Below are positions 1 through 64,000 of a stretch of DNA of 64,000 bases, in pieces. The stretch spans positions 62,001 to 126,000 of the forward strand of contig NZ_QUNO01000008.1 in NCBI RefSeq assembly GCF_003387475.1, in the 5' to 3' direction. Below the pieces are notes generated by a model. The model was not told the DNA's origin and did no database searches. It was given only the letters and a program-made list of their open reading frames with translations. Position 1 is the first letter of the stretch. Every line of letters begins with the position of its first letter. The stretch comes from Kutzneria buriramensis. Its GTDB lineage: Bacteria > Actinomycetota > Actinomycetes > Mycobacteriales > Pseudonocardiaceae. The position numbers and the translations under genes are program-made.

Positions 1-1130
1 GGCCGGATGTAGTCGACGAGGGGCTCGTCGGCCAGCCGGGTCTGCACGGCCTCGAACTGCCGGGCGATGTCCTGCTGGTACGCGCAGAACAGCAGCCCCA
101 TGTCCAGGTCGCCGACGGAGTCGGTGCCCTTGTCGTAGTTGTAGCCGCGGCGCAGCGGCTGGCTGTCCGCGGTCTCGGCGGTGCGGGGGTTGGCCTTGCG
201 GATGTGGCTGGTCAGCGGGATCGCCCCGCCGGTGGGATCGGCGGCGTAGTCGGGGATGTCGGTCTCGACGTTGCCGTCCAGCGGCGCGCCGGAGTCCCGC
301 CGGCGGCCGACCATGTTCTCCTGCTCGCTCACGGACACCCGGTCCCAGAACTCGACCAGCATCCGGATCTGGCGCAGCACCTGGTAGCTGCCGCCCTCGG
401 TCCACGCCGGCTCGTTGCCGCCCTTGCCGACCCAGACCAGCTTGTCGTGGTCGGACGGCAGCGGCTTGACGATGCCGTCCTTGAATCCCAGCAGGTTCCG
501 CTGCGTGCCCGACGGCCGCGGCGGGTTCTGGAAACCGTCGACGCGCCACCGCAGCTGCATCCCGCCGCGGGTGTGCCGGGCGATGTCGCGCAGCGCGTGC
601 AGCACGGTGTCGGTCTCGGTGGCGCACAGCTGGAGGCTCAGATCCCCGTGGCACAGCGCGGGATCCAGGGTGTCGTTGGGGAATTCCCTCATCGCGGTGA
701 GCTTGGCCGGCTTGCGGTCGGAGATGCCGTACCGGTCGTCGAACAGCGACGCCCCGAGGCCGACGGTGACGGTGAGGTCGTCGCCGGGCATGTCCGGGCC
801 GAGCACGCCGGAGTCGGCCGGCGGCGCGGTGATGCCCAGCGGCGGCAGCGCGCCGCCGGCGGTGAGCAGCCGGGCCCGGTCGGTCAGCGTCTGGAGCAGT
901 TGGGTCAGCTCGGCCTTGTCCGCGGCGATCACGTCGAACGAGGCGAAGATCGCCTGCTTCTGCGGCGGGGTGTCGATGCCGGCCTGGTGCACGCCGTGGA
1001 ATGCGATGCCAGAGGAAGTCGACGCTGCGCTGGGATCCGCGTCGGCGGACACCGACAGACCGGTCACCGCCGCCGCGCCCGCGCCGACGAGTGCGCCGCG
1101 CAGGAAGGAACGGCGTCCGACGCCCGTCAT
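1..1130 (-). CDS. efeB: Dyp-type heme peroxidase EfeB (3' part beyond window)
   Basis: The gene reads leftward and its 3' end lies outside the window, so about 376 codons are visible. The product starts [12 protein letters not shown], a twin-arginine signal followed by a small hydrophobic stretch, so it is expected to be exported folded with its heme. The Dyp signatures are present: GFKDG (the GxxDG distal motif) and a His in HIRKANPR that fits the proximal heme ligand. In the EfeUOB system EfeB oxidises ferrous iron or deferrochelates heme for uptake. The ATG overlaps the stop codon of the upstream efeO gene (ATGA), so the two are translationally coupled. No permease gene efeU lies upstream of efeO here; it may lie downstream, outside the window. 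Family assignment is firm, the exact substrate is inferred. Confidence 0.93.
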
Positions 1131-2251
1131 GAATCTCTCCGTACTTCGCAGATGGCGGCGACCGGCGCGAGCTTCTCCAGCAGTTCGCCGACGGCGCCGT
1201 CGAGCTGTTCCCGGGTGGCCCGGTCGAGGGTGGCCACCGGGACGTTCTGGTGCGCGGTGAGCAGCGCCCGCACCCGGTCCGACCACTTCTGCACCTGGGG
1301 CAGGTCGGGGTAGCGGGGCTTGAGCACCGGGTCCAGGATCGCCAGCACCTTGGCGGTGCCGTCGAGGTTGGCCAGCGCGGTGTTCAGGGTGGTGCCGCTG
1401 CCCTGGTCGTGCTCGCCGGTCAGCTCGAACTGGAGGGCGTTCTCCATGATCTCGTGGGCGCGCAGCCCGAGATCGTTCGGATCCACCTGTTCGTTGGGCA
1501 GGTCGGCCTGAAGCCCGTGCACGGCGTCGGCGAGCTGGGCGGCGACCGGCGCCAGGTCGGCGGCGGAAGCGTTGTGCCACAGGCCCTTCTCCAGCGCGTG
1601 GAAGCCCACGTCGGAGCCGTCGATCTTGTCCGCGAAGTCGCCGAACGCGCCGTATGCCGCGCCGAGCGAGTTGTACGCCAGGTGCGCCGGCAGCCAGTCG
1701 GCGCGGGCCGCGTCGAGGTTGCCCCCGTCGACGTCGCCCTTGAGCTTGTCGGTCTTGGCCGCGAGGTCGGCGACGCCGGCGGCGACCGCGGCCTCGTACT
1801 GCTTCACCAGCGGCAGCATGTCGTTCTTGGTGACGGCGACCGCCGCCGGACCGCCCTTGGCGTCGCCGGTGAGGGTGACACTCGGGCCGGTGATGGCGTC
1901 GGTGTCCTCGATGAGGCAGCGGAACGCGTACCTGCCGGCGCCGAGCTGCACGTCCATCGGCGCGCTGGTGTTCGGGCCGAGGCCCTCCAGCTCGCCGTAC
2001 ACCTTGTTGCTGCCCAGCTCGATCAGGTCGACCTCGGCGGCCGCGTCCCCGGTGTTGTGCAGCGTGAAGGTCTGGCGGCCGGTCTTCGCGTCGGTCCAGC
2101 CCTGTCCGCACTGGCTGCGGGACACGGTGATCTGCGGCGGTCCGGCGGCCGCATCGGCGGAACCCTCCCAGGGGCGCCACACCGCCACCGCCACGACCGC
2201 GCCGACGCCGACCACCGCGATCGCCGCCAGCAGGGGACGGGGTGTGCGCAC
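1127..2251 (-). CDS. efeO: EfeO/EfeM-type iron-uptake lipoprotein-like protein (M75/imelysin domain)
   Basis: A 374-residue exported protein. It has an N-terminal hydrophobic segment (about residues 8-26), then a cupredoxin-like domain (about 40-130, with SQCGQGW and a later Cys), then a helical imelysin/peptidase M75 domain containing [16 protein letters not shown] and FHALEKGLW, the HxxxE-type metal-binding pattern of EfeO. EfeO binds iron or copper in the periplasmic-equivalent space and works with the EfeB peroxidase and the EfeU permease. The GTG start is preceded by AGGAG at a spacing of 7-8 nt; an ATG 5 nt upstream is in another frame. It is the first gene of an efeO-efeB operon and diverges from the polysaccharide-degradation pair to its right. 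Confidence 0.92.
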
Positions 2252-2374
2252 GTCATCGCTCCTGGTGATCGGCGGTTCCTATCGTGGGGAATCCTAAGGG
2301 CCCTGTCACGGCGGTCGGCCAGTGTTGGTGCTCTCGTCACTCAGTGTTCGTCCTAGTCGGACAGAATCCCTCGT

Positions 2375-4696
2375 GTGCCGCCGAACGGACGCACCACACA
2401 TAGACTGTCAGTAACGGGATCGGTACGGGATTGGGTGGTGCGGCCGGTGCTGGCCGCACCGGTGCCCGACTCGGATCTCCCTTTGGCCGCCACGGGATCG
2501 CCCTGGGGCGCCGACGGCCGATGGGTGCTCACGAACGGTCCGGACGTCGCCCCGCTCAAGCGCCGGCTCTATCTGGCCCGGCCGCTGCCCACCGACCAGC
2601 CACCGCCGGACGTTGTTGAGGGGCCAGACTTTCGTCGCATTCATACCGGAATGGACGGTTTGGTCGATTGGAGCGAATTCTGCTTCACGCCGACGTACCG
2701 CACCGCCGTCGCCGGCACCGCCTTCGAGGTCGACCAGGCCGAGTGGCGGACGCTGCGGGTCACCAGCACCGGCCCGGTGTTGCTGCACGTCAACGGTGAA
2801 CTCCTGCTGCACGCGGACACCGTCACGTACATGGAGCCGGCCGAGCACGAGGTCCGGGTCTGGCTGCCGTCGGGGATCTCGCAGGTCGTGATCACGTCCT
2901 GGCAGGTGGGCTTCCGCGAGTGCCGGCAGGTGGTGCGGCTGCGCGTCGGCGGGCTGCCGGTGCGGGTGGTGATTCCCAGCCCCGGCGCGGACGAGTGGGT
3001 CGCCGCGGAGGCGGAGCGGGTGCTGAACGCCGTCGGCACGCCGACCTGGGGCACGACCAACGGCGAGGTGACGCTGACCGGCCCCGAGGGTGCGCGGCTC
3101 CGCGTCGGGCGCGAGGTCGTGACGTTGACCGACGGCCGGGCGACGGTTCGCCTGGGCGAGGACGCGGCCGGGGCCGTCGGGTCGGCGTCGATGCTGGCCA
3201 GCGGCGAGGTCGTGCTGCGGGTGTCGGTGGACGACGACCGGTCGCCGGTGTTCCGGGAGTTCCCGGTGGCGGTGCTGCCGCCGCTGTACCGGCCGGAACC
3301 CGTTGGCCCGCCTGAGCAGTGGCGTGCGGAGCTGCTCGCCCACGTGCGGGCGACGACGCCGAGCGTGGCGACCGAACTGGCCGGCGGGCGGGTGCGGGCC
3401 GCGGCGCTGGAGCGGTCGCTGTGGATGATCGCCAACCGGGCGGACTGCGCCGACTTCGAGGCGGTCGGCCTGCTCACGCTGCTGCACCGGGTCGAGGACT
3501 GGGAACCGGGGCTGCGCGACGAGGTGCGGGCCGCGCTGCTGGGCTTCAAGTACTGGATCGACCAGCCCGGCCTGGACGCGATGTGCTACTTCACCGAGAA
3601 CCACCAGCTGGTCTGGCACACCGCGGAGATGCTGGCGGGGGAGCTGTTCCCGGACGAGACGTTCGGCAACACCGGCTGGACCGGTTCGGCGCACGCCGAG
3701 CACGGTCGTGCGCTGGCGGCGGAGTGGATCACGCGGCGGCTGGCCGGCGGCTTCAGCGAGTTCAACTCCAACGCCTACCTGGCGATCGACGCGCTGGCGC
3801 TGGTGTCCATTGTGGAACTCGCCGCCGATGCCGCGCTCGTGGCGGACGCCCGGGAGCTGCTGGATCGCATCCTGACGGGCCTTTCGGTCACCTCGTGGCG
3901 TGGCGTCAACGGGGCGGCGCACGGCCGGTCGTACGTGAACACCGTGCGGTCGTCCCGGTTCGAGGAGACCGCGCCGATCCTGTGGCTCTGCTACGGCGTG
4001 GGGGCCCTGAACGCGGCCGTGTTGCCGGCCACGGCGTTGGCGACCGCTTCGAGGTACGAGATCCCCGCCGCGCCTGCGTCGCAGGAGCTGGTGACGGTGA
4101 GCTCGTCGGGGGAGTACCGCTTCGAGCACGACCTGCTCTCGCGGCCGTACGGCTCGGACGTCGTGGTGTACAAGACGGCCGATGTGATGTTGTCCACAGT
4201 GGAGGATTACCGGTCGGGCCTGCCCGGTCTCCAGGAACACATCTGGGGCGCGACCCTCGGTCCGGAGACACAGATCTATGTCACGCACGCGCCGAACTCG
4301 TCCACCAGCTCCTCGGCGCGGCCCAACGCCTGGGCCGGCAACCGGATCCTGCCCCGGGCGCGGCAGTTCCGGGACGTCGTGCTGGCCCTGTACCGGATCC
4401 CGCCGGACGATCCGATGGGCTACACGCACGCCTGGTTCCCGCTGTCCACGCTGGACTGGTGGGAGCAGCGGGGCGTGTGGACGATCGGCCGGCGCGGCGG
4501 CGGGATCGTGGCGCTGGCCTGCGAGGGCGGCGCGCGGATCGTCACCACCGGCCCGGACGCGTACCAGGAGCTGCGCCCCCACGGGCCCGGCACGGCCTGG
4601 GTGTGCGTGGTCGGCGACCCCGACCCGGCCGAGCCGGAGTTCTGGTCGGACGGCGTGCGGTACCGGGATCTGTCGCTGGACTGGGAGGGGCCGTGA
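2375..4696 (+). CDS. Large toroid-type protein, candidate polysaccharide lyase of unassigned family
   Basis: A 773-residue protein that I cannot place in a named family. Residues about 90-300 look beta-rich (carbohydrate-binding or sandwich type). Residues about 330-560 look helical, like an alpha/alpha toroid, and include CYFTENHQLVWHTAEML with E408-N409-H410. A C-terminal beta-rich part (about 600-770) follows. This order, with Asn/His in the toroid, resembles heparinase II/III-like and other toroid lyases. No signal peptide is evident. Its stop codon overlaps the start of a GH105-type unsaturated glycosyl hydrolase (GTGA), and such hydrolases act on lyase products. I therefore infer a role in uronic-acid polysaccharide breakdown. 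The start codon (GTG) is uncertain because no good ribosome-binding site precedes it. Confidence 0.6.
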   Translation: MPPNGRTTHRLSVTGSVRDWVVRPVLAAPVPDSDLPLAATGSPWGADGRWVLTNGPDVAPLKRRLYLARPLPTDQPPPDVVEGPDFRRIHTGMDGLVDWSEFCFTPTYRTAVAGTAFEVDQAEWRTLRVTSTGPVLLHVNGELLLHADTVTYMEPAEHEVRVWLPSGISQVVITSWQVGFRECRQVVRLRVGGLPVRVVIPSPGADEWVAAEAERVLNAVGTPTWGTTNGEVTLTGPEGARLRVGREVVTLTDGRATVRLGEDAAGAVGSASMLASGEVVLRVSVDDDRSPVFREFPVAVLPPLYRPEPVGPPEQWRAELLAHVRATTPSVATELAGGRVRAAALERSLWMIANRADCADFEAVGLLTLLHRVEDWEPGLRDEVRAALLGFKYWIDQPGLDAMCYFTENHQLVWHTAEMLAGELFPDETFGNTGWTGSAHAEHGRALAAEWITRRLAGGFSEFNSNAYLAIDALALVSIVELAADAALVADARELLDRILTGLSVTSWRGVNGAAHGRSYVNTVRSSRFEETAPILWLCYGVGALNAAVLPATALATASRYEIPAAPASQELVTVSSSGEYRFEHDLLSRPYGSDVVVYKTADVMLSTVEDYRSGLPGLQEHIWGATLGPETQIYVTHAPNSSTSSSARPNAWAGNRILPRARQFRDVVLALYRIPPDDPMGYTHAWFPLSTLDWWEQRGVWTIGRRGGGIVALACEGGARIVTTGPDAYQELRPHGPGTAWVCVVGDPDPAEPEFWSDGVRYRDLSLDWEGP

Positions 4697-5748
4697 CGGG
4701 ACTCGATCCGACGTCGGCCGAGCAGGCCGCCCCGCTCCTGCCGCCGGTGGATCCGTCGGTTTTGACGGTTGACGAACTCGCGGACACCGGGCGGCGGATC
4801 GCGGCGCGGTCCGAGGACATGGGCCTGCGCCGGTGGTTCTGGGGCGAGGGCGTGGTGCTGCTGGGGATGCTGCGGCTGGCCGAGGCGGTCGGCGACGACC
4901 TGCCGCCCTTCGTGGTCGACTTCGTCGATCGCCATCTGTCTCAGGGCATAGCGCCCGATCACGTCAATTCGATCATTCCCGGCGCGGCCTGCGCCTGGCT
5001 CTATCGCGAGACGGGGGAGCGCCGGTACGCGGCGGCGTGCGAGCAACTCGCGGACTGGCTGGCCGCTCGGACCGGCCCCGGCCCGCTGGAGCACTGGCCC
5101 GGTGGCGTGTGGGCGGACACCGCCTTCATGGCCGGCACGTTCCTCGTCCACTGCGGACGGGCGCTGGACCGGCCCGACCTCGTCGGCGAAGCCGCACGGC
5201 AGTGGCTCGCCCACGCCGACGTGCTCCAGGACCCGGCGAGCGGCCTGTTCGCGCACGGCTCGCATCGCGGCGAGACGATCTGGTGCTTCTGGGGCCGGGC
5301 CAACGCCTGGACGGCGCTTGCCGGCGTCGAGATCCTGGCCGCCGACCCGAGCCTTGATCGCATACGTGAACGGCTCGCGGCGCAGTTGACCGCGCTGGCC
5401 GACACCCAGCCCGCCCACGGCGTGTGGGACGTGCTGGTCGACGGACACCCGGAAACGCGCGGAATCGTCGAGACCTCCGCCACAGCCGGGATCGCCGCCG
5501 CCCTGTTCCGGGCGGCCACGCTGGGTGTCTCACCTGAGCTTTTGCGCCCGGCGGCCTGGCGAGCGCTGTCCGGGCTGCACCCGTACGTGACGAAAGACGG
5601 CACAGTCACCAGGACGAGCGCCGGCACGGTGTTACAACTCGTGCCGTTCGGGTACTCCGTCATTCGTGACGACCGCATTCAGCCATGGGGCCAGGGCCTC
5701 GGGCTGCACGCGTACGCGGCCGCGGTGGTCACCCGGTTGTGTCGCTGA
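4693..5748 (+). CDS. GH105/GH88-type unsaturated glucuronyl/rhamnogalacturonyl hydrolase
   Basis: A 351-residue cytoplasmic-type protein with the alpha/alpha six-barrel signatures of GH105: GGVWADTAFMAG (Asp about residue 142, at the position of the catalytic Asp of YteR), WGRANAW, and a C-terminal GQGLGLHAYAA. Enzymes of this family hydrate the 4,5-unsaturated uronic acid left by polysaccharide lyases and release the terminal sugar. The GTG start overlaps the stop of the preceding lyase-like gene by 4 nt, so the two genes form a coupled operon. The length fits the family. Substrate (pectin-, heparin- or other glycan-derived oligosaccharide) cannot be told from sequence. Confidence 0.85.
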   Translation: MTGLDPTSAEQAAPLLPPVDPSVLTVDELADTGRRIAARSEDMGLRRWFWGEGVVLLGMLRLAEAVGDDLPPFVVDFVDRHLSQGIAPDHVNSIIPGAACAWLYRETGERRYAAACEQLADWLAARTGPGPLEHWPGGVWADTAFMAGTFLVHCGRALDRPDLVGEAARQWLAHADVLQDPASGLFAHGSHRGETIWCFWGRANAWTALAGVEILAADPSLDRIRERLAAQLTALADTQPAHGVWDVLVDGHPETRGIVETSATAGIAAALFRAATLGVSPELLRPAAWRALSGLHPYVTKDGTVTRTSAGTVLQLVPFGYSVIRDDRIQPWGQGLGLHAYAAAVVTRLCR

Positions 5749-6039
5749 TCCGGTTCGCTACGGTGAACCCAGGACGGCCGCACGGCGTGGTTCCGATCGG
5801 GAAACCTGGGCGTCAGCTGTCGAGATGCTGAAGGTCACCTGTCCGGCTCGCGGCCGCGGGCCGGCGGTGAATCCCCTGGTCGGAAGGGATCTATGCGGAT
5901 CATGGGTGAGCCGGTCGGACCGCCGTCGACACCGTCAATTGGTTATCGACAGGCAACGGGACACCCATCCTTAACCCACTCTCAGGTCGAGGTTGCAAGC
6001 TAGTCACCGATCACGAGTGGGAGAGGGAGGACGGGCCCG

Positions 6040-7233
6040 ATGAGCGTTCAAGTGCTCCCCGCCGCGACCCAGGCGAAGGCCCCGGGCAAGGCGGGCAAGG
6101 GACACCTCAACCAGGTGGACCTGGTTCGGGTGCTGACCTTCGCCAGCGTGATCATGGTGCACGTCATCACGTACACCAACGACGGCGCGAACGTCACCGC
6201 CTACGGCGTGCTGGCGCTGCTGCACTACACGCGGTCCGTGTTCTTCTTCCTCACCGGCTTCGTCCTCGTCTACACGTACCGCAAGCGCCCGCTGGCCAGT
6301 GGCACCTTCTGGCGGCGGCGGATGGCGCTCGTCGGCATCCCGTACGTGATCTGGACGGCGTTCTACTTCGGCATCATCCAGCAGGTCGGCCAGCCCGACC
6401 TGCCGGTCGCGCAGTTCCTCGACTACCTGTGGGGCTGCATCTACAAGGGAGTCGGCTGGTACCACCTGTACTTCCTGCTGGTGTCGCTCCAGTTCTACAT
6501 CCTGTTCCCGTTCGTGCTGGCCGTGCTCAAGGCCACCGTGCGGCACCACAAGAAGATCCTGATCGGTTCGGCGATCCTCCAGGTGGGCATCTCGCTGGCC
6601 GAGACCTACCTGCCCGCGCCGTCCGACCCGGATTCGACGCTGGGGCAGCTGTGGACCAACGACGGCACCATCGTCTTCTCGTACCAGTTCTTCCTGCTCG
6701 CCGGCTGCCTCGCCGCCTTCCACTACGAGGCGTTCCAGGCGTGGATCACCTCGCACGCCAAGCTGATCTGGTGGGGCCTGGGCCTGTCGTCGGCGTTCGC
6801 TTTGACCTGGTACGGCGTCAACATCGCGTACGGCCACGCCCCCGGCGACGCGACCGGCGTGCTCCAGCCGGAGATGCTGCCCTGGTACGCCTTCGTCGTG
6901 CTGGCCATGTACCTGACCGGCTCGCGCTGGGCCGCCCGGCAGGAGACCGGCAGCCGCTCGCAGCGCATCGTCGCCGCCGCCTCGCAGCGCTCGTTCGGCG
7001 TCTTCCTGGTGCACCCGGCGATGCTGTGGGTGTTCCTCAACAAGTTCGACATGTGGTTCCCGAACCACATCCCCCAGGGCCTGTACCTGACGCTGGCCGC
7101 CTACGCCTTCGCGGTGGTCACCTCCCTGATCTTCGTGGAGATCGTCATCCGCAGCCCGCTGGCCAAGGTCCTCATCGGCCGCGAGCGCATCCGCCGCGCC
7201 CCCAAGCCCACCCCCGTCCCCGTCGCCGTCTAA
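6040..7233 (+). CDS. Membrane acyltransferase, acyltransferase-3 family
   Basis: A 397-residue integral membrane protein with about ten hydrophobic segments and the acyltransferase-3 start pattern LNQVDLVRVLTFASVIMVHV, where the His after the first membrane segment is conserved in the family. The segment VFFFLTGFVLVYTYRKRP follows. Such enzymes O-acylate exported or cell-surface carbohydrates and antibiotics. The ATG has a strong GGGAGAGGGAGG upstream. The 291-bp space before it (5749-6039) holds no gene; it contains GC-rich stretches that could form a structured leader, but I recognise no riboswitch. The gene is followed within 2 nt by a long palindromic repeat that probably ends transcription. 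The acceptor is unknown. Confidence 0.85.
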   Translation: MSVQVLPAATQAKAPGKAGKGHLNQVDLVRVLTFASVIMVHVITYTNDGANVTAYGVLALLHYTRSVFFFLTGFVLVYTYRKRPLASGTFWRRRMALVGIPYVIWTAFYFGIIQQVGQPDLPVAQFLDYLWGCIYKGVGWYHLYFLLVSLQFYILFPFVLAVLKATVRHHKKILIGSAILQVGISLAETYLPAPSDPDSTLGQLWTNDGTIVFSYQFFLLAGCLAAFHYEAFQAWITSHAKLIWWGLGLSSAFALTWYGVNIAYGHAPGDATGVLQPEMLPWYAFVVLAMYLTGSRWAARQETGSRSQRIVAAASQRSFGVFLVHPAMLWVFLNKFDMWFPNHIPQGLYLTLAAYAFAVVTSLIFVEIVIRSPLAKVLIGRERIRRAPKPTPVPVAV

Positions 7234-7234
7234 T

Positions 7235-7351
7235 CCCCCGCGAGTCGCGCTCTGGGACACACCGAATGTAGGTTTCGGGCAGAAACGAGACTCAGATCTC
7301 GGTTCTGCCCGAAACCTACATTCGCTCTGTCGCTAGGCGCGACTCGCGGGG
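7235..7351. repeat. Palindromic repeat family 1, copy A
   Basis: A 117-bp imperfect palindrome that begins 2 nt after the acyltransferase stop codon. Outer arms CCCCGCGAGTCGCGC (7236-7250) and its complement (7337-7351) enclose a perfect 22-bp inner inverted repeat at 7263-7284 / 7303-7324 containing GAATGTAGGTTTCGGGCAG, with an 18-nt loop. The same element recurs at about 25.2, 29.1, 40.7 and 52.3 kb. It may work as a bidirectional terminator; mobility is an inference. Confidence 0.9.
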
Positions 7352-7513
7352 TAGGGCGTCGACCGGCCCGTCCAGCCCGACGTCGAGCATCCGCGTAGTC
7401 CATACGGCTCATAGTGACCACACCCGGGCGGCCGCGCTTCTGGACAGCGGCGTCGTCAACTGGCAACGACCGGCCCTACCGACGCGTGCCGATCACTCCC
7501 TACCGTCAACGGC

Positions 7514-9337
7514 ATGCGGACGGTGATCCTGGCAACGGCGCTGGTCATGACGGCGATGGCGGCCCCCGCGGTGGCGGCGCCGCAGGCGGCCGCGGAGGTG
7601 TCGGGCACCCCGGCGCAGTCGGTGCAGGGCTTCGGCGCGTCCGGCGCCTGGTGGGTGAACGATCTCGCCAACTTTGCCCCGGCGGCCAGGCAGCGGGTGA
7701 GCGACCTGTTGTTCGGGCCCGCAGGACTGGACCTCAGCGTCTACCGCTACAACGTGGGCGGTGGCGGGGTCGGCGTCTCCAACCCGGCCCGCGCGCCGCA
7801 GACCGCCCTGGTCAGCCCCGGGGTCTACGACTGGTCGAAGGACCCGGGCGGCACCGCCTTCGTACAGGCGGCGGCCCAGCACGGCCTGCCGGACCTCCAG
7901 GCGTTCGTGAACAGCGCGCCGCCGGTGTGGACCACCAACGGCAAGAGCTGCGGCGGCTCCCTGACCGGCGGCGACGAGGCGGCCTACGGGAAGTACCTGG
8001 CCGACGTCGTCACCCACTTCCAGCAGCAGGGCGTGACGTTCTCGCAGGTCAGCCCCATGAACGAGCCGGACAACAACTTCGGCGACTGCGGCCAGGAGGG
8101 CATGTCCGTCGGCACCGGCCAACGCGGTGCGATCGTGCGGGCGGTCGGCGCGGCGCTGGCCGACGCGGGCTCCCAGGCGCAGGTCCTCGCCGACGAGACG
8201 AGCTGGGCGTTGCAGGACATCTTCGAGCTGCCGTCCTGGGCCGGCGACGCGAACACCCAGCGCTACCTGGTGGCGCTGGCCCACCACACCTACGACTTCC
8301 CGACCAACGCCACCCTCAACGTGCTGCGCTCCAGCGCCAAGAACTACGGCAAACCGTTGTGGGCCACGGAGATCTGCTGCTCCAATGGCGGCGGCTACGG
8401 CCAGGGCTTCGACCCCACGATCGACGGCGGCCTGCGCATGGCCGACCTGATCCACCAGGACCTGACCGAGGCCAACGACGCCCAGTTCGACTGGTGGACG
8501 GCGCTGTCGCCGGTGCTGGGCTGCGACCCGGTGGCCGTGCCGAGCTGTCCGACCACGAAGAACTCGCAGGGCTGGAACGACGGCCTGATCTACTACGACC
8601 CGAACTACGCCACCGACGGCAACCAGAACCTCTATCTCACGAAGCGGTTCTGGGCGCTGGCCAACTTCAGCCGGTTCGTGCGCCCCAACGCCGTGCGGTT
8701 CCCGATCACCGGCATGCCGTCGAACGTCTGGCCGGTGGCCTTCGAGTCCGGCGGCACGTGGACGGTAGTGGCGATCAACGACAACACCTCCGCCACCAGC
8801 TTCCCGCTGCACTTCGGCGCCACCAACGGCCAGCTCACGCCCACCGGCGCCTACCGCACGTCCGCCACCGAGGACCTTGCCCTCGTAACGCTTCCCACCG
8901 TCAGCGGCAGCACCATGACCGCCACACTCCCCGCCCGCAGCATCACGACGTTCACGTTCAGCCAGCCCACAACCGCCGTGCCGGGCCGCAACTACGTCAT
9001 CCAGTCGACCAACTCCGGCTCCGCCGCCGACGTCGCCGGTGCGTCCACTTCGGACGGTGCGAGCGTGATCCAGTACCACACCACCGGCGACGCCAACCAG
9101 CGCTGGACCGTGCAGGCCAACGGCACGATCACCTCGGTGAACAGCGGAAAGTGCCTGGACGCCTCGGCCGCCGCCGTGACCCAACGCACCTGCAACGGGT
9201 CTCAAGCCCAGCAGTGGAGCCTCACCGACGGCTCGATCGCCAACCAGGGCGGGGGATTGACGGCGGCGTCCACTGTGGACGGCGTGCAGCTGACGGTCGG
9301 CGCCGGCCAGCAGTGGACCCTGGACGCTACTGGTTGA
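7514..9337 (+). CDS. Secreted GH30-family glycoside hydrolase with C-terminal ricin-type (CBM13-like) domain
   Basis: A 607-residue secreted enzyme. Residues 1-22 form a signal peptide ending in AVAA. The catalytic (beta/alpha)8 barrel with its side beta-domain spans about 30-480. The acid/base is in SPMNEPDNNF (Glu about 183) and the nucleophile in LWATEICCSNGG (Glu about 285), the GH30 pattern. The QGFGASGAWW start and the whole layout are most like endo-beta-1,6-galactanases (GH30 subfamily 5). Residues about 490-607 form a beta-trefoil ricin-type lectin domain with several QxW motifs (NQRW, AQQW, GQQW). It stands alone, and its 3' end overlaps the convergent gene by 11 nt. Substrate is inferred, for example arabinogalactan side chains. 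Confidence 0.88.
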   Translation: MRTVILATALVMTAMAAPAVAAPQAAAEVSGTPAQSVQGFGASGAWWVNDLANFAPAARQRVSDLLFGPAGLDLSVYRYNVGGGGVGVSNPARAPQTALVSPGVYDWSKDPGGTAFVQAAAQHGLPDLQAFVNSAPPVWTTNGKSCGGSLTGGDEAAYGKYLADVVTHFQQQGVTFSQVSPMNEPDNNFGDCGQEGMSVGTGQRGAIVRAVGAALADAGSQAQVLADETSWALQDIFELPSWAGDANTQRYLVALAHHTYDFPTNATLNVLRSSAKNYGKPLWATEICCSNGGGYGQGFDPTIDGGLRMADLIHQDLTEANDAQFDWWTALSPVLGCDPVAVPSCPTTKNSQGWNDGLIYYDPNYATDGNQNLYLTKRFWALANFSRFVRPNAVRFPITGMPSNVWPVAFESGGTWTVVAINDNTSATSFPLHFGATNGQLTPTGAYRTSATEDLALVTLPTVSGSTMTATLPARSITTFTFSQPTTAVPGRNYVIQSTNSGSAADVAGASTSDGASVIQYHTTGDANQRWTVQANGTITSVNSGKCLDASAAAVTQRTCNGSQAQQWSLTDGSIANQGGGLTAASTVDGVQLTVGAGQQWTLDATG

Positions 9338-10058
9338 CGATCGTCATCTTGTTCATCGACAGCAACGTGTTCGTGTTCATGTCGATGATGAACGACAGCG
9401 CGCCCGGGCCGACGTCGGCCGTGTAGTCGCTGCCCGAGCGGCCGCTGAAGTCCTGGGCCGGCGCGGCCAGCAGGCCGACGCCGGGCGTCCGCAGCAGCAG
9501 GTTCACCACCAGCTGCCGGAAGTCCGCGCCGAGCCCTGGTTTGCTGAGGAGATCGGTCAGCACTTCGGCGTCGTACCGCCCGGTCTGCTTGGCGACCCGT
9601 TCGACGGCCGCGCCCAGCGCGTCGGCCGTGCGCGGCAGGTCGGCGACGATGGTGTGCTGGTCGGCGGCGAGCACGTCCGGCGACATGGCGGCGAACTCGG
9701 CGGGCATGCCCGGCCGGTCCAGCGCGATCGGCTCGGGCACGTCGGCGAACGTCCGGTCGAAGTCCGGCGATTTCAGGCGCACGGTGTGATGGACGTCGTC
9801 GATCCACACCTCCTCGGCCCACGGACCGGCGGCGGTCGCGTGCGGGCTGAGCCAGCGCAGATGCCGGATCGCCGGCGGCGCGCTCGCCTCACGGACATCG
9901 GTCGGCGACTGCACCGGCGGTCGAACCACCGTCAGCACAAGCAATCCCGCCGCCGCGGCGGCCGTGAGCGCGACAGGCAGCCATCGTCGACGTCGAGCGG
10001 GCTCGACACGGCGCAGGCCGGCGAGCATCCGCTCCTCGAACGGGGTCAGGTCTGGCAC
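9327..10058 (-). CDS. Membrane-anchored partner of an ECF-type sigma factor (CU044_5270-like)
   Basis: A 243-residue protein with a short cytoplasmic N-terminus (VPDLTPFEERMLAGLRRVEPARRR), one membrane segment (about residues 28-48, ALTAAAAAGLLVLTVV) and an extracytoplasmic domain of about 190 residues with no zinc-binding anti-sigma motif. The GTG start lies inside the end of the sigma-factor gene (13-nt overlap), so the two are co-translated. The arrangement and layout match the CU044_5270 family found beside actinobacterial sigma factors. It probably senses an envelope signal and controls the sigma factor, but no anti-sigma function is proven. The 3' end overlaps the GH30 gene tail to tail. 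Confidence 0.7.
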   Translation of the reverse strand: MPDLTPFEERMLAGLRRVEPARRRRWLPVALTAAAAAGLLVLTVVRPPVQSPTDVREASAPPAIRHLRWLSPHATAAGPWAEEVWIDDVHHTVRLKSPDFDRTFADVPEPIALDRPGMPAEFAAMSPDVLAADQHTIVADLPRTADALGAAVERVAKQTGRYDAEVLTDLLSKPGLGADFRQLVVNLLLRTPGVGLLAAPAQDFSGRSGSDYTADVGPGALSFIIDMNTNTLLSMNKMTIVNQ

Positions 10059-10564
10059 GGCGAGCCCTTCTCGGCCAGCGGCGCCAACTTCCGCCGCGCG
10101 CGGGCCAGCCGCATCCGGGCGGCCGACGGCGTGATGCCGAGCACCGCGGCGGCCTCGGCCGGCGTCAGCTCGTCCAGGCTCACCAACAGGAACAGCTCCC
10201 GCTCGGCCGGCGGCAGGTCGTCGAGGCCGGCCAGCACGGCGGTCGCGGCGTTGGCTGCGTCCACGCGTGCCTCCAGTTCGGCCAGATCGTCGGCGGCCAG
10301 TGTGCGACGACCGTAGACCCGTTGCAAGGCACGGTACTCCGCGCCCCGCCGCCGGCCGCGCGACGCGATCACGTGCGCGGCGATGCCGAACAGCCAGGAC
10401 CGGGCCGTGCCGCGGCTGGGATCGAAGCCGCCGGGCCGTTCCAACACCGCGAGGAACACCGCCGCCACCACGTCGGCGGCCTCGGTGGGATCGCCCAGCC
10501 GGCGCACGGCGTAGCCCAGCAACGCGTGCACGTGGTCCCGGTAGAGCGCTTCCGTGTCCTCCAC
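10046..10564 (-). CDS. ECF-type RNA polymerase sigma factor
   Basis: A 172-residue sigma-70-family protein with region 2 (about residues 8-75; LYRDHVHALLGYAVRRLGDPTEAADVVAAVF and GTARSWLFGIAAHVIA) and region 4 (about 112-165; LPPAERELFLLVSLDELTPAEAAAVLGITPSAARMRLARARRKL), and no regions 1 or 3, as in ECF factors. It redirects RNA polymerase to a small stress or envelope regulon. The start is GTG. The next gene, overlapping by 13 nt, encodes its likely membrane partner. It diverges from the L,D-transpeptidase gene across about 98 bp, so that cell-wall gene is a candidate target. Confidence 0.9.
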   Translation of the reverse strand: MEDTEALYRDHVHALLGYAVRRLGDPTEAADVVAAVFLAVLERPGGFDPSRGTARSWLFGIAAHVIASRGRRRGAEYRALQRVYGRRTLAADDLAELEARVDAANAATAVLAGLDDLPPAERELFLLVSLDELTPAEAAAVLGITPSAARMRLARARRKLAPLAEKGSPCQT

Positions 10565-10662
10565 GGTCGTTCCGACGAGCGAGTGGCACCGGAAGTTGCG
10601 CCGGGGGACACTCGTGCCAATCCCCAGTGACGCCGATTCGTTCGCTCAAGGGGTCCGAGTAC

Positions 10663-11352
10663 ATGTCGAGAACCGCAAAAGTGCTGGTCGCAGGGTCCGT
10701 CGTGGTATTGGCGGCGGCCTGTGGGCAGGCGCAGTCCCAACCTCTGCCAGCGGCGGAAACCGTGACGTCCACCACAACGACCACGACCGCGCCGCCCAAG
10801 TCGACGCCGCCGACGGTGTCCGAGGTGCAGAAGATCCTCGGCGATCTCGGCTACCAGGCCCGCGCGGTGACCGGCCAGGTCGACGACGAGACGAAACACG
10901 CCATTGTGGCGTTCCAGAAGGTGAACGGCTTACCTCGCACCGGTGTGGTGGACGACGCCACCGCTGCGGCGCTGCGCGCGCCGAAGGCGATCACCCCTCA
11001 ACACGCCACGCCCGGCACGCACCTCGAGGTCGACATCGCCCGCCAGGTGGCCTATGTCGTCACCGACGGCAAGGTCGGCAAGATCTACGACGCCTGCACC
11101 GGTGACAACGTCGGCGACCGGGTCACGCCGCTGGGCGACTTCCACGTCTACTACCAGATCAACTTCTGGGAGTACGGCCCGCTGGGCAACCTCTACCACC
11201 CCAGCTACATCACCACGACCGGCATCGCGGTGCACGGCGGCGAGCCCGTCCTGGCGCAGCCGGGCAGCAACGGCTGCGTGCGCCTGACCGATCCGTCCAT
11301 CGACGAGGTGTTCCCGCTGCTCCGGCCGGGCGCGGAAGTCCTCATCCACTGA
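10663..11352 (+). CDS. L,D-transpeptidase lipoprotein (peptidoglycan-binding + YkuD domains)
   Basis: A 229-residue lipoprotein. Residues 1-20 form a lipoprotein signal with lipobox LAAAC. A Thr/Pro-rich linker (about 30-48) leads to a peptidoglycan_binding_1 domain (about 50-107; VQKILGDLGYQARAVTGQVDDET) and a YkuD catalytic domain (about 115-229). The active-site pattern HGGEPVLAQPGSNGCVRL carries the conserved His and the catalytic Cys. The enzyme makes 3-3 crosslinks in peptidoglycan or attaches proteins outside the membrane. The ATG lies 98 bp from the divergent sigma-factor gene. Assignment is firm; whether it is a transpeptidase or a carboxypeptidase-like variant is not settled. Confidence 0.9.
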   Translation: MSRTAKVLVAGSVVVLAAACGQAQSQPLPAAETVTSTTTTTTAPPKSTPPTVSEVQKILGDLGYQARAVTGQVDDETKHAIVAFQKVNGLPRTGVVDDATAAALRAPKAITPQHATPGTHLEVDIARQVAYVVTDGKVGKIYDACTGDNVGDRVTPLGDFHVYYQINFWEYGPLGNLYHPSYITTTGIAVHGGEPVLAQPGSNGCVRLTDPSIDEVFPLLRPGAEVLIH

Positions 11353-11356
11353 AACC

Positions 11357-11385
11357 TTGCACACAACTAAAGTGTGCACTAGTGT
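11357..11385 (+). promoter_or_regulatory. Promoter with embedded palindrome upstream of OsmC gene
   Basis: A sigma-A-like promoter, TTGCAC at 11357-11362 and TAGTGT at 11380-11385 with a 17-nt spacer. It overlaps an inverted repeat TGCACAC (11358-11364) / GTGTGCA (11372-11378). The placement over the -35 and spacer suggests a repressor site, possibly for an OhrR/MarR-type redox regulator; the regulator is unknown. Confidence 0.6.
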
Positions 11386-11418
11386 TCCCGGTGTACCCAT
11401 CATCGAGGAGGCACCGAA

Positions 11419-11853
11419 ATGCCCAGTCGCGACGCCACCACCCACTGGGAGGGCGGGCTCCAGGCCGGCAAGGGAACCGTCACGTTCGACTCGTCGAACG
11501 CCGGCCAGTTCGACGTGTCGTTCCCGACGCGCACCGGCAACCCGGACGGGCAGACGTCGCCGGAGGAGCTGATCGCCGCCGCGCACAGCTCCTGCCTGGC
11601 CATGAACCTGTCCGGCGTGCTCGGGGCCGCCGGCCTGACCGCGGACTCGATCGACGTCAGCGCCGAGGTCACCCTCGGCCCGGACCCGGCCGGCGGCTTC
11701 GCCATCACCGGCATCGCGGTCACGGTCAACGCCAGCGTGCCCGGCCTGGACGCGGCGAAGTTCGCCGAGCTCGCCCAGACCGCCAAGGACACCTGCCCGG
11801 TCAGCAAGGCGCTGGCCGGCACCACGATCACGCTGGACGCGACGCTGGTGTGA
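11419..11853 (+). CDS. OsmC-family peroxiredoxin (organic hydroperoxide detoxification)
   Basis: A 144-residue protein of the OsmC/Ohr family. It carries the two redox cysteines of the family, in AAAHSSCLAMNLS (about residue 60) and DTCPVSKAL (about residue 126), and the conserved Arg/Glu region (PTRTGNPDGQTSPEELIAAAH). These enzymes reduce organic hydroperoxides with thiols. A ribosome-binding site GAGGAGG lies just before the ATG. A palindrome-containing promoter precedes it, consistent with oxidative-stress control. The last 26 nt overlap the end of the convergent ABC exporter gene, an unusually deep tail-to-tail overlap. Confidence 0.9.
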   Translation: MPSRDATTHWEGGLQAGKGTVTFDSSNAGQFDVSFPTRTGNPDGQTSPEELIAAAHSSCLAMNLSGVLGAAGLTADSIDVSAEVTLGPDPAGGFAITGIAVTVNASVPGLDAAKFAELAQTAKDTCPVSKALAGTTITLDATLV

Positions 11854-14800
11854 CGGCGAACGCTGCCCACAACCGGGCGTAGTGGTCGCTGTCGGCGAGC
11901 AGCTGCTCGTGCGTGCCGACGGCGACCACCTGCCCGGCGTCCATCACCGCGATCCGGTCCGCACCGCGCGCGGTCTGCAACCGGTGCGCGATCAGGATCG
12001 TGGTGCGGCCGGCCGCCAGCGTGGACATCGCGGCGGAGACCACCGATTCCGTTGCCAGGTCGAGGTTCGCGGTCGCCTCGTCCAGCAACAGCAGCACCGG
12101 ATCGACCAGTTGGGCCCGCGCCAGGCAGAGCAGCTGCCGCTGCCCGGCCGACAGCGAGCCGCCCCGCTCGCCGATCTCGTGCAGATACCCGCCCGGCAGC
12201 TTGGCCACGAACTCGTGCGCGCCGATCGCCCGCGCCGCCGCCTCGACCTCCGCGTCGGTGGCGTCCGGCCGGCCGTAGGCGATGTTGTCCCGGATCGTGC
12301 CCGGGAACAGGAACGCCTCCTGCGGCACGTAACCGAGCTGCCGCCGGAACTCCTGCGGCTCCAGCTTGCGCAGGTCGGTGCCGTCGATGCTGATGGAACC
12401 CCGGTCCGGGTCGTAGAACCGGGCCAGCATCTTGACCACGGTGGACTTCCCGGCGCCGGTCTCGCCGATCAGCGCGACCGTTTCCCCCGGCTCCACCACG
12501 AGATTCATGCCCCGCAGCACGTCCGTGTCCACGCCCGGGTAGCGGAACCACACGTCGTCCAGGGCGATCCGGCCGGCGAGCCGGCCGGGATGGATCGGCC
12601 TCGCGGCGGTCGGCGTGAGATCCGGCTCGGCCAGCAGGTCGTTGATCCGCTGCATGGACACCTGGGCCTGCTGCCAGTCGTCGAAGACACCGGACAGCTG
12701 CTGCACCGGCGCGAAGAACAGGCCGAGGTAGAGCACGAACGCGATCAGCTCGCCGGCCGTCAGCTCGCCCCGGGCGATGAGGAAGTAGCCCGCGCCGAGC
12801 ACCAGCGCCGCGCCGAGGTCGGACAGGAACTCCAGGAACGGGAAGTAGGCGGAGATCAGCCGCTGTGCCTTCATCCGCGCGTCCAGGTAGCCGCGGGTGA
12901 GCCGCTTGAACTCGGTCTGCCGCCGCCCCTGCTGCCCGAACGCCTGCGACTCCCGCACCCCGGACAGGCTCTCCTGCAGACCCGCGTTGACGTCCGAGAT
13001 CCGCTCCCGCGCCTGCACGTAGCTGCCCTTGGCCAGCCGCCGGAACAGGGTCGTGGCCAGGACGAACGGGATCAGCACGAGCGCGGCGACGCCGGTCAGC
13101 TCGATGTTCATCACGGCCATCGCCGTCAGCACGCCGGCGAACGTCAGGACGCTGGCCGCGGCCTGGAGCAGGCCGTTCTGGAGCAACGAGGAGAACGAGT
13201 CGGTGTCGGTGGTCATGCGGGTCATGACCTGGCCGATCATCTCCCGGTCGTAGAACGAGACCGGCAGCCTCAGCAGCCGCTTGAAGACCCGGACCTTCAG
13301 CGCCATCAGCAGCCGCTCGCCGGTGCGGCCGTTGACCTGCGTCATCGCCACCGACACGGCGAGGTCGCCGAGCACCACCGCGAGGAAGACGCCGGCCGAC
13401 AGCATCAGCGCGGCGACCGAGCCGTTGACCACGCCGTTGTCGATGCCCTCACGGGAGAAGTACGGGCCGGCGGCCGTGGCGACGGCGTCCAGCAGCACCA
13501 GGAACAGGCCGAGGCCGAGCGCCGCGCGGTGCCGCCAGACGAAGCGCCGGAAGGAGAAGTGCGGCTCGTCGTCGGCGGTGTCGATGTCCGCCCGGTCCTT
13601 GACCGGCGGCAGCGCGGCGATGCCCTTGGCCATCTCGGCCGGCGTCTCCATGATCGCCAGTTGCCTGCGCTTGCCGCCCTCGGCCTGCCAGGCGTCTTCC
13701 GTGACGCCGTCGGTGATCTCGATGTCGATGTCCTCGTCGGTGCCGGCCAGCAGCCGCCGGTAGAGCGGACTTTCCGCCATCAGTTCGTCGTGACTGCCTT
13801 GCGCGACAACACGTCCCTTGTCCACCACAGCGATCCGGCTCGCCAGGCGCAGCGTCGAACGCCGGTGCGCTATGAGCAGCGTGGTGCGGTCGACCATCAC
13901 CCGGCGCAGGGTGGCGTGGATGCCCTCCTCGATCCGGGCGTCCACCGCGCTCGTGGCGTCGTCCAGCACCAGGATCCTCGGGTCGGTCAGCAGGGCCCGG
14001 GCCAGCGCGATTCGTTGCCGCTGCCCGCCGGACAGCGTCAGCCCGCGCTCGCCGACCTGCGTCCGGTACCCCTCCGGCAGCGCCAGGATGAACTCGTGCG
14101 CCTCGGCCGCCCGGGCCGCCGCCTCGATCTCCTTGTCGGTGGCGTCCGGCCGGCCGTAGCCGATGTTGGCCCGAACGGTGTCGGAGAACAGGAAGCTCTC
14201 CTCGAACACCATGCCGACCTGGCCGCGCAAGGAATCCACGGTCACGTCGCGGACGTCGACGCCGTCGATCTCGACGCTGCCGCCCTGCACGTCGTGGAAT
14301 CGGGCCAGCAGCATGGCCACCGTCGACTTGCCGGAGCCGGAAGTGCCCACCAGGGCAACGGTTTCGCCCGGTTCCACGCGCAGGGTGAAGCCGTCGAGCA
14401 CCGGCTCCGAGCTCAGGTAGCCGAACTTGGCGTCGGTGATGGCGATGTCGCCCTTGACCGGCGGCAGCGGTGTGGCGTCCGGCTTGTCCGTGACGGCCGG
14501 CATCGAGTCCAGCAGGTCGAAGATCCGCCGCGCGGAGATGCCGGCGCGCTGGGTGGCGCTGATCATCGCCGCGAACATCTGCGCCGGGCCGATCACCTGC
14601 GACAGATACGTGGCGAAGGCCAGGAACGTGCCGACGGTGATGTTGCCGTGCAGCGCGAGCCAGCCGCCCAGCGCCAGCAGCAGCACCTGCCCGATCGCCG
14701 GAATCGCCTGCAGCAGCGGCTGGTACTTGGCGATCAGCCGCACCGAGCGGATGCGCGCGCCGTAGAGTTGCTGGCTGGCCTCGATGAACCGGTCGAGCTC

Positions 14801-15448
14801 GTGGTCCTCCTGGCCGAACGCCTTGACCACGCGGATTCCGGACACGGTCTGGTTGACGGTCTGCGTCACCTCCGCGCCGCGCTGCTGACTGTCCCAAGTG
14901 GCCGGTCGCACCTGCCGCCGCATCCGGTACACGACCACGACCAGCGCCGGCACCACCAGCGCGCTGATCACCGCCAGCAGCGGCGACAGCACGACCATCA
15001 CGATCAGCGACACCACGATCAGCAGCACATTGCTGCTCAGCGCCGGCAGATACGACAGCACCCGCACCATCACGCCGGCGTCCGTGGCGATCCGTGACAC
15101 CAGCTGCCCGGTCGGCATCGCCTGGTGGCTGCCGATGTCCAGGCGCTGCAACTGTTCGTGCACCGCGTTGCGGATCTGGTACTGGACCTCCAGCACCACC
15201 TTGGCCGCGCGATAGCGACGGATCCTTGACGCCGCAAAGGCCAGCACGCCGACCGCGATCAGCGCCAGCAGCCACGGTAACAGCGCGGATCTGTGCGTCA
15301 GGATCACGTCGTCGACGATGTGCCGCTCCAGCAGCGGCGTCACCGCGGCCAGGCCGGCGCCGGCCAGCGCGGCGGTGAACGTCAGCAGCAGGCTGCGGCG
15401 CTGGATCTTCAGGAACGGCAGCAGGCGGCGGATCCAGTTGTCAGTCAT
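11828..15448 (-). CDS. Fused (tandem) ABC exporter, TMD-NBD-TMD-NBD
   Basis: A 1206-residue protein holding two complete exporter halves: TMD1 (about 15-310), NBD1 (about 335-570), TMD2 (about 650-940) and NBD2 (about 975-1200). NBD1 has Walker A GTSGSGKST, signature LSGGQ and Walker B ILVLDDATS, where Asp (about 497) replaces the catalytic Glu. NBD2 has Walker A GETGAGKST, a canonical LLLLDEATA and a slightly altered signature LSAGQ. The non-catalytic site is thus formed by NBD1 Walker B and the NBD2 signature, as in asymmetric heterodimeric exporters, here fused in one chain. It overlaps the MarR gene by 8 nt and is probably repressed by it. It likely exports a drug or a lipophilic metabolite; the substrate is unknown. 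Confidence 0.93.
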   Translation of the reverse strand: MTDNWIRRLLPFLKIQRRSLLLTFTAALAGAGLAAVTPLLERHIVDDVILTHRSALLPWLLALIAVGVLAFAASRIRRYRAAKVVLEVQYQIRNAVHEQLQRLDIGSHQAMPTGQLVSRIATDAGVMVRVLSYLPALSSNVLLIVVSLIVMVVLSPLLAVISALVVPALVVVVYRMRRQVRPATWDSQQRGAEVTQTVNQTVSGIRVVKAFGQEDHELDRFIEASQQLYGARIRSVRLIAKYQPLLQAIPAIGQVLLLALGGWLALHGNITVGTFLAFATYLSQVIGPAQMFAAMISATQRAGISARRIFDLLDSMPAVTDKPDATPLPPVKGDIAITDAKFGYLSSEPVLDGFTLRVEPGETVALVGTSGSGKSTVAMLLARFHDVQGGSVEIDGVDVRDVTVDSLRGQVGMVFEESFLFSDTVRANIGYGRPDATDKEIEAAARAAEAHEFILALPEGYRTQVGERGLTLSGGQRQRIALARALLTDPRILVLDDATSAVDARIEEGIHATLRRVMVDRTTLLIAHRRSTLRLASRIAVVDKGRVVAQGSHDELMAESPLYRRLLAGTDEDIDIEITDGVTEDAWQAEGGKRRQLAIMETPAEMAKGIAALPPVKDRADIDTADDEPHFSFRRFVWRHRAALGLGLFLVLLDAVATAAGPYFSREGIDNGVVNGSVAALMLSAGVFLAVVLGDLAVSVAMTQVNGRTGERLLMALKVRVFKRLLRLPVSFYDREMIGQVMTRMTTDTDSFSSLLQNGLLQAAASVLTFAGVLTAMAVMNIELTGVAALVLIPFVLATTLFRRLAKGSYVQARERISDVNAGLQESLSGVRESQAFGQQGRRQTEFKRLTRGYLDARMKAQRLISAYFPFLEFLSDLGAALVLGAGYFLIARGELTAGELIAFVLYLGLFFAPVQQLSGVFDDWQQAQVSMQRINDLLAEPDLTPTAARPIHPGRLAGRIALDDVWFRYPGVDTDVLRGMNLVVEPGETVALIGETGAGKSTVVKMLARFYDPDRGSISIDGTDLRKLEPQEFRRQLGYVPQEAFLFPGTIRDNIAYGRPDATDAEVEAAARAIGAHEFVAKLPGGYLHEIGERGGSLSAGQRQLLCLARAQLVDPVLLLLDEATANLDLATESVVSAAMSTLAAGRTTILIAHRLQTARGADRIAVMDAGQVVAVGTHEQLLADSDHYARLWAAFAVTPASRPA

Positions 15449-15863
15449 CGGCGAGCCGATCCATCAGGTCCGCGGCGTCGGCCAGCAGCCGGCGCTCGGA
15501 CGGGGTGAGGTGGATGTCCATCGCCTTGGCCAGCCAGCGTTCCCGGGCCTGCATGTCCTCCGACAGCGCGGCCAGGCCGGCCTCGGTGATGCCGATGAGA
15601 TGCTGCCGGCGGTCCAGCTCGTCCGGCCGGCGCACGATCAGGCCGTCCGCCTCCAGCGCCGCCAGCGTCCGGGTCAGCGACTGCGGCTGGAGCCGCTCCA
15701 GGTCGGCCAGGTCGCCCGCGGACATCCGACCGTTGCGGTAGAGCTGGGCCAGCACGCTGATCTTGGTCGGCGCGAGCGCGTCCGCCGGCCGCTCCGCGCG
15801 CAGCCGGCGGGACAGCCGGACCACGCCGGACCGGATCCGGCGGACGTTCTCGTCGCGATGCAC
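15441..15863 (-). CDS. MarR-family transcriptional regulator
   Basis: A 140-residue winged-helix protein with the MarR pattern: APTKISVLAQLYRNGRMSAGDLADLERLQPQSLTRTLAALEADGLIVRRPDELDRRQHLIGITEAG, that is, recognition helix plus wing with DxRxH-like DRRQH. It is the first gene of an operon with the fused ABC exporter (8-nt overlap), so it is most likely a ligand-released repressor of that exporter. No Shine-Dalgarno precedes the GTG. A TAGCGT hexamer ends 6 nt before it, which suits a leaderless transcript. A palindrome covers this promoter. Confidence 0.88.
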   Translation of the reverse strand: MHRDENVRRIRSGVVRLSRRLRAERPADALAPTKISVLAQLYRNGRMSAGDLADLERLQPQSLTRTLAALEADGLIVRRPDELDRRQHLIGITEAGLAALSEDMQARERWLAKAMDIHLTPSERRLLADAADLMDRLADD

Positions 15864-15864
15864 A

Positions 15865-15886
15865 TTCGTACGCTACTGCGTACTAA
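15865..15886 (-). promoter_or_regulatory. Putative MarR operator/leaderless promoter
   Basis: An inverted repeat GTACGC (15868-15873) / GCGTAC (15878-15883), extending with one mismatch to 9-bp arms, sits directly before the MarR start codon. It contains the likely -10 hexamer, so binding there would block transcription. It also overlaps the last bases of the upstream methyltransferase gene. Confidence 0.6.
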
Positions 15887-16464
15887 CGCGACGGCGCGAC
15901 CGATTTAGTGGCGCGGAACTTGAACACGCCCTCCTTGACCGTGACTTCCACGTCCTCGAACCCGGCTCGGCGCAGGCGTTCCGGCAGCTCGTCCGGGTCG
16001 ACGACGTTCATCGTGTCGCCGATGTGCAGCAGCCGGAACCGCAGGCTCAGCCGGCTGTCGCTGCCCGCGAACACGCCGCCGGGCCGCAGCACCCGGAACG
16101 CCTCCGCGAAGATGCCGTCCTGCATCTGCCGGGTCGGCACGTGGTGCAGCATCGTGAAGCACACCACCGAGCTGAAGTCGTTGTCCGGCAACGACAGCCG
16201 GCTGCCGTCGCCGTGCAGGATCGTCGCCCTGCCGTCGAACTCCGCGCGCAGGTCCCGCGCCGATTTCTCGTCCACCTCGACCGCGGTGACGTTCGGCGCC
16301 ATGTCCACCAGAACCCGTGTCGTGGCCCCGAATCCGGGGCCGATCTCCAGCAGGTCCGCGCCGAGTTCGACGCCCGCGAGCGACCACGGCAGCTTCTGCT
16401 CGCGGACCTGCCGGGCCCAGTCCCGTGACGCGCAGATCCTCCGGTGCATCAGATTCATCGGCAT
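15883..16464 (-). CDS. Class I SAM-dependent methyltransferase
   Basis: A 193-residue protein with the Rossmann methyltransferase motifs: motif I LLEIGPGFGATT (about residues 38-49), acidic motif AVEVDEKSA, HGDGSRLSLPDNDFSSVVCFTMLHHV and a post-motif RVLRPGGVFAGSD. It lacks a large substrate domain, so the acceptor cannot be told; small-molecule or lipid methylation is likely. It diverges from an AraC-type regulator across 55 bp, and that regulator may control it. The gene ends inside the promoter of the downstream MarR-ABC operon. Confidence 0.82.
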   Translation of the reverse strand: MPMNLMHRRICASRDWARQVREQKLPWSLAGVELGADLLEIGPGFGATTRVLVDMAPNVTAVEVDEKSARDLRAEFDGRATILHGDGSRLSLPDNDFSSVVCFTMLHHVPTRQMQDGIFAEAFRVLRPGGVFAGSDSRLSLRFRLLHIGDTMNVVDPDELPERLRRAGFEDVEVTVKEGVFKFRATKSVAPSR

Positions 16465-16519
16465 GTCGTCGACGGTAGGACCCCCGCCCGCTGTCCGCTA
16501 CCGAGTAGAGTGACAGCCG

Positions 16520-17275
16520 ATGTCTTCAGACGGACACGCCATCATGGTGCTCAGCGTGACCATGCCCAAGGGGGAGTGGTTCGACTGGCACCTGCACCCC
16601 GACCACCAGTTCGCCTGGGCGGCCGAGGGCATGCTCACCGTGCAGGTCGGCGACGCCACCTGGGTGCTGCCGCCCAGCCGGGCGCTGTGGATCCCGGCCG
16701 GCACCGTGCACCGCACCGGCGCCGCCAGCACCTCGTCCATGCACAGCGTGTACTTCGGCGGCCGGCACTGGGGCGAGCCGACCGTCGTCGCCGTCGGGCC
16801 GCTGCTGGCGGAACTCATCCGGTACCTCGCGGATCTCACGCTGGAGACCGCGCCGCGGCGGCGGGCCGAGGCCGTGCTGCGGGACCTGCTCGTGCCCGTG
16901 CCGGTCTCCACCATCCACGTGCCCTCCGTGTCCGCGCGGCTGTCGCGGATCGCCCTGGCGTTGACCGAGGATCCAGCCGACGACCGGGAACTCGCCGCGT
17001 GGGGACGGCTCGTCGGCGCCTCCGCCCGGACCCTGGCGCGGGCCTTTGTCGCCGAGACCGGCATGACCTTCGGCACCTGGCGCACCCAGGTCCGGCTGCT
17101 GGCCTCCCTGCCGCTGCTGGCCGCCGGCATGCCCGTCGCCACCGTCGCCCGCCGCGTCGGCTACGCCACGCCCAGCGCCTTCGTCGCCGCCTTCCGCCGC
17201 GTCACCGGCACGACTCCCGGCACCTATTTCACTGAGCCTTTGCCGCGCGTTCCGCGCGGGGCTCGGCCGCTCTGA
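16520..17275 (+). CDS. AraC-family transcriptional regulator with cupin sensor domain
   Basis: A 251-residue regulator. The N-terminal cupin domain (about 5-85) has GEWFDWHLHPDHQFAWAAEG and PAGTVHR, a His-containing ligand pocket. The C-terminal double helix-turn-helix (about 150-240) ends in VATVARRVGYATPSAFVAAFRRVTGTTPGTYF, the AraC signature. It probably activates or represses the divergent methyltransferase gene in response to a small ligand. The 125 bp that follow (17276-17400) hold no gene. Confidence 0.88.
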   Translation: MSSDGHAIMVLSVTMPKGEWFDWHLHPDHQFAWAAEGMLTVQVGDATWVLPPSRALWIPAGTVHRTGAASTSSMHSVYFGGRHWGEPTVVAVGPLLAELIRYLADLTLETAPRRRAEAVLRDLLVPVPVSTIHVPSVSARLSRIALALTEDPADDRELAAWGRLVGASARTLARAFVAETGMTFGTWRTQVRLLASLPLLAAGMPVATVARRVGYATPSAFVAAFRRVTGTTPGTYFTEPLPRVPRGARPL

Positions 17276-17400
17276 TCCGGTGCCTTCGCTTGCCGGATTT
17301 CGAGCGCCGCATCGGTTTCCCGGTGGGTTCGTCGGTGGCGGCGATCGAAATCCGCCAACCGCTCCAGGCACCGGCGCGGCCTCGCGACGCCGGGAATCCG

Positions 17401-19038
17401 TCAGACCAGCAGCCGCTCCAGCTCCGTGGTGAGCAGATCCAGGCCCATCGGCCCGAGGTCCAGCGCGGTGTGGTGGAACGTGCGCAGGCCGAAGCGGGAA
17501 CCCTGACGCGCCTGCGCCGCCTCCCGCGCCGCCAGCCACGCCCGTTCCCCCACCTTGTACGCGATCGCCTGCCCGGGCAGCCCGAGGTAGCGGTCCACCT
17601 GGAACCGTGCGAACTCCTCGCCGCCGATGGAGCCCGACCGCCCCAGCACGAACTCCACGGCCAGCTCCGGCGTCCAGCGCTCGCCGTCGTGGAAACCCAC
17701 GCCCCGCGGGATGTCCAGCTCCAGGTGCAGGCCGATGTCGACGATCACCCGCGCCGCCCGCAGCTGCTGGCCGCCGGCGAGCATGCCCATCCGGTGCGCC
17801 GGCAGCTCGTAGTAGCCGAGCTCGTCCATCAGCCGCTCCGCGTACAGGCCCCAGCCCTCGCTGTGCCCCACGTGCAGCTCGGCGCTCATCCGCTGGAACC
17901 GGTTGAGCGTGCCGGTGTTCAGCACGTTCAGGCCCAGCTGGAGGTGGTGGCCGGGCGCGCCCTCGTGGAACATCACCGACGGCGCCGCCCACGTCACCGG
18001 CTCCTCCTCGGTGAGGGAGTACCACACGGTGCCGGGCCGGCTCAGGTCCTCGGCGGGCGCCAGGTAGTAGATGCCGGTGTTGGAGCTCGGCACCCGGCAG
18101 TCCAGGCGTCGCAACGGTTCCGGGATGTCGAAGTGGGTGCCGTCGAGGTCGGCGATCGCCTTGTCGGCCAGCTCCTGGATCCACGCCCGGAACCGGTCGG
18201 CGCCGCGCACCCGGTGCGCGGGGTCGGCGTCCAGCGCGGCCAGCACGGCGGGCAGCGGCTCGCCGGGCGCGATCTCCGCGCCGACCTCCCGCATCTGCGC
18301 TTCCAGCCGGGCCAGCTCCTGCCAGCCCCAGTCGTACGTCTCCAAAAGATCGATCTCGCTGCCGAGGAAGTGACGTGCCTCCAGGGCATAGCGCTCGGCT
18401 CCGACGGCGTCGCGCAGCGGCGCGGCCGGCGCCAGGGTCTCGGTCAGGTACGAGGCGAAATCCAGCAGCGCGGCCCCGGCGCGCTCGGTCTCGGCCCGGT
18501 ACCCGGGAGGCAGAGTGTCCAGGTAGTCGGCGAATTCCTTGCTCTGCCGGGCGCAGTTCACGACCTGCCGGAGGGCGGACAGTCGCCCCTGCTGACGGCC
18601 CCGTTCCAGCGACACCCGCAGCCCCGCCAACGCCTCCGGGATGCCCGCCAGCCGCGACCGCAGGTCCGCCTCGACGGTGCGTTCGCCCTGGTCCAGGACC
18701 TCGATGGCCTGCCGCAAACGCTGCGGCGGGCTGTCGATGGTGTTGAGGTCGGCGTCCACGCAGCCGGCGACCGAGCGGGCCAGGTCGATCTCCAACCGAT
18801 CCCGCAGCACGGCGGCGGCGCGGCGCTCGGCGTCGGTGCGCACGGGCGTGGCGGTCAGCTCCGCAAGGGTCCGTTCGGCCAGCTCGTGCCGCGCCGCGAA
18901 GCCGTCGGGGCTGTAGTCGGTCAGCTCGCCGTCGTGCCCGGCGATTCCCATCATGGCGGCCAGGCACGGATCGGCCGCGGCGAGTTCGCCGGCGTACCGG
19001 TCGGACAGCGCATCGACGTCGCTCATCGGCCAGAGCAT
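17401..19038 (-). CDS. DUF885-family metallopeptidase-like protein
   Basis: A 545-residue protein of the DUF885 family. It carries the zinc-peptidase-like pattern MFHEGAPGHHLQ (about residues 330-341) and HSEGWGLYAERLM (about 370-382), followed by YKVGE and a C-terminal FHHTALDLGPMGLDLL. DUF885 proteins are predicted zinc carboxypeptidases or dipeptidyl enzymes, and few are studied. No signal peptide is visible, so it should be cytoplasmic. A second start (ATG at 19026) lies four codons inside the ATG used here. It is monocistronic by spacing. Confidence 0.85.
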   Translation of the reverse strand: MLWPMSDVDALSDRYAGELAAADPCLAAMMGIAGHDGELTDYSPDGFAARHELAERTLAELTATPVRTDAERRAAAVLRDRLEIDLARSVAGCVDADLNTIDSPPQRLRQAIEVLDQGERTVEADLRSRLAGIPEALAGLRVSLERGRQQGRLSALRQVVNCARQSKEFADYLDTLPPGYRAETERAGAALLDFASYLTETLAPAAPLRDAVGAERYALEARHFLGSEIDLLETYDWGWQELARLEAQMREVGAEIAPGEPLPAVLAALDADPAHRVRGADRFRAWIQELADKAIADLDGTHFDIPEPLRRLDCRVPSSNTGIYYLAPAEDLSRPGTVWYSLTEEEPVTWAAPSVMFHEGAPGHHLQLGLNVLNTGTLNRFQRMSAELHVGHSEGWGLYAERLMDELGYYELPAHRMGMLAGGQQLRAARVIVDIGLHLELDIPRGVGFHDGERWTPELAVEFVLGRSGSIGGEEFARFQVDRYLGLPGQAIAYKVGERAWLAAREAAQARQGSRFGLRTFHHTALDLGPMGLDLLTTELERLLV

Positions 19039-19062
19039 AGGTGGTCGACGGCCCGCGAGTCG

Positions 19063-19959
19063 CTAATTGCCGTTTGCCACCAACTTCTGCGCCACCGACT
19101 TGGCCTGGTTGCTCGAGATGGCGAAGCCGATGCCGACGCTGCCCTGCGACGGCGAGTAGATCGCGGTGTTGATGCCGATGAGCTGGCCCTGCATGTTGAA
19201 CAGGGCGCCGCCGGAATTCCCCGGGTTGATGGGCGCGTCGGTCTGGATCATGCCTCGGTACGACGTCTTCGACCCGCCCTGCTGCGTGTACGGGCTGCCG
19301 TTCTGGTCGCCGGCGGAGATGCTGCGGTTGAGCGCGCTGACCACGCCGGAGGTGACGGTGCCCTGCAACCCTTCGGGGGAACCGATGGCCACCACCTGGT
19401 CGCCGACCTTCACCTGGGAGGAGTCCGCGAACGTCACCGTCTTCAGGCCGCTGACGCCCTGCACCTTGAGCACGGCGAGGTCGGTCGTGGGATCGGTGCC
19501 GACGACGGACGCCTGGTGCCGGCTACCGTCGTTGAGGGTGACGGTGAACGTGCCGCCGGAGGACACCACGTGGTTGTTGGTGAGGATCAGGCCGTCGGAG
19601 CTGATCACCACGCCCGAGCCGATGTCGTTCTGGCCGGTGATCTGCACGACCGACGGCAGCCCGCTGGCGGCCACCGAGCTCACCGAGCCGGTGGTGTTGT
19701 TGGACGCGGGGGTGCCGGTCGCCGGCGTGTTCAGCGAGCTGACCACAGTGGACGGTGAGGCGACGGACGTGGTGATCCACGCGCCGGTGCCGCCGCCGAC
19801 CACCGCGGCCAGCACCGCGGCGCCCACCAGGACGGCGGTTCCCTTGCGGGCCTTGCGGGGCGGCTGCGTCGCGAACAGCGGGTTCTGGAAGCCGGTCGGC
19901 GGCGTCGGCGTGTCGTCGGTGTACACCGGGGACTCTGGGCTGCGGGGCGTCTCGGTCAT
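19063..19959 (-). CDS. HtrA-like trypsin-fold serine protease without PDZ domain
   Basis: A 298-residue protein with a cytoplasmic Pro-rich N-terminus, one membrane segment (about 42-62), a Ser/Thr/Asn-rich linker (about 68-95) and a chymotrypsin-fold protease domain facing outside. The triad is visible: His in LTNNHVV, Asp in TTDLAVLK and Ser in PGNSGGAL. HtrA/PepD proteins usually carry a PDZ domain after the protease; this one ends about 30 residues after the active Ser region, so the PDZ is absent. It probably degrades or processes misfolded exported proteins. The 72 bp between it and the next gene upstream are non-coding. Confidence 0.88.
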   Translation of the reverse strand: MTETPRSPESPVYTDDTPTPPTGFQNPLFATQPPRKARKGTAVLVGAAVLAAVVGGGTGAWITTSVASPSTVVSSLNTPATGTPASNNTTGSVSSVAASGLPSVVQITGQNDIGSGVVISSDGLILTNNHVVSSGGTFTVTLNDGSRHQASVVGTDPTTDLAVLKVQGVSGLKTVTFADSSQVKVGDQVVAIGSPEGLQGTVTSGVVSALNRSISAGDQNGSPYTQQGGSKTSYRGMIQTDAPINPGNSGGALFNMQGQLIGINTAIYSPSQGSVGIGFAISSNQAKSVAQKLVANGN

Positions 19960-20031
19960 GGTTCAACTGTGAAGCCCATACATATGAGGAACCTGAGGCG
20001 AAGGCGTGCGCAACCCAAGAGTTTGGTGGCG

Positions 20032-21018
20032 CTATCTGGGGGACAGCCCGGCCTTGCGGTAGATCTCGTCGATGACGGTCATGTTCTTGATCGAATCCGA
20101 CGGTGGCGTGAGCACCGGCTCGCCGCGCAGCACGGCCGCGCAGAAGGCGTCCAGCTGATAGCTGTAGGACGGCCGCTTCGACAGCCGCTCCACGCGCTTG
20201 CCGTCGGCGGTGCGGACGGTCAGCCGGTGATAGGCCTGCGGCGCAACGAAGTTGAACACGTCCAGGCGGCCCTTGTCGCCGATCGCGGAGGCGGTGATCT
20301 TGAGGAGGTCCGCCGACCACAGCGACGCGGTGAGTGAGCCCGTGTGCCCCTTGGGGAACACCAGGTCCGCCTTCATCGCCCGGTCCACATCGGGCTTGTG
20401 CAACTTCGCGTGCGCCGACACGACGTCCGGCTCGTCGCCGCCCAGCAGCCGGACCATGTGCAACGCGTAGCAGCCGGCGTCCATCATCGCGCCGCCGGCG
20501 AGTTCGCGGTTGTAGCGGATGTCGGAGAACTTCGGCAGCGGGAAGCACAGCGCCGCCTGGACGTGCTTGAGCTTGCCGACCTCGCCGCTGGCCACGATGT
20601 CTACCACCCGCTGCGCGAGCGGGTGGTAGCGGTAGTGGAAGGCCTCCATCACGACGAGGCCGCTGTTGTCCGCCGCCTCGGCGACAGTGGCGGCTTCGGT
20701 GGCGTTGCTGGTGAAGGGCTTCTCGCACAGCACGTGCTTGCCGGCCGCCAGCGCGGCGAGCGTCCACTGCGCGTGCAGGCCGTTGGGCAGCGGGTTGTAG
20801 ACGGCGTCGATGTCCGGGTCGGCGAGCAGTTCCTCGTAGCCGCCGTGCACCTTGGCGATGCCGTGCTTCCGCGCGTACTCGGCGGCCCGGGCGCGGTCCC
20901 GGGCCGCCACCGCGACGACCTCGGCCTCGGCGTTGCCCCGGGCCGGCGCGATCAGGGCGTTCGGCGCGATGCGCGCCGCGCCGAGCACCCCGATGCGAAC
21001 GGTCTTGGTGTCACTCAT
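20032..21018 (-). CDS. Gfo/Idh/MocA-family NAD(P)-dependent oxidoreductase
   Basis: A 328-residue dehydrogenase. The N-terminal Rossmann fold starts IGVLGAARIAPNALIAPA (about 8-25) and the family signature GKHVLCEKPFTSNATEA (Lys of EKP about residue 95) follows. The C-terminal alpha/beta domain contains GGAMMDAGCYALHMVRLL. Such enzymes oxidise sugars, inositols or related hydroxyl compounds. The ATG may be the first base of the transcript: TAGTAT ends 6 nt before it and no Shine-Dalgarno is visible. The substrate cannot be assigned. Confidence 0.88.
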   Translation of the reverse strand: MSDTKTVRIGVLGAARIAPNALIAPARGNAEAEVVAVAARDRARAAEYARKHGIAKVHGGYEELLADPDIDAVYNPLPNGLHAQWTLAALAAGKHVLCEKPFTSNATEAATVAEAADNSGLVVMEAFHYRYHPLAQRVVDIVASGEVGKLKHVQAALCFPLPKFSDIRYNRELAGGAMMDAGCYALHMVRLLGGDEPDVVSAHAKLHKPDVDRAMKADLVFPKGHTGSLTASLWSADLLKITASAIGDKGRLDVFNFVAPQAYHRLTVRTADGKRVERLSKRPSYSYQLDAFCAAVLRGEPVLTPPSDSIKNMTVIDEIYRKAGLSPR

Positions 21019-21024
21019 GCCCCG

Positions 21025-21048
21025 ATACTAGTTAACAGGTGTAACTAG
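21025..21048 (-). promoter_or_regulatory. Leaderless-type promoter with palindrome before the Gfo/Idh gene
   Basis: The hexamer TAGTAT (complement of 21025-21030) lies 6 nt before the ATG. It overlaps an inverted repeat CTAGTT (21028-21033) / AACTAG (21043-21048), which also reaches the last codons of the upstream gene. This looks like an operator over a leaderless promoter; the regulator is unknown. Confidence 0.5.
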
Positions 21049-21608
21049 CCCTGCTGCTGGCCTGGCCCGGGGCCGAAGCCACCCCGGCCGAATCCGTTCT
21101 GGGGGCCGTTCGGGCCGTTGCCGTACTGGTGATAGGGCCGGTGCATGCCGGGGCCGCCGCCGACGTGGTGCGCGCCGATGATGCCGCCGACGCCGCCGCC
21201 CACGATCAGTCCGACCACCAGCGCCGCGACCACCTGCGTGACCCGGTTGCGGGCGAAGGTGGCGAACTTGCCGGGCGGCTTCTGGACGTAGATCACCTGC
21301 GGTTGCGGCGCGCCGGGCGGGGGAGCGTAGGTCGCCCCCGGCTGACCCGGCTGCGGCTGGCCCGGCTGTTGTGGTGCCTCGGCCGCGAACGCGGCCTGCG
21401 GCGGCGCCTCGGCGGTCGGCTGCTGCGCCGCCTGGGCCTCGGTCGGCTGCGCCGCGACCGGCTGTTCCGCGGCCGTCGGCTCGGCCGTGGTCGGCTGGTC
21501 GGCGGCGGGCTGCTGCGGCGGGGTCTGCTGCTGGTGCGCCTCGGGGCCGGCCACCGGCCGCGGGTGCTGCTCGGTCGGCTGCTCTTCTGGGGTGTTCGGC
21601 TCGGACAT
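21045..21608 (-). CDS. Small membrane protein with long Pro/Gln/Ala-rich cytoplasmic tail
   Basis: A 187-residue protein I do not recognise by family. Residues 1-115 are low-complexity (Pro, Gln, Ala, Glu, Thr) with no hydrophobic segment. Residues about 128-150 form one membrane helix (VVAALVVGLIVGGGVGGIIGA). The last 35 residues are Gly/Pro/His/Asn-rich (HHVGGGPGMHRPYHQYGNGPNGP) and would face outside. Such proteins are common and variable in actinomycetes and are often envelope-associated. The ATG at 21608 is preceded by CAGGAGCAGG. It diverges from the PAP2 gene across about 147 bp. Confidence 0.7.
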   Translation of the reverse strand: MSEPNTPEEQPTEQHPRPVAGPEAHQQQTPPQQPAADQPTTAEPTAAEQPVAAQPTEAQAAQQPTAEAPPQAAFAAEAPQQPGQPQPGQPGATYAPPPGAPQPQVIYVQKPPGKFATFARNRVTQVVAALVVGLIVGGGVGGIIGAHHVGGGPGMHRPYHQYGNGPNGPQNGFGRGGFGPGPGQQQG

Positions 21609-21755
21609 CTGGCCTGCTCCTGGGGTGTGCGGTCCTGCTGACACCAGACTGTGCGAGCCCCCTGTGCTCCCGCTGAGCGCAACCTGTCGAAGTCGTAGCG
21701 AAATCATGACCAGACACGCACAGTTCGCACACAGGACACGGGCAGTGTCGATCAC

Positions 21756-22508
21756 ATGAGGCTGCTGGCGGTGGGGGGAAACGTGGTCGGGCTGGCGCTC
21801 GCCTACGCGGTGTTCGTGCTCTGGTCGACCGGCCGGACCCTGGAGGACGCCGCGCTGATGCCGGTCAACACCGGCGGCACGCTGGCGGCCAACAGCCCCA
21901 AGCTGATCGCGCTCGGCATCGTGGCGGTGCTGGTGACCGGGGCGGTCCAGCGCCGCTGGCGGCAGACCGTCTCGGCGGCCGTGCTGCTGGCCGGCACGAT
22001 CTCGGCCGGGCTGGTGCTGAAGCTGGCGTTGCTGTCCCGACCGGGCTACATCGCCAACAGCTTCCCCGGCGGCCACGTCACGGCGTGCGCCGCGATCGTG
22101 CTGGCGGCCGTCCTCGTGCTGCCGCAGGATCTGCGGCCGGTGGCGCTGGTGCTCGGCGCCGTGTTCACGTCCTTCGTCGCCGCCACGACCATCGAACTGG
22201 GCTGGCACCGGCTCAGTGACACGATCGGGGCATTGGCTCTCTGCGGGGCCTTCGCGGCGGCCCTCACCGACGCCCGGCCGCCGCGCTGGGCGGCGGTCAC
22301 GGCGGCCTGCGCGCCGATCGCCGCCGTGCTCGCGGGATTCGTGGTAGTGGCCGAGACCAGCCGCGCCGACCTGGTGATTGTCGCCACCGGCGGGATCACG
22401 GCGGCGGTGCTGGCGGCGGTCACGCTGCCCCTGTGCGCGCTGCCGAGGGCTACGGCGAACAGTCAGGTGTCCGCTGGATACGATGGGAGGCCGACGTACC
22501 CCGTGTAG
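21756..22508 (+). CDS. PAP2-superfamily membrane phosphatase
   Basis: A 250-residue protein with six or seven membrane segments. It has the PAP2 phosphatase motif parts SRPGYIANSFPGGHVTAC (SGH-type motif with His about residue 107) and GWHRLSDTIGA (third motif, with catalytic His and Asp). The first motif (K...RP) is represented by LKLALLSRP. It probably dephosphorylates a lipid phosphate or a polyprenyl pyrophosphate at the outer face of the membrane. Its 3' end lies 42 nt before thrS. Confidence 0.83.
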   Translation: MRLLAVGGNVVGLALAYAVFVLWSTGRTLEDAALMPVNTGGTLAANSPKLIALGIVAVLVTGAVQRRWRQTVSAAVLLAGTISAGLVLKLALLSRPGYIANSFPGGHVTACAAIVLAAVLVLPQDLRPVALVLGAVFTSFVAATTIELGWHRLSDTIGALALCGAFAAALTDARPPRWAAVTAACAPIAAVLAGFVVVAETSRADLVIVATGGITAAVLAAVTLPLCALPRATANSQVSAGYDGRPTYPV

Positions 22509-22550
22509 AGCGTGTCCCCAGCTAGACGTGTCCCAGATAGAGGAGTCACT

Positions 22551-24644
22551 GTGTCGCAGCCGCGTCCCTCAGGCCCAGGAACAGCACCCCGCGTGACGGT
22601 GCCGGCCGGGACGACGGCGGGCACGGCGGTCCGCGAGGCCGGCCTGCCCGGCAAGGGATCCGACGCGATCGTCGTGGTCCGCGACGCCGACGGCCGCCTG
22701 CGCGACCTGTCCTGGGCGCCCGAGGCCGACGTCGAGGTGGAGGCCGTCGCCGCCGACACCGACGACGGCCGCAGCGTCATCCGGCACTCCGCCGCGCACG
22801 TGCTGGCGCAGGCCGTGCAGCAGGCGTTCCCGGAGGCCAAGCTCGGCATCGGCCCGCCGATCAAGGACGGCTTCTACTACGACTTCCAGGTCGACAAGCC
22901 GTTCACGCCCGAGGACCTGGACGCGCTCGAGAAGCGCATGAAGCAGATCATCAAGGGCTCGCAGCGGTTCTCGCGCCGGGTCGTCGACTCCGTCGACGCG
23001 GCCAAGGCCGAGCTCAAGGACGAGCCGTTCAAGCTCGAACTTGTTGACCTCAAGGCGCCCGATGACCCGCTTGCGGGGGCGAGCATCGACACTGTCGACA
23101 CGTCCGAGGTGATGGAGGTCGGCGCGGGCGAGCTGACCATCTACGACAACCTCGACCCGCGCACCAACGACCGGGTGTGGGGCGACCTGTGCCGCGGCCC
23201 GCACGTGCCGACCACCAAGCACATCCCGGCGTTCAAGCTGATGCGCTCGGCCGCCGCCTACTGGCGCGGCAGCGAGAAGAACCCGCAGCTGCAGCGGGTC
23301 TACGGCACGGCGTGGGAGTCGCAGGAGGCGCTGGACGCGCACCTGGAGATGATCGCCGAGGCCGAGCGCCGCGACCACCGCCGCCTGGGCACCGAGCTCG
23401 ACCTGTTCAGCTTCCCCGACGAGATCGGCTCGGGCCTGGCCGTCTTCCACCCGCGCGGCGGCATCGTGCGCCGGGCCATGGAGGACTACTCGCGCCGCCG
23501 GCACGAGGAAGAGGGCTACGAGTTCGTCTACTCGCCGCACATCACCAAGGGCACGCTGTTCGAGACGTCCGGCCACCTGGACTGGTACCGCGACGGCATG
23601 TACCCGGCCATGCACCTGGACGCCGAGCTCGACGAGGACGGCAAGGTCCGCAAGCCCGGCCAGGACTACTACCTCAAGCCGATGAACTGCCCGTTCCACG
23701 ACCTGATCTTCCGGTCGCGCGGCCGGTCCTACCGCGAGCTGCCGCTGCGCATGTTCGAGTTCGGCACGGTGTACCGGTACGAGAAGTCCGGCGTGATCCA
23801 CGGCCTGACCCGCGTGCGCGGCATGACGCAGGACGACGCGCACATCTTCTGCACCCCCGACCAGCTCCAGGACGAGCTGAAGTCGCTGCTGACGTTCGTG
23901 CTGAACCTGCTGCGCGACTACGGCCTCGACGACTTCTACCTGGAGCTGTCCACCCGCAACGACGAGAAGTACGTCGGCTCGGACGAGGTGTGGGAGCGGG
24001 CGACCAACGCGCTGCGCGAGGCCGCCGACGACTCCGGCCTGGAGCTGGTGCCGGACCCGGGCGGCGCCGCCTTCTACGGCCCGAAGATCTCCGTGCAGGC
24101 CAAGGACGCGCTGGGCCGCACCTGGCAGATGTCCACCATCCAGGTCGACTTCAACCTGCCCGAGCGGTTCGAGCTGGAGTACACCGCGGCCGACGGCAGC
24201 CGCCAGCGGCCGGTCATGATCCACCGCGCGCTGTTCGGCTCCATCGAGCGGTTCTTCGGCGTGCTCACCGAGCACTACGCGGGCGCGTTCCCGGCCTGGC
24301 TGGCCCCGGTGCAGGCGGTCGGCATCCCGATCGCCGACGAGCACGTCGACCACCTGATGCAGGTCACCAAGGCGCTGCGGGCGCGCGGCGTGCGGGTCGA
24401 GGTCGACGCCTCCGACGACCGGATGCAGAAGAAGATCCGCAACCACACCATGCAGAAGGTGCCGTTCATGCTGGTGGCCGGGCAGAAGGACGTGGAGGCC
24501 GGCGCGGTGTCGTTCCGGTTCCGCGACGGCACCCAGGTCAACGGCGTGCCGGTGGAGCAGGCGGTGGAGTCGGTCGTGGACTGGATCGCCCGCCGCGAGA
24601 ACGCCTCGCCCAGCGCGGAGACCTTCACGGTGGCCACCGCGTGA
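22551..24644 (+). CDS. thrS: Threonyl-tRNA synthetase
   Basis: A 697-residue class II synthetase. The order is TGS domain (about 5-70), editing domain (about 75-240) with [11 protein letters not shown] and DLCRGPH zinc-type motifs, catalytic core (about 260-540) with [45 protein letters not shown] (motif 2) and [13 protein letters not shown] (motif 3), and an anticodon-binding domain (about 560-660). I chose the GTG at 22551 because GAGGAG precedes it at a good distance. The frame is open 13 codons further upstream but without a ribosome-binding site. The stop overlaps the HIT gene. No T-box leader fits in the 42-nt upstream gap. Confidence 0.97.
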
Positions 24645-25183
24645 CCGATGAGCGGGTTCGGCAGGACGGTGTCGGGGTCCCGGACGCGCTCCAGCGGCTG
24701 TGGACCCCGCACCGGATGGCCTACATCCAGGGGGAGAACAAGCCCGCCGACGACCACCCGGCGGGCTGCCCGTTCTGCGCCATCGTGAACCTGCCCGACG
24801 AGCAGGCGCTGATCCTGGCGCGGGGGCAGCTGGTGTACGCCGTGCTGAACCTGTACCCGTACAACGCGGGGCACCTGATGGTGGTGCCGTACCGGCACGT
24901 CGCCGACTACACCGACCTGAACGCGGCGGAGACCGTGGAGCTGGGGGAGTACACCCAGACCGCGATGCGGGTGGTGCGCAGCGTCTCCGCCCCGCACGGC
25001 TTCAACATCGGCATGAACCAGGGCGCCGTCGCCGGCGCCGGCATCGCCGCCCACCTGCACCAGCACGTGGTGCCCCGCTGGGGCGGCGACGCCAACTTCA
25101 TGCCCGTCATCGGCCAGACCCGCACCATCCCCCAACTCCTGGGCGAGACCTGGGCCCTGCTGTCCAAGGCCTGGCCCAAATAG
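24641..25183 (+). CDS. HIT-family nucleotide phosphorylase/hydrolase
   Basis: A 180-residue histidine-triad protein. CPFCAIVN supplies paired cysteines of a zinc site and [10 protein letters not shown] is the HxHxH catalytic triad (about residues 146-150). The neighbouring order thrS-HIT-pgsA matches M. tuberculosis Rv2614c-Rv2612c. The homologue there, Rv2613c, is a diadenosine tetraphosphate phosphorylase, so the same activity is a reasonable inference. The GTG start overlaps the thrS stop (GTGA), giving translational coupling. A palindromic repeat begins directly at its stop codon. Confidence 0.92.
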
Positions 25184-25297
25184 CGCGAGTCGCGCCCAGC
25201 ACCAGAACGAATGCGGGAACCGTGCAGAACCGATCCCGAAGGCTCGGTTCTGCACCAACCCACATTCGTCCTGGCTGTCAGCGCGACTCGCGGGGGT
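25184..25297. repeat. Palindromic repeat family 1, copy B (degenerate)
   Basis: It begins directly after the HIT-gene stop codon and ends 7 nt before the convergent yceI stop. Outer arms GCGAGTCGCGC and GCGCGACTCGCGGGGGT are kept. The inner arms (AGAACGAATG...GTGCAGAACCGA and TCGGTTCTGCAC...CATTCGT) have diverged from the other copies but still pair. It probably terminates both convergent genes. Confidence 0.85.
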
Positions 25298-25303
25298 CGG
25301 GAC

Positions 25304-25843
25304 TCAGGCCTGGAGCTGGGCCTCGACGTCCAGCTCGACCTTGATCTTGTCGCTGACCACGGCGGCCGGGATGTTGCCGCCGACGCCGAAGTCGGAGCGC
25401 TTGATCTCGGTGGTGGCGGACACGCCCAGCACCTTGCCGTTCGGGCCCTCGCCGAAGCCGCCCAACTCGCCGGTCAGGGTCACCGGCTTGGTCACGCCGT
25501 GCAGGGTGAGGTCGCCGTCGATCTCGATCTCCTCGCCGTCGATGCGCACGGCGGTGGAGGTGAAGCTCAGGTGCTCGTGCTCCTCGACGTGCAGGAAGTC
25601 GGGCGACTTCACGTGGCCGTCGCGCTGCTCGTTCTTGGTGTCGATGCTGTCGGCCTGGATCGTCGCGGTCACCGTGGACGTCGACGGGTCCTCGCCGGTG
25701 ACGATCGTGCCGGACACGGTGTTGAAGCGACCGCGCACCTTGGACACGCCGAGGTGACGCACGATGAACGCGACATCCGAGTGCACCGGGTCGATGTTCC
25801 AGGTGCCGGCGACGTATCCGGGGATCTGGGTTGCGGCAGTCAT
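25304..25843 (-). CDS. YceI-family lipocalin-like protein
   Basis: A 179-residue protein of the YceI family (beta-barrel binding polyprenyl or other amphiphilic ligands). Recognisable parts are GTWNIDPVHSDVAFIVRHLGVSKVRGRF at the start, DGDLTLHGVTKPVTLTGEL in the middle and a final ATTEIKRSDFGV. No signal peptide is present, so this is the cytoplasmic variant common in actinomycetes. The ATG at 25843 is preceded by GGAGG at a spacing of 7 nt; a longer frame upstream lacks this. It diverges from a MarR gene, with two near-identical palindromes between them, so the MarR protein probably controls it. Confidence 0.9.
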   Translation of the reverse strand: MTAATQIPGYVAGTWNIDPVHSDVAFIVRHLGVSKVRGRFNTVSGTIVTGEDPSTSTVTATIQADSIDTKNEQRDGHVKSPDFLHVEEHEHLSFTSTAVRIDGEEIEIDGDLTLHGVTKPVTLTGELGGFGEGPNGKVLGVSATTEIKRSDFGVGGNIPAAVVSDKIKVELDVEAQLQA

Positions 25844-25866
25844 CTCTCGGTCCTCCATGAGCATTG

Positions 25867-25911
25867 GTTGAACTCTCAACCGGAGACTAGCACTGAGGTT
25901 GAGAGCTCAAC
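25867..25911. promoter_or_regulatory. Twin MarR operators between yceI and marR
   Basis: Two 14-bp palindromes, GTTGAACTCTCAAC (25867-25880) and GTTGAGAGCTCAAC (25898-25911), share the consensus GTTGA-N4-TCAAC. Their centres lie 31 bp apart, about three helical turns, so two dimers could bind the same DNA face and control both divergent genes. Confidence 0.75.
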
Positions 25912-25921
25912 AACAGGTACC

Positions 25922-26413
25922 ATGGTGACTATGACTGAGCCGCGCTGGTTGTCCGAGTCCGAGCAGGAGGTGTGGCGGGCCTACCAGACCGCGACCAAGC
26001 TGGTCGGCGAGTCCCTGGACCGTCAGCTCCAGCGCGATTCCGGCATGCCCACCACCTACTATGAGATCCTCGTCGCACTGTCCGAGGCTACCGGCCGCGA
26101 GCTGCGCATGAGCGAGCTCGCCGAGTTCACCAAGTCCTCCCGCAGCCGCCTCTCGCACGCCATCGCCCGGCTGGAGGAGAACGGCTGGGTGACCCGCCGC
26201 TCGTGCCCCACCGACAAGCGCGGCGCGTTCGCCAGCCTCACCGAGGACGGCATGGGCGTGGTCCGGGCGGCCGCCCCCGGGCACGTCAACGAGGTGCGCA
26301 CCGTGCTGTTCGACGGGCTATCCACCGATCAGGTGAAGCAGCTGGGTGAGATCTCCGCGGCGATCGTCGCCCAGGCCAGCAAGGGCTGCCCCAGCGACCC
26401 GTGTGACGAATGA
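25922..26413 (+). CDS. MarR-family transcriptional regulator
   Basis: A 163-residue MarR protein: MPTTYYEILVALSEATGRELRMSELAEFTKSSRSRLSHAIARLEENGWVTRRSCPTDKRGAFASLT contains the helix-turn-helix and wing. Two cysteines near the end (KGCPSDPCDE) could make it thiol-sensitive, which is a guess. The start may be the ATG at 25922 or the one at 25931 (MTEPRW). Twin palindromes lie in the divergent promoter shared with yceI, so autoregulation and yceI control are likely. YceI-MarR pairs of this kind are widespread in actinomycetes. Confidence 0.88.
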   Translation: MVTMTEPRWLSESEQEVWRAYQTATKLVGESLDRQLQRDSGMPTTYYEILVALSEATGRELRMSELAEFTKSSRSRLSHAIARLEENGWVTRRSCPTDKRGAFASLTEDGMGVVRAAAPGHVNEVRTVLFDGLSTDQVKQLGEISAAIVAQASKGCPSDPCDE

Positions 26414-26505
26414 GACGCGGGGGTGTCGCTGGCGGCCGGCCAGGGGGCGCTGGTTAGGCTGGGCGTATCCGGTCCTGAAGTGCAGGTAGGTGCCTCCGCC
26501 GCCCC

Positions 26506-27117
26506 ATGCTGAACATCTTCGCTCGCGCCTCCGTCTCCCGCGTCACCGACCCCGTCGGGACGTGGCTGCTGCGTCTGGGTGTCACCCCCAACGCGGTCAC
26601 GGTCGTCGGCACCGCGGGCACCGTGCTCGGCGCGCTCTGGTTCATCCCCCGGGGCCAGCTGTTCGCCGGCACCGTCGTGATCACCTTCTTCGTGCTGTTC
26701 GACCTGCTTGACGGTGCCGTGGCGCGGGCCAGCGGCGCCGGCACGCGGTTCGGCGCGGTGCTCGACGCCAGCTGCGACCGGATCGCCGACGGCGCGCTGC
26801 TCGGGGCCATCGCCTGGTGGTGCCTGGCCGTCGCCGGCGACAGGAACGGCGGCGCCGCCGCGTTGATCGCGCTGGTCGGCGCCCAGGTCATCTCGTACGT
26901 GAAGGCGCGCGCCGAGGCCACCGGCCTGTCGGCCGACGGCGGCCTGGTCGAACGGGCCGAGCGCATCGTGCTGGCGTTGGTCGGCACCGGCCTCACCGGC
27001 CTCGGCGTCCCGTACGCGCTGGACGTCGCGCTGTGGATCCTGGCCCTGCTGGCGCTGGTCACGGTCGGGCAGCGGCTGATCGCCGTGCACCGGTCGGCCA
27101 AGGAGCAGGCCGGGTGA
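26506..27117 (+). CDS. pgsA: Phosphatidylinositol(-phosphate) synthase, CDP-alcohol phosphatidyltransferase
   Basis: A 203-residue membrane enzyme with the complete CDP-alcohol phosphotransferase motif DLLDGAVAR...GTRFGAVLDASCD (about residues 66-89), i.e. D-x2-DG-x2-AR-x8-G-x3-D-x3-D. It joins CDP-diacylglycerol to inositol phosphate and so makes the anchor for phosphatidylinositol mannosides. It overlaps the acyltransferase by 4 nt and heads the pgsA-acyltransferase-pimA operon, as in mycobacteria (Rv2612c-Rv2610c). Confidence 0.93.
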   Translation: MLNIFARASVSRVTDPVGTWLLRLGVTPNAVTVVGTAGTVLGALWFIPRGQLFAGTVVITFFVLFDLLDGAVARASGAGTRFGAVLDASCDRIADGALLGAIAWWCLAVAGDRNGGAAALIALVGAQVISYVKARAEATGLSADGGLVERAERIVLALVGTGLTGLGVPYALDVALWILALLALVTVGQRLIAVHRSAKEQAG

Positions 27118-28007
27118 AGGGCCTGCTCGTCACCGCCGCCTTCCGTGCCGGCTGGGCGCTGGCCCGGCTCGCCCCCGAACAGGTCGCCGTCGGGGCGTTC
27201 CAGTGGGGCGCGGACCTCGCGACCCGGCGGGGCGGGCCCGGGGTCGAGCAGTTACGCCGGAACCTGGCCCGGGTCGTGCCGCGGGCCGGCGCCGCCGAGC
27301 TGGACGACCTGGTCGCGCGGGGGATGCGGTCCTACGCCCGCTACTGGTGCGAGACCTTCCGGCTCCGGCCCGACGACGTCGACGCCGTGCACCAGGCGGT
27401 CGAGCGCACCGCCACCGGGCAGGAGAACCTGCACGCCGCGTGCGCCGAGGGCAACGGCGTGATCCTGGCGCTGCCGCACTGCGGCAGCTGGGACCTGGCG
27501 GGCGTGTGGCTGCTCGGACACAGCCGTCAGGTCAGTGTGGTCGTGCAGCGGCTGCGGCCCGAGTCGCTGTACCGGAGCTTCACGCGGGCCCGGGAACGGC
27601 TGGGCTTCGACGTCGTGCCGTCGGCCGGCGGCGAGATCAGGCCCACCGAACACCTGGCGCAGCGCCTGCGGGCCGGCGGCGTCGTGTGTCTGTTCGCGGA
27701 CCGGGACCTCACCGCCAACGGCGTGCCCGTCACGTTTTTCGGTGGCACCACTCGTATGCCGGCCGGGCCGGCGTATCTCGCCGCCACCACCGGCGCGACG
27801 CTGTTGCCCGTCGGCACCTGGTTCACCGAGACCGGGTGGGGGCTGCGCGTGCACCCGCCCGTCAAGGTGAACGGGATCGAGGGCATCGGGGCCGCCACGC
27901 AGGCGCTGGCCGACGTGTTCGCGGCCGACATCGCCGCGCATCCCGAGGACTGGCACATGCTGCAACGGCTGTGGCTCGCGGAGGAGCCCGCCCAGAATGA
28001 AGACTGA
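27114..28007 (+). CDS. patA: Phosphatidylinositol mannoside acyltransferase
   Basis: A 297-residue member of the LpxL/HtrB-type acyltransferase family. The catalytic HxxxxD motif is ALPHCGSWDLAGVWLL (His about residue 122). Further family blocks are FADRDLTANGVPVTFFGGTTRMPAGPAYLA. It acylates the mannose of phosphatidylinositol mannosides at the cytoplasmic face of the membrane. The GTG start overlaps the pgsA stop, and pimA follows 3 nt after its stop. The position equals Rv2611c. Confidence 0.92.
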   Translation: MKGLLVTAAFRAGWALARLAPEQVAVGAFQWGADLATRRGGPGVEQLRRNLARVVPRAGAAELDDLVARGMRSYARYWCETFRLRPDDVDAVHQAVERTATGQENLHAACAEGNGVILALPHCGSWDLAGVWLLGHSRQVSVVVQRLRPESLYRSFTRARERLGFDVVPSAGGEIRPTEHLAQRLRAGGVVCLFADRDLTANGVPVTFFGGTTRMPAGPAYLAATTGATLLPVGTWFTETGWGLRVHPPVKVNGIEGIGAATQALADVFAADIAAHPEDWHMLQRLWLAEEPAQNED

Positions 28008-28010
28008 TCG

Positions 28011-29090
28011 GTGAGAATCGGCCTGGTGTGCCCGTATTCGCTCGCTGTGCCGGGCGGGGTTCAGGCGCATGTCGCCGGGCTGGCGGCAGCGTTGCGGGGT
28101 CTGGGGCACGACGTGTCGGTGCTCGCGCCGGAGGGGCGTGCGCTGCCCATTCCGTACAACGGCTCCGTCGCGCGGCTGGCCTTCGGACCGGGGGCGTACG
28201 TGCGGGTGCGGCGGTGGCTGCGAGCTGGGGCGTTCGACGTCCTGCACGTCCACGAGCCCATCGCGCCCAGCCTGTCGTTCCTGGCGTTGGCTTCCGGCGG
28301 CGGGCCGATCGTCGCGACCTTCCACACGTCGTTCAACCGGTCCCTGATCCTGCTGGCCGTGCAGGGGGTGCTGCGGCCGCGGCTGGAGAAGATCACCGCT
28401 CGGATCGCCGTGTCCGAGCCGGCGCGGCGGGTGCAGGTCGAACACCTCGGCGGCGACGCCGTCGAGATCCCCAACGGTGTCGACGTCCGGTTCTTCGCCG
28501 ACGCCGCGCCGCTGCCCGGGTATCCGCGGGCCGGCGGCACCATCGGTTTCGTCGGCCGGTACGACGAGCCGCGCAAGGGCATGTCGGTGCTGGTCGAGGC
28601 CATCCGGCTGCTGGCTCCCCGCTACCCCGACCTGCGCCTGCTCGTCGCCGGCCGCGGCGACGCCTCGGCGCTGCGCGCCGCCTGCCCTCACGTTGAGGTC
28701 CTGGGCGAGGTCACCGACACCACCAAGGCTGCCTTGCTGCGGTCCGTCGACGTCGTGTGCGCCCCCAACACCGGCGGCGAGAGCTTCGGCATCGTGCTCG
28801 CCGAGGCCATGAGCGCCGGCGCCGCCGTCGTCGCCAGCGACCTCGACGCCTTCCGCCGGGTCCTCGGCCCCGCCGCCCTCTTCGCCCCGCCCGGCGACCC
28901 CGTCGCCCTGGCCGCCCGCCTCGACGCCGTCCTGTCCGACCCCGTCCGCCGCCTGGAACTCGCTTTCGCCGGCTCCGCCCGCGCCCTAGCCTTCGACTGG
29001 TCCCTCGTAGCCGACCAGGTCCTCCGCGTCTACGAAGCCGCCACCTCGGCCAACCCCCGCGAGTCACGCTCACAGACACACCGAATGTAG
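28011..29090 (+). CDS. pimA: Phosphatidylinositol alpha-mannosyltransferase PimA, with repeat-encoded C-terminal tail
   Basis: A 359-residue GT4-family glycosyltransferase: CPYSLAVPGGVQAHVAGLAAALRGLGH at the N-terminus, HVHEPIAPSLS, AVSEPARR, FVGRYDEPRKGMSVLVEA and the donor-binding ENTGGESFGIVL-type motif (here APNTGGESFGIVLAEAM). It adds the first mannose to phosphatidylinositol. The last 12 residues ([12 protein letters not shown]) are encoded by the left arm of a palindromic repeat that starts at 29054, so the native C-terminus was probably replaced by read-through into the element. The start is GTG, 3 nt after the preceding stop. Confidence 0.93.
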   Translation: MRIGLVCPYSLAVPGGVQAHVAGLAAALRGLGHDVSVLAPEGRALPIPYNGSVARLAFGPGAYVRVRRWLRAGAFDVLHVHEPIAPSLSFLALASGGGPIVATFHTSFNRSLILLAVQGVLRPRLEKITARIAVSEPARRVQVEHLGGDAVEIPNGVDVRFFADAAPLPGYPRAGGTIGFVGRYDEPRKGMSVLVEAIRLLAPRYPDLRLLVAGRGDASALRAACPHVEVLGEVTDTTKAALLRSVDVVCAPNTGGESFGIVLAEAMSAGAAVVASDLDAFRRVLGPAALFAPPGDPVALAARLDAVLSDPVRRLELAFAGSARALAFDWSLVADQVLRVYEAATSANPRESRSQTHRM

Positions 29091-29532
29091 GTTTCAGGCA
29101 GATGCCGCACCGCAAACCCCGCCGGCTCGGCATCGCCACGGACTACTACCGCTGGCACGTCGGCCACGCCCACGAGCCCCTGGAAGATGCGCTGGAGCGG
29201 GACAAGACCTGCCGCGAGATCCTGGTGATCCGCCGCGAGGGTTGCCAGGGCCGGCTCCACGTCACCTTCGCCGTCGGCAACGGCAATCTCGTCCGGGACG
29301 GCTGGCTCGTCCACGCCGGCGCGGTGCGGCACGCCGATGGCCGGGGTCTCAACCTCAACCAGCCCGGGGTGGTCCGCGCTTTCCTCGACCAGGCAATCGC
29401 CACCGGCTGGGACCCGTTCGCCAACCGCACCACCGAGCTCGACGGCTGGGCCCTGTTCGACACTGCCCACGCCGTGGTCCGACCTGCCTGAAACCAACAT
29501 TCGCCCTGGCTGCGAGCGCGACTCGCCGGGGT
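29054..29532. repeat. Palindromic repeat family 1, copy C, arms separated by a gene
   Basis: The left arm (29054-29102) and right arm (about 29484-29532) are the two halves of the family-1 palindrome: CCCCCGCGAGTCACGCTC...CACCGAATGTAGGTTTCAGG on the left, and CCTGAAACCAACATTCG...GCGCGACTCGCCGGGG on the right. In other full copies the halves are 0-18 nt apart. Here about 380 nt carrying one complete reading frame lies between them. Confidence 0.88.
29102..29491 (+). CDS. Uncharacterised 129-residue protein enclosed by the repeat arms
   Basis: A small soluble protein I do not recognise. It has no signal peptide or membrane segment. Visible blocks are YYRWHVGHAHEPLEDAL, REILVIRREGCQGRLHVTFAVG, and LNLNQPGVVRAFLDQAIATGWDP. 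The ATG is at the inner edge of the left repeat arm and the TGA is inside the right arm, so the reading frame exactly fills the loop of the palindrome. The start has no clear Shine-Dalgarno of its own (GGCAG). Codon use looks similar to the surroundings. It could be cargo of a small mobile element or a gene framed by two terminators. No function can be assigned. Confidence 0.65.
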   Translation: MPHRKPRRLGIATDYYRWHVGHAHEPLEDALERDKTCREILVIRREGCQGRLHVTFAVGNGNLVRDGWLVHAGAVRHADGRGLNLNQPGVVRAFLDQAIATGWDPFANRTTELDGWALFDTAHAVVRPA

Positions 29533-29543
29533 AGGGTCGAGGG

Positions 29544-30500
29544 GTGATCGTCGAGGGGGCAGCGCTGTTGCTGGTGGCGGCGGTCCTCGTGGCGAGGACG
29601 CTGGGCCTGACCAGTCGGCTGGACCGGTTGCACATCCGGACGGACGCGGCGTGGGCGGCGTTGGACGCGGCGCTGGCGCGGCGGGCGCTGCTGGCCCGGC
29701 TGGCGAGTCCGAAGCTCCAGCACGCCACCGAGGAGGCGGAGAAGGCGCCGCGGGCGGACCGCGAGGCAGCGGAGAACGAGGTGAGCCGCCTGCTGGGGGA
29801 GCTGGACCGCACGACGCTGCCGGCGGAGATCGCGACGGAGCTGGCGGACGCGGAGCACCGGCTGGTGCTGGCCCGCCGCGTCCACAACGACGCCGTCCGC
29901 GACACGCTTGCCTTGCGGCGCAGGCGACCCGTCCGCTGGCTGCGGCTGGCCGGGCGGGCGCCGCTGCCGAGTTACTTCGAGATCGCGGAGCCGGTGGCGC
30001 CGGAGAGCGGCGAGCAGGCGCTGGTGCCACGGGCGTCGGCGCGCATCCTGCTGGTGGACGACCGCGGCCGCGTTCTCCTGTTCCGCGGCGGCAATCCGCC
30101 GCCGAACAACACCGAGCAGTGGTGGTTCACACCGGGCGGCGGCATCGAGAAGGGCGAGGCGCTCAAGGAGGCGGCCGTCCGGGAACTGGTGGAGGAGACC
30201 GGAATCCGCTGCGAGCAGGACGATCTGACGGGTCCGGTCTGGCTGCGCCGCGTCACCTTCTGCTTCGACGGCCGGTGGTTCCTCGGCGAGGAGTGGTTCT
30301 TCCTGGTGCACACCAGCGCGAACGCCATCGACACGTCCGGCTTCACCCAGCTGGAGAACGACACCGTCACCGGCCACCGGTGGTGGACCACCCAGGAGCT
30401 GGCCGGTTCCGACGAGCTGATCTACCCCGCTCAGCTGGGCCCGTTGCTCGACGAACTTCTTGCCACGCAATGGGACGGCACGGTGCGGCCGGTGCGCTGA
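29544..30500 (+). CDS. NUDIX hydrolase with N-terminal membrane/LemA-like region
   Basis: A 318-residue protein in two parts. Residues 1-125 have a hydrophobic N-terminus (about 3-20) and a helical region (RLDRLHIRTDAAWAALDAALARRALLARLA) resembling LemA. Residues about 160-310 form a NUDIX domain with the complete box GGGIEKGEALKEAAVRELVEETGI (about 213-236; REx2EE metal ligands present). It corresponds to Rv2609c beside the PIM genes. NUDIX enzymes cleave nucleoside diphosphates linked to other groups; the substrate is unknown. Membrane attachment through the N-terminus is an inference. Confidence 0.87.
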   Translation: MIVEGAALLLVAAVLVARTLGLTSRLDRLHIRTDAAWAALDAALARRALLARLASPKLQHATEEAEKAPRADREAAENEVSRLLGELDRTTLPAEIATELADAEHRLVLARRVHNDAVRDTLALRRRRPVRWLRLAGRAPLPSYFEIAEPVAPESGEQALVPRASARILLVDDRGRVLLFRGGNPPPNNTEQWWFTPGGGIEKGEALKEAAVRELVEETGIRCEQDDLTGPVWLRRVTFCFDGRWFLGEEWFFLVHTSANAIDTSGFTQLENDTVTGHRWWTTQELAGSDELIYPAQLGPLLDELLATQWDGTVRPVR

Positions 30501-30521
30501 GGCACCGGCCGCATCACCACC

Positions 30522-32648
30522 TCAGGCCTTCGCCGCCAGGTTGTCCGGCAACGGGTCGTACCGCGCGAAGTGCCGGGTGAACGTCGCGGTGCCCGACGCC
30601 AGCGACCGCAGCTCCACGGCGTACCGCACCAGCTCGGTCGCGGGCACCTCGGCGCGGATCAGCGTCCGCCCGGGCGTGATGTCCGCCTCCGTGCCCAGCA
30701 CCCGGGCCCGCCGGCTGGACAGGTCGCCCAGCACCGCGCCCAGATAGTCGTCGGGCAGTCGGATGCTCACCTCGTCCATCGGCTCCAGCAGCGACATCCG
30801 GCTGTTCGCGGCGGCCTCCTTCAACGCCAGCGCGCCGGCGGTCTGGAACGCCGCGTCGGACGAGTCGACGCTGTGCGCCTTGCCGTCCACCAGGGTCACG
30901 CGCACATCGACGCACGGGTGGTCGCCGTGCAGGCCCTTCTCCAGCTGCGCCCGAACCCCCTTCTCCACGCTGGGGATGAACTGGTGCGGCACCGCGCCGC
31001 CGACGACCCGGTCGACGAACTCGAAGCCGGATCCGCGCGGCAGCGGCTCCACCTCCAGGTCGCAGACGGCATACTGGCCATGCCCGCCGGACTGCTTCAC
31101 GTGCCGGCCGTGTCCCTTGGCGGGCTTGGCGAAGGTCTCCCGCAGCGGCACCCGCACGTCCTCGGTCTCGACCTCGGCGCCGCCGGCGCGCAGCCGCGCC
31201 AGCACGACGTCCGCGTGCGCCTCGCCCATGCACCACAACACCATCTGGTGTGTCTCGGTGTTGCGTTCGAGCCGCAGCGTGGGATCGCCGGCGACGAGCC
31301 GCGCGAGGTTGCGCGCCAGGGTGTCCTCGTCGCTGCGTTTGCGGGCGATGATCGCGACCGGCAGCAGCGGCTCCGGCATCAGCCACGGCGACATGAGCAG
31401 CGGCTGGTCGGGGCTGGACACGGTGTCACCGGTCTCCGCCGAGCCGAGCTTGGTCAGCGCGCACAGGTCGCCGGCCACGCAGAACGGCACCTCGCGCAGG
31501 CTCGCCCCGAGCGGCGAGTAGATGTGCGCGACGCGTTCGTCCTCGTCGTGGTCCTCGTGCCCGCGGTCGCTCATGCCGTGGCCGGACACGTGCACGGCCC
31601 GTTCCGGCCGCAGCGTCCCGGAAAACACCCGGACGAGCGACACCCGACCGACGTACGAGTCGACAGCGGTGCGCACCACCTCGGCCGCGAGCGGACCGTC
31701 CGGGTCGGTGCTGATCTCCAGGACGACGCCGCCGACCGGGTCGGTGACCGACGGCAGCGGGTGCTCGAGCGGCGACGGGAAGGCGCGCACGATGCCGTCC
31801 AGGATCTCGGCCAGCCCGAGGCCGGTGAGGGCGCAGGCCGGCACGACCGGGTAGAACGAGCCGCGGCTGACCGCGGTCTCCAGGTCGGCGATGAGCACGT
31901 CCTGGTCGATCTCCTCGCCGCCGAGGTAGCGCTCCATCAGGGTCTCGTCCTCGCTCTCGGCGATGACGCCCTCGATGAGCGCGTTGCGGTGGTCGGCGAT
32001 GAGGTCCGCGAGATCGCCGTCGGGCTGCTGGACGGTCGGCGGGTAGCCGTTCGAGTAGTCGAAGACGCTCTGGGTGATCAGCCCGACCAGCTTGGTGTTG
32101 CTGGAGCCGGGGACCGGCAGGTAGAGCGGCAGCACGCCGGCGCCGAACGCCTCCTGACAGGACGCGAGCTCGGCGTCGAAGTCGGCGCGGTGGTGGTCGA
32201 GCCGGGCGATCACGACCCCGCGCGGCATGCCGACGGCCGCGCACTCCTCCCACAGCGCCATGCTCATCGCGTCCACGCCCTCGGCCGCGCTGACCACGAA
32301 GATCGCGGCGTCCGCGGCCCGCAGGCCGGCCCGCAGCTCGCCGACGAAGTCCATGTAGCCGGGCGTGTCGATGAGGTTGATCTTGACGTCCTGGTGGACC
32401 AGCGGCGCCACCGCGAGGCCCACCGAGCGCTGCTGGCGCTGGGCGGCGGGATCGTGGTCGCACACGGTCGTGCCCTCGGTGACGGACCCGGCCCGGGTCA
32501 GCACGCCCGAGGCGGTCAGCAGCGCCTCGGTGAGCGTGGTCTTGCCGGCCCCCGACGGGCCGACCAGCACGACATTGCGGACCTTGGCCGGGTCGGCTAC
32601 AGCGACCGCGCCGCCGGAAGTGGTGTTGTCGGTGTTCTTGGACCCCAT
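30522..32648 (-). CDS. Elongation factor G-like GTPase (FusA2 type)
   Basis: A 708-residue EF-G-like protein with all domains: GTPase (about 20-290), domain II (about 305-400), domain III/IV (about 410-600; [33 protein letters not shown]) and V (about 610-700). The GTPase motifs deviate from translational EF-G: P-loop GPSGAGKTT in place of GHxDx[11 protein letters not shown] in place of DTPGHxDF, and ARLDHHR where NKxD is expected. This is the pattern of the EF-G paralogue found in actinomycetes (Rv0120c-like). The role may be ribosome rescue or recycling, or something else. GGAGGTGA stands before the ATG. It converges with the NUDIX gene and diverges from pdxS. Confidence 0.85.
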
Positions 32649-32844
32649 GGGGTCACCTCCTGAACGAACCGAGTTGGCCTGGAGTACACCTCGATGTGTT
32701 CGATCTCACACCCGAACCGCTGGTCGGACAAGCCCGCCGGCCGAGTGGCCTTCCGAAATTGTGTCAGATTGGCCTCAAACACAAGGCCACGTCCGACCTA
32801 GCATGGGAGACGTACTCATCCCACGTTCCCGAAAGGTCGGCACG

Positions 32845-33744
32845 GTGAACATCGAGCCCACTCCCGCCACCGGCACCGCGCGGGTCAAGCGCGGCATGGC
32901 CGAGATGCTCAAGGGCGGTGTGATCATGGACGTGGTCACCCCGGAGCAGGCCAAGATCGCCGAGGACGCCGGCGCCGTCGCCGTCATGGCGCTGGAGCGC
33001 GTGCCGGCCGACATCCGCGTCGAGGGCGGTGTCGCCCGGATGAGCGACCCGGACATGATCGACGGCATCGTCAACGCCGTGTCCATCCCGGTGATGGCCA
33101 AGGCCCGCATCGGCCACTTCGTCGAGGCCCAGGTGCTCCAGTCGCTCGGCGTCGACTACATCGACGAGTCCGAGGTGCTCACCCCGGCCGACGAGGCCAA
33201 CCACATCGACAAGTGGCCCTTCACCGTGCCGTTCGTGTGCGGTGCGACCAACCTGGGCGAGGCGCTGCGCCGCATCGCCGAGGGCGCGGCCATGATCCGC
33301 TCCAAGGGCGAGGCCGGCACCGGCAACGTCGTCGAGGCCACCCGGCACATGCGCCAGATCCGTGCCGACATCCGCCGGCTGACCGTGCTGGACGAGGCCG
33401 AGCTCTACGCCGCCGCCAAGGAGCTGCGCGCGCCGTACGAGCTGGTCAAGGAGATCGCCGCCACCGGCAAGCTGCCCGTCGTGCTGTTCACCGCCGGCGG
33501 CATCGCCACGCCGGCCGACGCCGCGATGATGATGCAGCTGGGTGCCGAGGGCGTGTTCGTCGGCTCCGGCATCTTCAAGTCCGGCGACCCGGCCAAGCGC
33601 GCCGAGGCCATCGTCAAGGCCACCACCTTCCACGACGACCCCGACGTGATCGCCAAGGTCTCCCGCGGCCTCGGCGAGGCCATGGTCGGCATCAACATCA
33701 CCGAGCTGCCCGAGTCCCAGAAGCTGGCCAGCCGCGGCTGGTGA
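32845..33744 (+). CDS. pdxS: Pyridoxal 5'-phosphate synthase subunit PdxS
   Basis: A 299-residue (beta/alpha)8 enzyme, with [45 protein letters not shown] at the start and the catalytic lysines (in MDVVT...AKIAED and [10 protein letters not shown]). It condenses ribose 5-phosphate, glyceraldehyde 3-phosphate and ammonia to PLP. The ammonia comes from the glutaminase PdxT, whose gene is usually adjacent but here lies 9.8 kb away at 43569. I chose the GTG at 32845 (AAAGG upstream, family-typical N-terminus) over an in-frame ATG 14 codons earlier. A palindrome TGGCCT...AGGCCA (32770-32789) lies in its promoter region. Confidence 0.96.
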
Positions 33745-33761
33745 GGCGACGCCCGACTCCG

Positions 33762-33795
33762 ACGGGCCCGTCCGGCGTGTGCCGGGCGGGCCCGT
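33762..33795 (+). terminator. GC-rich hairpin after pdxS
   Basis: A 15-bp stem (33762-33776 with 33781-33795, one G-U type mismatch) with a 4-nt GTGT loop, 18 nt after the pdxS stop. There is no T-run, as is usual for actinomycete terminators. It separates pdxS from the RiPP locus. Confidence 0.75.
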
Positions 33796-33821
33796 CCGTG
33801 TGTTCACGGTGTTTCAGGCGG

Positions 33822-33844
33822 TTGACTGTTAAATGATCCATTTA
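33822..33844 (+). promoter_or_regulatory. AT-rich promoter/operator region before the RiPP precursor
   Basis: TTGACT (33822-33827) resembles a -35 box. It is followed by a TAAATG-ATC-CATTTA palindrome (33830-33844). This is the only clearly AT-rich spot in the surroundings. A matching -10 at the usual distance is poor, so the exact promoter is uncertain; the palindrome may be an operator. About 170 nt of possible leader separates it from the precursor start. Confidence 0.4.
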
Positions 33845-34015
33845 TTCGCCCGGCGTCGCGGCGCTGCTTTCCCCTGTTGACCGTCGGTGGGTGCACGTTC
33901 ATACCCGCCCATTGCCGATTGAGTGATCGGGTTGGTAGACCTGGACGGGCCGCGAAAAACCGGCCACTGGGGTCCGAAGACACCCGGTTGATGGATTCCC
34001 GATGGAGGTGCTGTC

Positions 34016-34096
34016 ATGAAGCTCGCGTTCTTCCTGAAGAGCAAGCTGACCGGTCGCCAGAGCCTCAAGCAGTACGCCTGGTACCTCTGGTACTAA
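34016..34096 (+). CDS. Atropopeptide (tryptorubin-type) RiPP precursor peptide, core AWYLWY
   Basis: A 26-codon gene. It is preceded by GGAGG at 34004-34008, 7 nt before the ATG, a textbook ribosome-binding site. The peptide begins MKLAFFLKSKLTGRQS (leader) and ends SLKQY-AWYLWY directly before TAA. The last six residues differ from the tryptorubin A core AWYIWY, known from Streptomyces, only by Leu for Ile. Atropopeptides are made from such short precursors by one cytochrome P450 that forms carbon-carbon and carbon-nitrogen bonds between Trp and Tyr side chains. A P450 gene follows 85 nt downstream behind a hairpin. The mature product is predicted to be a crosslinked hexapeptide or a shorter or longer variant; leader cleavage is not encoded nearby. 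Confidence 0.9.
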   Translation: MKLAFFLKSKLTGRQSLKQYAWYLWY

Positions 34097-34125
34097 GCCG
34101 CTGAGCTGGTAGTCGGCCGACAAGC

Positions 34126-34163
34126 CGGGCCGGCGCTCCAGTCCGTGCCGGGGCGCCGGCCCG
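34126..34163 (+). terminator. Attenuating hairpin between RiPP precursor and P450
   Basis: Perfect 11-bp arms CGGGCCGGCGC (34126-34136) and GCGCCGGCCCG (34153-34163) with a 16-nt loop. The position between the precursor and modification genes suggests partial termination or 3'-end protection, giving more precursor mRNA than enzyme mRNA. Confidence 0.65.
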
Positions 34164-34181
34164 CCACGCTGGGGGTGTCTC

Positions 34182-35225
34182 ATGAGTATTTCCGAAACCG
34201 CCCGCATTTCCCGGGTGGCCGAGTTCGCGCCGCGAATCGCCGCATTGTTACGCGATTATTGCGGGCGGGATCTTGTTCGACTCGACCGGGACACCGTCGG
34301 GGTGGCCGGCCCTGCTCTCATGGATGAACTGATGCGCGCGCGGCCGGCCGATGAAAGGGAACGGCCGACGTTCAAGCCCCTGAACGGGCGATCCATTCCG
34401 CGCCGCGAGGCGGCCGCGCTCATGCAGGCGGTCGGCGCCGACGTCCGGTCGGCCCTGAAGAAGCCGCTCGAGGACGAGGTCGACCTGTCCGGCCAGTGGC
34501 CGCTGGTCGGGCACAACTACCTGCGGGACCTGGTGTTCGGCGTCGACCCGTACCGGCTCAAGGTGCTGGTGGACCGCAACCTGGAGCTGACGCCCAAGCT
34601 CACCTGGACCGTCATCGTCACCGGCGCGGCGCTGCCGGGGCGGCTGCGGCCGACCGATCCGGCCTCCACGGTCGCGGGCCTGTTCGCCAACGCCTCGAGC
34701 TACCAGCAGCGCCGGCGCGCGATGGGCCTCTACCGCCGGGTCGCGGCGCCGGTCTGCTTCACGGTGGCCGCCCTGGTCACCGGCGCCCTCTGGCTCGGGT
34801 CGCCGTTCGACGACGACGTGCCCAACGAGCATCTCCTGCTGGAGGCGCTGCGCCTGCTGCCGCCGTCATGGAACGTGCTGCGGCGGGCCTCGCCCGAGTT
34901 TCCGGCCATCGACGCGCGCATCGGCGCCGACGACGACGTGCTGCTGCTTCCGCTGCTCAGCCACCGCGACCCCGCCCTGTGGGATGCTCCCGACGAGTTC
35001 CGGCCCGCGCGCTGGCGCGACCTCGACCCGGAGACGCACCCCGGCTACCTGCCGTTCGGCCACGCCAACGAGCGGTGCTGGGGCCGGCACATGGTGATGC
35101 CGCTGGCCGACCGCCTGCTCACGCTGCTGCGTCGCGACGGCTACGCCGTCAGCCCCGAGCAGACCCGGGCCGAGGTCCCGCTGGCCGGCCTGATGGAAGT
35201 CGTCGGGGTGCGGGTGGTCCGGTGA
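34182..35225 (+). CDS. Cytochrome P450, predicted atropopeptide crosslinking enzyme
   Basis: A 347-residue P450, shorter than the usual 400 or so. The heme-binding loop is PFGHANERCWGRHM (Cys about 299) and the K-helix ExxR is EALR (about 221-224). The region preceding it (VAALVTGALWLGSPF) stands where the I-helix should be but lacks the usual AGxxT. An N-terminal part of about 120 residues is poorly matched to classical P450s. It follows the precursor peptide gene by 85 nt with only a hairpin between, so it is the likely installer of the Trp/Tyr crosslinks. Its stop overlaps the start of the next, decayed, gene (GTGA), so the original operon had at least three genes. Confidence 0.88.
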   Translation: MSISETARISRVAEFAPRIAALLRDYCGRDLVRLDRDTVGVAGPALMDELMRARPADERERPTFKPLNGRSIPRREAAALMQAVGADVRSALKKPLEDEVDLSGQWPLVGHNYLRDLVFGVDPYRLKVLVDRNLELTPKLTWTVIVTGAALPGRLRPTDPASTVAGLFANASSYQQRRRAMGLYRRVAAPVCFTVAALVTGALWLGSPFDDDVPNEHLLLEALRLLPPSWNVLRRASPEFPAIDARIGADDDVLLLPLLSHRDPALWDAPDEFRPARWRDLDPETHPGYLPFGHANERCWGRHMVMPLADRLLTLLRRDGYAVSPEQTRAEVPLAGLMEVVGVRVVR

Positions 35226-35890
35226 GCGCGACCCGGCCGGGCGGGTCCCGTGCCGCTCGGTTCGGCGATGCCGTGTTGCTCCGGGACACCGCCGGGCCGA
35301 CGCCTGGCTGGTGACGGTGGACGGTGTGCCGCAGTCCTATGTGGACATCGATGATCCCTCGCTGTTGGCGTTCGACGTGATGCGGCGGATCGGCGACGTG
35401 GTGGACTGCCTGCCGCCGGGACCGGTGACGGCAGTGCACATCGGCGGGGCGGCGTGCACGTTGCCGTGGTACATCGCGTCGCGGCGGCCGGGTTCCTCGC
35501 AGGTGGTGTACGAGCCGGACGACCTGCTGGTGGATCTCTTGGCGCCGAAGCTGGACACGGCGTCGGTGCCGGGACTGACCGTGGAGATCGCGGACGGCCG
35601 CGCCGGCCTGGCCGCCCGAGCCGACGCGTCGGCCGACCTGATCGTGCTGGACGCGTTCGAGTCGGGGCACATGCCCTCGGCATTGGGACGGTCGAGTTCG
35701 CCCGCGACGTCGACCGGGTGCTGCCCGGACCCCGCACGTACCTCGCGAACCTGGTGGACGACCCTGGCCTGGGATTCACGCGGCGGCTGGTCGCGACGTT
35801 CGGCTCGGTGTTCGACGCCCTGCTGCTGATCGCCGACGCGGGCGTGCTGGACGGCGCCGCCACCGGCGATCTCGTGCTGGTGGCGGCGGG
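35222..35890 (+). pseudogene. Decayed methyltransferase/spermidine-synthase-like gene
   Basis: The GTG overlaps the P450 stop by 4 nt. Frame 1 encodes VSATRPGG...AVLLRDTAG and then runs to a stop. One base appears missing near 35299, after which frame 2 gives AWLVTVDGVPQSYVDIDD...VHIGGAACTLPWYIASRRPGSSQVVYEPDD (the nucleotide-binding fold of spermidine-synthase-like proteins). A second missing base near 35688 leads to frame 3 (TVEFARDVDRVLPG...YLANLVDD). The frame then runs into the end of the convergent lactate permease gene without a natural C-terminus. Two frameshifts and a 3' truncation mean it is non-functional unless the frameshifts are sequencing errors. It may once have methylated or otherwise served the RiPP pathway, or be unrelated. 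Confidence 0.75.
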
Positions 35891-35891
35891 C

Positions 35892-37460
35892 TCACACCAC
35901 CATCCACCCCAGCACGGGCGTCGACTGCAGCACGACCAGCACGCACATGATCGCCAGGAGCAGCAGGCTCCACAGGAACACCCGGCGGAACAGGTCGCCC
36001 TCGCGGCCGGCCAGGCCGACGGCGCCGGCGGCGATCGCCAGGTTCTGCGGGCTGATCATCTTGCCCAGCACGCCGCCGGAGGAGTTGGCGGCGGCCATCA
36101 GCGTCGGACTGAGGCCGGCATGCTGGGCGGCGGTCACTTGCAGCGCGCCGAACAGGGAATTCGACGAGGTGTCCGAGCCCGTCACGGCGACGCCGAGCCA
36201 GCCGAGCACCGGCGACAGCAGCGCGAAAAGTCCGCCGGCGTTGGACATCCAGGTGCCGAGCGTGGCGGTCTGGCCGCTGGCGTTCATCACGTACGCCAGC
36301 GCGAGCACGGCCATCACCGTGACGATCGCGGTCGCCAGCTGCCGGTAGGTCCTGCCGTAGGTGCGTAGCGCGGCGCCAGGACTGATCCCGATCACCGGGA
36401 TGGTGAGCAGGCCGGCGATCACCAGCAGGCTGCCGGCGGCGTCGAGCCAGTCGAACTTGAAGGCCGGCAGCGTGGACGTCTTGCCGCTCGCGGTCGCCAG
36501 GTGCAGGCCCGGCCAGTTGAACGTCACGGTGACGCCGGTCAGGGCGTTCTTGATCGCCGGAACCTGGGCCAGCGCGAAGACCACGATGATGATCACGTAC
36601 GGGGCATAGGCGCGGACGATCTCGGCCCGGCTGTCGCCGTTCTCGGCGGTGCTGCGGCGACCGCGCACCACGAGCACCACCGCCAGCGCGCTGACCAGCG
36701 ACGCCACGATGTCGGTCAGGGGAGCGGTGAAGAAGTTCGACACCGCGTACTGGGCGACCGCGAACGTGACGCCGCAGGCCAGCGTCGCCGGCAGCGTCTC
36801 GCGCACGCCGCGCCGGCCGTCGATGATGCCGACCAGCACCATCGGCACGAACAGCGCCAGCACCGGTGTCTGCCGGCCGACCATCGACGCCAGGTCGTGC
36901 AGCGGCAGGCCGCTCACCGTGGCCAGGGTGGTGATCGGCACCGCGAGCGCGCCGAACGCCACCGGAGCGGTGTTGGCCACCAGCGCGACGGTGGCCGCCT
37001 TCATCGGCTGGAAACCCAGCGCCACCAGCATCACGCTGGTCACCGCGACCGGCGTGCCGAAGCCGGCAAGCGCTTCCAGCAATGCGCCGAAGCAGAAGGC
37101 CACGATCACGCCCTGGATCCGCTGGTCGTCGCTGACCCGCGCGAAGGACCGCCGCAGCACGTCGAAGTGTCCGGTGTGGACGGTCATGTTGTAGATCCAG
37201 ATCGCGTTGACCACGATCCACAGGATCGGGAAGAAGCCGAACGCCGCGCCTTCCGACGCCGCGAGCAGGGCCGGGCCGACCGGCATCGGATAGCCGAGCA
37301 CCGCGACCAGCACGCTGGCCGCGAGCGAGATCGCCGCCGCCAGCCACGCCCGCATCCGGAACACGCCCAGCAGCACGAACAGCAGCACCAGCGGCAGCGC
37401 CGCGAGCAGGGCGGACAGGGTGAGCGAACCGGCGATCGGGGCCAGGACAGGGGTGTACAT
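35892..37460 (-). CDS. lctP: L-lactate permease (LctP family)
   Basis: A 522-residue membrane protein with about 12-14 hydrophobic segments. Family blocks are GFFPILWIVVNAIWIYN, GFCFGALLEALAGFGTPVAVTS-type sequence (here AFCFGALLEALAGFGTPVAVTS), SDTSSNSLFGALQ and AAANSSGGVLGKMISPQNLAIA. It imports lactate or glycolate with protons. Its 3' end abuts, and has probably truncated, the methyltransferase-like pseudogene. It diverges from the enoyl-CoA hydratase-like gene across about 90 bp. No lactate dehydrogenase gene is adjacent. Confidence 0.93.
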   Translation of the reverse strand: MYTPVLAPIAGSLTLSALLAALPLVLLFVLLGVFRMRAWLAAAISLAASVLVAVLGYPMPVGPALLAASEGAAFGFFPILWIVVNAIWIYNMTVHTGHFDVLRRSFARVSDDQRIQGVIVAFCFGALLEALAGFGTPVAVTSVMLVALGFQPMKAATVALVANTAPVAFGALAVPITTLATVSGLPLHDLASMVGRQTPVLALFVPMVLVGIIDGRRGVRETLPATLACGVTFAVAQYAVSNFFTAPLTDIVASLVSALAVVLVVRGRRSTAENGDSRAEIVRAYAPYVIIIVVFALAQVPAIKNALTGVTVTFNWPGLHLATASGKTSTLPAFKFDWLDAAGSLLVIAGLLTIPVIGISPGAALRTYGRTYRQLATAIVTVMAVLALAYVMNASGQTATLGTWMSNAGGLFALLSPVLGWLGVAVTGSDTSSNSLFGALQVTAAQHAGLSPTLMAAANSSGGVLGKMISPQNLAIAAGAVGLAGREGDLFRRVFLWSLLLLAIMCVLVVLQSTPVLGWMVV

Positions 37461-37551
37461 GGGGTCACCACCTCGCCGTTGAGGGTGCGTACGACGCTAG
37501 ACCCGGCGGCCGTGGTGGACTAGGGATACACAGTTGACGGTAGGAGGTGCG

Positions 37552-38307
37552 GTGTCCGCGAACGTCACCGTCCGCAGCCACGGGCGCGGCGCCGAAGTGG
37601 TGCTCGGTTCCGGCGGCAGCGCCAACGCCCTCGGCCACGACGACTGGCGCGCGCTGGAGTTGGCGTTCCGGGAACTGGCCCTGGACGAGGAGATCCGCGT
37701 GATCGTCGTGCGGGGCAGCGGCAGCACCTTCAGCGCCGGCTCCGACCTCCGCGAGTGGGTGCACGCCGCGCCCGACGACGTGGAGGAGGCATTCGCCGCC
37801 ATGGAGGCCGCCTGCACCGCGATCGAGGAGTGCCCGACGCCGGTGATCGCCCAGGTCAGCGGCGTCGCCGCCGGCGCGGGCTGCCAGCTGGCCCTGGCCT
37901 GCGACCTCCGGGTGTTCGCCGCCGACGCCCGGATCGGCATGCCCATCGCACGGCTGGGCATCCTCGTCAGCCCCGCATTCGCCGCCCGGTTGGCGCTGCT
38001 CGCCGGGCACGGCCTGGCGCGGGAGCTGCTGTACACGGGTCGGTTGCTCGACGCCGAGCAGGCCGTCGCCGCTGGGCTGGTCAACCGGCGCGTGCCGGCG
38101 GCGGAGCTGGCGGCCGCGACCGCGGAGCTGGTGGCCGCCGTGGCCGCCCAGCCCCGCGCTGCGTTGGTCGCCGCGAAACAGGCCGTCAGCGTTGGACTGT
38201 CGCCCACCCGGGCCGCCGCCGACAGCTTCGCCAGCGGGCCGGCGGTGTCCTATGAGGACTTCCAGCGCGGCGTGACGGCCTTCCTCTCCCGCAGCCGCCA
38301 CCAGTGA
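37552..38307 (+). CDS. Enoyl-CoA hydratase/isomerase-family protein
   Basis: A 251-residue crotonase-fold protein. The oxyanion-hole segments are GSGSTFSAGSDLREWV (first loop) and QVSGVAAGAGCQLALACDLRVFA (second loop). The catalytic Glu positions of true hydratases fall on IGMPIARLGILVSPAF, so the hydratase activity itself is uncertain; isomerase or other crotonase reactions are possible. The GTG at 37552 is preceded by AGGAGG at 6 nt, which is better than the TTG 18 nt upstream. It is followed by a terminator-like palindrome. Confidence 0.85.
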   Translation: MSANVTVRSHGRGAEVVLGSGGSANALGHDDWRALELAFRELALDEEIRVIVVRGSGSTFSAGSDLREWVHAAPDDVEEAFAAMEAACTAIEECPTPVIAQVSGVAAGAGCQLALACDLRVFAADARIGMPIARLGILVSPAFAARLALLAGHGLARELLYTGRLLDAEQAVAAGLVNRRVPAAELAAATAELVAAVAAQPRAALVAAKQAVSVGLSPTRAAADSFASGPAVSYEDFQRGVTAFLSRSRHQ

Positions 38308-38315
38308 CCTTCCTC

Positions 38316-38372
38316 ATGCAGGGAAGGACGCCTTACCCTCGTTCGATGCAGGTAAGGCGTCCTTCCCTGCAT
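38316..38372. repeat. Palindromic repeat family 2, copy 1 (bidirectional terminator-like)
   Basis: A perfect 22-bp inverted repeat (38316-38337 / 38351-38372; core GGGAAGGACGCCTTACC) with a 13-nt loop, between two convergent genes. An almost identical element is at 45608-45662. Both sit at gene ends, which suits termination in both directions. Confidence 0.85.
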
Positions 38373-38373
38373 C

Positions 38374-39024
38374 TCATTTGGCCCAGAACGTGATGTTCTT
38401 GAAGTGGGCCTCGGCCTTGGCGCCGGTGGTGTTGTAGACGCCGTTCTTGAAGTACCAGACCTTGCTGGCCGGGGCGCTGTAGTGGCCGGACAGCACCTGG
38501 TTGCCGTTGATCCACACCCGGAAGGACCCGTTGGCCGGGTTGAAGTCCGTGTTCAGGTGGAACCACTTGCCCCACATGCCGGTGGCGATCGGGGTCTTGT
38601 CGACGCTGTTGTAGAGGCCGCCGTTGTTGTGCACGTTGATGTACACGGCCTCGCCGCCGGTGGAGCCCTTGACCTGCATGATGCAGGCGCCCTCGGTGCC
38701 GGAGTCGATCAGCACGTCGGCGGACCACTGGTGCTCGGTCTGCGACCAGTTCGTGCCCCACCGCATCTCGGTGCGCGGTCCGGTGCCCGATCCCTGCGAG
38801 AAGGGCTTGTCGCCCTTCATGATCCAGGCGTTGTACTCCGGGCCCGCCGTCGTGGAGAAGCGGGCGGACTCGGGCAGGTTGTACGGGTGCTGCACCTTGA
38901 ACGTGTCGCTGTACTGCTTGAGACCGGCGGTCGGGTCCGCCTGCGGCGTCGCTTGCGCCGCAGTCAGGACCACTCCCGTCAGGGACGCGCCGGCGACGGC
39001 CAGCGCGGTCAGGAGTTTCCTCAT
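38374..39024 (-). CDS. Secreted jelly-roll protein, PL7-like polysaccharide lyase candidate
   Basis: A 216-residue secreted protein. Residues 1-25 are a signal peptide (LTALAVAGASLTGVVLTAAQA). The rest is beta-rich with SGTGPRTEMRWGTNW (an R-x-E-x-R motif), CIMQVKG and VWYFKNGVYNTTG, which recall the RTELR, QIH and YFKxGxYxQ motifs of alginate-lyase-type PL7 enzymes. The central Q(I/V)H His is Lys here (QVK), so catalysis is in doubt, and a PL20-like or binding role is possible. The promoter contains a perfect LacI/CcpA-type operator, so it is probably controlled by sugar availability. It stands alone. Confidence 0.7.
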   Translation of the reverse strand: MRKLLTALAVAGASLTGVVLTAAQATPQADPTAGLKQYSDTFKVQHPYNLPESARFSTTAGPEYNAWIMKGDKPFSQGSGTGPRTEMRWGTNWSQTEHQWSADVLIDSGTEGACIMQVKGSTGGEAVYINVHNNGGLYNSVDKTPIATGMWGKWFHLNTDFNPANGSFRVWINGNQVLSGHYSAPASKVWYFKNGVYNTTGAKAEAHFKNITFWAK

Positions 39025-39045
39025 CGCCTACTCCAATGAACGTTC

Positions 39046-39059
39046 TGTAAACGTTTTCA
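39046..39059 (-). promoter_or_regulatory. LacI-family operator (cre-like)
   Basis: TGTAAACGTTTTCA (on the gene strand TGAAAACGTTTACA) is a full match to the LacI-family consensus TG-N3-NCG-N5-CA with a central CG. It lies 22 nt before the start of the PL7-like gene. A second short palindrome GAACGTTC (39038-39045) adjoins it. Confidence 0.7.
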
Positions 39060-39082
39060 AGCGCGGCGGTGAGGCGACTGTA

Positions 39083-40543
39083 TCAGTAGCGGTAGTGCTC
39101 CGGCTTGTACGGACCCGTGACATCCACGCCGATGTAGGCCGCCTGCTCCTTGGTCAGCTCGGTCAGCCGCACGCCCAGCGCGTCCAGGTGCAGCCGCGCC
39201 ACCTTCTCGTCCAGATGCTTGGGCAGGCGGTAGACCTCGCGCTCGTAATCGCCGGGCTTGGTGAACAGTTCGATCTGGGCGATCACCTGGTTGGAGAACG
39301 AGTTCGACATGACGAAGCTCGGGTGGCCGGTGGCGTTGCCCAGGTTCATCAGGCGGCCCTCGGACAGCACGATGATCGAGTGCCCGTCCGGGAACACCCA
39401 CTCGTGCACCTGAGGCTTGATCTCGATCTTGTGGATGCCCGGCACCCGCGCCAGCCCGGCCATGTCGATCTCGTTGTCGAAGTGGCCGACGTTGCCGACG
39501 ATCGCGTTGTGCTTCATCCGGGCCATGTGCTCGGTCATGATGATGTCGCGGTTGCCGGTGGTGGTGATGAAGATGTCGCCCTTGTGCACCACGTCGTCCA
39601 GGTGCACGACCTCCAGGCCCTCCATCGACGCCTGGAGCGCGCAGATCGGGTCGACCTCGGTCACCACGACCCGTGCGCCCTGGCCGCGCAGCGCGTCCGC
39701 CGCGCCCTTGCCGACGTCGCCGTAGCCGCAGACGACCGCGAGCTTGCCGCCGAGCATCACGTCGGTGGCGCGGTTCAGGCCGTCGGCGAGCGAGTGTCGG
39801 ATGCCGTACTTGTTGTCGAACTTGGACTTCGTCACCGAGTCGTTCACGTTGATCGCCGGGAACAGCAGCTCCCCGTCGGCGGCCAGGCGGTACAGCCGGT
39901 TCACGCCGGCCGTCGTCTCCTCGGTGACGCCGCGCATCCGCTCCGCGATGCGCGTGAACCGCTTGGCGTCGCGGGCGATGCTCGCCGCGACGGTGGCCAG
40001 CAGGATGCCGTACTCCTCGCCGTCCTCCGCGGTCGCCGTGGGCACCGCGCCGGCCGTCTCGAACTCGACTCCCTTGTGCACCAACACCGTCGCGTCGCCG
40101 CCGTCGTCCACGATCATGTTCGGGCCGTCGCCGTCGGGGAAGGTGAACAGCTGGTCCGCGCACCACCAGTACTCCTGGAGCGACTCGCCCTTCCAGGCGA
40201 AGACCGAGGTCCCCGCCGGCGCGTCGACCGTGCCGTCACGGCCCACGACCACCGCCGCGGCGGCCTCGTCCTGCGTGGAGAAGATGTTGCACGAGGCCCA
40301 GCGCACCCGAGCCCCCAGGTGCACCAGCGTCTCGATCAGCACCGCCGTCTGCACCGTCATGTGTAGCGAGCCCGCGATCCGCGCGCCGGTCAGCGGCCTG
40401 CTGTCGCCGAACTCCTCGCGCAGCGCCATCAGGCCCGGCATCTCCAGCTCGGCCAGGCGGATCTGGTGCCGCCCCGCCTCGGCCAGCGACAGATCCGCCA
40501 CCGCGAAGTCGACCCCGTTGACCTGCCTCAGTTTCGTGCTCAT
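39083..40543 (-). CDS. ahcY: S-adenosylhomocysteine hydrolase
   Basis: A 486-residue enzyme that splits S-adenosylhomocysteine to adenosine and homocysteine, keeping methylation reactions going. NAD-binding [27 protein letters not shown], substrate-site [17 protein letters not shown] and the C-terminal dimer segment KPEHYRY are all present, as is the actinobacterial insert of about 40 residues (residues about 150-190). The ATG is preceded by GGAGG. The frame is open further upstream, but that part is the leader RNA with an SAH riboswitch and a terminator hairpin. Monocistronic. Confidence 0.97.
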
Positions 40544-40587
40544 TCGGTTTCCTCCGCACGCTTCGCGGGGAGGGCCCTGACAGTGAA

Positions 40588-40614
40588 GGGCGCCTCCCGC
40601 TTGGGGAGGCGCCC
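40588..40614 (-). terminator. Riboswitch expression-platform hairpin before ahcY
   Basis: GGGCGCCTCCC (40588-40598) and GGGAGGCGCCC (40604-40614), a perfect 11-bp stem with a 5-nt loop. The 5' strand of this hairpin in the RNA (40604-40614) is the same GGGCGCCUC that pairs in the aptamer, so the two folds exclude each other. Confidence 0.75.
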
Positions 40615-40680
40615 TTGTGACGTTCACACGGAGCCGAGCGTGGCGGACCTCGTCCGTCGCAGCGCCTCTCGGCTCCCCCG
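40606..40680 (-). promoter_or_regulatory. S-adenosylhomocysteine (SAH) riboswitch aptamer
   Basis: The leader RNA reads CCGAGAGGCGCUGCGACGG, then CCACGCUCGGC, then GUGAACG and GGGCGCCUC. These match the conserved parts of the SAH riboswitch (stem CCGAG/CUCGG, GGCGCUGCGAC core, and the 3' GCGCC that forms the pseudoknot with GGCGC). Its position directly before ahcY is the classical one. Since the 3' pseudoknot strand is also part of a terminator hairpin, SAH binding should block termination and switch ahcY on. Confidence 0.85.
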
Positions 40681-40682
40681 CA

Positions 40683-40712
40683 AAGCTATCGACGCCCCCC
40701 GCCCCCGTGCAA
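40683..40712 (-). promoter_or_regulatory. ahcY promoter
   Basis: On the minus strand TTGCAC (40707-40712) and TAGCTT (40683-40688) are 18 nt apart. Transcription would begin about at the first base of the riboswitch aptamer. A family-1 repeat begins directly at the upstream edge of the -35 box. Confidence 0.6.
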
Positions 40713-40875
40713 CCCCCGCGAGTCGCGCTCACAGACACACCGAAATACGGTTTCAGGCAGAACGAGGCGCGGGTCTCAGTTCTGCGCGGAACCGACTTTC
40801 GGTGTGACGCTGGGCGGGACTCGCGGGGGTCTGAGACCTGCATTCAGTGTGCGCGAGAGCGCGACTCGCGGGGGT
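40713..40875. repeat. Palindromic repeat family 1, copy D plus an extra half copy
   Basis: A full but diverged palindrome (40713-40830; CCCCCGCGAGTCGCGCTC at one end, GGGACTCGCGGGGGT at the other) is followed directly by a second right half (about 40836-40875; CCTGCATTCAGTGTG...GCGACTCGCGGGGGT). It lies between the divergent ahcY and azlC promoters, unlike other copies, which follow stop codons. Confidence 0.85.
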
Positions 40876-40937
40876 GACGTCGGGTCATGGGATATCTGGG
40901 TTGACGTGGGGTCGGGGGTGCGTGTTCAGTGTGGGCT

Positions 40938-41642
40938 ATGGTTCGTTCGATCTGGCGAACGGTTGATCCGGCGCTGTTACGCAACGTGTCGCCCATCGCC
41001 CTGACGGCGTTCGTCACCGGCGCGTCGTTCGGGGCGATCGCGGTGGCGGCGCACATCCCGGTGGCCCTGGTCTGCGCGATGTCGCTGCTGATCTTCGCGG
41101 GCGGCTCGCAGTTCATGGTGGTGGGCATCGTGGCCGCCGGCGGCAGCCCGATCGCGGCGGTGCTGGCCGGCCTGCTGCTCAACGCCCGGCACCTGCCGTT
41201 TGGCCTGGCCATCGGCGACGTGCTCGGCGACAGACTCGGCCGCCGGATCGTCGGCACCCACATCCTGATCGACGAGTCGGTGGCCTTCGCGATGGCGCAG
41301 CGCTCAACAGGACAGGGCGACCGCGCGAGGGCCCGGGCGGCGTTCTGGACCTGCGGCCTCGCCCTCTTCCTCACCTGGAACGCCGGCACGCTGGTGGGCG
41401 CCCTGATCGGGCAGGTCATCGGTGACCCGAGCCGCTTCGGCATGGACGCGGCGTTCCCGGCGGCGATGTTCGCGCTCATCCTCCCGGCGCTGAAGGACCG
41501 CCGAACGCTGCGAGTCGCCGTCCTTGGCGCCGCGATCGCCGTCGCCACGACGCCGTTCCTGCCGCCGGGAATTCCCGTCGTGCTGGCCGCATTCGGTGTC
41601 CTGGCGGCACTTCCCACGGGCAAGAAGGCGGTGGCGGCATGA
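40938..41642 (+). CDS. azlC: Branched-chain amino-acid exporter subunit AzlC
   Basis: A 234-residue membrane protein, family AzlC: TAFVTGASFGAIAVAAHIPVALVCAMSLLIFAGGSQFMVVGIVAAGGSPIAAVLAGLLLNARHL is characteristic. Together with AzlD it exports branched-chain or other hydrophobic amino acids. The start is either the ATG at 40938 or a GTG three codons upstream; neither has a good ribosome-binding site, and a leaderless or short-leader transcript is possible. azlD overlaps by 4 nt. Confidence 0.9.
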   Translation: MVRSIWRTVDPALLRNVSPIALTAFVTGASFGAIAVAAHIPVALVCAMSLLIFAGGSQFMVVGIVAAGGSPIAAVLAGLLLNARHLPFGLAIGDVLGDRLGRRIVGTHILIDESVAFAMAQRSTGQGDRARARAAFWTCGLALFLTWNAGTLVGALIGQVIGDPSRFGMDAAFPAAMFALILPALKDRRTLRVAVLGAAIAVATTPFLPPGIPVVLAAFGVLAALPTGKKAVAA

Positions 41643-41947
41643 CGCTGGGAGTCGTCCTCGCGCTGGCCCTGGGCACGTACGGTATTCGCTTCGCCGGCCC
41701 GCAACTGCGTAATCGGATCACCGTGCCGACGCGCGTGCAAATGCTGCTGTCAATGGCCGCGACGGCACTCCTTCTTGCCCTCGTGGCGGTCAACGCCTTC
41801 GTACCCGCCGGTAAATTCGGCGGCTGGGCGCTGATCGCGGGCGTATTCGTCGGCGGCGTCGCGGCCTGGCGAAAGGTGCCGTTCGTGCTGGTCGTGGTGC
41901 TGGCCGCCGGCACGACGGCGGCGCTGCGACTCTTTGGCGTCGCTTAA
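41639..41947 (+). CDS. azlD: Branched-chain amino-acid exporter subunit AzlD
   Basis: A 102-residue membrane protein with three to four hydrophobic segments (TLGVVLALALGTYGIRFAGPQL, MAATALLLALVAVNAF, VPFVLVVVLAAGTTAALRL). The size and pairing with AzlC (ATGA overlap) identify it. It is the small partner of the exporter. Confidence 0.88.
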   Translation: MTLGVVLALALGTYGIRFAGPQLRNRITVPTRVQMLLSMAATALLLALVAVNAFVPAGKFGGWALIAGVFVGGVAAWRKVPFVLVVVLAAGTTAALRLFGVA

Positions 41948-42110
41948 ACGGTGGCGCTCGTCACATCAAGGCTTGCTCAAACGGAATAGAGGTCCGCTTC
42001 GACCGCTGTCTAGAGTCCCGACCTCAACGGGTTCGCCCGTGGTCGAGTTCTCCAGCGCCGGAGCCGGGGGCGGTTCCGCGCCTTTTCGCAGTATTGAAGG
42101 GACCGTTTCC

Positions 42111-43526
42111 GTGGATTCTTCCCGTGACGGCGAGGGCTACTCCAAGGCCCTCGGCAATCGTCAGGTGCAGATGATCGCGATGGGCGGCGCCATCGGCGTC
42201 GGCCTCTTTCTCGGCGCCGGCGGCCGCCTGCACGCCGCCGGCCCCGGCCTGATCATCTCGTACGCGCTGTGCGGCCTGGCCGCCTTCTTCGTCATGCGGG
42301 CGCTGGGCGAACTGGTGCTCTACCGGGCCACCTCCGGCAGCTTCGTCACCTATGCCCGCGAGTTCATCGGCCCCTGGGCCGGCTTCGCATCGGGCTGGAT
42401 GTACTGGCTGAACTGGGCCATGACCGGCGTCGCGGAGATCACCGCCGTCGGCATCTACGTGCAGCGCTGGCTGCCGAACCTGCCGACCTGGATCACCGCG
42501 CTGATCGCGTTGGCCGCGCTGCTGACGATCAACCTGGTGTCGGTGAAGCTGTTCGGCGAGCTGGAGTTCTGGTTCTCCGTGCTCAAGGTGACCGCGATCG
42601 TGGTGTTCCTGCTGGTCGGCATCGGCCTGGTGGTCTCGTCCACGAACATCGCCGGCCACGCCGCCGGCCCGGCCAACCTGGTCGCGGACGGCGGCTTCTT
42701 CCCGCACGGCATCGGCGTCGCCCTGATCGCGCTGCAAGCGGTGATCTTCGCGTACTCGGCGATCGAGCTGGTCGGCATCGCGGCCGGCGAGACCAAGGAC
42801 CCGCACAAGGTCATGCCCAAGGCCATCAACGGCGTGATCTGGCGCATCGCGATCTTCTACGTCGGCTCGGTCACGCTGCTGGCGATGCTGCTGCCCTCGG
42901 TGATGTACAGCTCCACCACCAGCCCGTTCGTCACGGTGTTCAGCGCGCTGGGCCTGCCGTGGGTCGGCGACGTCATGAACGCGATCGTGCTCACCGCGGC
43001 CCTGTCGTCCTGCAACTCCGGCCTCTACTCGACCGGTCGCGTGCTGCGGTCGCTGGCCGACAAGAAGGAGGCCCCGGCCTTCGCCGGCAAGATGAGCAGC
43101 CGCCACGTCCCCTACGGCGGCATCCTGTTCACCTCGGTCGTCTACGTCGCCGGCGTCGCGCTCAACCAGTTCAAGGGCGCGACCGCCGCGTTCGACATCG
43201 CCACCGCGATCGCCTCGCTCGGCGTCGTCGCCACCTGGGCCACGCTGGTCTTCTGTCAGATGCGACTCCGCCAGAAGGCGCTCCGGGGCGAGGTCGAGCG
43301 GCCGGCCTACCGGATGCCCGGCGCGCCCTGGACCGGCTGGCTGACGCTCGGATTCCTGGCGCTGATCGTGGTGATGATGGGCTTCGCCGGCGGCGCCGAG
43401 CAGGTCGCCTTCTTCTCCATCCCCGGCATCGTCGTGGTGCTCGCGGCCGGCTGGTGGCTGGTCCGGCGGCGGCAGCCGGCGGCCCAGGTCGACCCCTCCA
43501 GCGCGGTCCCCGTCGCCGGTCAATAA
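42111..43526 (+). CDS. Amino-acid permease, APC superfamily (GABA/aromatic-type)
   Basis: A 471-residue transporter with 12 membrane segments. It opens with the APC signature QMIAMGGAIGVGLFLGAGGRLHAAGPGLIISYALCG and later has EITAVGIYVQRWLP and YSAIELVGIAAGETKDPHKVMPKAI. This is the AAT/GABA permease subgroup (AnsP/CycA/GabP-like). The GTG at 42111 has GAAGGG upstream; the open frame extends further left without support. The amino acid carried cannot be named. It lies 42 nt before pdxT. Confidence 0.92.
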   Translation: MDSSRDGEGYSKALGNRQVQMIAMGGAIGVGLFLGAGGRLHAAGPGLIISYALCGLAAFFVMRALGELVLYRATSGSFVTYAREFIGPWAGFASGWMYWLNWAMTGVAEITAVGIYVQRWLPNLPTWITALIALAALLTINLVSVKLFGELEFWFSVLKVTAIVVFLLVGIGLVVSSTNIAGHAAGPANLVADGGFFPHGIGVALIALQAVIFAYSAIELVGIAAGETKDPHKVMPKAINGVIWRIAIFYVGSVTLLAMLLPSVMYSSTTSPFVTVFSALGLPWVGDVMNAIVLTAALSSCNSGLYSTGRVLRSLADKKEAPAFAGKMSSRHVPYGGILFTSVVYVAGVALNQFKGATAAFDIATAIASLGVVATWATLVFCQMRLRQKALRGEVERPAYRMPGAPWTGWLTLGFLALIVVMMGFAGGAEQVAFFSIPGIVVVLAAGWWLVRRRQPAAQVDPSSAVPVAGQ

Positions 43527-43568
43527 GCTGGAGGTACAGGTACTGCCCGTCCAGGAGGTCGCTCACCC

Positions 43569-44186
43569 GTGCCCGCCCAGCCCGTCATCGGCGTGCTCGC
43601 CCTGCAGGGCGACGTTCGCGAGCACCTCGTGTCGCTGGCCGAGTGCGACGTCATCGCCCGGCCGGTGCGCAGGCCGGAGGAGCTCGCCGAGGTCGACGGC
43701 ATCGTGCTGCCCGGCGGCGAGTCGACCACCATGAGCAGGCTGCTGGAGACCTTCGAACTGCTCGAACCGTTGCGCAAGCGGCTGGCCGACGGCCTGCCCG
43801 CGTACGGCTCGTGCGCCGGCATGATCCTGCTGGCCGGGACGGTCGTGGACGGCCGTCCCGACCAGCAGCAGCTCGCCGCCGTGGACATGGTGGTCCGGCG
43901 CAACGCCTTCGGCCGGCAGGTCGACTCGTTCGAGTGCGAGCTGCCGGTCGCCGGGGTCGACGGCGGCCCGGTGCACGCGGTGTTCATCCGCGCCCCCTGG
44001 GTGGAGTCGGTCGGCGAGGGCGTCGAGGTCCTCGCCCGGGTGCCGGACATACCGGCCAACGGCGCCGCCGCCGGTAGGATCGTCGCAGTTCGGCAGGGGT
44101 CCGTGCTCGCGACCGCGTTCCATCCCGAGCTCACCGGCGACGAGCGCGTGCACCGCCTGTTCGTGGAGACTGTCCGCGCGGCCTGA
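43569..44186 (+). CDS. pdxT: Glutaminase subunit of PLP synthase, PdxT
   Basis: A 205-residue class I glutaminase. It has [13 protein letters not shown], the oxyanion PGGESTTM, the nucleophile elbow [11 protein letters not shown] (Cys about 83) and the catalytic His/Glu in [13 protein letters not shown]. It supplies ammonia to PdxS, whose gene is 9.8 kb upstream. In most actinomycetes the two are neighbours. yebC follows after 47 nt, as in mycobacteria. Confidence 0.96.
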
Positions 44187-44233
44187 GGCGTGGGAACGGT
44201 CGTCGAGTCGTCGAGTCTGACGGAGGAAGTTTC

Positions 44234-44986
44234 ATGAGCGGCCACTCCAAGTGGGCGACTACCAAGCACAAGAAGGCCGCGATCGACGCCAAGCGTGGCA
44301 AGCTGTTCGCGCGGCTGATCAAGAACATCGAGGTCGCCGCGCGGACCGGGGGCAGCGACCCCGACGGCAACCCCACGCTGTTCGACGCGATCCAGAAGGC
44401 CCGCAAGAACTCGGTGCCGCTGGACAACATCGAGCGCGCCCGCAAGCGCGGCGGCGGCGAGGAGGCCGGCGGCGCCGACTGGCAGACGATCATGTACGAG
44501 GGCTACGGCCCGAACGGCGTGGCCGTGCTGATCGAGTGCCTGACCGACAACCGCAACCGGGCGGCCTCCGAGGTGCGCACCGCGATGACCCGCAACGGCG
44601 GCAGCATGGCCGACCCGGGCTCGGTGGCCTACCTGTTCTCCCGCAAGGGCGTCGTGCTCATGCCGAAGAACGACGTGTCCGAGGACGACGTGCTGATGGC
44701 CGTGCTGGACGCGGGCGCGGAGGAGGTCAACGACCTCGGCGAGAGCTTCGAGATCGTGTCCGAGGCCGGCGACCTGATCCCGGTGCGCAAGGCGCTCCAG
44801 GAGGCCGGCTACGACTACGAGTCGGCCGAGGCGAACTTCCTGCCGTCCATGACGGTGCAGCTGGAGGCCGACGGCGCACGCAAGATGTTCAAGCTGATCG
44901 ACGCGCTGGAGGACTGCGACGACGTGCAGAACGTCTTCGCCAACTTCGACGTGAGCGACGAGGTCATGGCCGAGGTGGACGCCTGA
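44234..44986 (+). CDS. yebC: YebC/PmpR-family protein
   Basis: A 250-residue YebC protein beginning [48 protein letters not shown], the conserved family start, with the acidic second and third domains ([29 protein letters not shown]). YebC proteins were annotated as transcription regulators; recent work ties them to relieving ribosome stalling at proline stretches. GAGGAAG precedes the ATG. A hairpin 16 nt after the stop ends the unit. Confidence 0.96.
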
Positions 44987-45001
44987 CGTTAACAGCTTTC
45001 T

Positions 45002-45031
45002 GTTGCCCGGCAACGAGTGTTGCCGGGCAAC
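45002..45031 (+). terminator. Perfect hairpin after yebC
   Basis: GTTGCCCGGCAAC (45002-45014) and GTTGCCGGGCAAC (45019-45031): 13-bp stem, 4-nt GAGT loop, followed by ACTTTGTCTT. It is both the likely yebC terminator and only 3 nt upstream of the next gene's -35 box. Confidence 0.8.
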
Positions 45032-45033
45032 AC

Positions 45034-45062
45034 TTTGTCTTGACGGGTTTTCTGTGCAGAAT
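45034..45062 (+). promoter_or_regulatory. Leaderless-type promoter of the DUF4262 gene
   Basis: TTTGTC (45034-45039) and CAGAAT (45057-45062), 17 nt apart. Six bases after the -10 comes the GTG start codon at 45069, so transcription would begin at the start codon itself. Confidence 0.5.
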
Positions 45063-45068
45063 GGCGCC

Positions 45069-45593
45069 GTGCCACCTCACTCCGCGATGAACAACCTCTC
45101 GCAAGAAGATCGTGACCTGCGCCAATGGCTGCTCAGGCAGGCGGAGGACCACGGCAACGCGGTGGTGGAGGTGGCCGGCGACCAGAACGGCGCGCCGTAC
45201 TGCTTCACGGTCGGCGCCTGGCGGCGCTTCGGCGTCGCCGAGGCCGTGGTGATCGGGCTTCCGTTGGAACTGGGCCGAGTCCTCGTCACCGCGTACGTGA
45301 ACGAGGCGCGCCAGGGCGTGCGGTTCCAGCCGGGGCAGCTGTACCGCCAGTTCTTCAACGGCGTGCCGATCACCGTGGAGCGGGTGGCGAAGGGCTGGTA
45401 CCCGGAGTTCTTCGGCAGCGCCTTCCTGTTGCACCCCACCGGTGATTTCCCCGCCGTGCAGCTGATCGTGCCGTCCGAGGGCGGGTACTGGCCGTGGCAT
45501 CCCAAGGCGCCGCAGGGCTTCGCGCAGTGGCAGCCGGTGCTGACGGCCAGCGGCCGCCCCGAGTCGTGGCGGCCGGGCATCGACGGCGCGTGA
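45069..45593 (+). CDS. DUF4262-family protein
   Basis: A 174-residue soluble protein, DUF4262: YCFTVGAWRRFGVAEAVVIGLP, then FFNGVPITVERVAKGWYPEFFGSAFLLHP and a C-terminal QLIVPSEGGYWPWHPKAPQGFAQWQPVL. The function is unknown. The GTG at 45069 is favoured by the promoter spacing (leaderless); an ATG at 45087 is an alternative. It sits between yebC and ruvC, a place where M. tuberculosis has other genes, so it is an insertion in the backbone. A family-2 palindrome follows. Confidence 0.78.
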   Translation: MPPHSAMNNLSQEDRDLRQWLLRQAEDHGNAVVEVAGDQNGAPYCFTVGAWRRFGVAEAVVIGLPLELGRVLVTAYVNEARQGVRFQPGQLYRQFFNGVPITVERVAKGWYPEFFGSAFLLHPTGDFPAVQLIVPSEGGYWPWHPKAPQGFAQWQPVLTASGRPESWRPGIDGA

Positions 45594-45607
45594 TTCGGTC
45601 CGCTGAA

Positions 45608-45662
45608 TGCAGGGAAGGACGCCTTACCTGCATCCAAAGCGGGTAAGGCGTCCTTCCCTGCA
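45608..45662. repeat. Palindromic repeat family 2, copy 2
   Basis: 21-bp perfect arms (45608-45628 / 45642-45662; core GGGAAGGACGCCTTACC) with a 13-nt loop, 15 nt after the DUF4262 stop. The arms are identical to those of the copy at 38316 over 21 bp while the loops differ. Confidence 0.85.
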
Positions 45663-45713
45663 CAACGGCGTGTTGGTGTCGGCCGCGATCACCACGACCG
45701 GTAGTGTCGCGTC

Positions 45714-45729
45714 TCGAACGGGTGTTCGG
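45714..45729. promoter_or_regulatory. LexA (SOS) box upstream of ruvC
   Basis: TCGAAC-GGGT-GTTCGG matches the actinobacterial LexA consensus TCGAAC-N4-GTTCGA at 11 of 12 arm positions. It lies 24 nt before ruvC, so the ruvCAB operon is probably induced by DNA damage. Confidence 0.8.
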
Positions 45730-45752
45730 CGGATACTCCGGAGGCGGGACAG

Positions 45753-46325
45753 GTGCGGGTGCTGGGCGTCGACCCTGGGCTGACCCGCTGTGGGCTCGGC
45801 GTGGTCGACGGCGGACCGGGTCGGACGGTGCGCTGCGTGGACGTGGGCGTGGCCCGCACCCCGGCGGACGACGACCTCGCGCGCCGCCTGCTCCAGCTGT
45901 CCGAGGTGGTGGAGGACTGGCTGGACCGGCACCGCCCCGAGGTGGTGGCGATCGAGCGGGTGTTCAGCCAGCACAACGTCCGCACGGCGATGGGCACGGC
46001 GCAGGCCGGCGGCGTGGTGGCGCTGCTGGCGGCCAAGCGCGGCCTGCCGGTGGAGTTCCACACGCCGAGCGAGGTCAAGGCGGCGGTCACCGGGTCCGGC
46101 ACGGCGGACAAGGCGCAGGTCACGGCCATGGTGACGCGCCTGTTGGGGCTGGCCGAGGCGCCGAAGCCGGCGGACGCCGCCGACGCGCTGGCACTGGGTA
46201 TCTGCCACCTGTGGCGGGCCCCGCTCAAGGCCCGGCTGGCGCAGGCGGAGGCCCGCGCCGCCGAACTGCAACGACGACACAAGGCCCGGCTGGCCGAGGC
46301 CGCGAACAGGGGAGCAGCACGGTGA
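45753..46325 (+). CDS. ruvC: Holliday junction endonuclease RuvC
   Basis: A 190-residue resolvase. It has the catalytic acidic residues: Asp in [12 protein letters not shown] (about 7), Glu in [10 protein letters not shown] (about 70), and the final [12 protein letters not shown] pair (about 143-146). It cuts Holliday junctions made by recombination, together with RuvAB. The GTG has GGAGG upstream, and a LexA box lies just ahead. Its stop overlaps ruvA. A charged helical tail of about 25 residues follows the core. Confidence 0.96.
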
Positions 46326-46921
46326 TCTCGTCGGTACGTGGACCGGTGCTGTCCATCGGCCTGGACCATGCCGTCATCGAGGTCGGCGGCGTCGGCTTCG
46401 CGGTGCTGGCGACGCCGACGACCCTGGCCGGCCTGCGCCGCGGCGACGAGGCGCAGCTGTTCACGGCGCTGATCGTGCGTGAGGACTCGCTCACCCTGTT
46501 CGGCTTCACCGACCCCGACGCGCGCCAGCTGTTCGGCCTGCTGCTGACGGTGTCGGGCATCGGCCCGAAGATCGCGCTGGCGACGCTGGCGGTGCTGGAA
46601 CCGGACAAGCTGCGGGCGGCGCTGTCCGAGGGCAACACCGCGATGCTGACGCAGGTGCCGGGCATCGGCACCAAGGGCGCGCAGCGGCTGATCGTCGAGC
46701 TGCGCGACAAGGTCGGCGCGCTGACCAGCGGCACCCCGGGCCCGGAGGTCAGCGCGGACGCCGAGCTGGTGCGCGCGCAGGTCACGGAGGCGTTGCTGGG
46801 CCTGGGCTTCGCGGCGAAGGCGGCGGAGCAGGCGGTGGACGCGGTGCTGGCCAAGGACGGTGCCCGCGACACCGCGGCAGTGCTCCGGCAGGCGCTGACA
46901 TCGTTGGGGCGTAAGCGATGA
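46322..46921 (+). CDS. ruvA: Holliday junction DNA helicase subunit RuvA
   Basis: A 199-residue protein with three parts: OB fold (about 1-63; [15 protein letters not shown]), helix-hairpin-helix domain (about 65-140; [17 protein letters not shown] and [19 protein letters not shown]) and a C-terminal RuvB-binding domain (about 150-199). It holds the four-way junction while RuvB drives branch migration. The GTG start overlaps the ruvC stop and ruvB overlaps its own stop, so the three are one operon. Confidence 0.96.
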
Positions 46922-47967
46922 GCGAATTCGACGAGCACGGCCCGCTGTCGGCGCTGGCCGAGCCGACCGAGCGTGACGTCGAGGCGACGCTGCGGCCGAG
47001 CCGGATGTCGGAGTTCGTCGGCCAGCCGCGGGTCCGTGAGCAGCTGGAACTGGTGCTGCGCAGCGCGCAGATGCGCGGCCAGCCGCCGGACCATGTGCTG
47101 CTGTCCGGCCCGCCCGGCCTGGGCAAGACCAGCCTGTCCATGATCATCGCCGCCGAGCTGGGCGCGGCCGTCCGGATCACCTCCGGCCCGGCGCTGGAGC
47201 GCGCCGGCGATCTCGCCGCGATGCTGTCCAACCTGGTCGAGGGCGACGTCCTGTTCATCGACGAGATCCATCGCATCGCGCGGCCGGCGGAAGAGATGCT
47301 GTACCTGGCGATGGAGGACTTCCGCGTCGACGTCGTCGTCGGCAAGGGCCCCGGCGCCACCAGCATCCCGCTGGAGATCGCGCCGTTCACGCTGGTCGGC
47401 GCGACCACCCGGTCCGGCTCGCTGACCGGCCCGCTGCGCGACCGGTTCGGCTTCACCGGGCACATGGAGTTCTACTCGCCGGCGGAGCTGGAGCAGGTGC
47501 TGCACCGATCGGCCTCGATCCTGGGCATCGACCTGCCGGGTGACGGCGCCGCCGAGATCGCCGGCCGCTCGCGGGGCACACCCCGTATCGCCAACCGGCT
47601 GCTGCGCCGCGTCCGCGACTACGCCGAGGTGCGCGCCGGCGGCGTGATCAGCACCGAGGTCGCCCGCGCCGCGCTGGCCGTCTACGACGTGGACGACCTG
47701 GGTCTGGACCGGTTGGACCGGGCGGTGCTGAACGCGCTGGTCAAGAGCTTCCACGGGGGTCCGGTGGGGGTGACCACGCTGGCCGTCGCGGTGGGGGAGG
47801 AGCCCACCACCGTGGAGGAGGTCTGCGAGCCGTTCCTGGTCCGCGCCGGCCTGCTCGCCCGCACGCCGCGAGGCCGCGTCGCGACGGCGGCCGCCTGGTA
47901 CCACATGGGTCTGACACCGCCGCCGGAAGCGCCGGGCGAGGCCCCTGCCACGGGGTATGGGCGATAA
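46918..47967 (+). CDS. ruvB: Holliday junction DNA helicase motor RuvB
   Basis: A 349-residue AAA+ ATPase: Walker [14 protein letters not shown], Walker [20 protein letters not shown], sensor 1 [21 protein letters not shown] (Arg finger), and the winged-helix C-terminus [25 protein letters not shown]-type block. It pumps DNA through the RuvA-bound junction. ATGA overlap with ruvA. The following 171 bp hold a long stem structure. Confidence 0.97.
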
Positions 47968-48018
47968 GCCGTGTGGCAGACTGCTGTAGGCACACGCCAA
48001 GTGACATGGCAAGCCTGT

Positions 48019-48115
48019 GAGGCCGCGCCGGTCTCTGGACCGCGGGCTCATGTCGATCGAGTCTTTCCATCGATCGACATGAGACAAGGGAAGAGACCGG
48101 CCTAGGAGCGGCCTC
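48019..48115. other. Long three-tier stem structure between ruvB and yajC
   Basis: Three nested inverted repeats: GAGGCCGC (48019-48026 with 48108-48115), GCCGGTCTCT (48027-48036 with 48092-48101) and a perfect 14-bp pair CTCATGTCGATCGA (48047-48060 with 48070-48083) closing a 9-nt loop. Together 32 base pairs can form in 97 nt, with a 6-nt bulge and one internal loop. It could be a strong terminator of ruvCAB, a structured yajC leader RNA, or a small RNA. It does not resemble the two repeat families of this window. Confidence 0.6.
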
Positions 48116-48138
48116 ACCCCGCCGCGGCACGCGGCGCA

Positions 48139-48531
48139 ATGAAACGGAGAATGATGGACGCGTCGAACCTGCTGCTTCCCCTGCTCATCGTGCTGGTGGG
48201 TGGCATGCTGTTCTTCGGCAGCCGCCGGCAGCGCAAGGCGGTGGCCGAGCAGCAGAAGCTTCAGACCTCGCTGGAGGTCGGCGACCGGGTGATGACGACC
48301 TCGGGCCTGTTCGGCAACGTTGCGAACGTCGACTCGGACACCCACATCGACATCGAGATCGCGCCGGGCGTGGTGACGACGTGGCTGCGCGCCGCGGTCC
48401 GCGAGAAGGTGAACCCGACGGTCGACTCGGACGTCGATGAGGTCGAGGACGTGCAGGACGAGCCCGTGGCCGGCGAGCCGGAGAGCAACGCCGAGGTCGC
48501 GCCTCCTCTGGAGAGCAAGAGCAAGGGCTGA
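48139..48531 (+). CDS. yajC: Preprotein translocase accessory subunit YajC
   Basis: A 130-residue (or 125-residue) protein with one N-terminal membrane helix (LLLPLLIVLVGGMLFFGSRRQRKA) and a cytoplasmic domain with the family block LEVGDRVMTTSGLFGNVANVDSDTHIDIEIAPGVVTTWLRAAV, then an acidic tail. YajC joins SecDF in the protein-export complex. ATGs at 48139, 48151 and 48154 are in frame; the CGGAGA before the last favours one of the later two. secD follows. Confidence 0.93.
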   Translation: MKRRMMDASNLLLPLLIVLVGGMLFFGSRRQRKAVAEQQKLQTSLEVGDRVMTTSGLFGNVANVDSDTHIDIEIAPGVVTTWLRAAVREKVNPTVDSDVDEVEDVQDEPVAGEPESNAEVAPPLESKSKG

Positions 48532-48717
48532 GCCGTCCGGCCGAGGCGAGGTCGTCCGAGCAGGGGCGACCTCGCACAGTGACGCGCGCCTCACACGGCG
48601 AGGAGTACGCTGCGCCCTTGCCCGCACTCTGACCGCCATGTGAGGGCACCCCCTGCGACCGACCGGGCCGTCGGGGCACACCGACAACGACTATCAGCAC
48701 GAGGAGACCGACCGACC

Positions 48718-50496
48718 GTGGCACCTCCGGCCGGGCAGATCCGCCCAGTGCGTTACCTGGGTGTCTTCGCCCTCATCGTGGTCGTGCTCTATGCCTTGGT
48801 GTTCTTCACCGGGAATGGACAGCCGACTCCCAAACTCGGCATCGACCTCCAGGGGGGCACCAGGGTCACGCTGACCGCGATCTCCCCGGACGGCAAGCCG
48901 CCGGCACAGGACTCCCTCACCCTGGCCAAGCAGATCCTGTCCGACCGCGTCAACGGCAACGGCGTCACCGGCGCCGAGATCGTGCAGGACGGCGCGAACC
49001 TGGTGATCACCGCGCCAGGCAACGACGGCGACCAGCTGAAGTCGGTGGGCGAGCCGGCGGTGCTGCGCTTCCGTCCCGTGCTGAAGGACCCGCAGTCCGG
49101 CCAGTCGATGGTCGTGCCGGTCACGCCGCCGAGCAGCAGCTCGGGCAAGCCGTCGTCCAGCAACACGGCCAAGCCGAGCGGCTCGGGCACACCGAGCAGC
49201 ACCTCGAACCCGCCGGCCACGTCGACCTCGGCGAAGCCGCAGGGCATGCCGGTGCCGATGAAGGCCGCCGCGCAGACGACGACCACCAACCCGCCGTCGT
49301 CCACGGCCGCGTCGTCCACCACGACGCCGGCGCCGACCACGCAGAGCAGCATCCCCGGCGTGGCGGACCCGGCTCAGGTCAAGGCGATCCAGCAGGCGAA
49401 GGCGGTGCGGCAGAACCCGGCCGTGGGGACCGACCCGAACGCGCTGACGGCGGCGCTCGCCGCGACCGACTGCAACGCCAAGGACCCGCTGCTCGGCTAC
49501 GACGACCCGACCAAGCCGCTGGTCACCTGCGACAAGGCGCACACGGCCAAGTACGTGCTCGGCCCGTCGTTCCTGGACGGCAGCCAGATCGCGACCGCGC
49601 AGTCGGGCTTCGACCAGCAGCAGGCCCAGTACATCGTGACGCTGACCTTCAAGCCGGACGGCGCCAAGACCTGGGCCAGCTACACCGGTGCGCACGTGCA
49701 GGACCAGGCCGCGTTCACGCTGGACGGCCAGGTGCAGTCCGCGCCGACCATCAACCAGCAGATCATCGGCAACACCGAGATCAGCGGCTCGTTCACCCAG
49801 AAGTCCGCCAAGGACCTGGCCAACGCGCTGAGCTACGGCTCGCTGCCGCTGTCCTTCCAGATGTCGGAGAACCAGACGGTGTCGGCGACGCTGGGCCTGT
49901 CCTCGATGCAGGCGGGCCTGCTGGCCGGCGGCATCGGCCTGCTGCTGGTCATCGTGTACTGCCTCTTCTACTACCGGGCGCTGGGCGTGCTGACGCTGCT
50001 CTCGCTGGTCTGCTCCGGCCTGACCGTGTACGCGGTGCTGGTGCTGTTCGGCCGGTGGATCAACTACAGCCTGGACCTGCCCGGCATCGCCGGCTTCATC
50101 ATCGCCATCGGTATCACCGCCGACTCCTTCGTGGTGTTCTTCGAACGCATGAAGGACGAGGTGCGGGAGGGCCGCACCTTCCGGTCCGCGGTGCCGAGGG
50201 CGTGGGTCCGGGCGCGGCGAACGATCCTGTCCGCGGACGGCGTCAGCTTCCTCGCGGCCGCCGTGCTGTACACGCTCGCGGTCGGCGACGTCCGCGGCTT
50301 CGCGTTCACCACCGGCATGTCCACCGTGATCGACCTGTTCGTGGTCTTCCTGGTGACGCACCCGCTGGTGGCGCTGGCGTCCCGTTCGAAGACCCTGTCC
50401 AAGCCGTCCTTCTCCGGCCTCGGGGCCGTGCAGCAGGCCGGCGTGGAGCTGCGCGCCGCCGAGCGTGCGGCCAACCCCGCCGTGAAGGAGGCGTGA
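48718..50496 (+). CDS. secD: Protein-export membrane protein SecD
   Basis: A 592-residue protein: first membrane helix (about 12-32), P1 region with LGIDLQGGTRVTL, a long Ser/Thr/Pro-rich actinobacterial insertion (about 135-230), the P1 base domain continuing to QSAPTINQQIIGNTEISGSFTQKSAKDLANALSYGSLPL, and five membrane helices (about 400-570) with FIIAIGITADSFVVFFERMKDE. It uses the proton gradient to pull exported proteins out of SecYEG. The GTG at 48718 has GAGGAG about 11 nt upstream. secF starts 1 nt after its stop. Confidence 0.96.
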   Translation: MAPPAGQIRPVRYLGVFALIVVVLYALVFFTGNGQPTPKLGIDLQGGTRVTLTAISPDGKPPAQDSLTLAKQILSDRVNGNGVTGAEIVQDGANLVITAPGNDGDQLKSVGEPAVLRFRPVLKDPQSGQSMVVPVTPPSSSSGKPSSSNTAKPSGSGTPSSTSNPPATSTSAKPQGMPVPMKAAAQTTTTNPPSSTAASSTTTPAPTTQSSIPGVADPAQVKAIQQAKAVRQNPAVGTDPNALTAALAATDCNAKDPLLGYDDPTKPLVTCDKAHTAKYVLGPSFLDGSQIATAQSGFDQQQAQYIVTLTFKPDGAKTWASYTGAHVQDQAAFTLDGQVQSAPTINQQIIGNTEISGSFTQKSAKDLANALSYGSLPLSFQMSENQTVSATLGLSSMQAGLLAGGIGLLLVIVYCLFYYRALGVLTLLSLVCSGLTVYAVLVLFGRWINYSLDLPGIAGFIIAIGITADSFVVFFERMKDEVREGRTFRSAVPRAWVRARRTILSADGVSFLAAAVLYTLAVGDVRGFAFTTGMSTVIDLFVVFLVTHPLVALASRSKTLSKPSFSGLGAVQQAGVELRAAERAANPAVKEA

Positions 50497-50497
50497 C

Positions 50498-51733
50498 GTG
50501 TCGACTCCCGTGACCCCGAAGCACGGCGTACTGCACAACCTGTACGTCGGCACCGGCGCGTTCGACATCATCGGCAAGCGCAAGCGCTGGTACATCGCGT
50601 TCGCCGTGATCATCGCGATCTGCCTGGGCTCGATGGCCATCAAGGGCTTCAACTACGGCATCGAGTTCACCGGCGGCACCCAGATCCAGATGCCGGTGAA
50701 GGGCCAGACCGGCAATGCCACCGTGGACGACGTGCTCGCGGTCTACAAGCAGTCCGTGGGCCACGACGCCGAGCAGGCGCAGACGGTCGGCTCCGGCCCG
50801 TCGGAGACGATCCAGCTGCGGTCGGTGCCGCTGGACGGCACCCAGGTCGTCAAGCTCAAGGAAGCGCTGTTCGCCAAGTTCAAGCCGCTCGGCACGAACG
50901 GCCAGCCCAACCAGCAGTCGATCAGCGACAGCGCGGTCAGCTCGTCCTGGGGCGGGGAGATCTCGCAGAAGGCGCTCATCGCGCTCGCGGTGTTCCTGGT
51001 GCTGGTGACCATCTTCCTGGCGTTCTACTTCGAGCGGGCGATGGCGCTGGCCGCGCTGGCCTCGCTGGCCAACGACCTGATCATCACCGCCGGCGTGTAC
51101 TCGGTGATCGGCTTCGAGGTCACCCCGGCGACGGTGATCGGCTTCCTCACCATCCTGGGCTTCTCGCTGTACGACACCGTGGTCGTGTTCGACAAGGTCC
51201 GGGAGAACACCCGCGGCCTGCTCAAGCTGACCCGGCGCACCTATGGCGAGGCCGCCAACCTGGCGGTCAACCAGACCCTGATGCGCTCCATCAACACCTC
51301 GCTGATCGCGCTGCTGCCGGTGCTCGGCCTGCTGATCGTCGGCGTGGTGCTGCTGGGCGTGGGCACGCTCCAGGACCTGGCCCTGATCCAGCTCACCGGC
51401 ATGCTCGTCGGCGCGGTGTCGTCGATCTTCCTGGCCACCCCGCTGGTGGTGGACCTGAAGATGCGCGACCCGAAGTACAAGCAGCAGGCCGAGCGGGTCG
51501 CGCACCGGCGCGCCAACCTGGCCCGCAAGGCGGCCGAGGCCGCGGCCCAGGGCGTCGACGTCCAGGACGCGGCGCCGGACGGCGAGGACTTCGACCCGAG
51601 CGACGACGAGGCGCTCGCGGCCGAGGTGCGCAAGGAGAAGGCGATGGCCGCCGCGGCCAGCACGCCGTCGCGCACGCCCAAGGCCCGGCCGTCCGGCAAG
51701 AGCGGTCGTCCCACGGGGAAGAGGCGGCACTGA
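50498..51733 (+). CDS. secF: Protein-export membrane protein SecF
   Basis: A 411-residue partner of SecD. First membrane helix FAVIIAICLGSMAIKGFNYGIEFTGGTQIQ, then the small P4 domain, then five helices including TPATVIGFLTILGFSLYDTVVVFDKVRENTR (the D-T-V-V-F-D signature). A charged cytoplasmic tail of about 90 residues follows (about 325-411), longer than in Proteobacteria and usual for actinomycetes. Its stop overlaps the presumed CTG start of apt. Confidence 0.96.
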   Translation: MSTPVTPKHGVLHNLYVGTGAFDIIGKRKRWYIAFAVIIAICLGSMAIKGFNYGIEFTGGTQIQMPVKGQTGNATVDDVLAVYKQSVGHDAEQAQTVGSGPSETIQLRSVPLDGTQVVKLKEALFAKFKPLGTNGQPNQQSISDSAVSSSWGGEISQKALIALAVFLVLVTIFLAFYFERAMALAALASLANDLIITAGVYSVIGFEVTPATVIGFLTILGFSLYDTVVVFDKVRENTRGLLKLTRRTYGEAANLAVNQTLMRSINTSLIALLPVLGLLIVGVVLLGVGTLQDLALIQLTGMLVGAVSSIFLATPLVVDLKMRDPKYKQQAERVAHRRANLARKAAEAAAQGVDVQDAAPDGEDFDPSDDEALAAEVRKEKAMAAAASTPSRTPKARPSGKSGRPTGKRRH

Positions 51734-52254
51734 GCACCACAATCGACGGCGCGCTCGGGCTCATCCGGGAGGTCCCCGACTTCCCCGAGCCCGGCGTGCT
51801 GTTCCGTGACATCAGCCCGGTGCTCGCCGACCCGGCGGCCTTCCGCGTCCTGACCGACGCGCTGGTCGCCGGGCTGCCGGCGGGCACCGACGCCGTCGTC
51901 GGCATCGAGGCGCGCGGCTTCATCCTCGGCGCCGCGGTGGCCTATGCCGCCGGCCTGGGCCTGGCGACCGTGCGCAAGCCCGGCAAGCTGCCGGTCGTGC
52001 GGCACCGGGTCAGCTACTCGCTGGAGTACGGCACCGCCACCCTGGAGCTTCCGGAGGACACCATCCGGTCCGGCGAGCGGGTGGTCATCGTGGACGACGT
52101 GCTCGCCACCGGCGGCACCGTCGCGGCCACCCAGGAGTTGGTCGAGCACGCCGGCGGCGTGGTGGCCGGCGTGTCCGTGATCCTGGAGCTGGCCGCCCTG
52201 AAGGCCCGCGACCGCCTCCCCGGCCTGGACATCACCGCTCTCCTGACGGCCTGA
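51730..52254 (+). CDS. apt: Adenine phosphoribosyltransferase, apparent CTG start
   Basis: A 174-residue type I phosphoribosyltransferase: REVPDFPEPGVLFRDISPVL at the N-terminus and the PRPP loop RVVIVDDVLATGGTVAAT. It salvages adenine to AMP. No ATG, GTG or TTG in this frame lies between the last stop and the conserved N-terminus. The first such codon is the GTG at 51796, which would remove the conserved PDFPEPG segment. The CTG at 51730 overlaps the secF stop (CTGA), at the place where a 4-nt coupled start is expected. So CTG initiation is likely. A near-perfect family-1 palindrome begins at its stop. Confidence 0.9.
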   Translation: MSTTIDGALGLIREVPDFPEPGVLFRDISPVLADPAAFRVLTDALVAGLPAGTDAVVGIEARGFILGAAVAYAAGLGLATVRKPGKLPVVRHRVSYSLEYGTATLELPEDTIRSGERVVIVDDVLATGGTVAATQELVEHAGGVVAGVSVILELAALKARDRLPGLDITALLTA

Positions 52255-52355
52255 ACCCCCGCGAGTCGCGCTCTCAGACACACCGAATGCAGGTTTCGGG
52301 CACATGTGCCCGAAACCTGCATTCGGTGTGCTCCAGAGCGCGACTCGCGGGGGTT
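52254..52355. repeat. Palindromic repeat family 1, copy E (almost perfect)
   Basis: A 102-bp palindrome. Outer 21-bp arms are perfect (AACCCCCGCGAGTCGCGC... and complement, 52254-52274 / 52335-52355). The inner 26-bp arms meet with no loop (CACACCGAATGCAGGTTTCG...; centre ACATGT). The near identity of the arms suggests recent origin or selection for pairing. It starts on the last base of the apt stop codon. Confidence 0.92.
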
Positions 52356-52517
52356 GGTTCGGTTCAGGGGAGCGACCTGCGGTGACTAGTGCGGGCGAAG
52401 TCGATCCGGCGTTCACCGTGTCGAGCGGCACGCTTGTCGCGGTGTGGAATCGTCCGGCTCGATCCAGAGTTATCCTCGGTGCAACAACGGTCCACCCGAG
52501 CAGCACCGGGAGTGTGG

Positions 52518-54818
52518 TTGAGCCAAGACGTCGAACCCACAGCATCGCCACAGCCGGTGACCGCACGGCCACCCTCGGCGACGCGTAGGGTTCGCGCGCG
52601 CCTGGCCCGCCGCATCACCGCGCAGCGTGCGGCCCCCGTCAAGCAGGTGCTGGAGCCGCTGGCCGCGGTGCACCGGGAGCTGCACCCGAAGGCCGACCTG
52701 GGCCTGCTCCAGTACGCCTACGACGTCGCCGAGGAGAAGCACCGCAGTCAGCGGCGCAAGTCCGGCGACCCGTACATCACGCACCCGCTGGCCGTCGCCA
52801 CCATCCTCGCCGAGCTGGGCATGGACACCACCACGCTGGTCGCGGCGCTGCTGCACGACACCGTGGAGGACACCGACTACTCGCTGGACCTGCTCAGCGA
52901 GGACTTCGGCGACGAGGTGGCGCACCTGGTCGACGGCGTCACCAAGCTGGACAAGGTCAAGCTGGGCGCGGCGGCCGAGGCCGAGACCATCCGCAAGATG
53001 GTCATCGCGATGGCCCGCGACCCCCGCGTCCTGGTGATCAAGCTCGCGGACCGGCTGCACAACATGCGCACGATGCGCTTCCTGCCGCCGGAGAAGCAGG
53101 CCCGCAAGGCCCGCGAGACGCTCGAGGTGCTGGCCCCGCTGGCCCACCGGCTGGGCATGGCCACCGTGAAGTGGGAGCTGGAGGACCTGGCCTTCGCCAT
53201 CCTCCAGCCCAAGAAGTACGACGAGATCGTGCGGCTGGTGGCCAACCGCGCCCCGTCCCGCGACACCTACCTGCGCAAGGTCGTCGACGAGCTGAACAGC
53301 CAGCTGGAGTCCTCGCGCATCACGGCCAAGGTCGAGGGCCGGCCCAAGCACTACTACTCGATCAACCAGAAGATGATCGTGCGGGGCCGCGACTTCGACG
53401 ACATCCACGACCTGGTCGGTGTGCGCATCATGGTGGACGACGTGCGCGACTGCTACGCCGCGATGGGCGTGGTGCACGCGCTCTGGCAGCCGATGCCCGG
53501 CCGGTTCAAGGACTACATCGCGCAGCCCCGGTTCGGCGTGTACCAGTCGCTGCACACCACCGTGATCGGCCCGGACGGCAAGCCGCTCGAGGTGCAGATC
53601 CGCACCCACGACATGCACCGCACCGCCGAGTACGGCATCGCCGCGCACTGGCGGTACAAGGAGACCAAGGGGACGCACTCCGGCCGCGGCGTCGAGGTCG
53701 ACGAGATGGCCTGGATGCGGCAGCTGCTGGACTGGCAGCGGGAGGCCGCCGACCCCGGCGAGTTCCTCGAGGCCCTGCGCTACGACCTGGCCGCCCGCGA
53801 GATCTTCGTCTTCACGCCCAAGGGCGACGTGGAGACGCTGCCGGCCGGCTCGACGCCGGTGGACTTCGCCTACGCCGTGCACACCGAGGTCGGCAACCGC
53901 TGCATCGGCGCGCGGGTGAACGGCCGGCTGGTGGCGCTGGAGCGCAAGCTGGAGAACGGCGAGGTCGTCGAGATCTTCACCTCGAAGGCCGAGGGCGCCG
54001 GGCCGAGCCGGGACTGGCTGGCCTTCGCCGCCTCGCCGCGGGCCCGCGCCAAGATCAAGCAGTGGTTCGCCAAGGAGCGCCGCGAGGAGGCGATCGAGGC
54101 CGGCAAGGAGTCGATCGCCAAGGAGGTGCGCCGGGTCGGGCTGCCGATCCAGCGGCTGGTCACCGCCGACTCGATGGGCGCGCTGGCCCGGGAGCTGCGG
54201 CTGGCCGACGTGAGCGCGCTGTACCGGGCGGTCGGCGAGGGGCAGGTCTCCGGCCGGCACCTGGTGCAGCGGCTGGTGGCGCTGCTCGGCGGCGTCGACC
54301 ACGCGGAGGAGGAGCTGGCCGAGCGCTCCACCCCGTCCACCGCCGTCCGGCGGCGCGCGCCCGGCGACCCGGGCGTGGTCGTCAAGGACGCCAGCGACGT
54401 CTGGGTGAAGCTGGCCCGCTGCTGCACCCCGGTGCCCGGCGACGACATCATGGGCTTCGTGACCCGCGGCGGCGGCGTGTCCGTGCACCGCACCGACTGC
54501 ACCAACGCCACCGAGCTGCTGGCCTCGCCGGAACGTCTCGTGGACGTGGAGTGGGCGCCGAACTCGTCCTCGCTGTTCCTGGTGGCCATCCAGGTGGAGG
54601 CGCTGGACCGGCACCGGCTGCTGTCCGACATCACCAAGGTGCTGGCCGACGAGAAGGTCAACATCCTGTCGGCGTCGGTGCAGACGTCCAAGGACCGGGT
54701 GGCGGTGAGCCGTTTCTCGTTCGAGATGGGCGACCCCAAGCACCTCGGCCACGTGCTCAAGGTGGTCCGTGGTGTCGAGGGCGTCTACGACGTCTACCGG
54801 GTCACCTCGGCCTCCTGA
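52518..54818 (+). CDS. relA: Bifunctional (p)ppGpp synthetase/hydrolase Rel
   Basis: A 766-residue Rel protein. HD hydrolase domain (about 50-200; [34 protein letters not shown]) with HD and ED pairs intact, synthetase domain (about 240-370; [18 protein letters not shown] and [21 protein letters not shown]), TGS (about 405-465), helical and zinc-finger regions (CCTPVPGD), and a C-terminal ACT domain. It is therefore the long, bifunctional stringent-response enzyme. The likely start is TTG at 52518 (SQDVEPT), with GGGAG 5 nt upstream; the frame is open further up without support. A hairpin terminator follows. Confidence 0.95.
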
Positions 54819-54828
54819 ACCAGACGCG

Positions 54829-54866
54829 AAAAAGGGACCCCGCCGGACGGCGAGGTCCCTTTCTCC
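54829..54866. terminator. Bidirectional terminator between relA and the cyclophilin gene
   Basis: AAAGGGACC (54831-54839) pairs with GGTCCCTTT (54854-54862). CGCC/GGCG continues the stem inward around a GGAC loop. A-run on one side and T-run on the other suit termination in both directions between the convergent genes. Confidence 0.9.
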
Positions 54867-54873
54867 GTGCCGA

Positions 54874-55722
54874 TCAGGCCGCGACCTGGGCCTTGGTGAT
54901 GGTCACCTTCTTGTTCGGGTGACCGCCGCCGACCTGGGCGAAGGCGCCGTCGTCGCCGGCGCGGGCGATGTCGTCGATCACCTTCAGGCCGGCCTCGGAG
55001 ATGGTGCCGAACACCGTGTAGCTCGGGTCCAGCTGCGCGTCGCCGTACACCAGGAAGAACTGGCTGCCGTTGGTGTTCGGGCCGGAGTTGGCCATCGCGA
55101 GGTAGCCGCGGCCGTAGGTCAGGCCCGTCCACACCTCGTCGTCGAACTTGTAGCCGGGGCCGCCGGAGCCGTCGCCCTTCGGGTCGCCGCACTGGAGCAT
55201 CTGGAGGCCCTGCGTGCTGAGCCGGTGGCAGCTGGTGTTGTCGTAGTAGCCCTGGGTGGACAGGCTGACGAAGCTGTTCACCGCGCACGGCGCTAGCGAG
55301 CGGTCCAGCGTCAGCGGGATGTCGCCGTCGTTGGTCTTCAGCGTCACCGACACCGTGCCCTGGCTGGAGATGTTGGCGCCGTTGGGCAGGTTGTTCGGCT
55401 TGGCCGCGTCACCGCTCTTGGTGTACGTGCAGTTCTCCGTGGCCGGCAGCGGCGTGGGCCGCTTCGGCGCGGGGGCCAGCTTGGTGGGGATGGTGATCGG
55501 CGCCGTCGTGGTCGGCGTGGTGCTCGACGACTGGTCGGCGGCGCTGGAGGTGTTGCCCGAGTAGGTCACCATCCACCACACGCCGCCGGCGACCAGGATC
55601 ACCACCGCGGCCGTCACCGACACGCTGGTGATGCGGCGCCGGCGTGCCCGCTGAGCTCGACGAACGAGCTGCCGCTCCAACTTCCGCTTCGCGGCCTCGC
55701 GGCGCTGTTCGTTGCTCGGCAC
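54874..55722 (-). CDS. Membrane-anchored cyclophilin-type peptidyl-prolyl isomerase
   Basis: A 282-residue protein with a basic cytoplasmic N-terminus, one membrane helix (about 32-53; TSVSVTAAVVILVAGGVWWMVTY), a Thr/Ser/Pro-rich linker (about 55-92) and an outward cyclophilin domain (about 105-280). The domain includes FVSLSTQGYYDNTSCHRL, YGRGYLAMANSGPNTNGSQFFLVYGD and YTVFGTI. It helps fold exported proteins. The GTG start has GGAGAG upstream. It corresponds to Rv2582 (ppiB) next to relA. Confidence 0.93.
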   Translation of the reverse strand: MPSNEQRREAAKRKLERQLVRRAQRARRRRITSVSVTAAVVILVAGGVWWMVTYSGNTSSAADQSSSTTPTTTAPITIPTKLAPAPKRPTPLPATENCTYTKSGDAAKPNNLPNGANISSQGTVSVTLKTNDGDIPLTLDRSLAPCAVNSFVSLSTQGYYDNTSCHRLSTQGLQMLQCGDPKGDGSGGPGYKFDDEVWTGLTYGRGYLAMANSGPNTNGSQFFLVYGDAQLDPSYTVFGTISEAGLKVIDDIARAGDDGAFAQVGGGHPNKKVTITKAQVAA

Positions 55723-55852
55723 CTGCGCTCTCCCCGGGTTCAGTGACGACAAGACTGCCGCGAGTGTAGGACGACGGGGTGTGACCGCTGTGTGGTGCCC
55801 CCCGCCCGGTAGGATCCCCTGGTCGATCCGCCCGCAGATGGAGGTTCCGCCC

Positions 55853-56548
55853 GTGCTCGTCGTCGGGTTCCCGACCGGCGCCCTCCAGGCCAACTGCTAC
55901 CTGCTCGCGTCCGGCGAGGGCGAGGCGTGCGTCGTCGTCGACCCTGGTCAGGACGCCGTCGAGCCGATCGCCGAGGCGCTGCGCAAGCACCGGCTGTCAC
56001 CGGTCGCGGTGCTGCTCACGCACGGCCACTTCGATCATGCGTTCTCGGTCACGCCGGTGTGCGACGGCAACGACGTGCCGGCCTGGATCCACCCGGACGA
56101 CCGGGACATGCTGTCCGACCCGCTCAAGGGCGTCAGCCGGGAGACGGCCGCGTTCTTCGGCGGCCAGCTGGCGATGCGCGAGCCGTCCGAGGTCCGCGAG
56201 CTGGCCGACGGCGTGACGCTGGACCTGGCCGGCCTGAGCCTGCTCGTGGACCACACCCCCGGCCACACCGGCGGTTCGGTGATGTTCCGCGCCGGCACGG
56301 GGGAGGGCGGCCGGCTGGTGCTGTCCGGCGACACCCTGTTCGCCGGCTCGATCGGCCGCACCGACCTGCCCGGCGGTGATCACGCCGCGATGCTGGAGTC
56401 GTTGCGGCACAAGGTGTTGACCCTGCCGGACGACACCGTGGTGCTGCCGGGTCACGGGCCCAGCAGCACGATCGGCCGGGAGCGCGCCGGCAATCCGTTC
56501 CTGGTCGGTCTCGACGATCGGCCGGCCGCGCCGCGACGGGGGATGTGA
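55853..56548 (+). CDS. Metallo-beta-lactamase-fold hydrolase (glyoxalase II-like)
   Basis: A 231-residue hydrolase. The metal-binding motif THGHFDHAF (HxHxDH), HTPGHTGGSV, SGDTLF and a final LPGHGPSSTIGRER provide the usual binuclear site. It resembles YcbL-type glyoxalase II and corresponds to Rv2581c. The GTG at 55853 has GGAGG 8 nt upstream; the frame reads further upstream into the region shared with the divergent cyclophilin gene. It probably hydrolyses a thioester such as S-lactoyl-mycothiol, which is an inference. Confidence 0.92.
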   Translation: MLVVGFPTGALQANCYLLASGEGEACVVVDPGQDAVEPIAEALRKHRLSPVAVLLTHGHFDHAFSVTPVCDGNDVPAWIHPDDRDMLSDPLKGVSRETAAFFGGQLAMREPSEVRELADGVTLDLAGLSLLVDHTPGHTGGSVMFRAGTGEGGRLVLSGDTLFAGSIGRTDLPGGDHAAMLESLRHKVLTLPDDTVVLPGHGPSSTIGRERAGNPFLVGLDDRPAAPRRGM

Positions 56549-56552
56549 CCGC

Positions 56553-57185
56553 GTGCCCGAGCGCATCCCGCTTGACCTGCTGGACGTGGCGGTGGTGCGC
56601 AGGCGCGCCCGCTTCGTCGTGGTCGCGGCCCTCGTGCTGGGCCTGGTGATCGGCGAGGTCGTCGCGCTGCTCGGCGGCCTGGTCGCCGGCGGGATCGCCG
56701 CCGTCGTGGTGGCGGTGCCGCTGATCCTGCTGGCCGTGGTGGAGGCCCGCCGCCGGGTGTGGCTGGAGGGCTCGGCGGTGTCGGTGCGGGCGCTGGGCAC
56801 CCGGACCGTGGACCTGCACGGCCTCACCGGCGTGGACGTGATGATCACGGACGTGCGGGGCACCCGCACGATCGGGTTGCTCGTCACCGGCGCGCCGAAG
56901 GGCCGGACGATCAACATCGCCCTCGCCACGTACGCTGCCGCCGCCGGCCGCGAACTGGGCGTGCTGGCGCTGCGCAAGCTCGCCGACGGCCTGTCCGGCG
57001 CGGGCGAGCCCGGCCTGCTGGTGTTCGCCGAGCTGCTGGTGGCCCAGCTGCGCGCCGAGGCGCGCGGCGAGGGCGCGCCCGGCCGTCCGCTATATCAGTT
57101 GGCCGCGGCCGTGCCCGGCGGCAAGCTGGCCCAACGCATCCAGACCGACGCCGTGACCCGCTTCGTGGCCACGCTCGACTCGTAA
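56553..57185 (+). CDS. Two-helix membrane protein of unknown function
   Basis: A 210-residue protein with two adjacent membrane helices (about 25-45 and 50-70; VVVAALVLGLVIGEVVALLGGLVAGGIAAVVVAVPLILLAVV), then a cytoplasmic beta-rich region resembling a bacterial PH-like fold (VWLEGSAVSVRALGTRTVDLHGLTGVDV) and a helical end. I do not recognise a named family. It starts 4 nt after the MBL hydrolase and ends 23 nt before hisS, so the three are probably co-transcribed. Confidence 0.75.
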   Translation: MPERIPLDLLDVAVVRRRARFVVVAALVLGLVIGEVVALLGGLVAGGIAAVVVAVPLILLAVVEARRRVWLEGSAVSVRALGTRTVDLHGLTGVDVMITDVRGTRTIGLLVTGAPKGRTINIALATYAAAAGRELGVLALRKLADGLSGAGEPGLLVFAELLVAQLRAEARGEGAPGRPLYQLAAAVPGGKLAQRIQTDAVTRFVATLDS

Positions 57186-57208
57186 ACCACTCGCTGAGGA
57201 CCGACACC

Positions 57209-58468
57209 GTGAAGATGGACAACAGCCCCGCGAGGGGCACCCGTGACCTGCTCCCGTCGGCCGTGGCCACCCGTGACCACGTGCTCGCGACGATCACGGA
57301 GGTCTACCACCGCTTCGGCTACCAGCGCATCGAGACGCCGGCGCTGGAGGACATCAACCGGCTCACCGGCGGCCAGGGCGGCGAGAACGAGAAGCTGCTG
57401 TTCCAGGTGCTGCGCCGCGGCCTGCCGAACGTGGTCGAGGCCGACACGCCGCTGTCCGAGCTGATCGACCTCGGCCTGCGCTTCGACCTGACGGTGCCGC
57501 TGACCCGGTTCTACGGCAACAACCAGGCGGTGCTGCCGACACCGTTCCGGGCCTTCCAGTTCGGGCCGGTCTGGCGGGCCGAGCGGCCGGCCAAGGGCCG
57601 CTACCGGCAGTTCTACCAGTGCGACATCGACATGATCGGCGAGCCGTCGGTGCTGGCCGAGGTCGAGCTGATCGAGGCGACCGCGGCGGCGCTGGCCGGA
57701 GTCGGGCTGTCCGGCACCTCCGTGCGGCTGTCCGACCGCCGCTACCTGTCCGCGCTGGCCGCCGCCGTCGGGCTGGACGAGTCGTCCTGGTCCACGTTCT
57801 TCATCGGCCTGGACAAGCTCGACAAGATCGGGTGGGACGGCGTGCGCGCCGAGCTCACCGGCCGTGACCTGCCGGCCGAGGCGGTGGACGCCGCCCGCGA
57901 GCTGATCGAGGGCCTGACCGGGCTGGCCGCCGACAAGGTCGCGGACACCCTCTCGGACACCGTGCCGTCGCTGGACGAGAACGTTGTCGCCGACCTGGGC
58001 ACCGTCGCCGGCTGCCTGGACGAGCTGTCCGGGCTCACCTGGGAGTTCGACCCGACGCTGGTGCGCGGCATGGGCTACTACACCGGGCAGATCTTCGAGG
58101 TCGGCCACCCCTCGGTGTCCTACTCGCTGGCCGGTGGCGGCCGCTACGACCGGCTCATCGGCCGGTCGCTGGGCAAGGACGTGCCCGCGTGCGGCTTCTC
58201 CATCGGCTTCGAGCGGATCGTCGACATGCTCGGCGAGCTGCCCCGCCAGGACAGCGTCGTCGTCCTGTTCGAGTCCGACGTGCCGCTGGCCACCGCCCTG
58301 CGCGTCGCCCGTGACGTGCGTGAGGGCGGCCGGACCGCCGCCGTGCAGCCCCGCTCCGGCAAGTTCGGTGCGCAGCTCGGCCGGCTGGAGGCCGCCGGCT
58401 ACACGTCGCTGGTGCACCTCAAGGCCGACACGATCAAGCCGGAGGAAAGGGCCCTGGGCGGCAAGTGA
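57209..58468 (+). CDS. hisS: Histidyl-tRNA synthetase
   Basis: A 419-residue class II synthetase: SPARGTRDLLPS at the start, motif 2 FGPVWRAERPAKGRYRQFYQCDIDMIG, histidine motifs LVRGMGYYTGQIFEV and GGGRYDRLIGR, motif 3 CGFSIGFERI, and an anticodon-binding domain (about 325-419). The GTG at 57209 is favoured by GAGGA 8 nt upstream over the ATG two codons later. The gene order with relA, cyclophilin and MBL hydrolase equals that of M. tuberculosis (Rv2583c-Rv2580c). Confidence 0.97.
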   Translation: MKMDNSPARGTRDLLPSAVATRDHVLATITEVYHRFGYQRIETPALEDINRLTGGQGGENEKLLFQVLRRGLPNVVEADTPLSELIDLGLRFDLTVPLTRFYGNNQAVLPTPFRAFQFGPVWRAERPAKGRYRQFYQCDIDMIGEPSVLAEVELIEATAAALAGVGLSGTSVRLSDRRYLSALAAAVGLDESSWSTFFIGLDKLDKIGWDGVRAELTGRDLPAEAVDAARELIEGLTGLAADKVADTLSDTVPSLDENVVADLGTVAGCLDELSGLTWEFDPTLVRGMGYYTGQIFEVGHPSVSYSLAGGGRYDRLIGRSLGKDVPACGFSIGFERIVDMLGELPRQDSVVVLFESDVPLATALRVARDVREGGRTAAVQPRSGKFGAQLGRLEAAGYTSLVHLKADTIKPEERALGGK

Positions 58469-58593
58469 AGGCACGGCTGATCGTCGCCGCACCGATCGCT
58501 TCGAGCGCGCAGGCGGGGGTCTCGGCCGCCCCCGCCGGCTGCGCGCCCGCCGTCCGACCGTCGGTCGAGGTCGTGTCCGACTCGTACAGCTGA
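58465..58593 (+). CDS. Possible 42-codon peptide after hisS
   Basis: A short frame whose GTG overlaps the hisS stop (GTGA). The product begins VKARLIVAAPIASSAQAG and has one Cys; it resembles a weak signal or lipoprotein leader but has no mature domain. It ends with TGATG, overlapping a further fragment. It is most likely a remnant of a deleted secreted-protein gene, or chance. Confidence 0.3.
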   Translation: MKARLIVAAPIASSAQAGVSAAPAGCAPAVRPSVEVVSDSYS

Positions 58594-58707
58594 TGCCACC
58601 GCGCTGGGTGTGCTGCGCCGGGCTCGACCGGGCGAACAGCCACGCGGTGGTCGTGGTCACCCGGGGCAGGGTGGACGCCCCGATCGCAGGCGGCGTGGTG
58701 GCCCGCT
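58593..58707 (+). pseudogene. Possible C-terminal fragment of a penicillin-binding-protein-like gene
   Basis: The frame reads MPPRWVCCAGLDRANSHAVVVV and then RGRVDAPIAGGVVARSL before running into the convergent permease gene. The pattern W-x(3)-A...AVVVV...APIAG-VVA looks like the end of a penicillin-binding transpeptidase domain (HAWF...AVAVVVENG...AAPIA). Only about 38 codons remain, so this is a tentative remnant. Confidence 0.3.
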
Positions 58708-59756
58708 CACTTCGCTCCCTCGTCGCCGACTCCGGGCACCACCGAGGACAGGGCCACCTTCACCGTCGCCGCGACCGGTATCGCCATCACCGCTCCGACC
58801 AGGCCGAGCAGCGAGGCACCGATCAGCGCGACCAGCAACACCGCGCCCGCGGGCATGTTGACAGTTCCGCGGAACACCCGGGGTGTCAGCACGTAGTTCT
58901 CCACCTGCTGGTAGACGATGAAGAACACCACCAGCAGGACCGCGCCCGGCCACAGTCCGACGGTGAACAACGCGACCAGGACACAGATCACCGCGCCGAG
59001 CGTCGCACCGACCATCGGAACCAGGTCCAGGACCGCCACTGAGACGGCCAACGGCAGCGCGAACGGCACCCCCAGCACGACCAGGCAGACGAAGGCAGCG
59101 GTGCCCGCGATCGCCGAGATGAACAGGTTTCCGATCATGTAGCTGCCGACCTTGTCCACCATGACCTCGACGATGGCGGCGACCCGCCGGCGCCGGGGAC
59201 GAGGCGCCAGCTGAACCAACCTGTCGCGGATGCGGGGCATGTCGGCGCTGAAGTAGATCGTCAGCACGAGCACCGTGACCGTGGACCCGAGGGTGCCGAC
59301 GAAGCCCTGGAAGAACCCCACCGCCCCGTTCGCCAGGGTCGCGGACACACCGGAGATCAGGGAACCGAGCCGCTCGCCGAGTTGGTACCGGTCGATGACT
59401 TCGCGGACGGCGGTCGAGTTGTCCGACAGCCTGCGCAGGTAGGCCGGGAAATCGTGGACGAGCCGGTCACCTTGTTCGACGAGCGGCGGAACTGTCGACC
59501 AGATGAACGCGGCGGTGAGCGCGATGGCCACGACGAACACGATCGCCACGGCTGCCGCACGGGGAATCTTCCGCCGGGTCAGCCACCGCACCACCGGATC
59601 GAGGCTGATCGCCAGGAAGAGCGCGACCAGGACGAGGAGCAGGATGTCGCGCACGACGTACATGGCGTACGCGCAGACGAACACCACCAGCACACCGAGC
59701 GTGCCCGCCGCGGCCCATCGAAAGACCTGCTTGGACGAGATGCGATCACCGCCCAC
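58707..59756 (-). CDS. AI-2E-family membrane transporter
   Basis: A 349-residue membrane protein with about eight hydrophobic segments arranged as in AI-2E family proteins: two N-terminal helices, a long loop (about 95-150; WSTVPPLVEQGDRLVHDFPAYLRRL), then C-terminal blocks VPFALPLAVSVAVLDLVPMVGATLGA and VYQQVENYVLTPRVFRGTVNMPAGAVLLVALIGASLLGLVGAVMAIPVAATVK. Members export signals or act as Na+/H+ antiporters; the true substrate here is unknown. It is the last gene of a leftward unit after the lipid kinase and the FtsH-derived gene. Confidence 0.88.
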   Translation of the reverse strand: MGGDRISSKQVFRWAAAGTLGVLVVFVCAYAMYVVRDILLLVLVALFLAISLDPVVRWLTRRKIPRAAAVAIVFVVAIALTAAFIWSTVPPLVEQGDRLVHDFPAYLRRLSDNSTAVREVIDRYQLGERLGSLISGVSATLANGAVGFFQGFVGTLGSTVTVLVLTIYFSADMPRIRDRLVQLAPRPRRRRVAAIVEVMVDKVGSYMIGNLFISAIAGTAAFVCLVVLGVPFALPLAVSVAVLDLVPMVGATLGAVICVLVALFTVGLWPGAVLLVVFFIVYQQVENYVLTPRVFRGTVNMPAGAVLLVALIGASLLGLVGAVMAIPVAATVKVALSSVVPGVGDEGAK

Positions 59757-59782
59757 GACCCATCACCTCCCCCGGTTGGCCC

Positions 59783-60745
59783 TCAGCCACCGACACCGAA
59801 GTCGGCCGGTCGCGTGAGCCTTCTTCGGACTCCGGTGCGTCGTTTCGGCACCAGCACCCGCAGCGCCCCTGGCCGAATCTCGCACCGGACGGGCAGCGAG
59901 AGCTCGATCGGCTCACCGTCGATTCCGGCCGGCAGGCGAGGGACCGCGCCGTGCAGCACGACCTGCGGCGCCGACCAGGTGATCACTCCGGTCTCGGCCG
60001 GGTCCGCGCCTGCCTGCTGCCGCAGCGCCCGGTGCAGGGTCGGCAGCAGGTCCGGCGGCTCGGGCGGACGCTTGATCACCAGAGCACCGAGCAGCCCCGT
60101 GTCCAGGGCGAACCGGCAGCCGACGCGTCGCGGCGGGGACAGCTGGTAGGGATTGTTGGACACCAGGACCACCTGGGGGAAGTCGATCGCTTCCCACGGC
60201 GTGTCCACGGTCGCCTCGACCCGGTGCTGCCCCTCGATGTACGCAGGCGCGATCGACGCCAAGGTGCGTGCCTTGGCTTCGCGGTACCCGGGCTCCAGCA
60301 GCGCCTCGGCGTAAATTCCAAACGAGACGTTGTTGACGAAGACGCGCGAACCGACCACGCCCAGGTCGACTCGAGCGGAATCCGCGTGCAGCAGGGCTGG
60401 CAACGCCCGCGCCGGGTTCCTGATGTCCAGGCCGAGGTCGCGGGCGAAGTGATTGCGGGTCCCCGCCGGGATCACCAGCAACGGGTGGCCGGTGGCAGCG
60501 GCCACGGCCGCGACCGCAGACACGGTCCCGTCGCCGCCCGCCACCCCCAGCACCTCCGCCCCCTGCTCGATCGCCGCCTGAGCGAGTGACGACGCGCTCT
60601 GCCCCTCGCCGATCACCGTGACCTGCGCCCCCAGCCGCTCGGCCCGCTCGATCAACCGAAACCTGCTGACCTTTCCGCCGCCCGAGCGGGTATTCACGAC
60701 GAGCACCGCCGGACGGTGGGTCGGCTCACGGCCACGCGCGCTCAC
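59783..60745 (-). CDS. Diacylglycerol/lipid kinase-family protein
   Basis: A 320-residue protein with the DAGK catalytic domain: VVNTRSGGGK at the start, GVAGGDGTVSAVA (GGDGT, about residues 69-73), LVIPAGTRNHFARDLGL and later NNVSFGIYAEAL, plus the C-terminal beta-sandwich. It phosphorylates a membrane lipid (diacylglycerol or similar); a sphingosine-kinase-like specificity cannot be excluded. The start is GTG, 25 nt after the FtsH-derived gene. Confidence 0.9.
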   Translation of the reverse strand: MSARGREPTHRPAVLVVNTRSGGGKVSRFRLIERAERLGAQVTVIGEGQSASSLAQAAIEQGAEVLGVAGGDGTVSAVAAVAAATGHPLLVIPAGTRNHFARDLGLDIRNPARALPALLHADSARVDLGVVGSRVFVNNVSFGIYAEALLEPGYREAKARTLASIAPAYIEGQHRVEATVDTPWEAIDFPQVVLVSNNPYQLSPPRRVGCRFALDTGLLGALVIKRPPEPPDLLPTLHRALRQQAGADPAETGVITWSAPQVVLHGAVPRLPAGIDGEPIELSLPVRCEIRPGALRVLVPKRRTGVRRRLTRPADFGVGG

Positions 60746-60770
60746 GGGTGCCTGTGCCTCCTTGGAATGG

Positions 60771-61589
60771 TCATCGCCGGACCGATCCGTGGTCGTCCGA
60801 AGGCACAGCCGCGGCGACCGGCGGCATTCCCGGGGCCCGTGACGTGCCTGGAGCCTCGCCGCGTGCCCGGGCCGCCGGCGCGTTCTCGCGGGTGATACCG
60901 GCCGCGGCGTACGCCTCGTCCTCGTTGAGGGTTTCCCGGTCGAGCAGAGTGCGGGCGAGGGCGTCCAACTGCTCGCGGTGTTCGGTCAGAGTGGCCACGG
61001 CCTCGTGGTGGCACTCCTCGACGATGTCGCGGACCTCCTGGTCGACCAGTTCCCTGGTGGCCGGGGCGACGCCATCGATCCCCAGCGGCGATTGCTGCCC
61101 GGGTGGGGGCAGTACGGTCCGGGGGTCGATCGCCTCGGACATCCCCCACCGGCCGACCATCTGCCGGGCGAGGTTGCTGACCTGGTCGAGGTCGCTCTCG
61201 GCGCGGGTGGTCACATCGGCATACACGACCTCTTCGGCGGCGCGGCCGCGCCGCGCCCGCGCCTCGACGATACGTCCGCGCAGGTAGCGGCTGGGGTAGT
61301 TGTACCGGTCGGCCTCCGGCGCCCGGAACGTCAAGCCCAGCGCGTGGCCCCGCGGAATATCCAAGCCGCCGCCGGCCCCGGCGCGCCGCCACAGCCACAC
61401 CATCAGACCGATGAACAGCAACGTCGGGCCGAAGCCGACCAGCAGCTGCTGCCCGTGCCCGTCGTCGAGTCCCTCCACCCGCCACGGTGGTATCGGCGCT
61501 CGGTCGTGACGAGGGCGTCGCCACAAGCCGCCCTGCTCCGACTCGCGGGTGACCCGGTCGTGTGGCCCGCTCGTCCCTGCCGTTGTCAC
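60771..61589 (-). CDS. Internally deleted FtsH: one membrane helix plus M41 fragment, no AAA domain, no HExxH
   Basis: A 272-residue protein whose pieces are clearly FtsH but with the middle missing. Residues about 32-40 (PIPPWRVEG) equal the start of actinobacterial FtsH paralogues. Residues 49-68 (LLVGFGPTLLFIGLMVWLWR) equal the second FtsH membrane helix. Then, after GAGGG, the sequence jumps to IPRGHALGLTFRAPEADRYNY (about residue 78), which in FtsH follows the zinc site. The peptidase part runs on through RAAEEVVYADVTTRAESDLDQVSNLARQMVGRWGMSE, where Asp 133 equals the third zinc ligand. The whole ATPase domain and the HEAGH motif are absent, so it cannot be an ATP-dependent protease. The frame is intact and a GGGAGG lies 9 nt before the GTG. 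It heads an operon with a lipid kinase and a permease. Confidence 0.82.
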   Translation of the reverse strand: MTTAGTSGPHDRVTRESEQGGLWRRPRHDRAPIPPWRVEGLDDGHGQQLLVGFGPTLLFIGLMVWLWRRAGAGGGLDIPRGHALGLTFRAPEADRYNYPSRYLRGRIVEARARRGRAAEEVVYADVTTRAESDLDQVSNLARQMVGRWGMSEAIDPRTVLPPPGQQSPLGIDGVAPATRELVDQEVRDIVEECHHEAVATLTEHREQLDALARTLLDRETLNEDEAYAAAGITRENAPAARARGEAPGTSRAPGMPPVAAAVPSDDHGSVRR

Positions 61590-62072
61590 CGACACGCACC
61601 TCCCGCGACCGGCGATGCCCACCAACAGTGCGTTGCGCGAGGCTTGCATCCCGCAACGCCGGCCGCCAGGGGCCAACGAACCGCCTACCAGAGGCCGAAA
61701 GTCCGGCGTGGGATCGAGACGGGCTGGATCAGTCGCCCCGTCCGACCGCCGACTCCACCTGTTCGCGGCCAGCGGGGGCAGCCCGTGGGCGAAGCCGGCA
61801 GCGGACGGGTGGCAGGCGCAGCACCCCGAGCGGGGCGCCACCGGCCATCGCCACCGCGCTGCGCGCTGGACGACGAGGCCGTGCTGGCCGACATGAGGTC
61901 GCCGCCACAGCGAGGGCGGGCATTGGCCCTCAGGTCTCTGGGACTTTCGGCTCTGCACAGCCGGGTGCGGGTGGGTCGATGGTAGGCGTGACAACGCCGA
62001 CGCGAGGCGATCAACGTCCACAGTGGAATAAGACCAGTGACGGAAAGGACCGCTGGGAAGGAGAATTCTGTG
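61590..62072. other. 483-bp divergent intergenic region, with a DosR/DevR-like box
   Basis: No convincing gene is visible. GGGACTTTCGGCTCT (61940-61954) resembles the actinobacterial DosR/DevR hypoxia box (GGGACTTTCGGCCCT in known cases) with one or two differences. It lies about 120 nt before the helical-protein gene. The rest is GC-rich with several short open frames that look like chance. Confidence 0.4.
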
Positions 62073-62501
62073 ATGAACCGACTCTCGGATGAACTCGGAG
62101 AGCTGTCCGTACGTGCGAAGAGGACCGAGGACGTCGTCGACGCCGCCGTAACGCAGGATCGGGAACGACTGCGGGCGCGGCTGGACACGTTGAAGTCCGC
62201 GGTCGACGACCAGAATGCCGATGTCGGCGAGCGCATGGCGAAGGCACGCACGGATGTCGAGACGAAGTGGGTCGAGCTGCGGACCACCCTGGACGGCCAC
62301 TTCGCCGACATGCGGGCCAAGGCCCGACAACACAAGGTCGAGCGGGACATCCGGCGGGCCGAGCACCGCGCGGACGACGCCGAGCAGGACGCCGTCGTCG
62401 CGGTCGACTTCGCGCTCTACGCCCTCGACCAGGCCGAATACGCCATCATCGAGGCCGCCGTCAGTCGGGTCGAGGCCGACGAACTCGCCGCGCAGCACTG
62501 A
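62073..62501 (+). CDS. Helical coiled-coil protein of unknown function
   Basis: A 142-residue, highly charged, almost wholly helical protein (SDELGELSVRAKRTEDVVDAAVTQDRERLRARLDTLKSAVDDQ and KARQHKVERDIRRAEHRADDAEQDAVVAVDFALYALDQAEYAIIEAAV). There is no membrane segment. Heptad-like spacing of Leu/Val/Ala suggests a coiled coil or a membrane-surface protein. The start is the ATG at 62073 (AAGGAG 9 nt upstream) or the GTG directly before it. Similar proteins accompany HdeD-type and stress genes in actinomycetes. No function can be assigned. Confidence 0.75.
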   Translation: MNRLSDELGELSVRAKRTEDVVDAAVTQDRERLRARLDTLKSAVDDQNADVGERMAKARTDVETKWVELRTTLDGHFADMRAKARQHKVERDIRRAEHRADDAEQDAVVAVDFALYALDQAEYAIIEAAVSRVEADELAAQH

Positions 62502-62570
62502 CCTCGGCTTCGTTCTGATCGAACACGCACGCATCGACCTCCCTGATCCTTGTTCGGCATGGAGGAGAAG

Positions 62571-63128
62571 ATGAGATTCAGCACCAGCACAGGCCTCATG
62601 TGGAGAGGCATCCTCGCCATCGTCATCGGCATCGTCGCGGTTGCCTGGCCGGGCATCACGATCGGCGCGTTCGTCCTGATGTTCGCCGTGTACGCGTTCC
62701 TCAACGCCGGTATGGAACTGGCCCTCATGACCGCGTCCCGCCGCGCTGGGCCGGTTGTCGGACGCCTGCTGCTCGCCGTGATCAACATCGCCGCAGGTGT
62801 CCTGGCCATCGTCTGGCCCGGCCTCACGGCGTTGGTCCTCGTCATCATGGTCGCGGTCTGGGCGTTCATCGCCGGGATCGCTGAAGTCGTCCTGGCTTTC
62901 GGCCGCGGCGAAACCGCCGGCCAGCGAGCAATGCTCGCATTGACGGGCCTGGTGTCGCTCGCCTTCGCCGTGGTCCTGGCGTTCCGACCGGACGTCGGCG
63001 CCGTGGTCCTCGCCCAGGTCTTCGGACTGTTCAGCATCGTCTCCGGAATCTCCGCGCTCGTGGCCGCCGCCAACCTCCACACCCACGGCGGCCAGCCGCA
63101 CACATCCTCACCCGCCCAAGCACACTGA
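62571..63128 (+). CDS. HdeD-family membrane protein
   Basis: A 185-residue protein with six membrane helices in three tandem pairs (GILAIVIGIVAVAWPGITIGAFVLMFAVYAF; LLLAVINIAAGVLAIVWPGLTALVLVIMVAVWAF; ALTGLVSLAFAVVLAFRPDVGAVVLAQVFGLFSIVSGI). Each pair has the repeated G(I/V)...(W/F)RP/WPG pattern of HdeD/DUF308. HdeD is linked to acid and general stress resistance; the mechanism is not known. The ATG at 62571 has GGAGGAG directly upstream; an ATG four codons earlier overlaps that site. Confidence 0.9.
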   Translation: MRFSTSTGLMWRGILAIVIGIVAVAWPGITIGAFVLMFAVYAFLNAGMELALMTASRRAGPVVGRLLLAVINIAAGVLAIVWPGLTALVLVIMVAVWAFIAGIAEVVLAFGRGETAGQRAMLALTGLVSLAFAVVLAFRPDVGAVVLAQVFGLFSIVSGISALVAAANLHTHGGQPHTSSPAQAH

Positions 63129-63527
63129 CGTCACCACCGACAGCCCGTCGCATCCGAGGACCGAAGACCTCACGTCCACCGCCTCGGGTGCGACGGCGTC
63201 GATGTGCGTCAAGGCCACGTGGTGGGCGTTGACGACCAGAACGTCGGTAAGCGCCCGTGCCGGCGTTGGGCATCGGGCCGGCCCCGAACGCGACGGGCAC
63301 CCCGAGCGGAACCGGCGTGGCAGGAACGCGAGGGAGACCACCCGGCCGGTGACGGCCTGTGCCACCGCGCGGGCTCGTACCGCGTCGGTGACGAAGTTCA
63401 GGGTGTCGAACAATGCACGAAATGCCGACTCGCAATCCAAAAATGGTCCGTGGTGGGCCTGGACCCACTCCGGGTATGAGGGGCAGCACCATCGATCGTG
63501 CCCTGGAAATGAAAATAGGGTTCCGGC
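63129..63527. other. 399-bp region without an assigned gene
   Basis: No convincing gene. A minus-strand frame over about 63108-63440 reads through with blocks such as TDVLVVNAHHVALTHIDAVAPEAVDV but has no clear start or known motif. A palindrome-like GAGGACCGAAGACCTC lies at about 63154, reminiscent of a degenerate DosR-type box. The last 60 nt before the next gene are relatively AT-rich (GGAAATGAAAATAGGGTT) and probably hold its promoter. Confidence 0.5.
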
Positions 63528-64000
63528 ATGACCGAAAACGCCTCCCGTCCCCGATGCGTTCGCCGCGGCGCGGCGGCCCTCGCCGCCGGCACGGTTCTCC
63601 TCGGCTCCCTCGCCGCGTGCGACGCGGACTCGGTGAGCCCGCCGGCCACGGCGTCCTCGACCGCGCCCAGTACGACGGGTTCGCCCGCGGCAGCCCCCGA
63701 TCCCACCCTCCGGACGGTCTCCAACAACGGCCACAAGCTGGCGTTCCATCTCACGCCGGGTCACCTTCCGGCGATCGTGCTGGACGCCGGCGGCGGCCTC
63801 GATTCCTCCTACTGGAGGGACATCGCGCCCAAACTGGCCCACGACACGGGGGCGGAGATCATCACCTACGATCGCGCCGGGTCGGGTGCCAGCGACGAGG
63901 TGTCCGGACCGTGGAAGGCGCAGGACGCGGTGTCGGACCTGGAAGCCGGCCTCACCCAACTGGGCGCCACCCACGACGTCATACTGGTTTCCCACTCGCT
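63528..64000 (+). CDS. Lipoprotein alpha/beta-hydrolase (5' part only)
   Basis: The first 157 codons of a gene that leaves the window. Signal sequence with twin-basic start (SRPRCVRRGAAALAAGTVLLGSLAAC), lipobox LGSLAAC, a Ser/Thr/Pro-rich linker (about 40-60), then an alpha/beta-hydrolase fold start: LPAIVLDAGGGLDSSYWRDIAPKLAHDTGAEIITYDRAGSG (oxyanion-hole strand and the usual YDRxGxG) and ending at VILVSHS, just where the nucleophile elbow (GxSxG-type, here SHS...) begins. An esterase or lipase-like function is inferred; substrate unknown. Confidence 0.83.
   Translation, partial: MTENASRPRCVRRGAAALAAGTVLLGSLAACDADSVSPPATASSTAPSTTGSPAAAPDPTLRTVSNNGHKLAFHLTPGHLPAIVLDAGGGLDSSYWRDIAPKLAHDTGAEIITYDRAGSGASDEVSGPWKAQDAVSDLEAGLTQLGATHDVILVSHS

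Follow-up and report, generated by a model that had tools for sequence, protein, structure and literature searches.

Atropopeptides, the tryptorubin family of RiPPs, are defined by a class-specific cytochrome P450, a KSLK-type leader motif and a Trp at core position 2, and more than 650 predicted clusters are in print (PMC11450843; this and the other papers are cited from excerpts). Members of the bitryptide subfamily, xWxxWx, carry two core Trp residues spaced WxxW (PMC11450843), and biarylitides are described as having a five-residue precursor (PMC13417212). The leader recruits the P450, with the KSLK motif modelled as anchoring the core at the active site; a single P450 can form as many as three bonds, and release of the peptide falls to proteases from outside the cluster (PMC11450843, PMC12352619). 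Larger clusters with a second P450, a protease, or an acetyl- or methyltransferase have also been reported (PMC11450843). The published finder, CoreFinder, needs only two neighbouring aromatic residues in the core in its first round, and in its second round accepts six motif strings, among which, as excerpted, QSLK does not appear (PMC11450843).

We analysed a 64,000-nucleotide stretch of the Kutzneria buriramensis genome (the window; contig NZ_QUNO01000008.1, positions 62,001 to 126,000), in which a first-pass annotation had proposed an atropopeptide locus: a 26-codon gene with a ribosome-binding site, ending in AWYLWY directly before its stop codon, and a P450 gene. The small gene and its GGAGG were found as described (Table 1). 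The locus is almost certainly a minimal atropopeptide cluster, its P450 acting as the crosslinking enzyme for the neighbouring precursor; seen directly were both genes, the family to which they belong and their joint occurrence in relatives.

Table 1. Features of the atropopeptide locus and its surroundings (positions within the window).
Feature	Position	Strand	Details and basis
Precursor-gene ribosome-binding site, GGAGG	34004..34008	+	sequence; 7 bases 5′ of the ATG
Atropopeptide precursor gene	34016..34096	+	26 aa, MKLAFFLKSKLTGRQSLKQYAWYLWY; NCBIfam NF038372
Leader peptide, residues 1-20	34016..34075	+	cut site placed by analogy to other precursors of the family
QSLK, variant of the KSLK motif, residues 15-18	34058..34069	+	sequence
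Core peptide AWYLWY	34076..34093	+	sequence; stop codon directly after
Atropopeptide-modifying cytochrome P450, 347 aa	34182..35225	+	PF00067; tree
Block missing from the pdxS-lactate permease interval of four genomes of the genus	33745..35891		collinear flanks of L117-L120; ends approximate

All three published defining features were found, the motif as a variant. A class-defining P450 lies beside the precursor, as judged from the P450 tree, where the P450 of the characterised sva cluster falls in a neighbouring clade, and from the pairing in relatives described below. The core AWYLWY has Trp at position 2 and the WxxW spacing of bitryptides, and the KSLK or closely related motif is present in the wide sense only, QSLK sharing three of the four letters. 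The length of the precursor, 26 aa, speaks against a biarylitide. The NCBIfam model NF038372, "tryptorubin family RiPP precursor", matched the precursor over all 26 positions with 42.8 bits (cut-off 33; E 4.7e-11), and Pfam models gave no match to this small ORF. The single match of NF038372 in the whole 12-Mb genome was at the precursor place (E 8.8e-9), and a search of 14 control genomes gave none. Three of 100 relatives matched, the own genome included, and a same-genus genome with the core AWALWY was not reported by this search, which shows that the curated model does not catch every member. The gene had been expected to escape standard annotation; this was not borne out, since this model exists and the CoreFinder method cites records labelled 'tryptorubin family RiPP precursor' (PMC11450843).

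Both ORFs are open, each with a plausible ribosome-binding site, and sequence comparison placed GGAGGT at the same distance from the ATG as in the window in the loci of Pseudonocardiaceae bacterium YIM PH 21723 (L004) and Kutzneria sp. 744 (L009). The two genes are 85 bases apart; the corresponding gap in 80 relatives has a median of 112 and a range of 49-210 bases, with P450 starts chosen by script. A scan of 33700-35600 for promoters of the sigma-70 type found none (0.1 expected by chance). The precursor codons of the window and L004 differ by 10 synonymous changes (stop codon counted) and 6 non-synonymous ones, and the core codons are identical. Non-synonymous changes exceed synonymous ones (stop codon counted) in the comparisons with L009 (9 to 3) and with L123 (6 to 3), one non-synonymous change falling in the core each time. 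This excess would, as a reading of the codons, weigh against an atropopeptide cluster, and the place of QSLK outside the six finder strings and the missing sigma-70-type promoter count against it as well.

A P450 scan with one genome per species turned up 121 relatives, and 80 of these were retained. A precursor like that of the window lies upstream of the P450 on the same strand in 80/80, one of them (L063) without a core; the profile used in this search was built from 16 of the 80 loci, which match by construction. Elsewhere in the own genome, 30 further P450 loci, each represented by 1.5 kb beside an often partial match and thus with shorter upstream cover than in the relatives, gave no match to the same profile. 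These controls came from 76 P450 matches; of the 30 loci taken, 12 passed the filter and 10 entered the tree. A draw of 297 family genomes yielded 10 with the P450, among them those of the window, L004 and L009, and the precursor was present in 10/10. The peptide is thus conserved with the P450 in relatives, and on this count the first-pass annotation was not refuted. There is practically no chance that the small ORF is an accidental reading frame beside an unrelated P450: it is very short and without a Pfam match, as such a frame might be, but the NF038372 match and the pairing in 80/80 relatives versus 0/30 controls rule this out. At about 5.9 kb of L063, from Amycolatopsis echigonensis, the precursor ends in KSLKYYA, a leader without a core beside a full-length P450, and Streptomyces sp. 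A 4/2 has two atropopeptide loci (L012 and L031), with the cores AWYIWY and AWYGWI.

The P450 had been called unusually short; its length is normal for the family, since in 78 of the 79 relatives whose ORF is closed it lies at 335-370 aa, most commonly 348 (script-chosen start). The Pfam p450 model (PF00067) matched it with E 1.7e-11, covering residues 220-306 only. All 80 full-length rows, those of 79 relatives and of the window itself, share the ExxR residues E221 and R224 and the heme Cys, C299. The heme loop that the first-pass annotation called intact reads FGHANERCWG, in keeping with the form FG[HP]x[SND]ERCW[GA] of the full-length rows, and not the textbook FxxGxxxCxG, which none of the 80 rows shows. 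The motif [AG]Gx[DE][TS] was likewise found in 0/80 full-length rows versus 7 of 12 control P450s. Judged from the aligned sequences, both absences are traits of the whole family and not of the window gene. At 95 of 96 near-invariant family positions the window P450 has the family residue, the exception being M51. It is 84% identical to its nearest relative found (L123), 77% to the P450 of L004 and 59% to that of the sva locus (L058). The best 60 of 148 matching sequences of solved structures align with C-terminal parts only, 9ulw_A leading with 43.4 bits over residues 208-335. The model for the aminopyruvatide P450 ApyO (NF050147) gave 62.4 bits, below its cut-off of 525, and the other listed NCBIfam P450 models also remained below cut-off. 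In Xanthomonas cucurbitae (L050, 6001-7035) the family P450 has an internal stop codon, and the precursor reads through to SWYIWY.

All retained relatives but L050, which was excluded for its stop codon, entered the P450 tree (79 of 80), together with the window and the 10 other own-genome P450s; L123 is absent from it. It was a quick tree with SH-aLRT values and no bootstrap, and the long branches of the controls leave the position of the root within the family uncertain. The window P450 groups with L004 and L009 (SH-aLRT 97); next outward comes a 17-row clade with the sva locus of Streptomyces varsoviensis and AWYGWI/V cores (SH-aLRT 93), and then five AWYIWY rows join (SH-aLRT 100). It thus lies within a 25-row clade (SH-aLRT 100) that contains the characterised sva locus, among atropopeptide P450s and not among unrelated ones, in agreement with the first-pass proposal.

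The replacement of Ile by Leu had been presented as a special trait of the window core. This was ruled out, as 15 of the 80 relatives also encode AWYLWY (22 encode AWYIWY) and the tree implies at least nine changes between Leu and other residues. Over 79 rows, which omit L050 and L063, W2 and W5 are invariant; position 4 takes eight residues with at least 22 changes on the tree, Leu accounting for 20 of the 79 rows. The only core without Tyr-3 among these rows is AWALWY of Kutzneria sp. 744 (L009, 5843-5923), the product of which cannot have the Trp-Tyr bond, because Tyr-3 carries that bond in three-bond members. At the leader motif, KSLK is found in 65/80 relatives and QSLK in one (L016). Precursors with QSLK, TSLK, KNLK or RSFK, which occur in four of the 80 relatives and in the window, escape the motif list of the second CoreFinder round (PMC11450843).

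From characterised relatives, a helical leader with its KSLK-type motif would be expected to dock on the P450, AWYLWY being threaded into the active site, where the enzyme would link aromatic side chains of the core; host proteases would free the hexapeptide and probably also the des-Ala pentapeptide. By this analogy, the product is probably a Leu analogue of tryptorubin A with three bonds, which would be a Trp-Trp C-C bond, a Trp-Tyr C-N bond and a Trp-backbone C-N bond closing a pyrroloindoline. Its predicted formula, derived by hand, is C49H52N8O9, with [M+H]+ at 897.3930 and the des-Ala form at 826.3559. The first-pass rule of about 2 H lost per crosslink would give 895.38 for three bonds, an expectation that could cause a missed peak; the rule fails for varsorubin B1, which has three bonds for four hydrogens lost (PMC11450843), and we read that compound as indicating that pyrroloindoline closure would cost no further 2 H. 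Because three bonds would cost 4 H as in varsorubin B1, the Leu product and the Ile compound would be isobaric, and mass-based dereplication could mislabel the former. By comparison with relatives, the product may also form a cage with non-canonical atropisomerism (bicyclic, P-ansa configuration); scabrirubin and varsorubin B2a are without a cage, and non-canonical atropisomerism is missing in some members (PMC11450843).

These exceptions bear on another reading of the cluster, namely that it makes a simpler product with a single Trp-Trp crosslink (-2 H) and no bicyclic cage, perhaps cut back to WYLW or WYLWY. We hold this to be rather unlikely: scabrirubin and varsorubin B2a are monocyclic, SvaB alone gives both simple and complex products (PMC11450843), and the sva locus lies in the clade neighbouring the window P450, but the des-Ala core differs only by Leu/Ile from tryptorubin B (WYIWY, three modifications), and most characterised atropopeptides have the cage (PMC11450843). 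It is less likely still that the pair is intact but silent or decaying and makes nothing in its host. The P450 is patchy in occurrence (2/7 same-genus and 10/297 family genomes, own included), the core is lost in L063, the P450 of L050 has a stop, and the next ORF downstream of the pair in the window is broken up among several frames, all of which would fit a unit falling out of use; against this, neither gene is interrupted, each has a plausible ribosome-binding site, and the P450 has kept the family residues listed above. A three-bond Leu analogue stays the preferred reading. We found no described product with AWYLWY or WYLWY in open-access PMC full texts (supplements lie outside these, and WYLWY was judged by title), and Kutzneria and atropopeptides were mentioned together there in unrelated passages only. 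The locus is a probable source of a Leu analogue without a description found in these texts.

The block listed in Table 1 comprises the two-gene unit and a downstream fragment, a broken ORF (35250-35890, +) running through several frames. This fragment resembles a polyamine aminopropyltransferase; Pfam found nothing on its pieces, and similar stretches occur in 37 of 60 genomes, own included. The upstream gene, ending at 33744, is presumably pdxS-like, judged from its sequence; past the broken ORF, the other strand carries the gene for a lactate permease (PF02652). Pfam matched six of eight neighbouring ORFs (CDP-alcohol phosphatidyltransferase, NUDIX, lactate permease, enoyl-CoA hydratase, alginate lyase and AzlC), the two without a match being the downstream broken ORF; other neighbours were judged from the ORF list only. 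None of the six matches was to a second P450, a protease or an acetyl- or methyltransferase, the gene kinds of larger clusters, and further tailoring genes were rejected on this basis.

Six other genomes of the genus were compared at this site. Four of them (L117-L120) show pdxS and the permease gene in the order of the window, with 85-94% identity, and the roughly 65 to 590 bases between them hold neither precursor nor P450. One of these four is Kutzneria sp. 744, whose own atropopeptide locus lies 2.3 Mb away; in the other two genomes (L121 and L122) no permease match was found in the flank compared. The space between pdxS and permease in L117, L118 and L119 has a common sequence (75-78%) with a minus-strand reading frame, of which the window shows nothing beyond short, chance-like matches. 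Directly after pdxS, L117, L119 and L120 show a near-perfect inverted repeat (94-98%). L004 and L009, with 6 kb flanks, match the window at 34004-35219 and 34004-35232, respectively, with a single 53-base match outside these stretches, and L123, with 1.5 kb flanks, matches at 33962-35211. The collinear sites that lack the unit and the confinement of matches to it indicate that about 1.25 kb was acquired, lost or exchanged in one piece, whichever the direction, and the within-genus site comparison is a small case of such an event in a RiPP unit. Whether the unit also travels as a self-contained cassette among Pseudonocardiaceae, between unrelated sites, with core position 4 freely exchanged to give a set of tryptorubin analogues, is a tentative idea that we hold possible but somewhat doubtful. 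If true, close relatives would make tryptorubin analogues, the Leu and Ile ones being isobaric and easily confused by mass.

The locus is an ordinary, well-supported member added to an already known RiPP family. Its nearest counterpart with an identical core is L004, where AWYLWY is encoded beside a P450 of 77% identity with a gap of 79 rather than 85 bases; the leader differs at 6 residues, and within 13 kb there is no similarity to the window beyond 34004-35219. The aminopyruvatide P450 ApyO and the biarylitide P450s resemble the family in making aromatic crosslinks in a ribosomal peptide, but their precursors differ. The sva cluster of S. varsoviensis (varsorubins), with a P450 59% identical and in the neighbouring clade, has the gene order of the window, but its core is SWYQWL and not AWYLWY. 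The try/trp and lau clusters of Streptomyces (tryptorubins A and B) pair, like the window, a precursor with a family P450 and end in a C-terminal WYxWY, but have Ile at core position 4 where the window has Leu; lau possesses a second P450 besides, unlike the window, whereas the tryptorubin A cluster has the same two-gene layout (PMC11450843).
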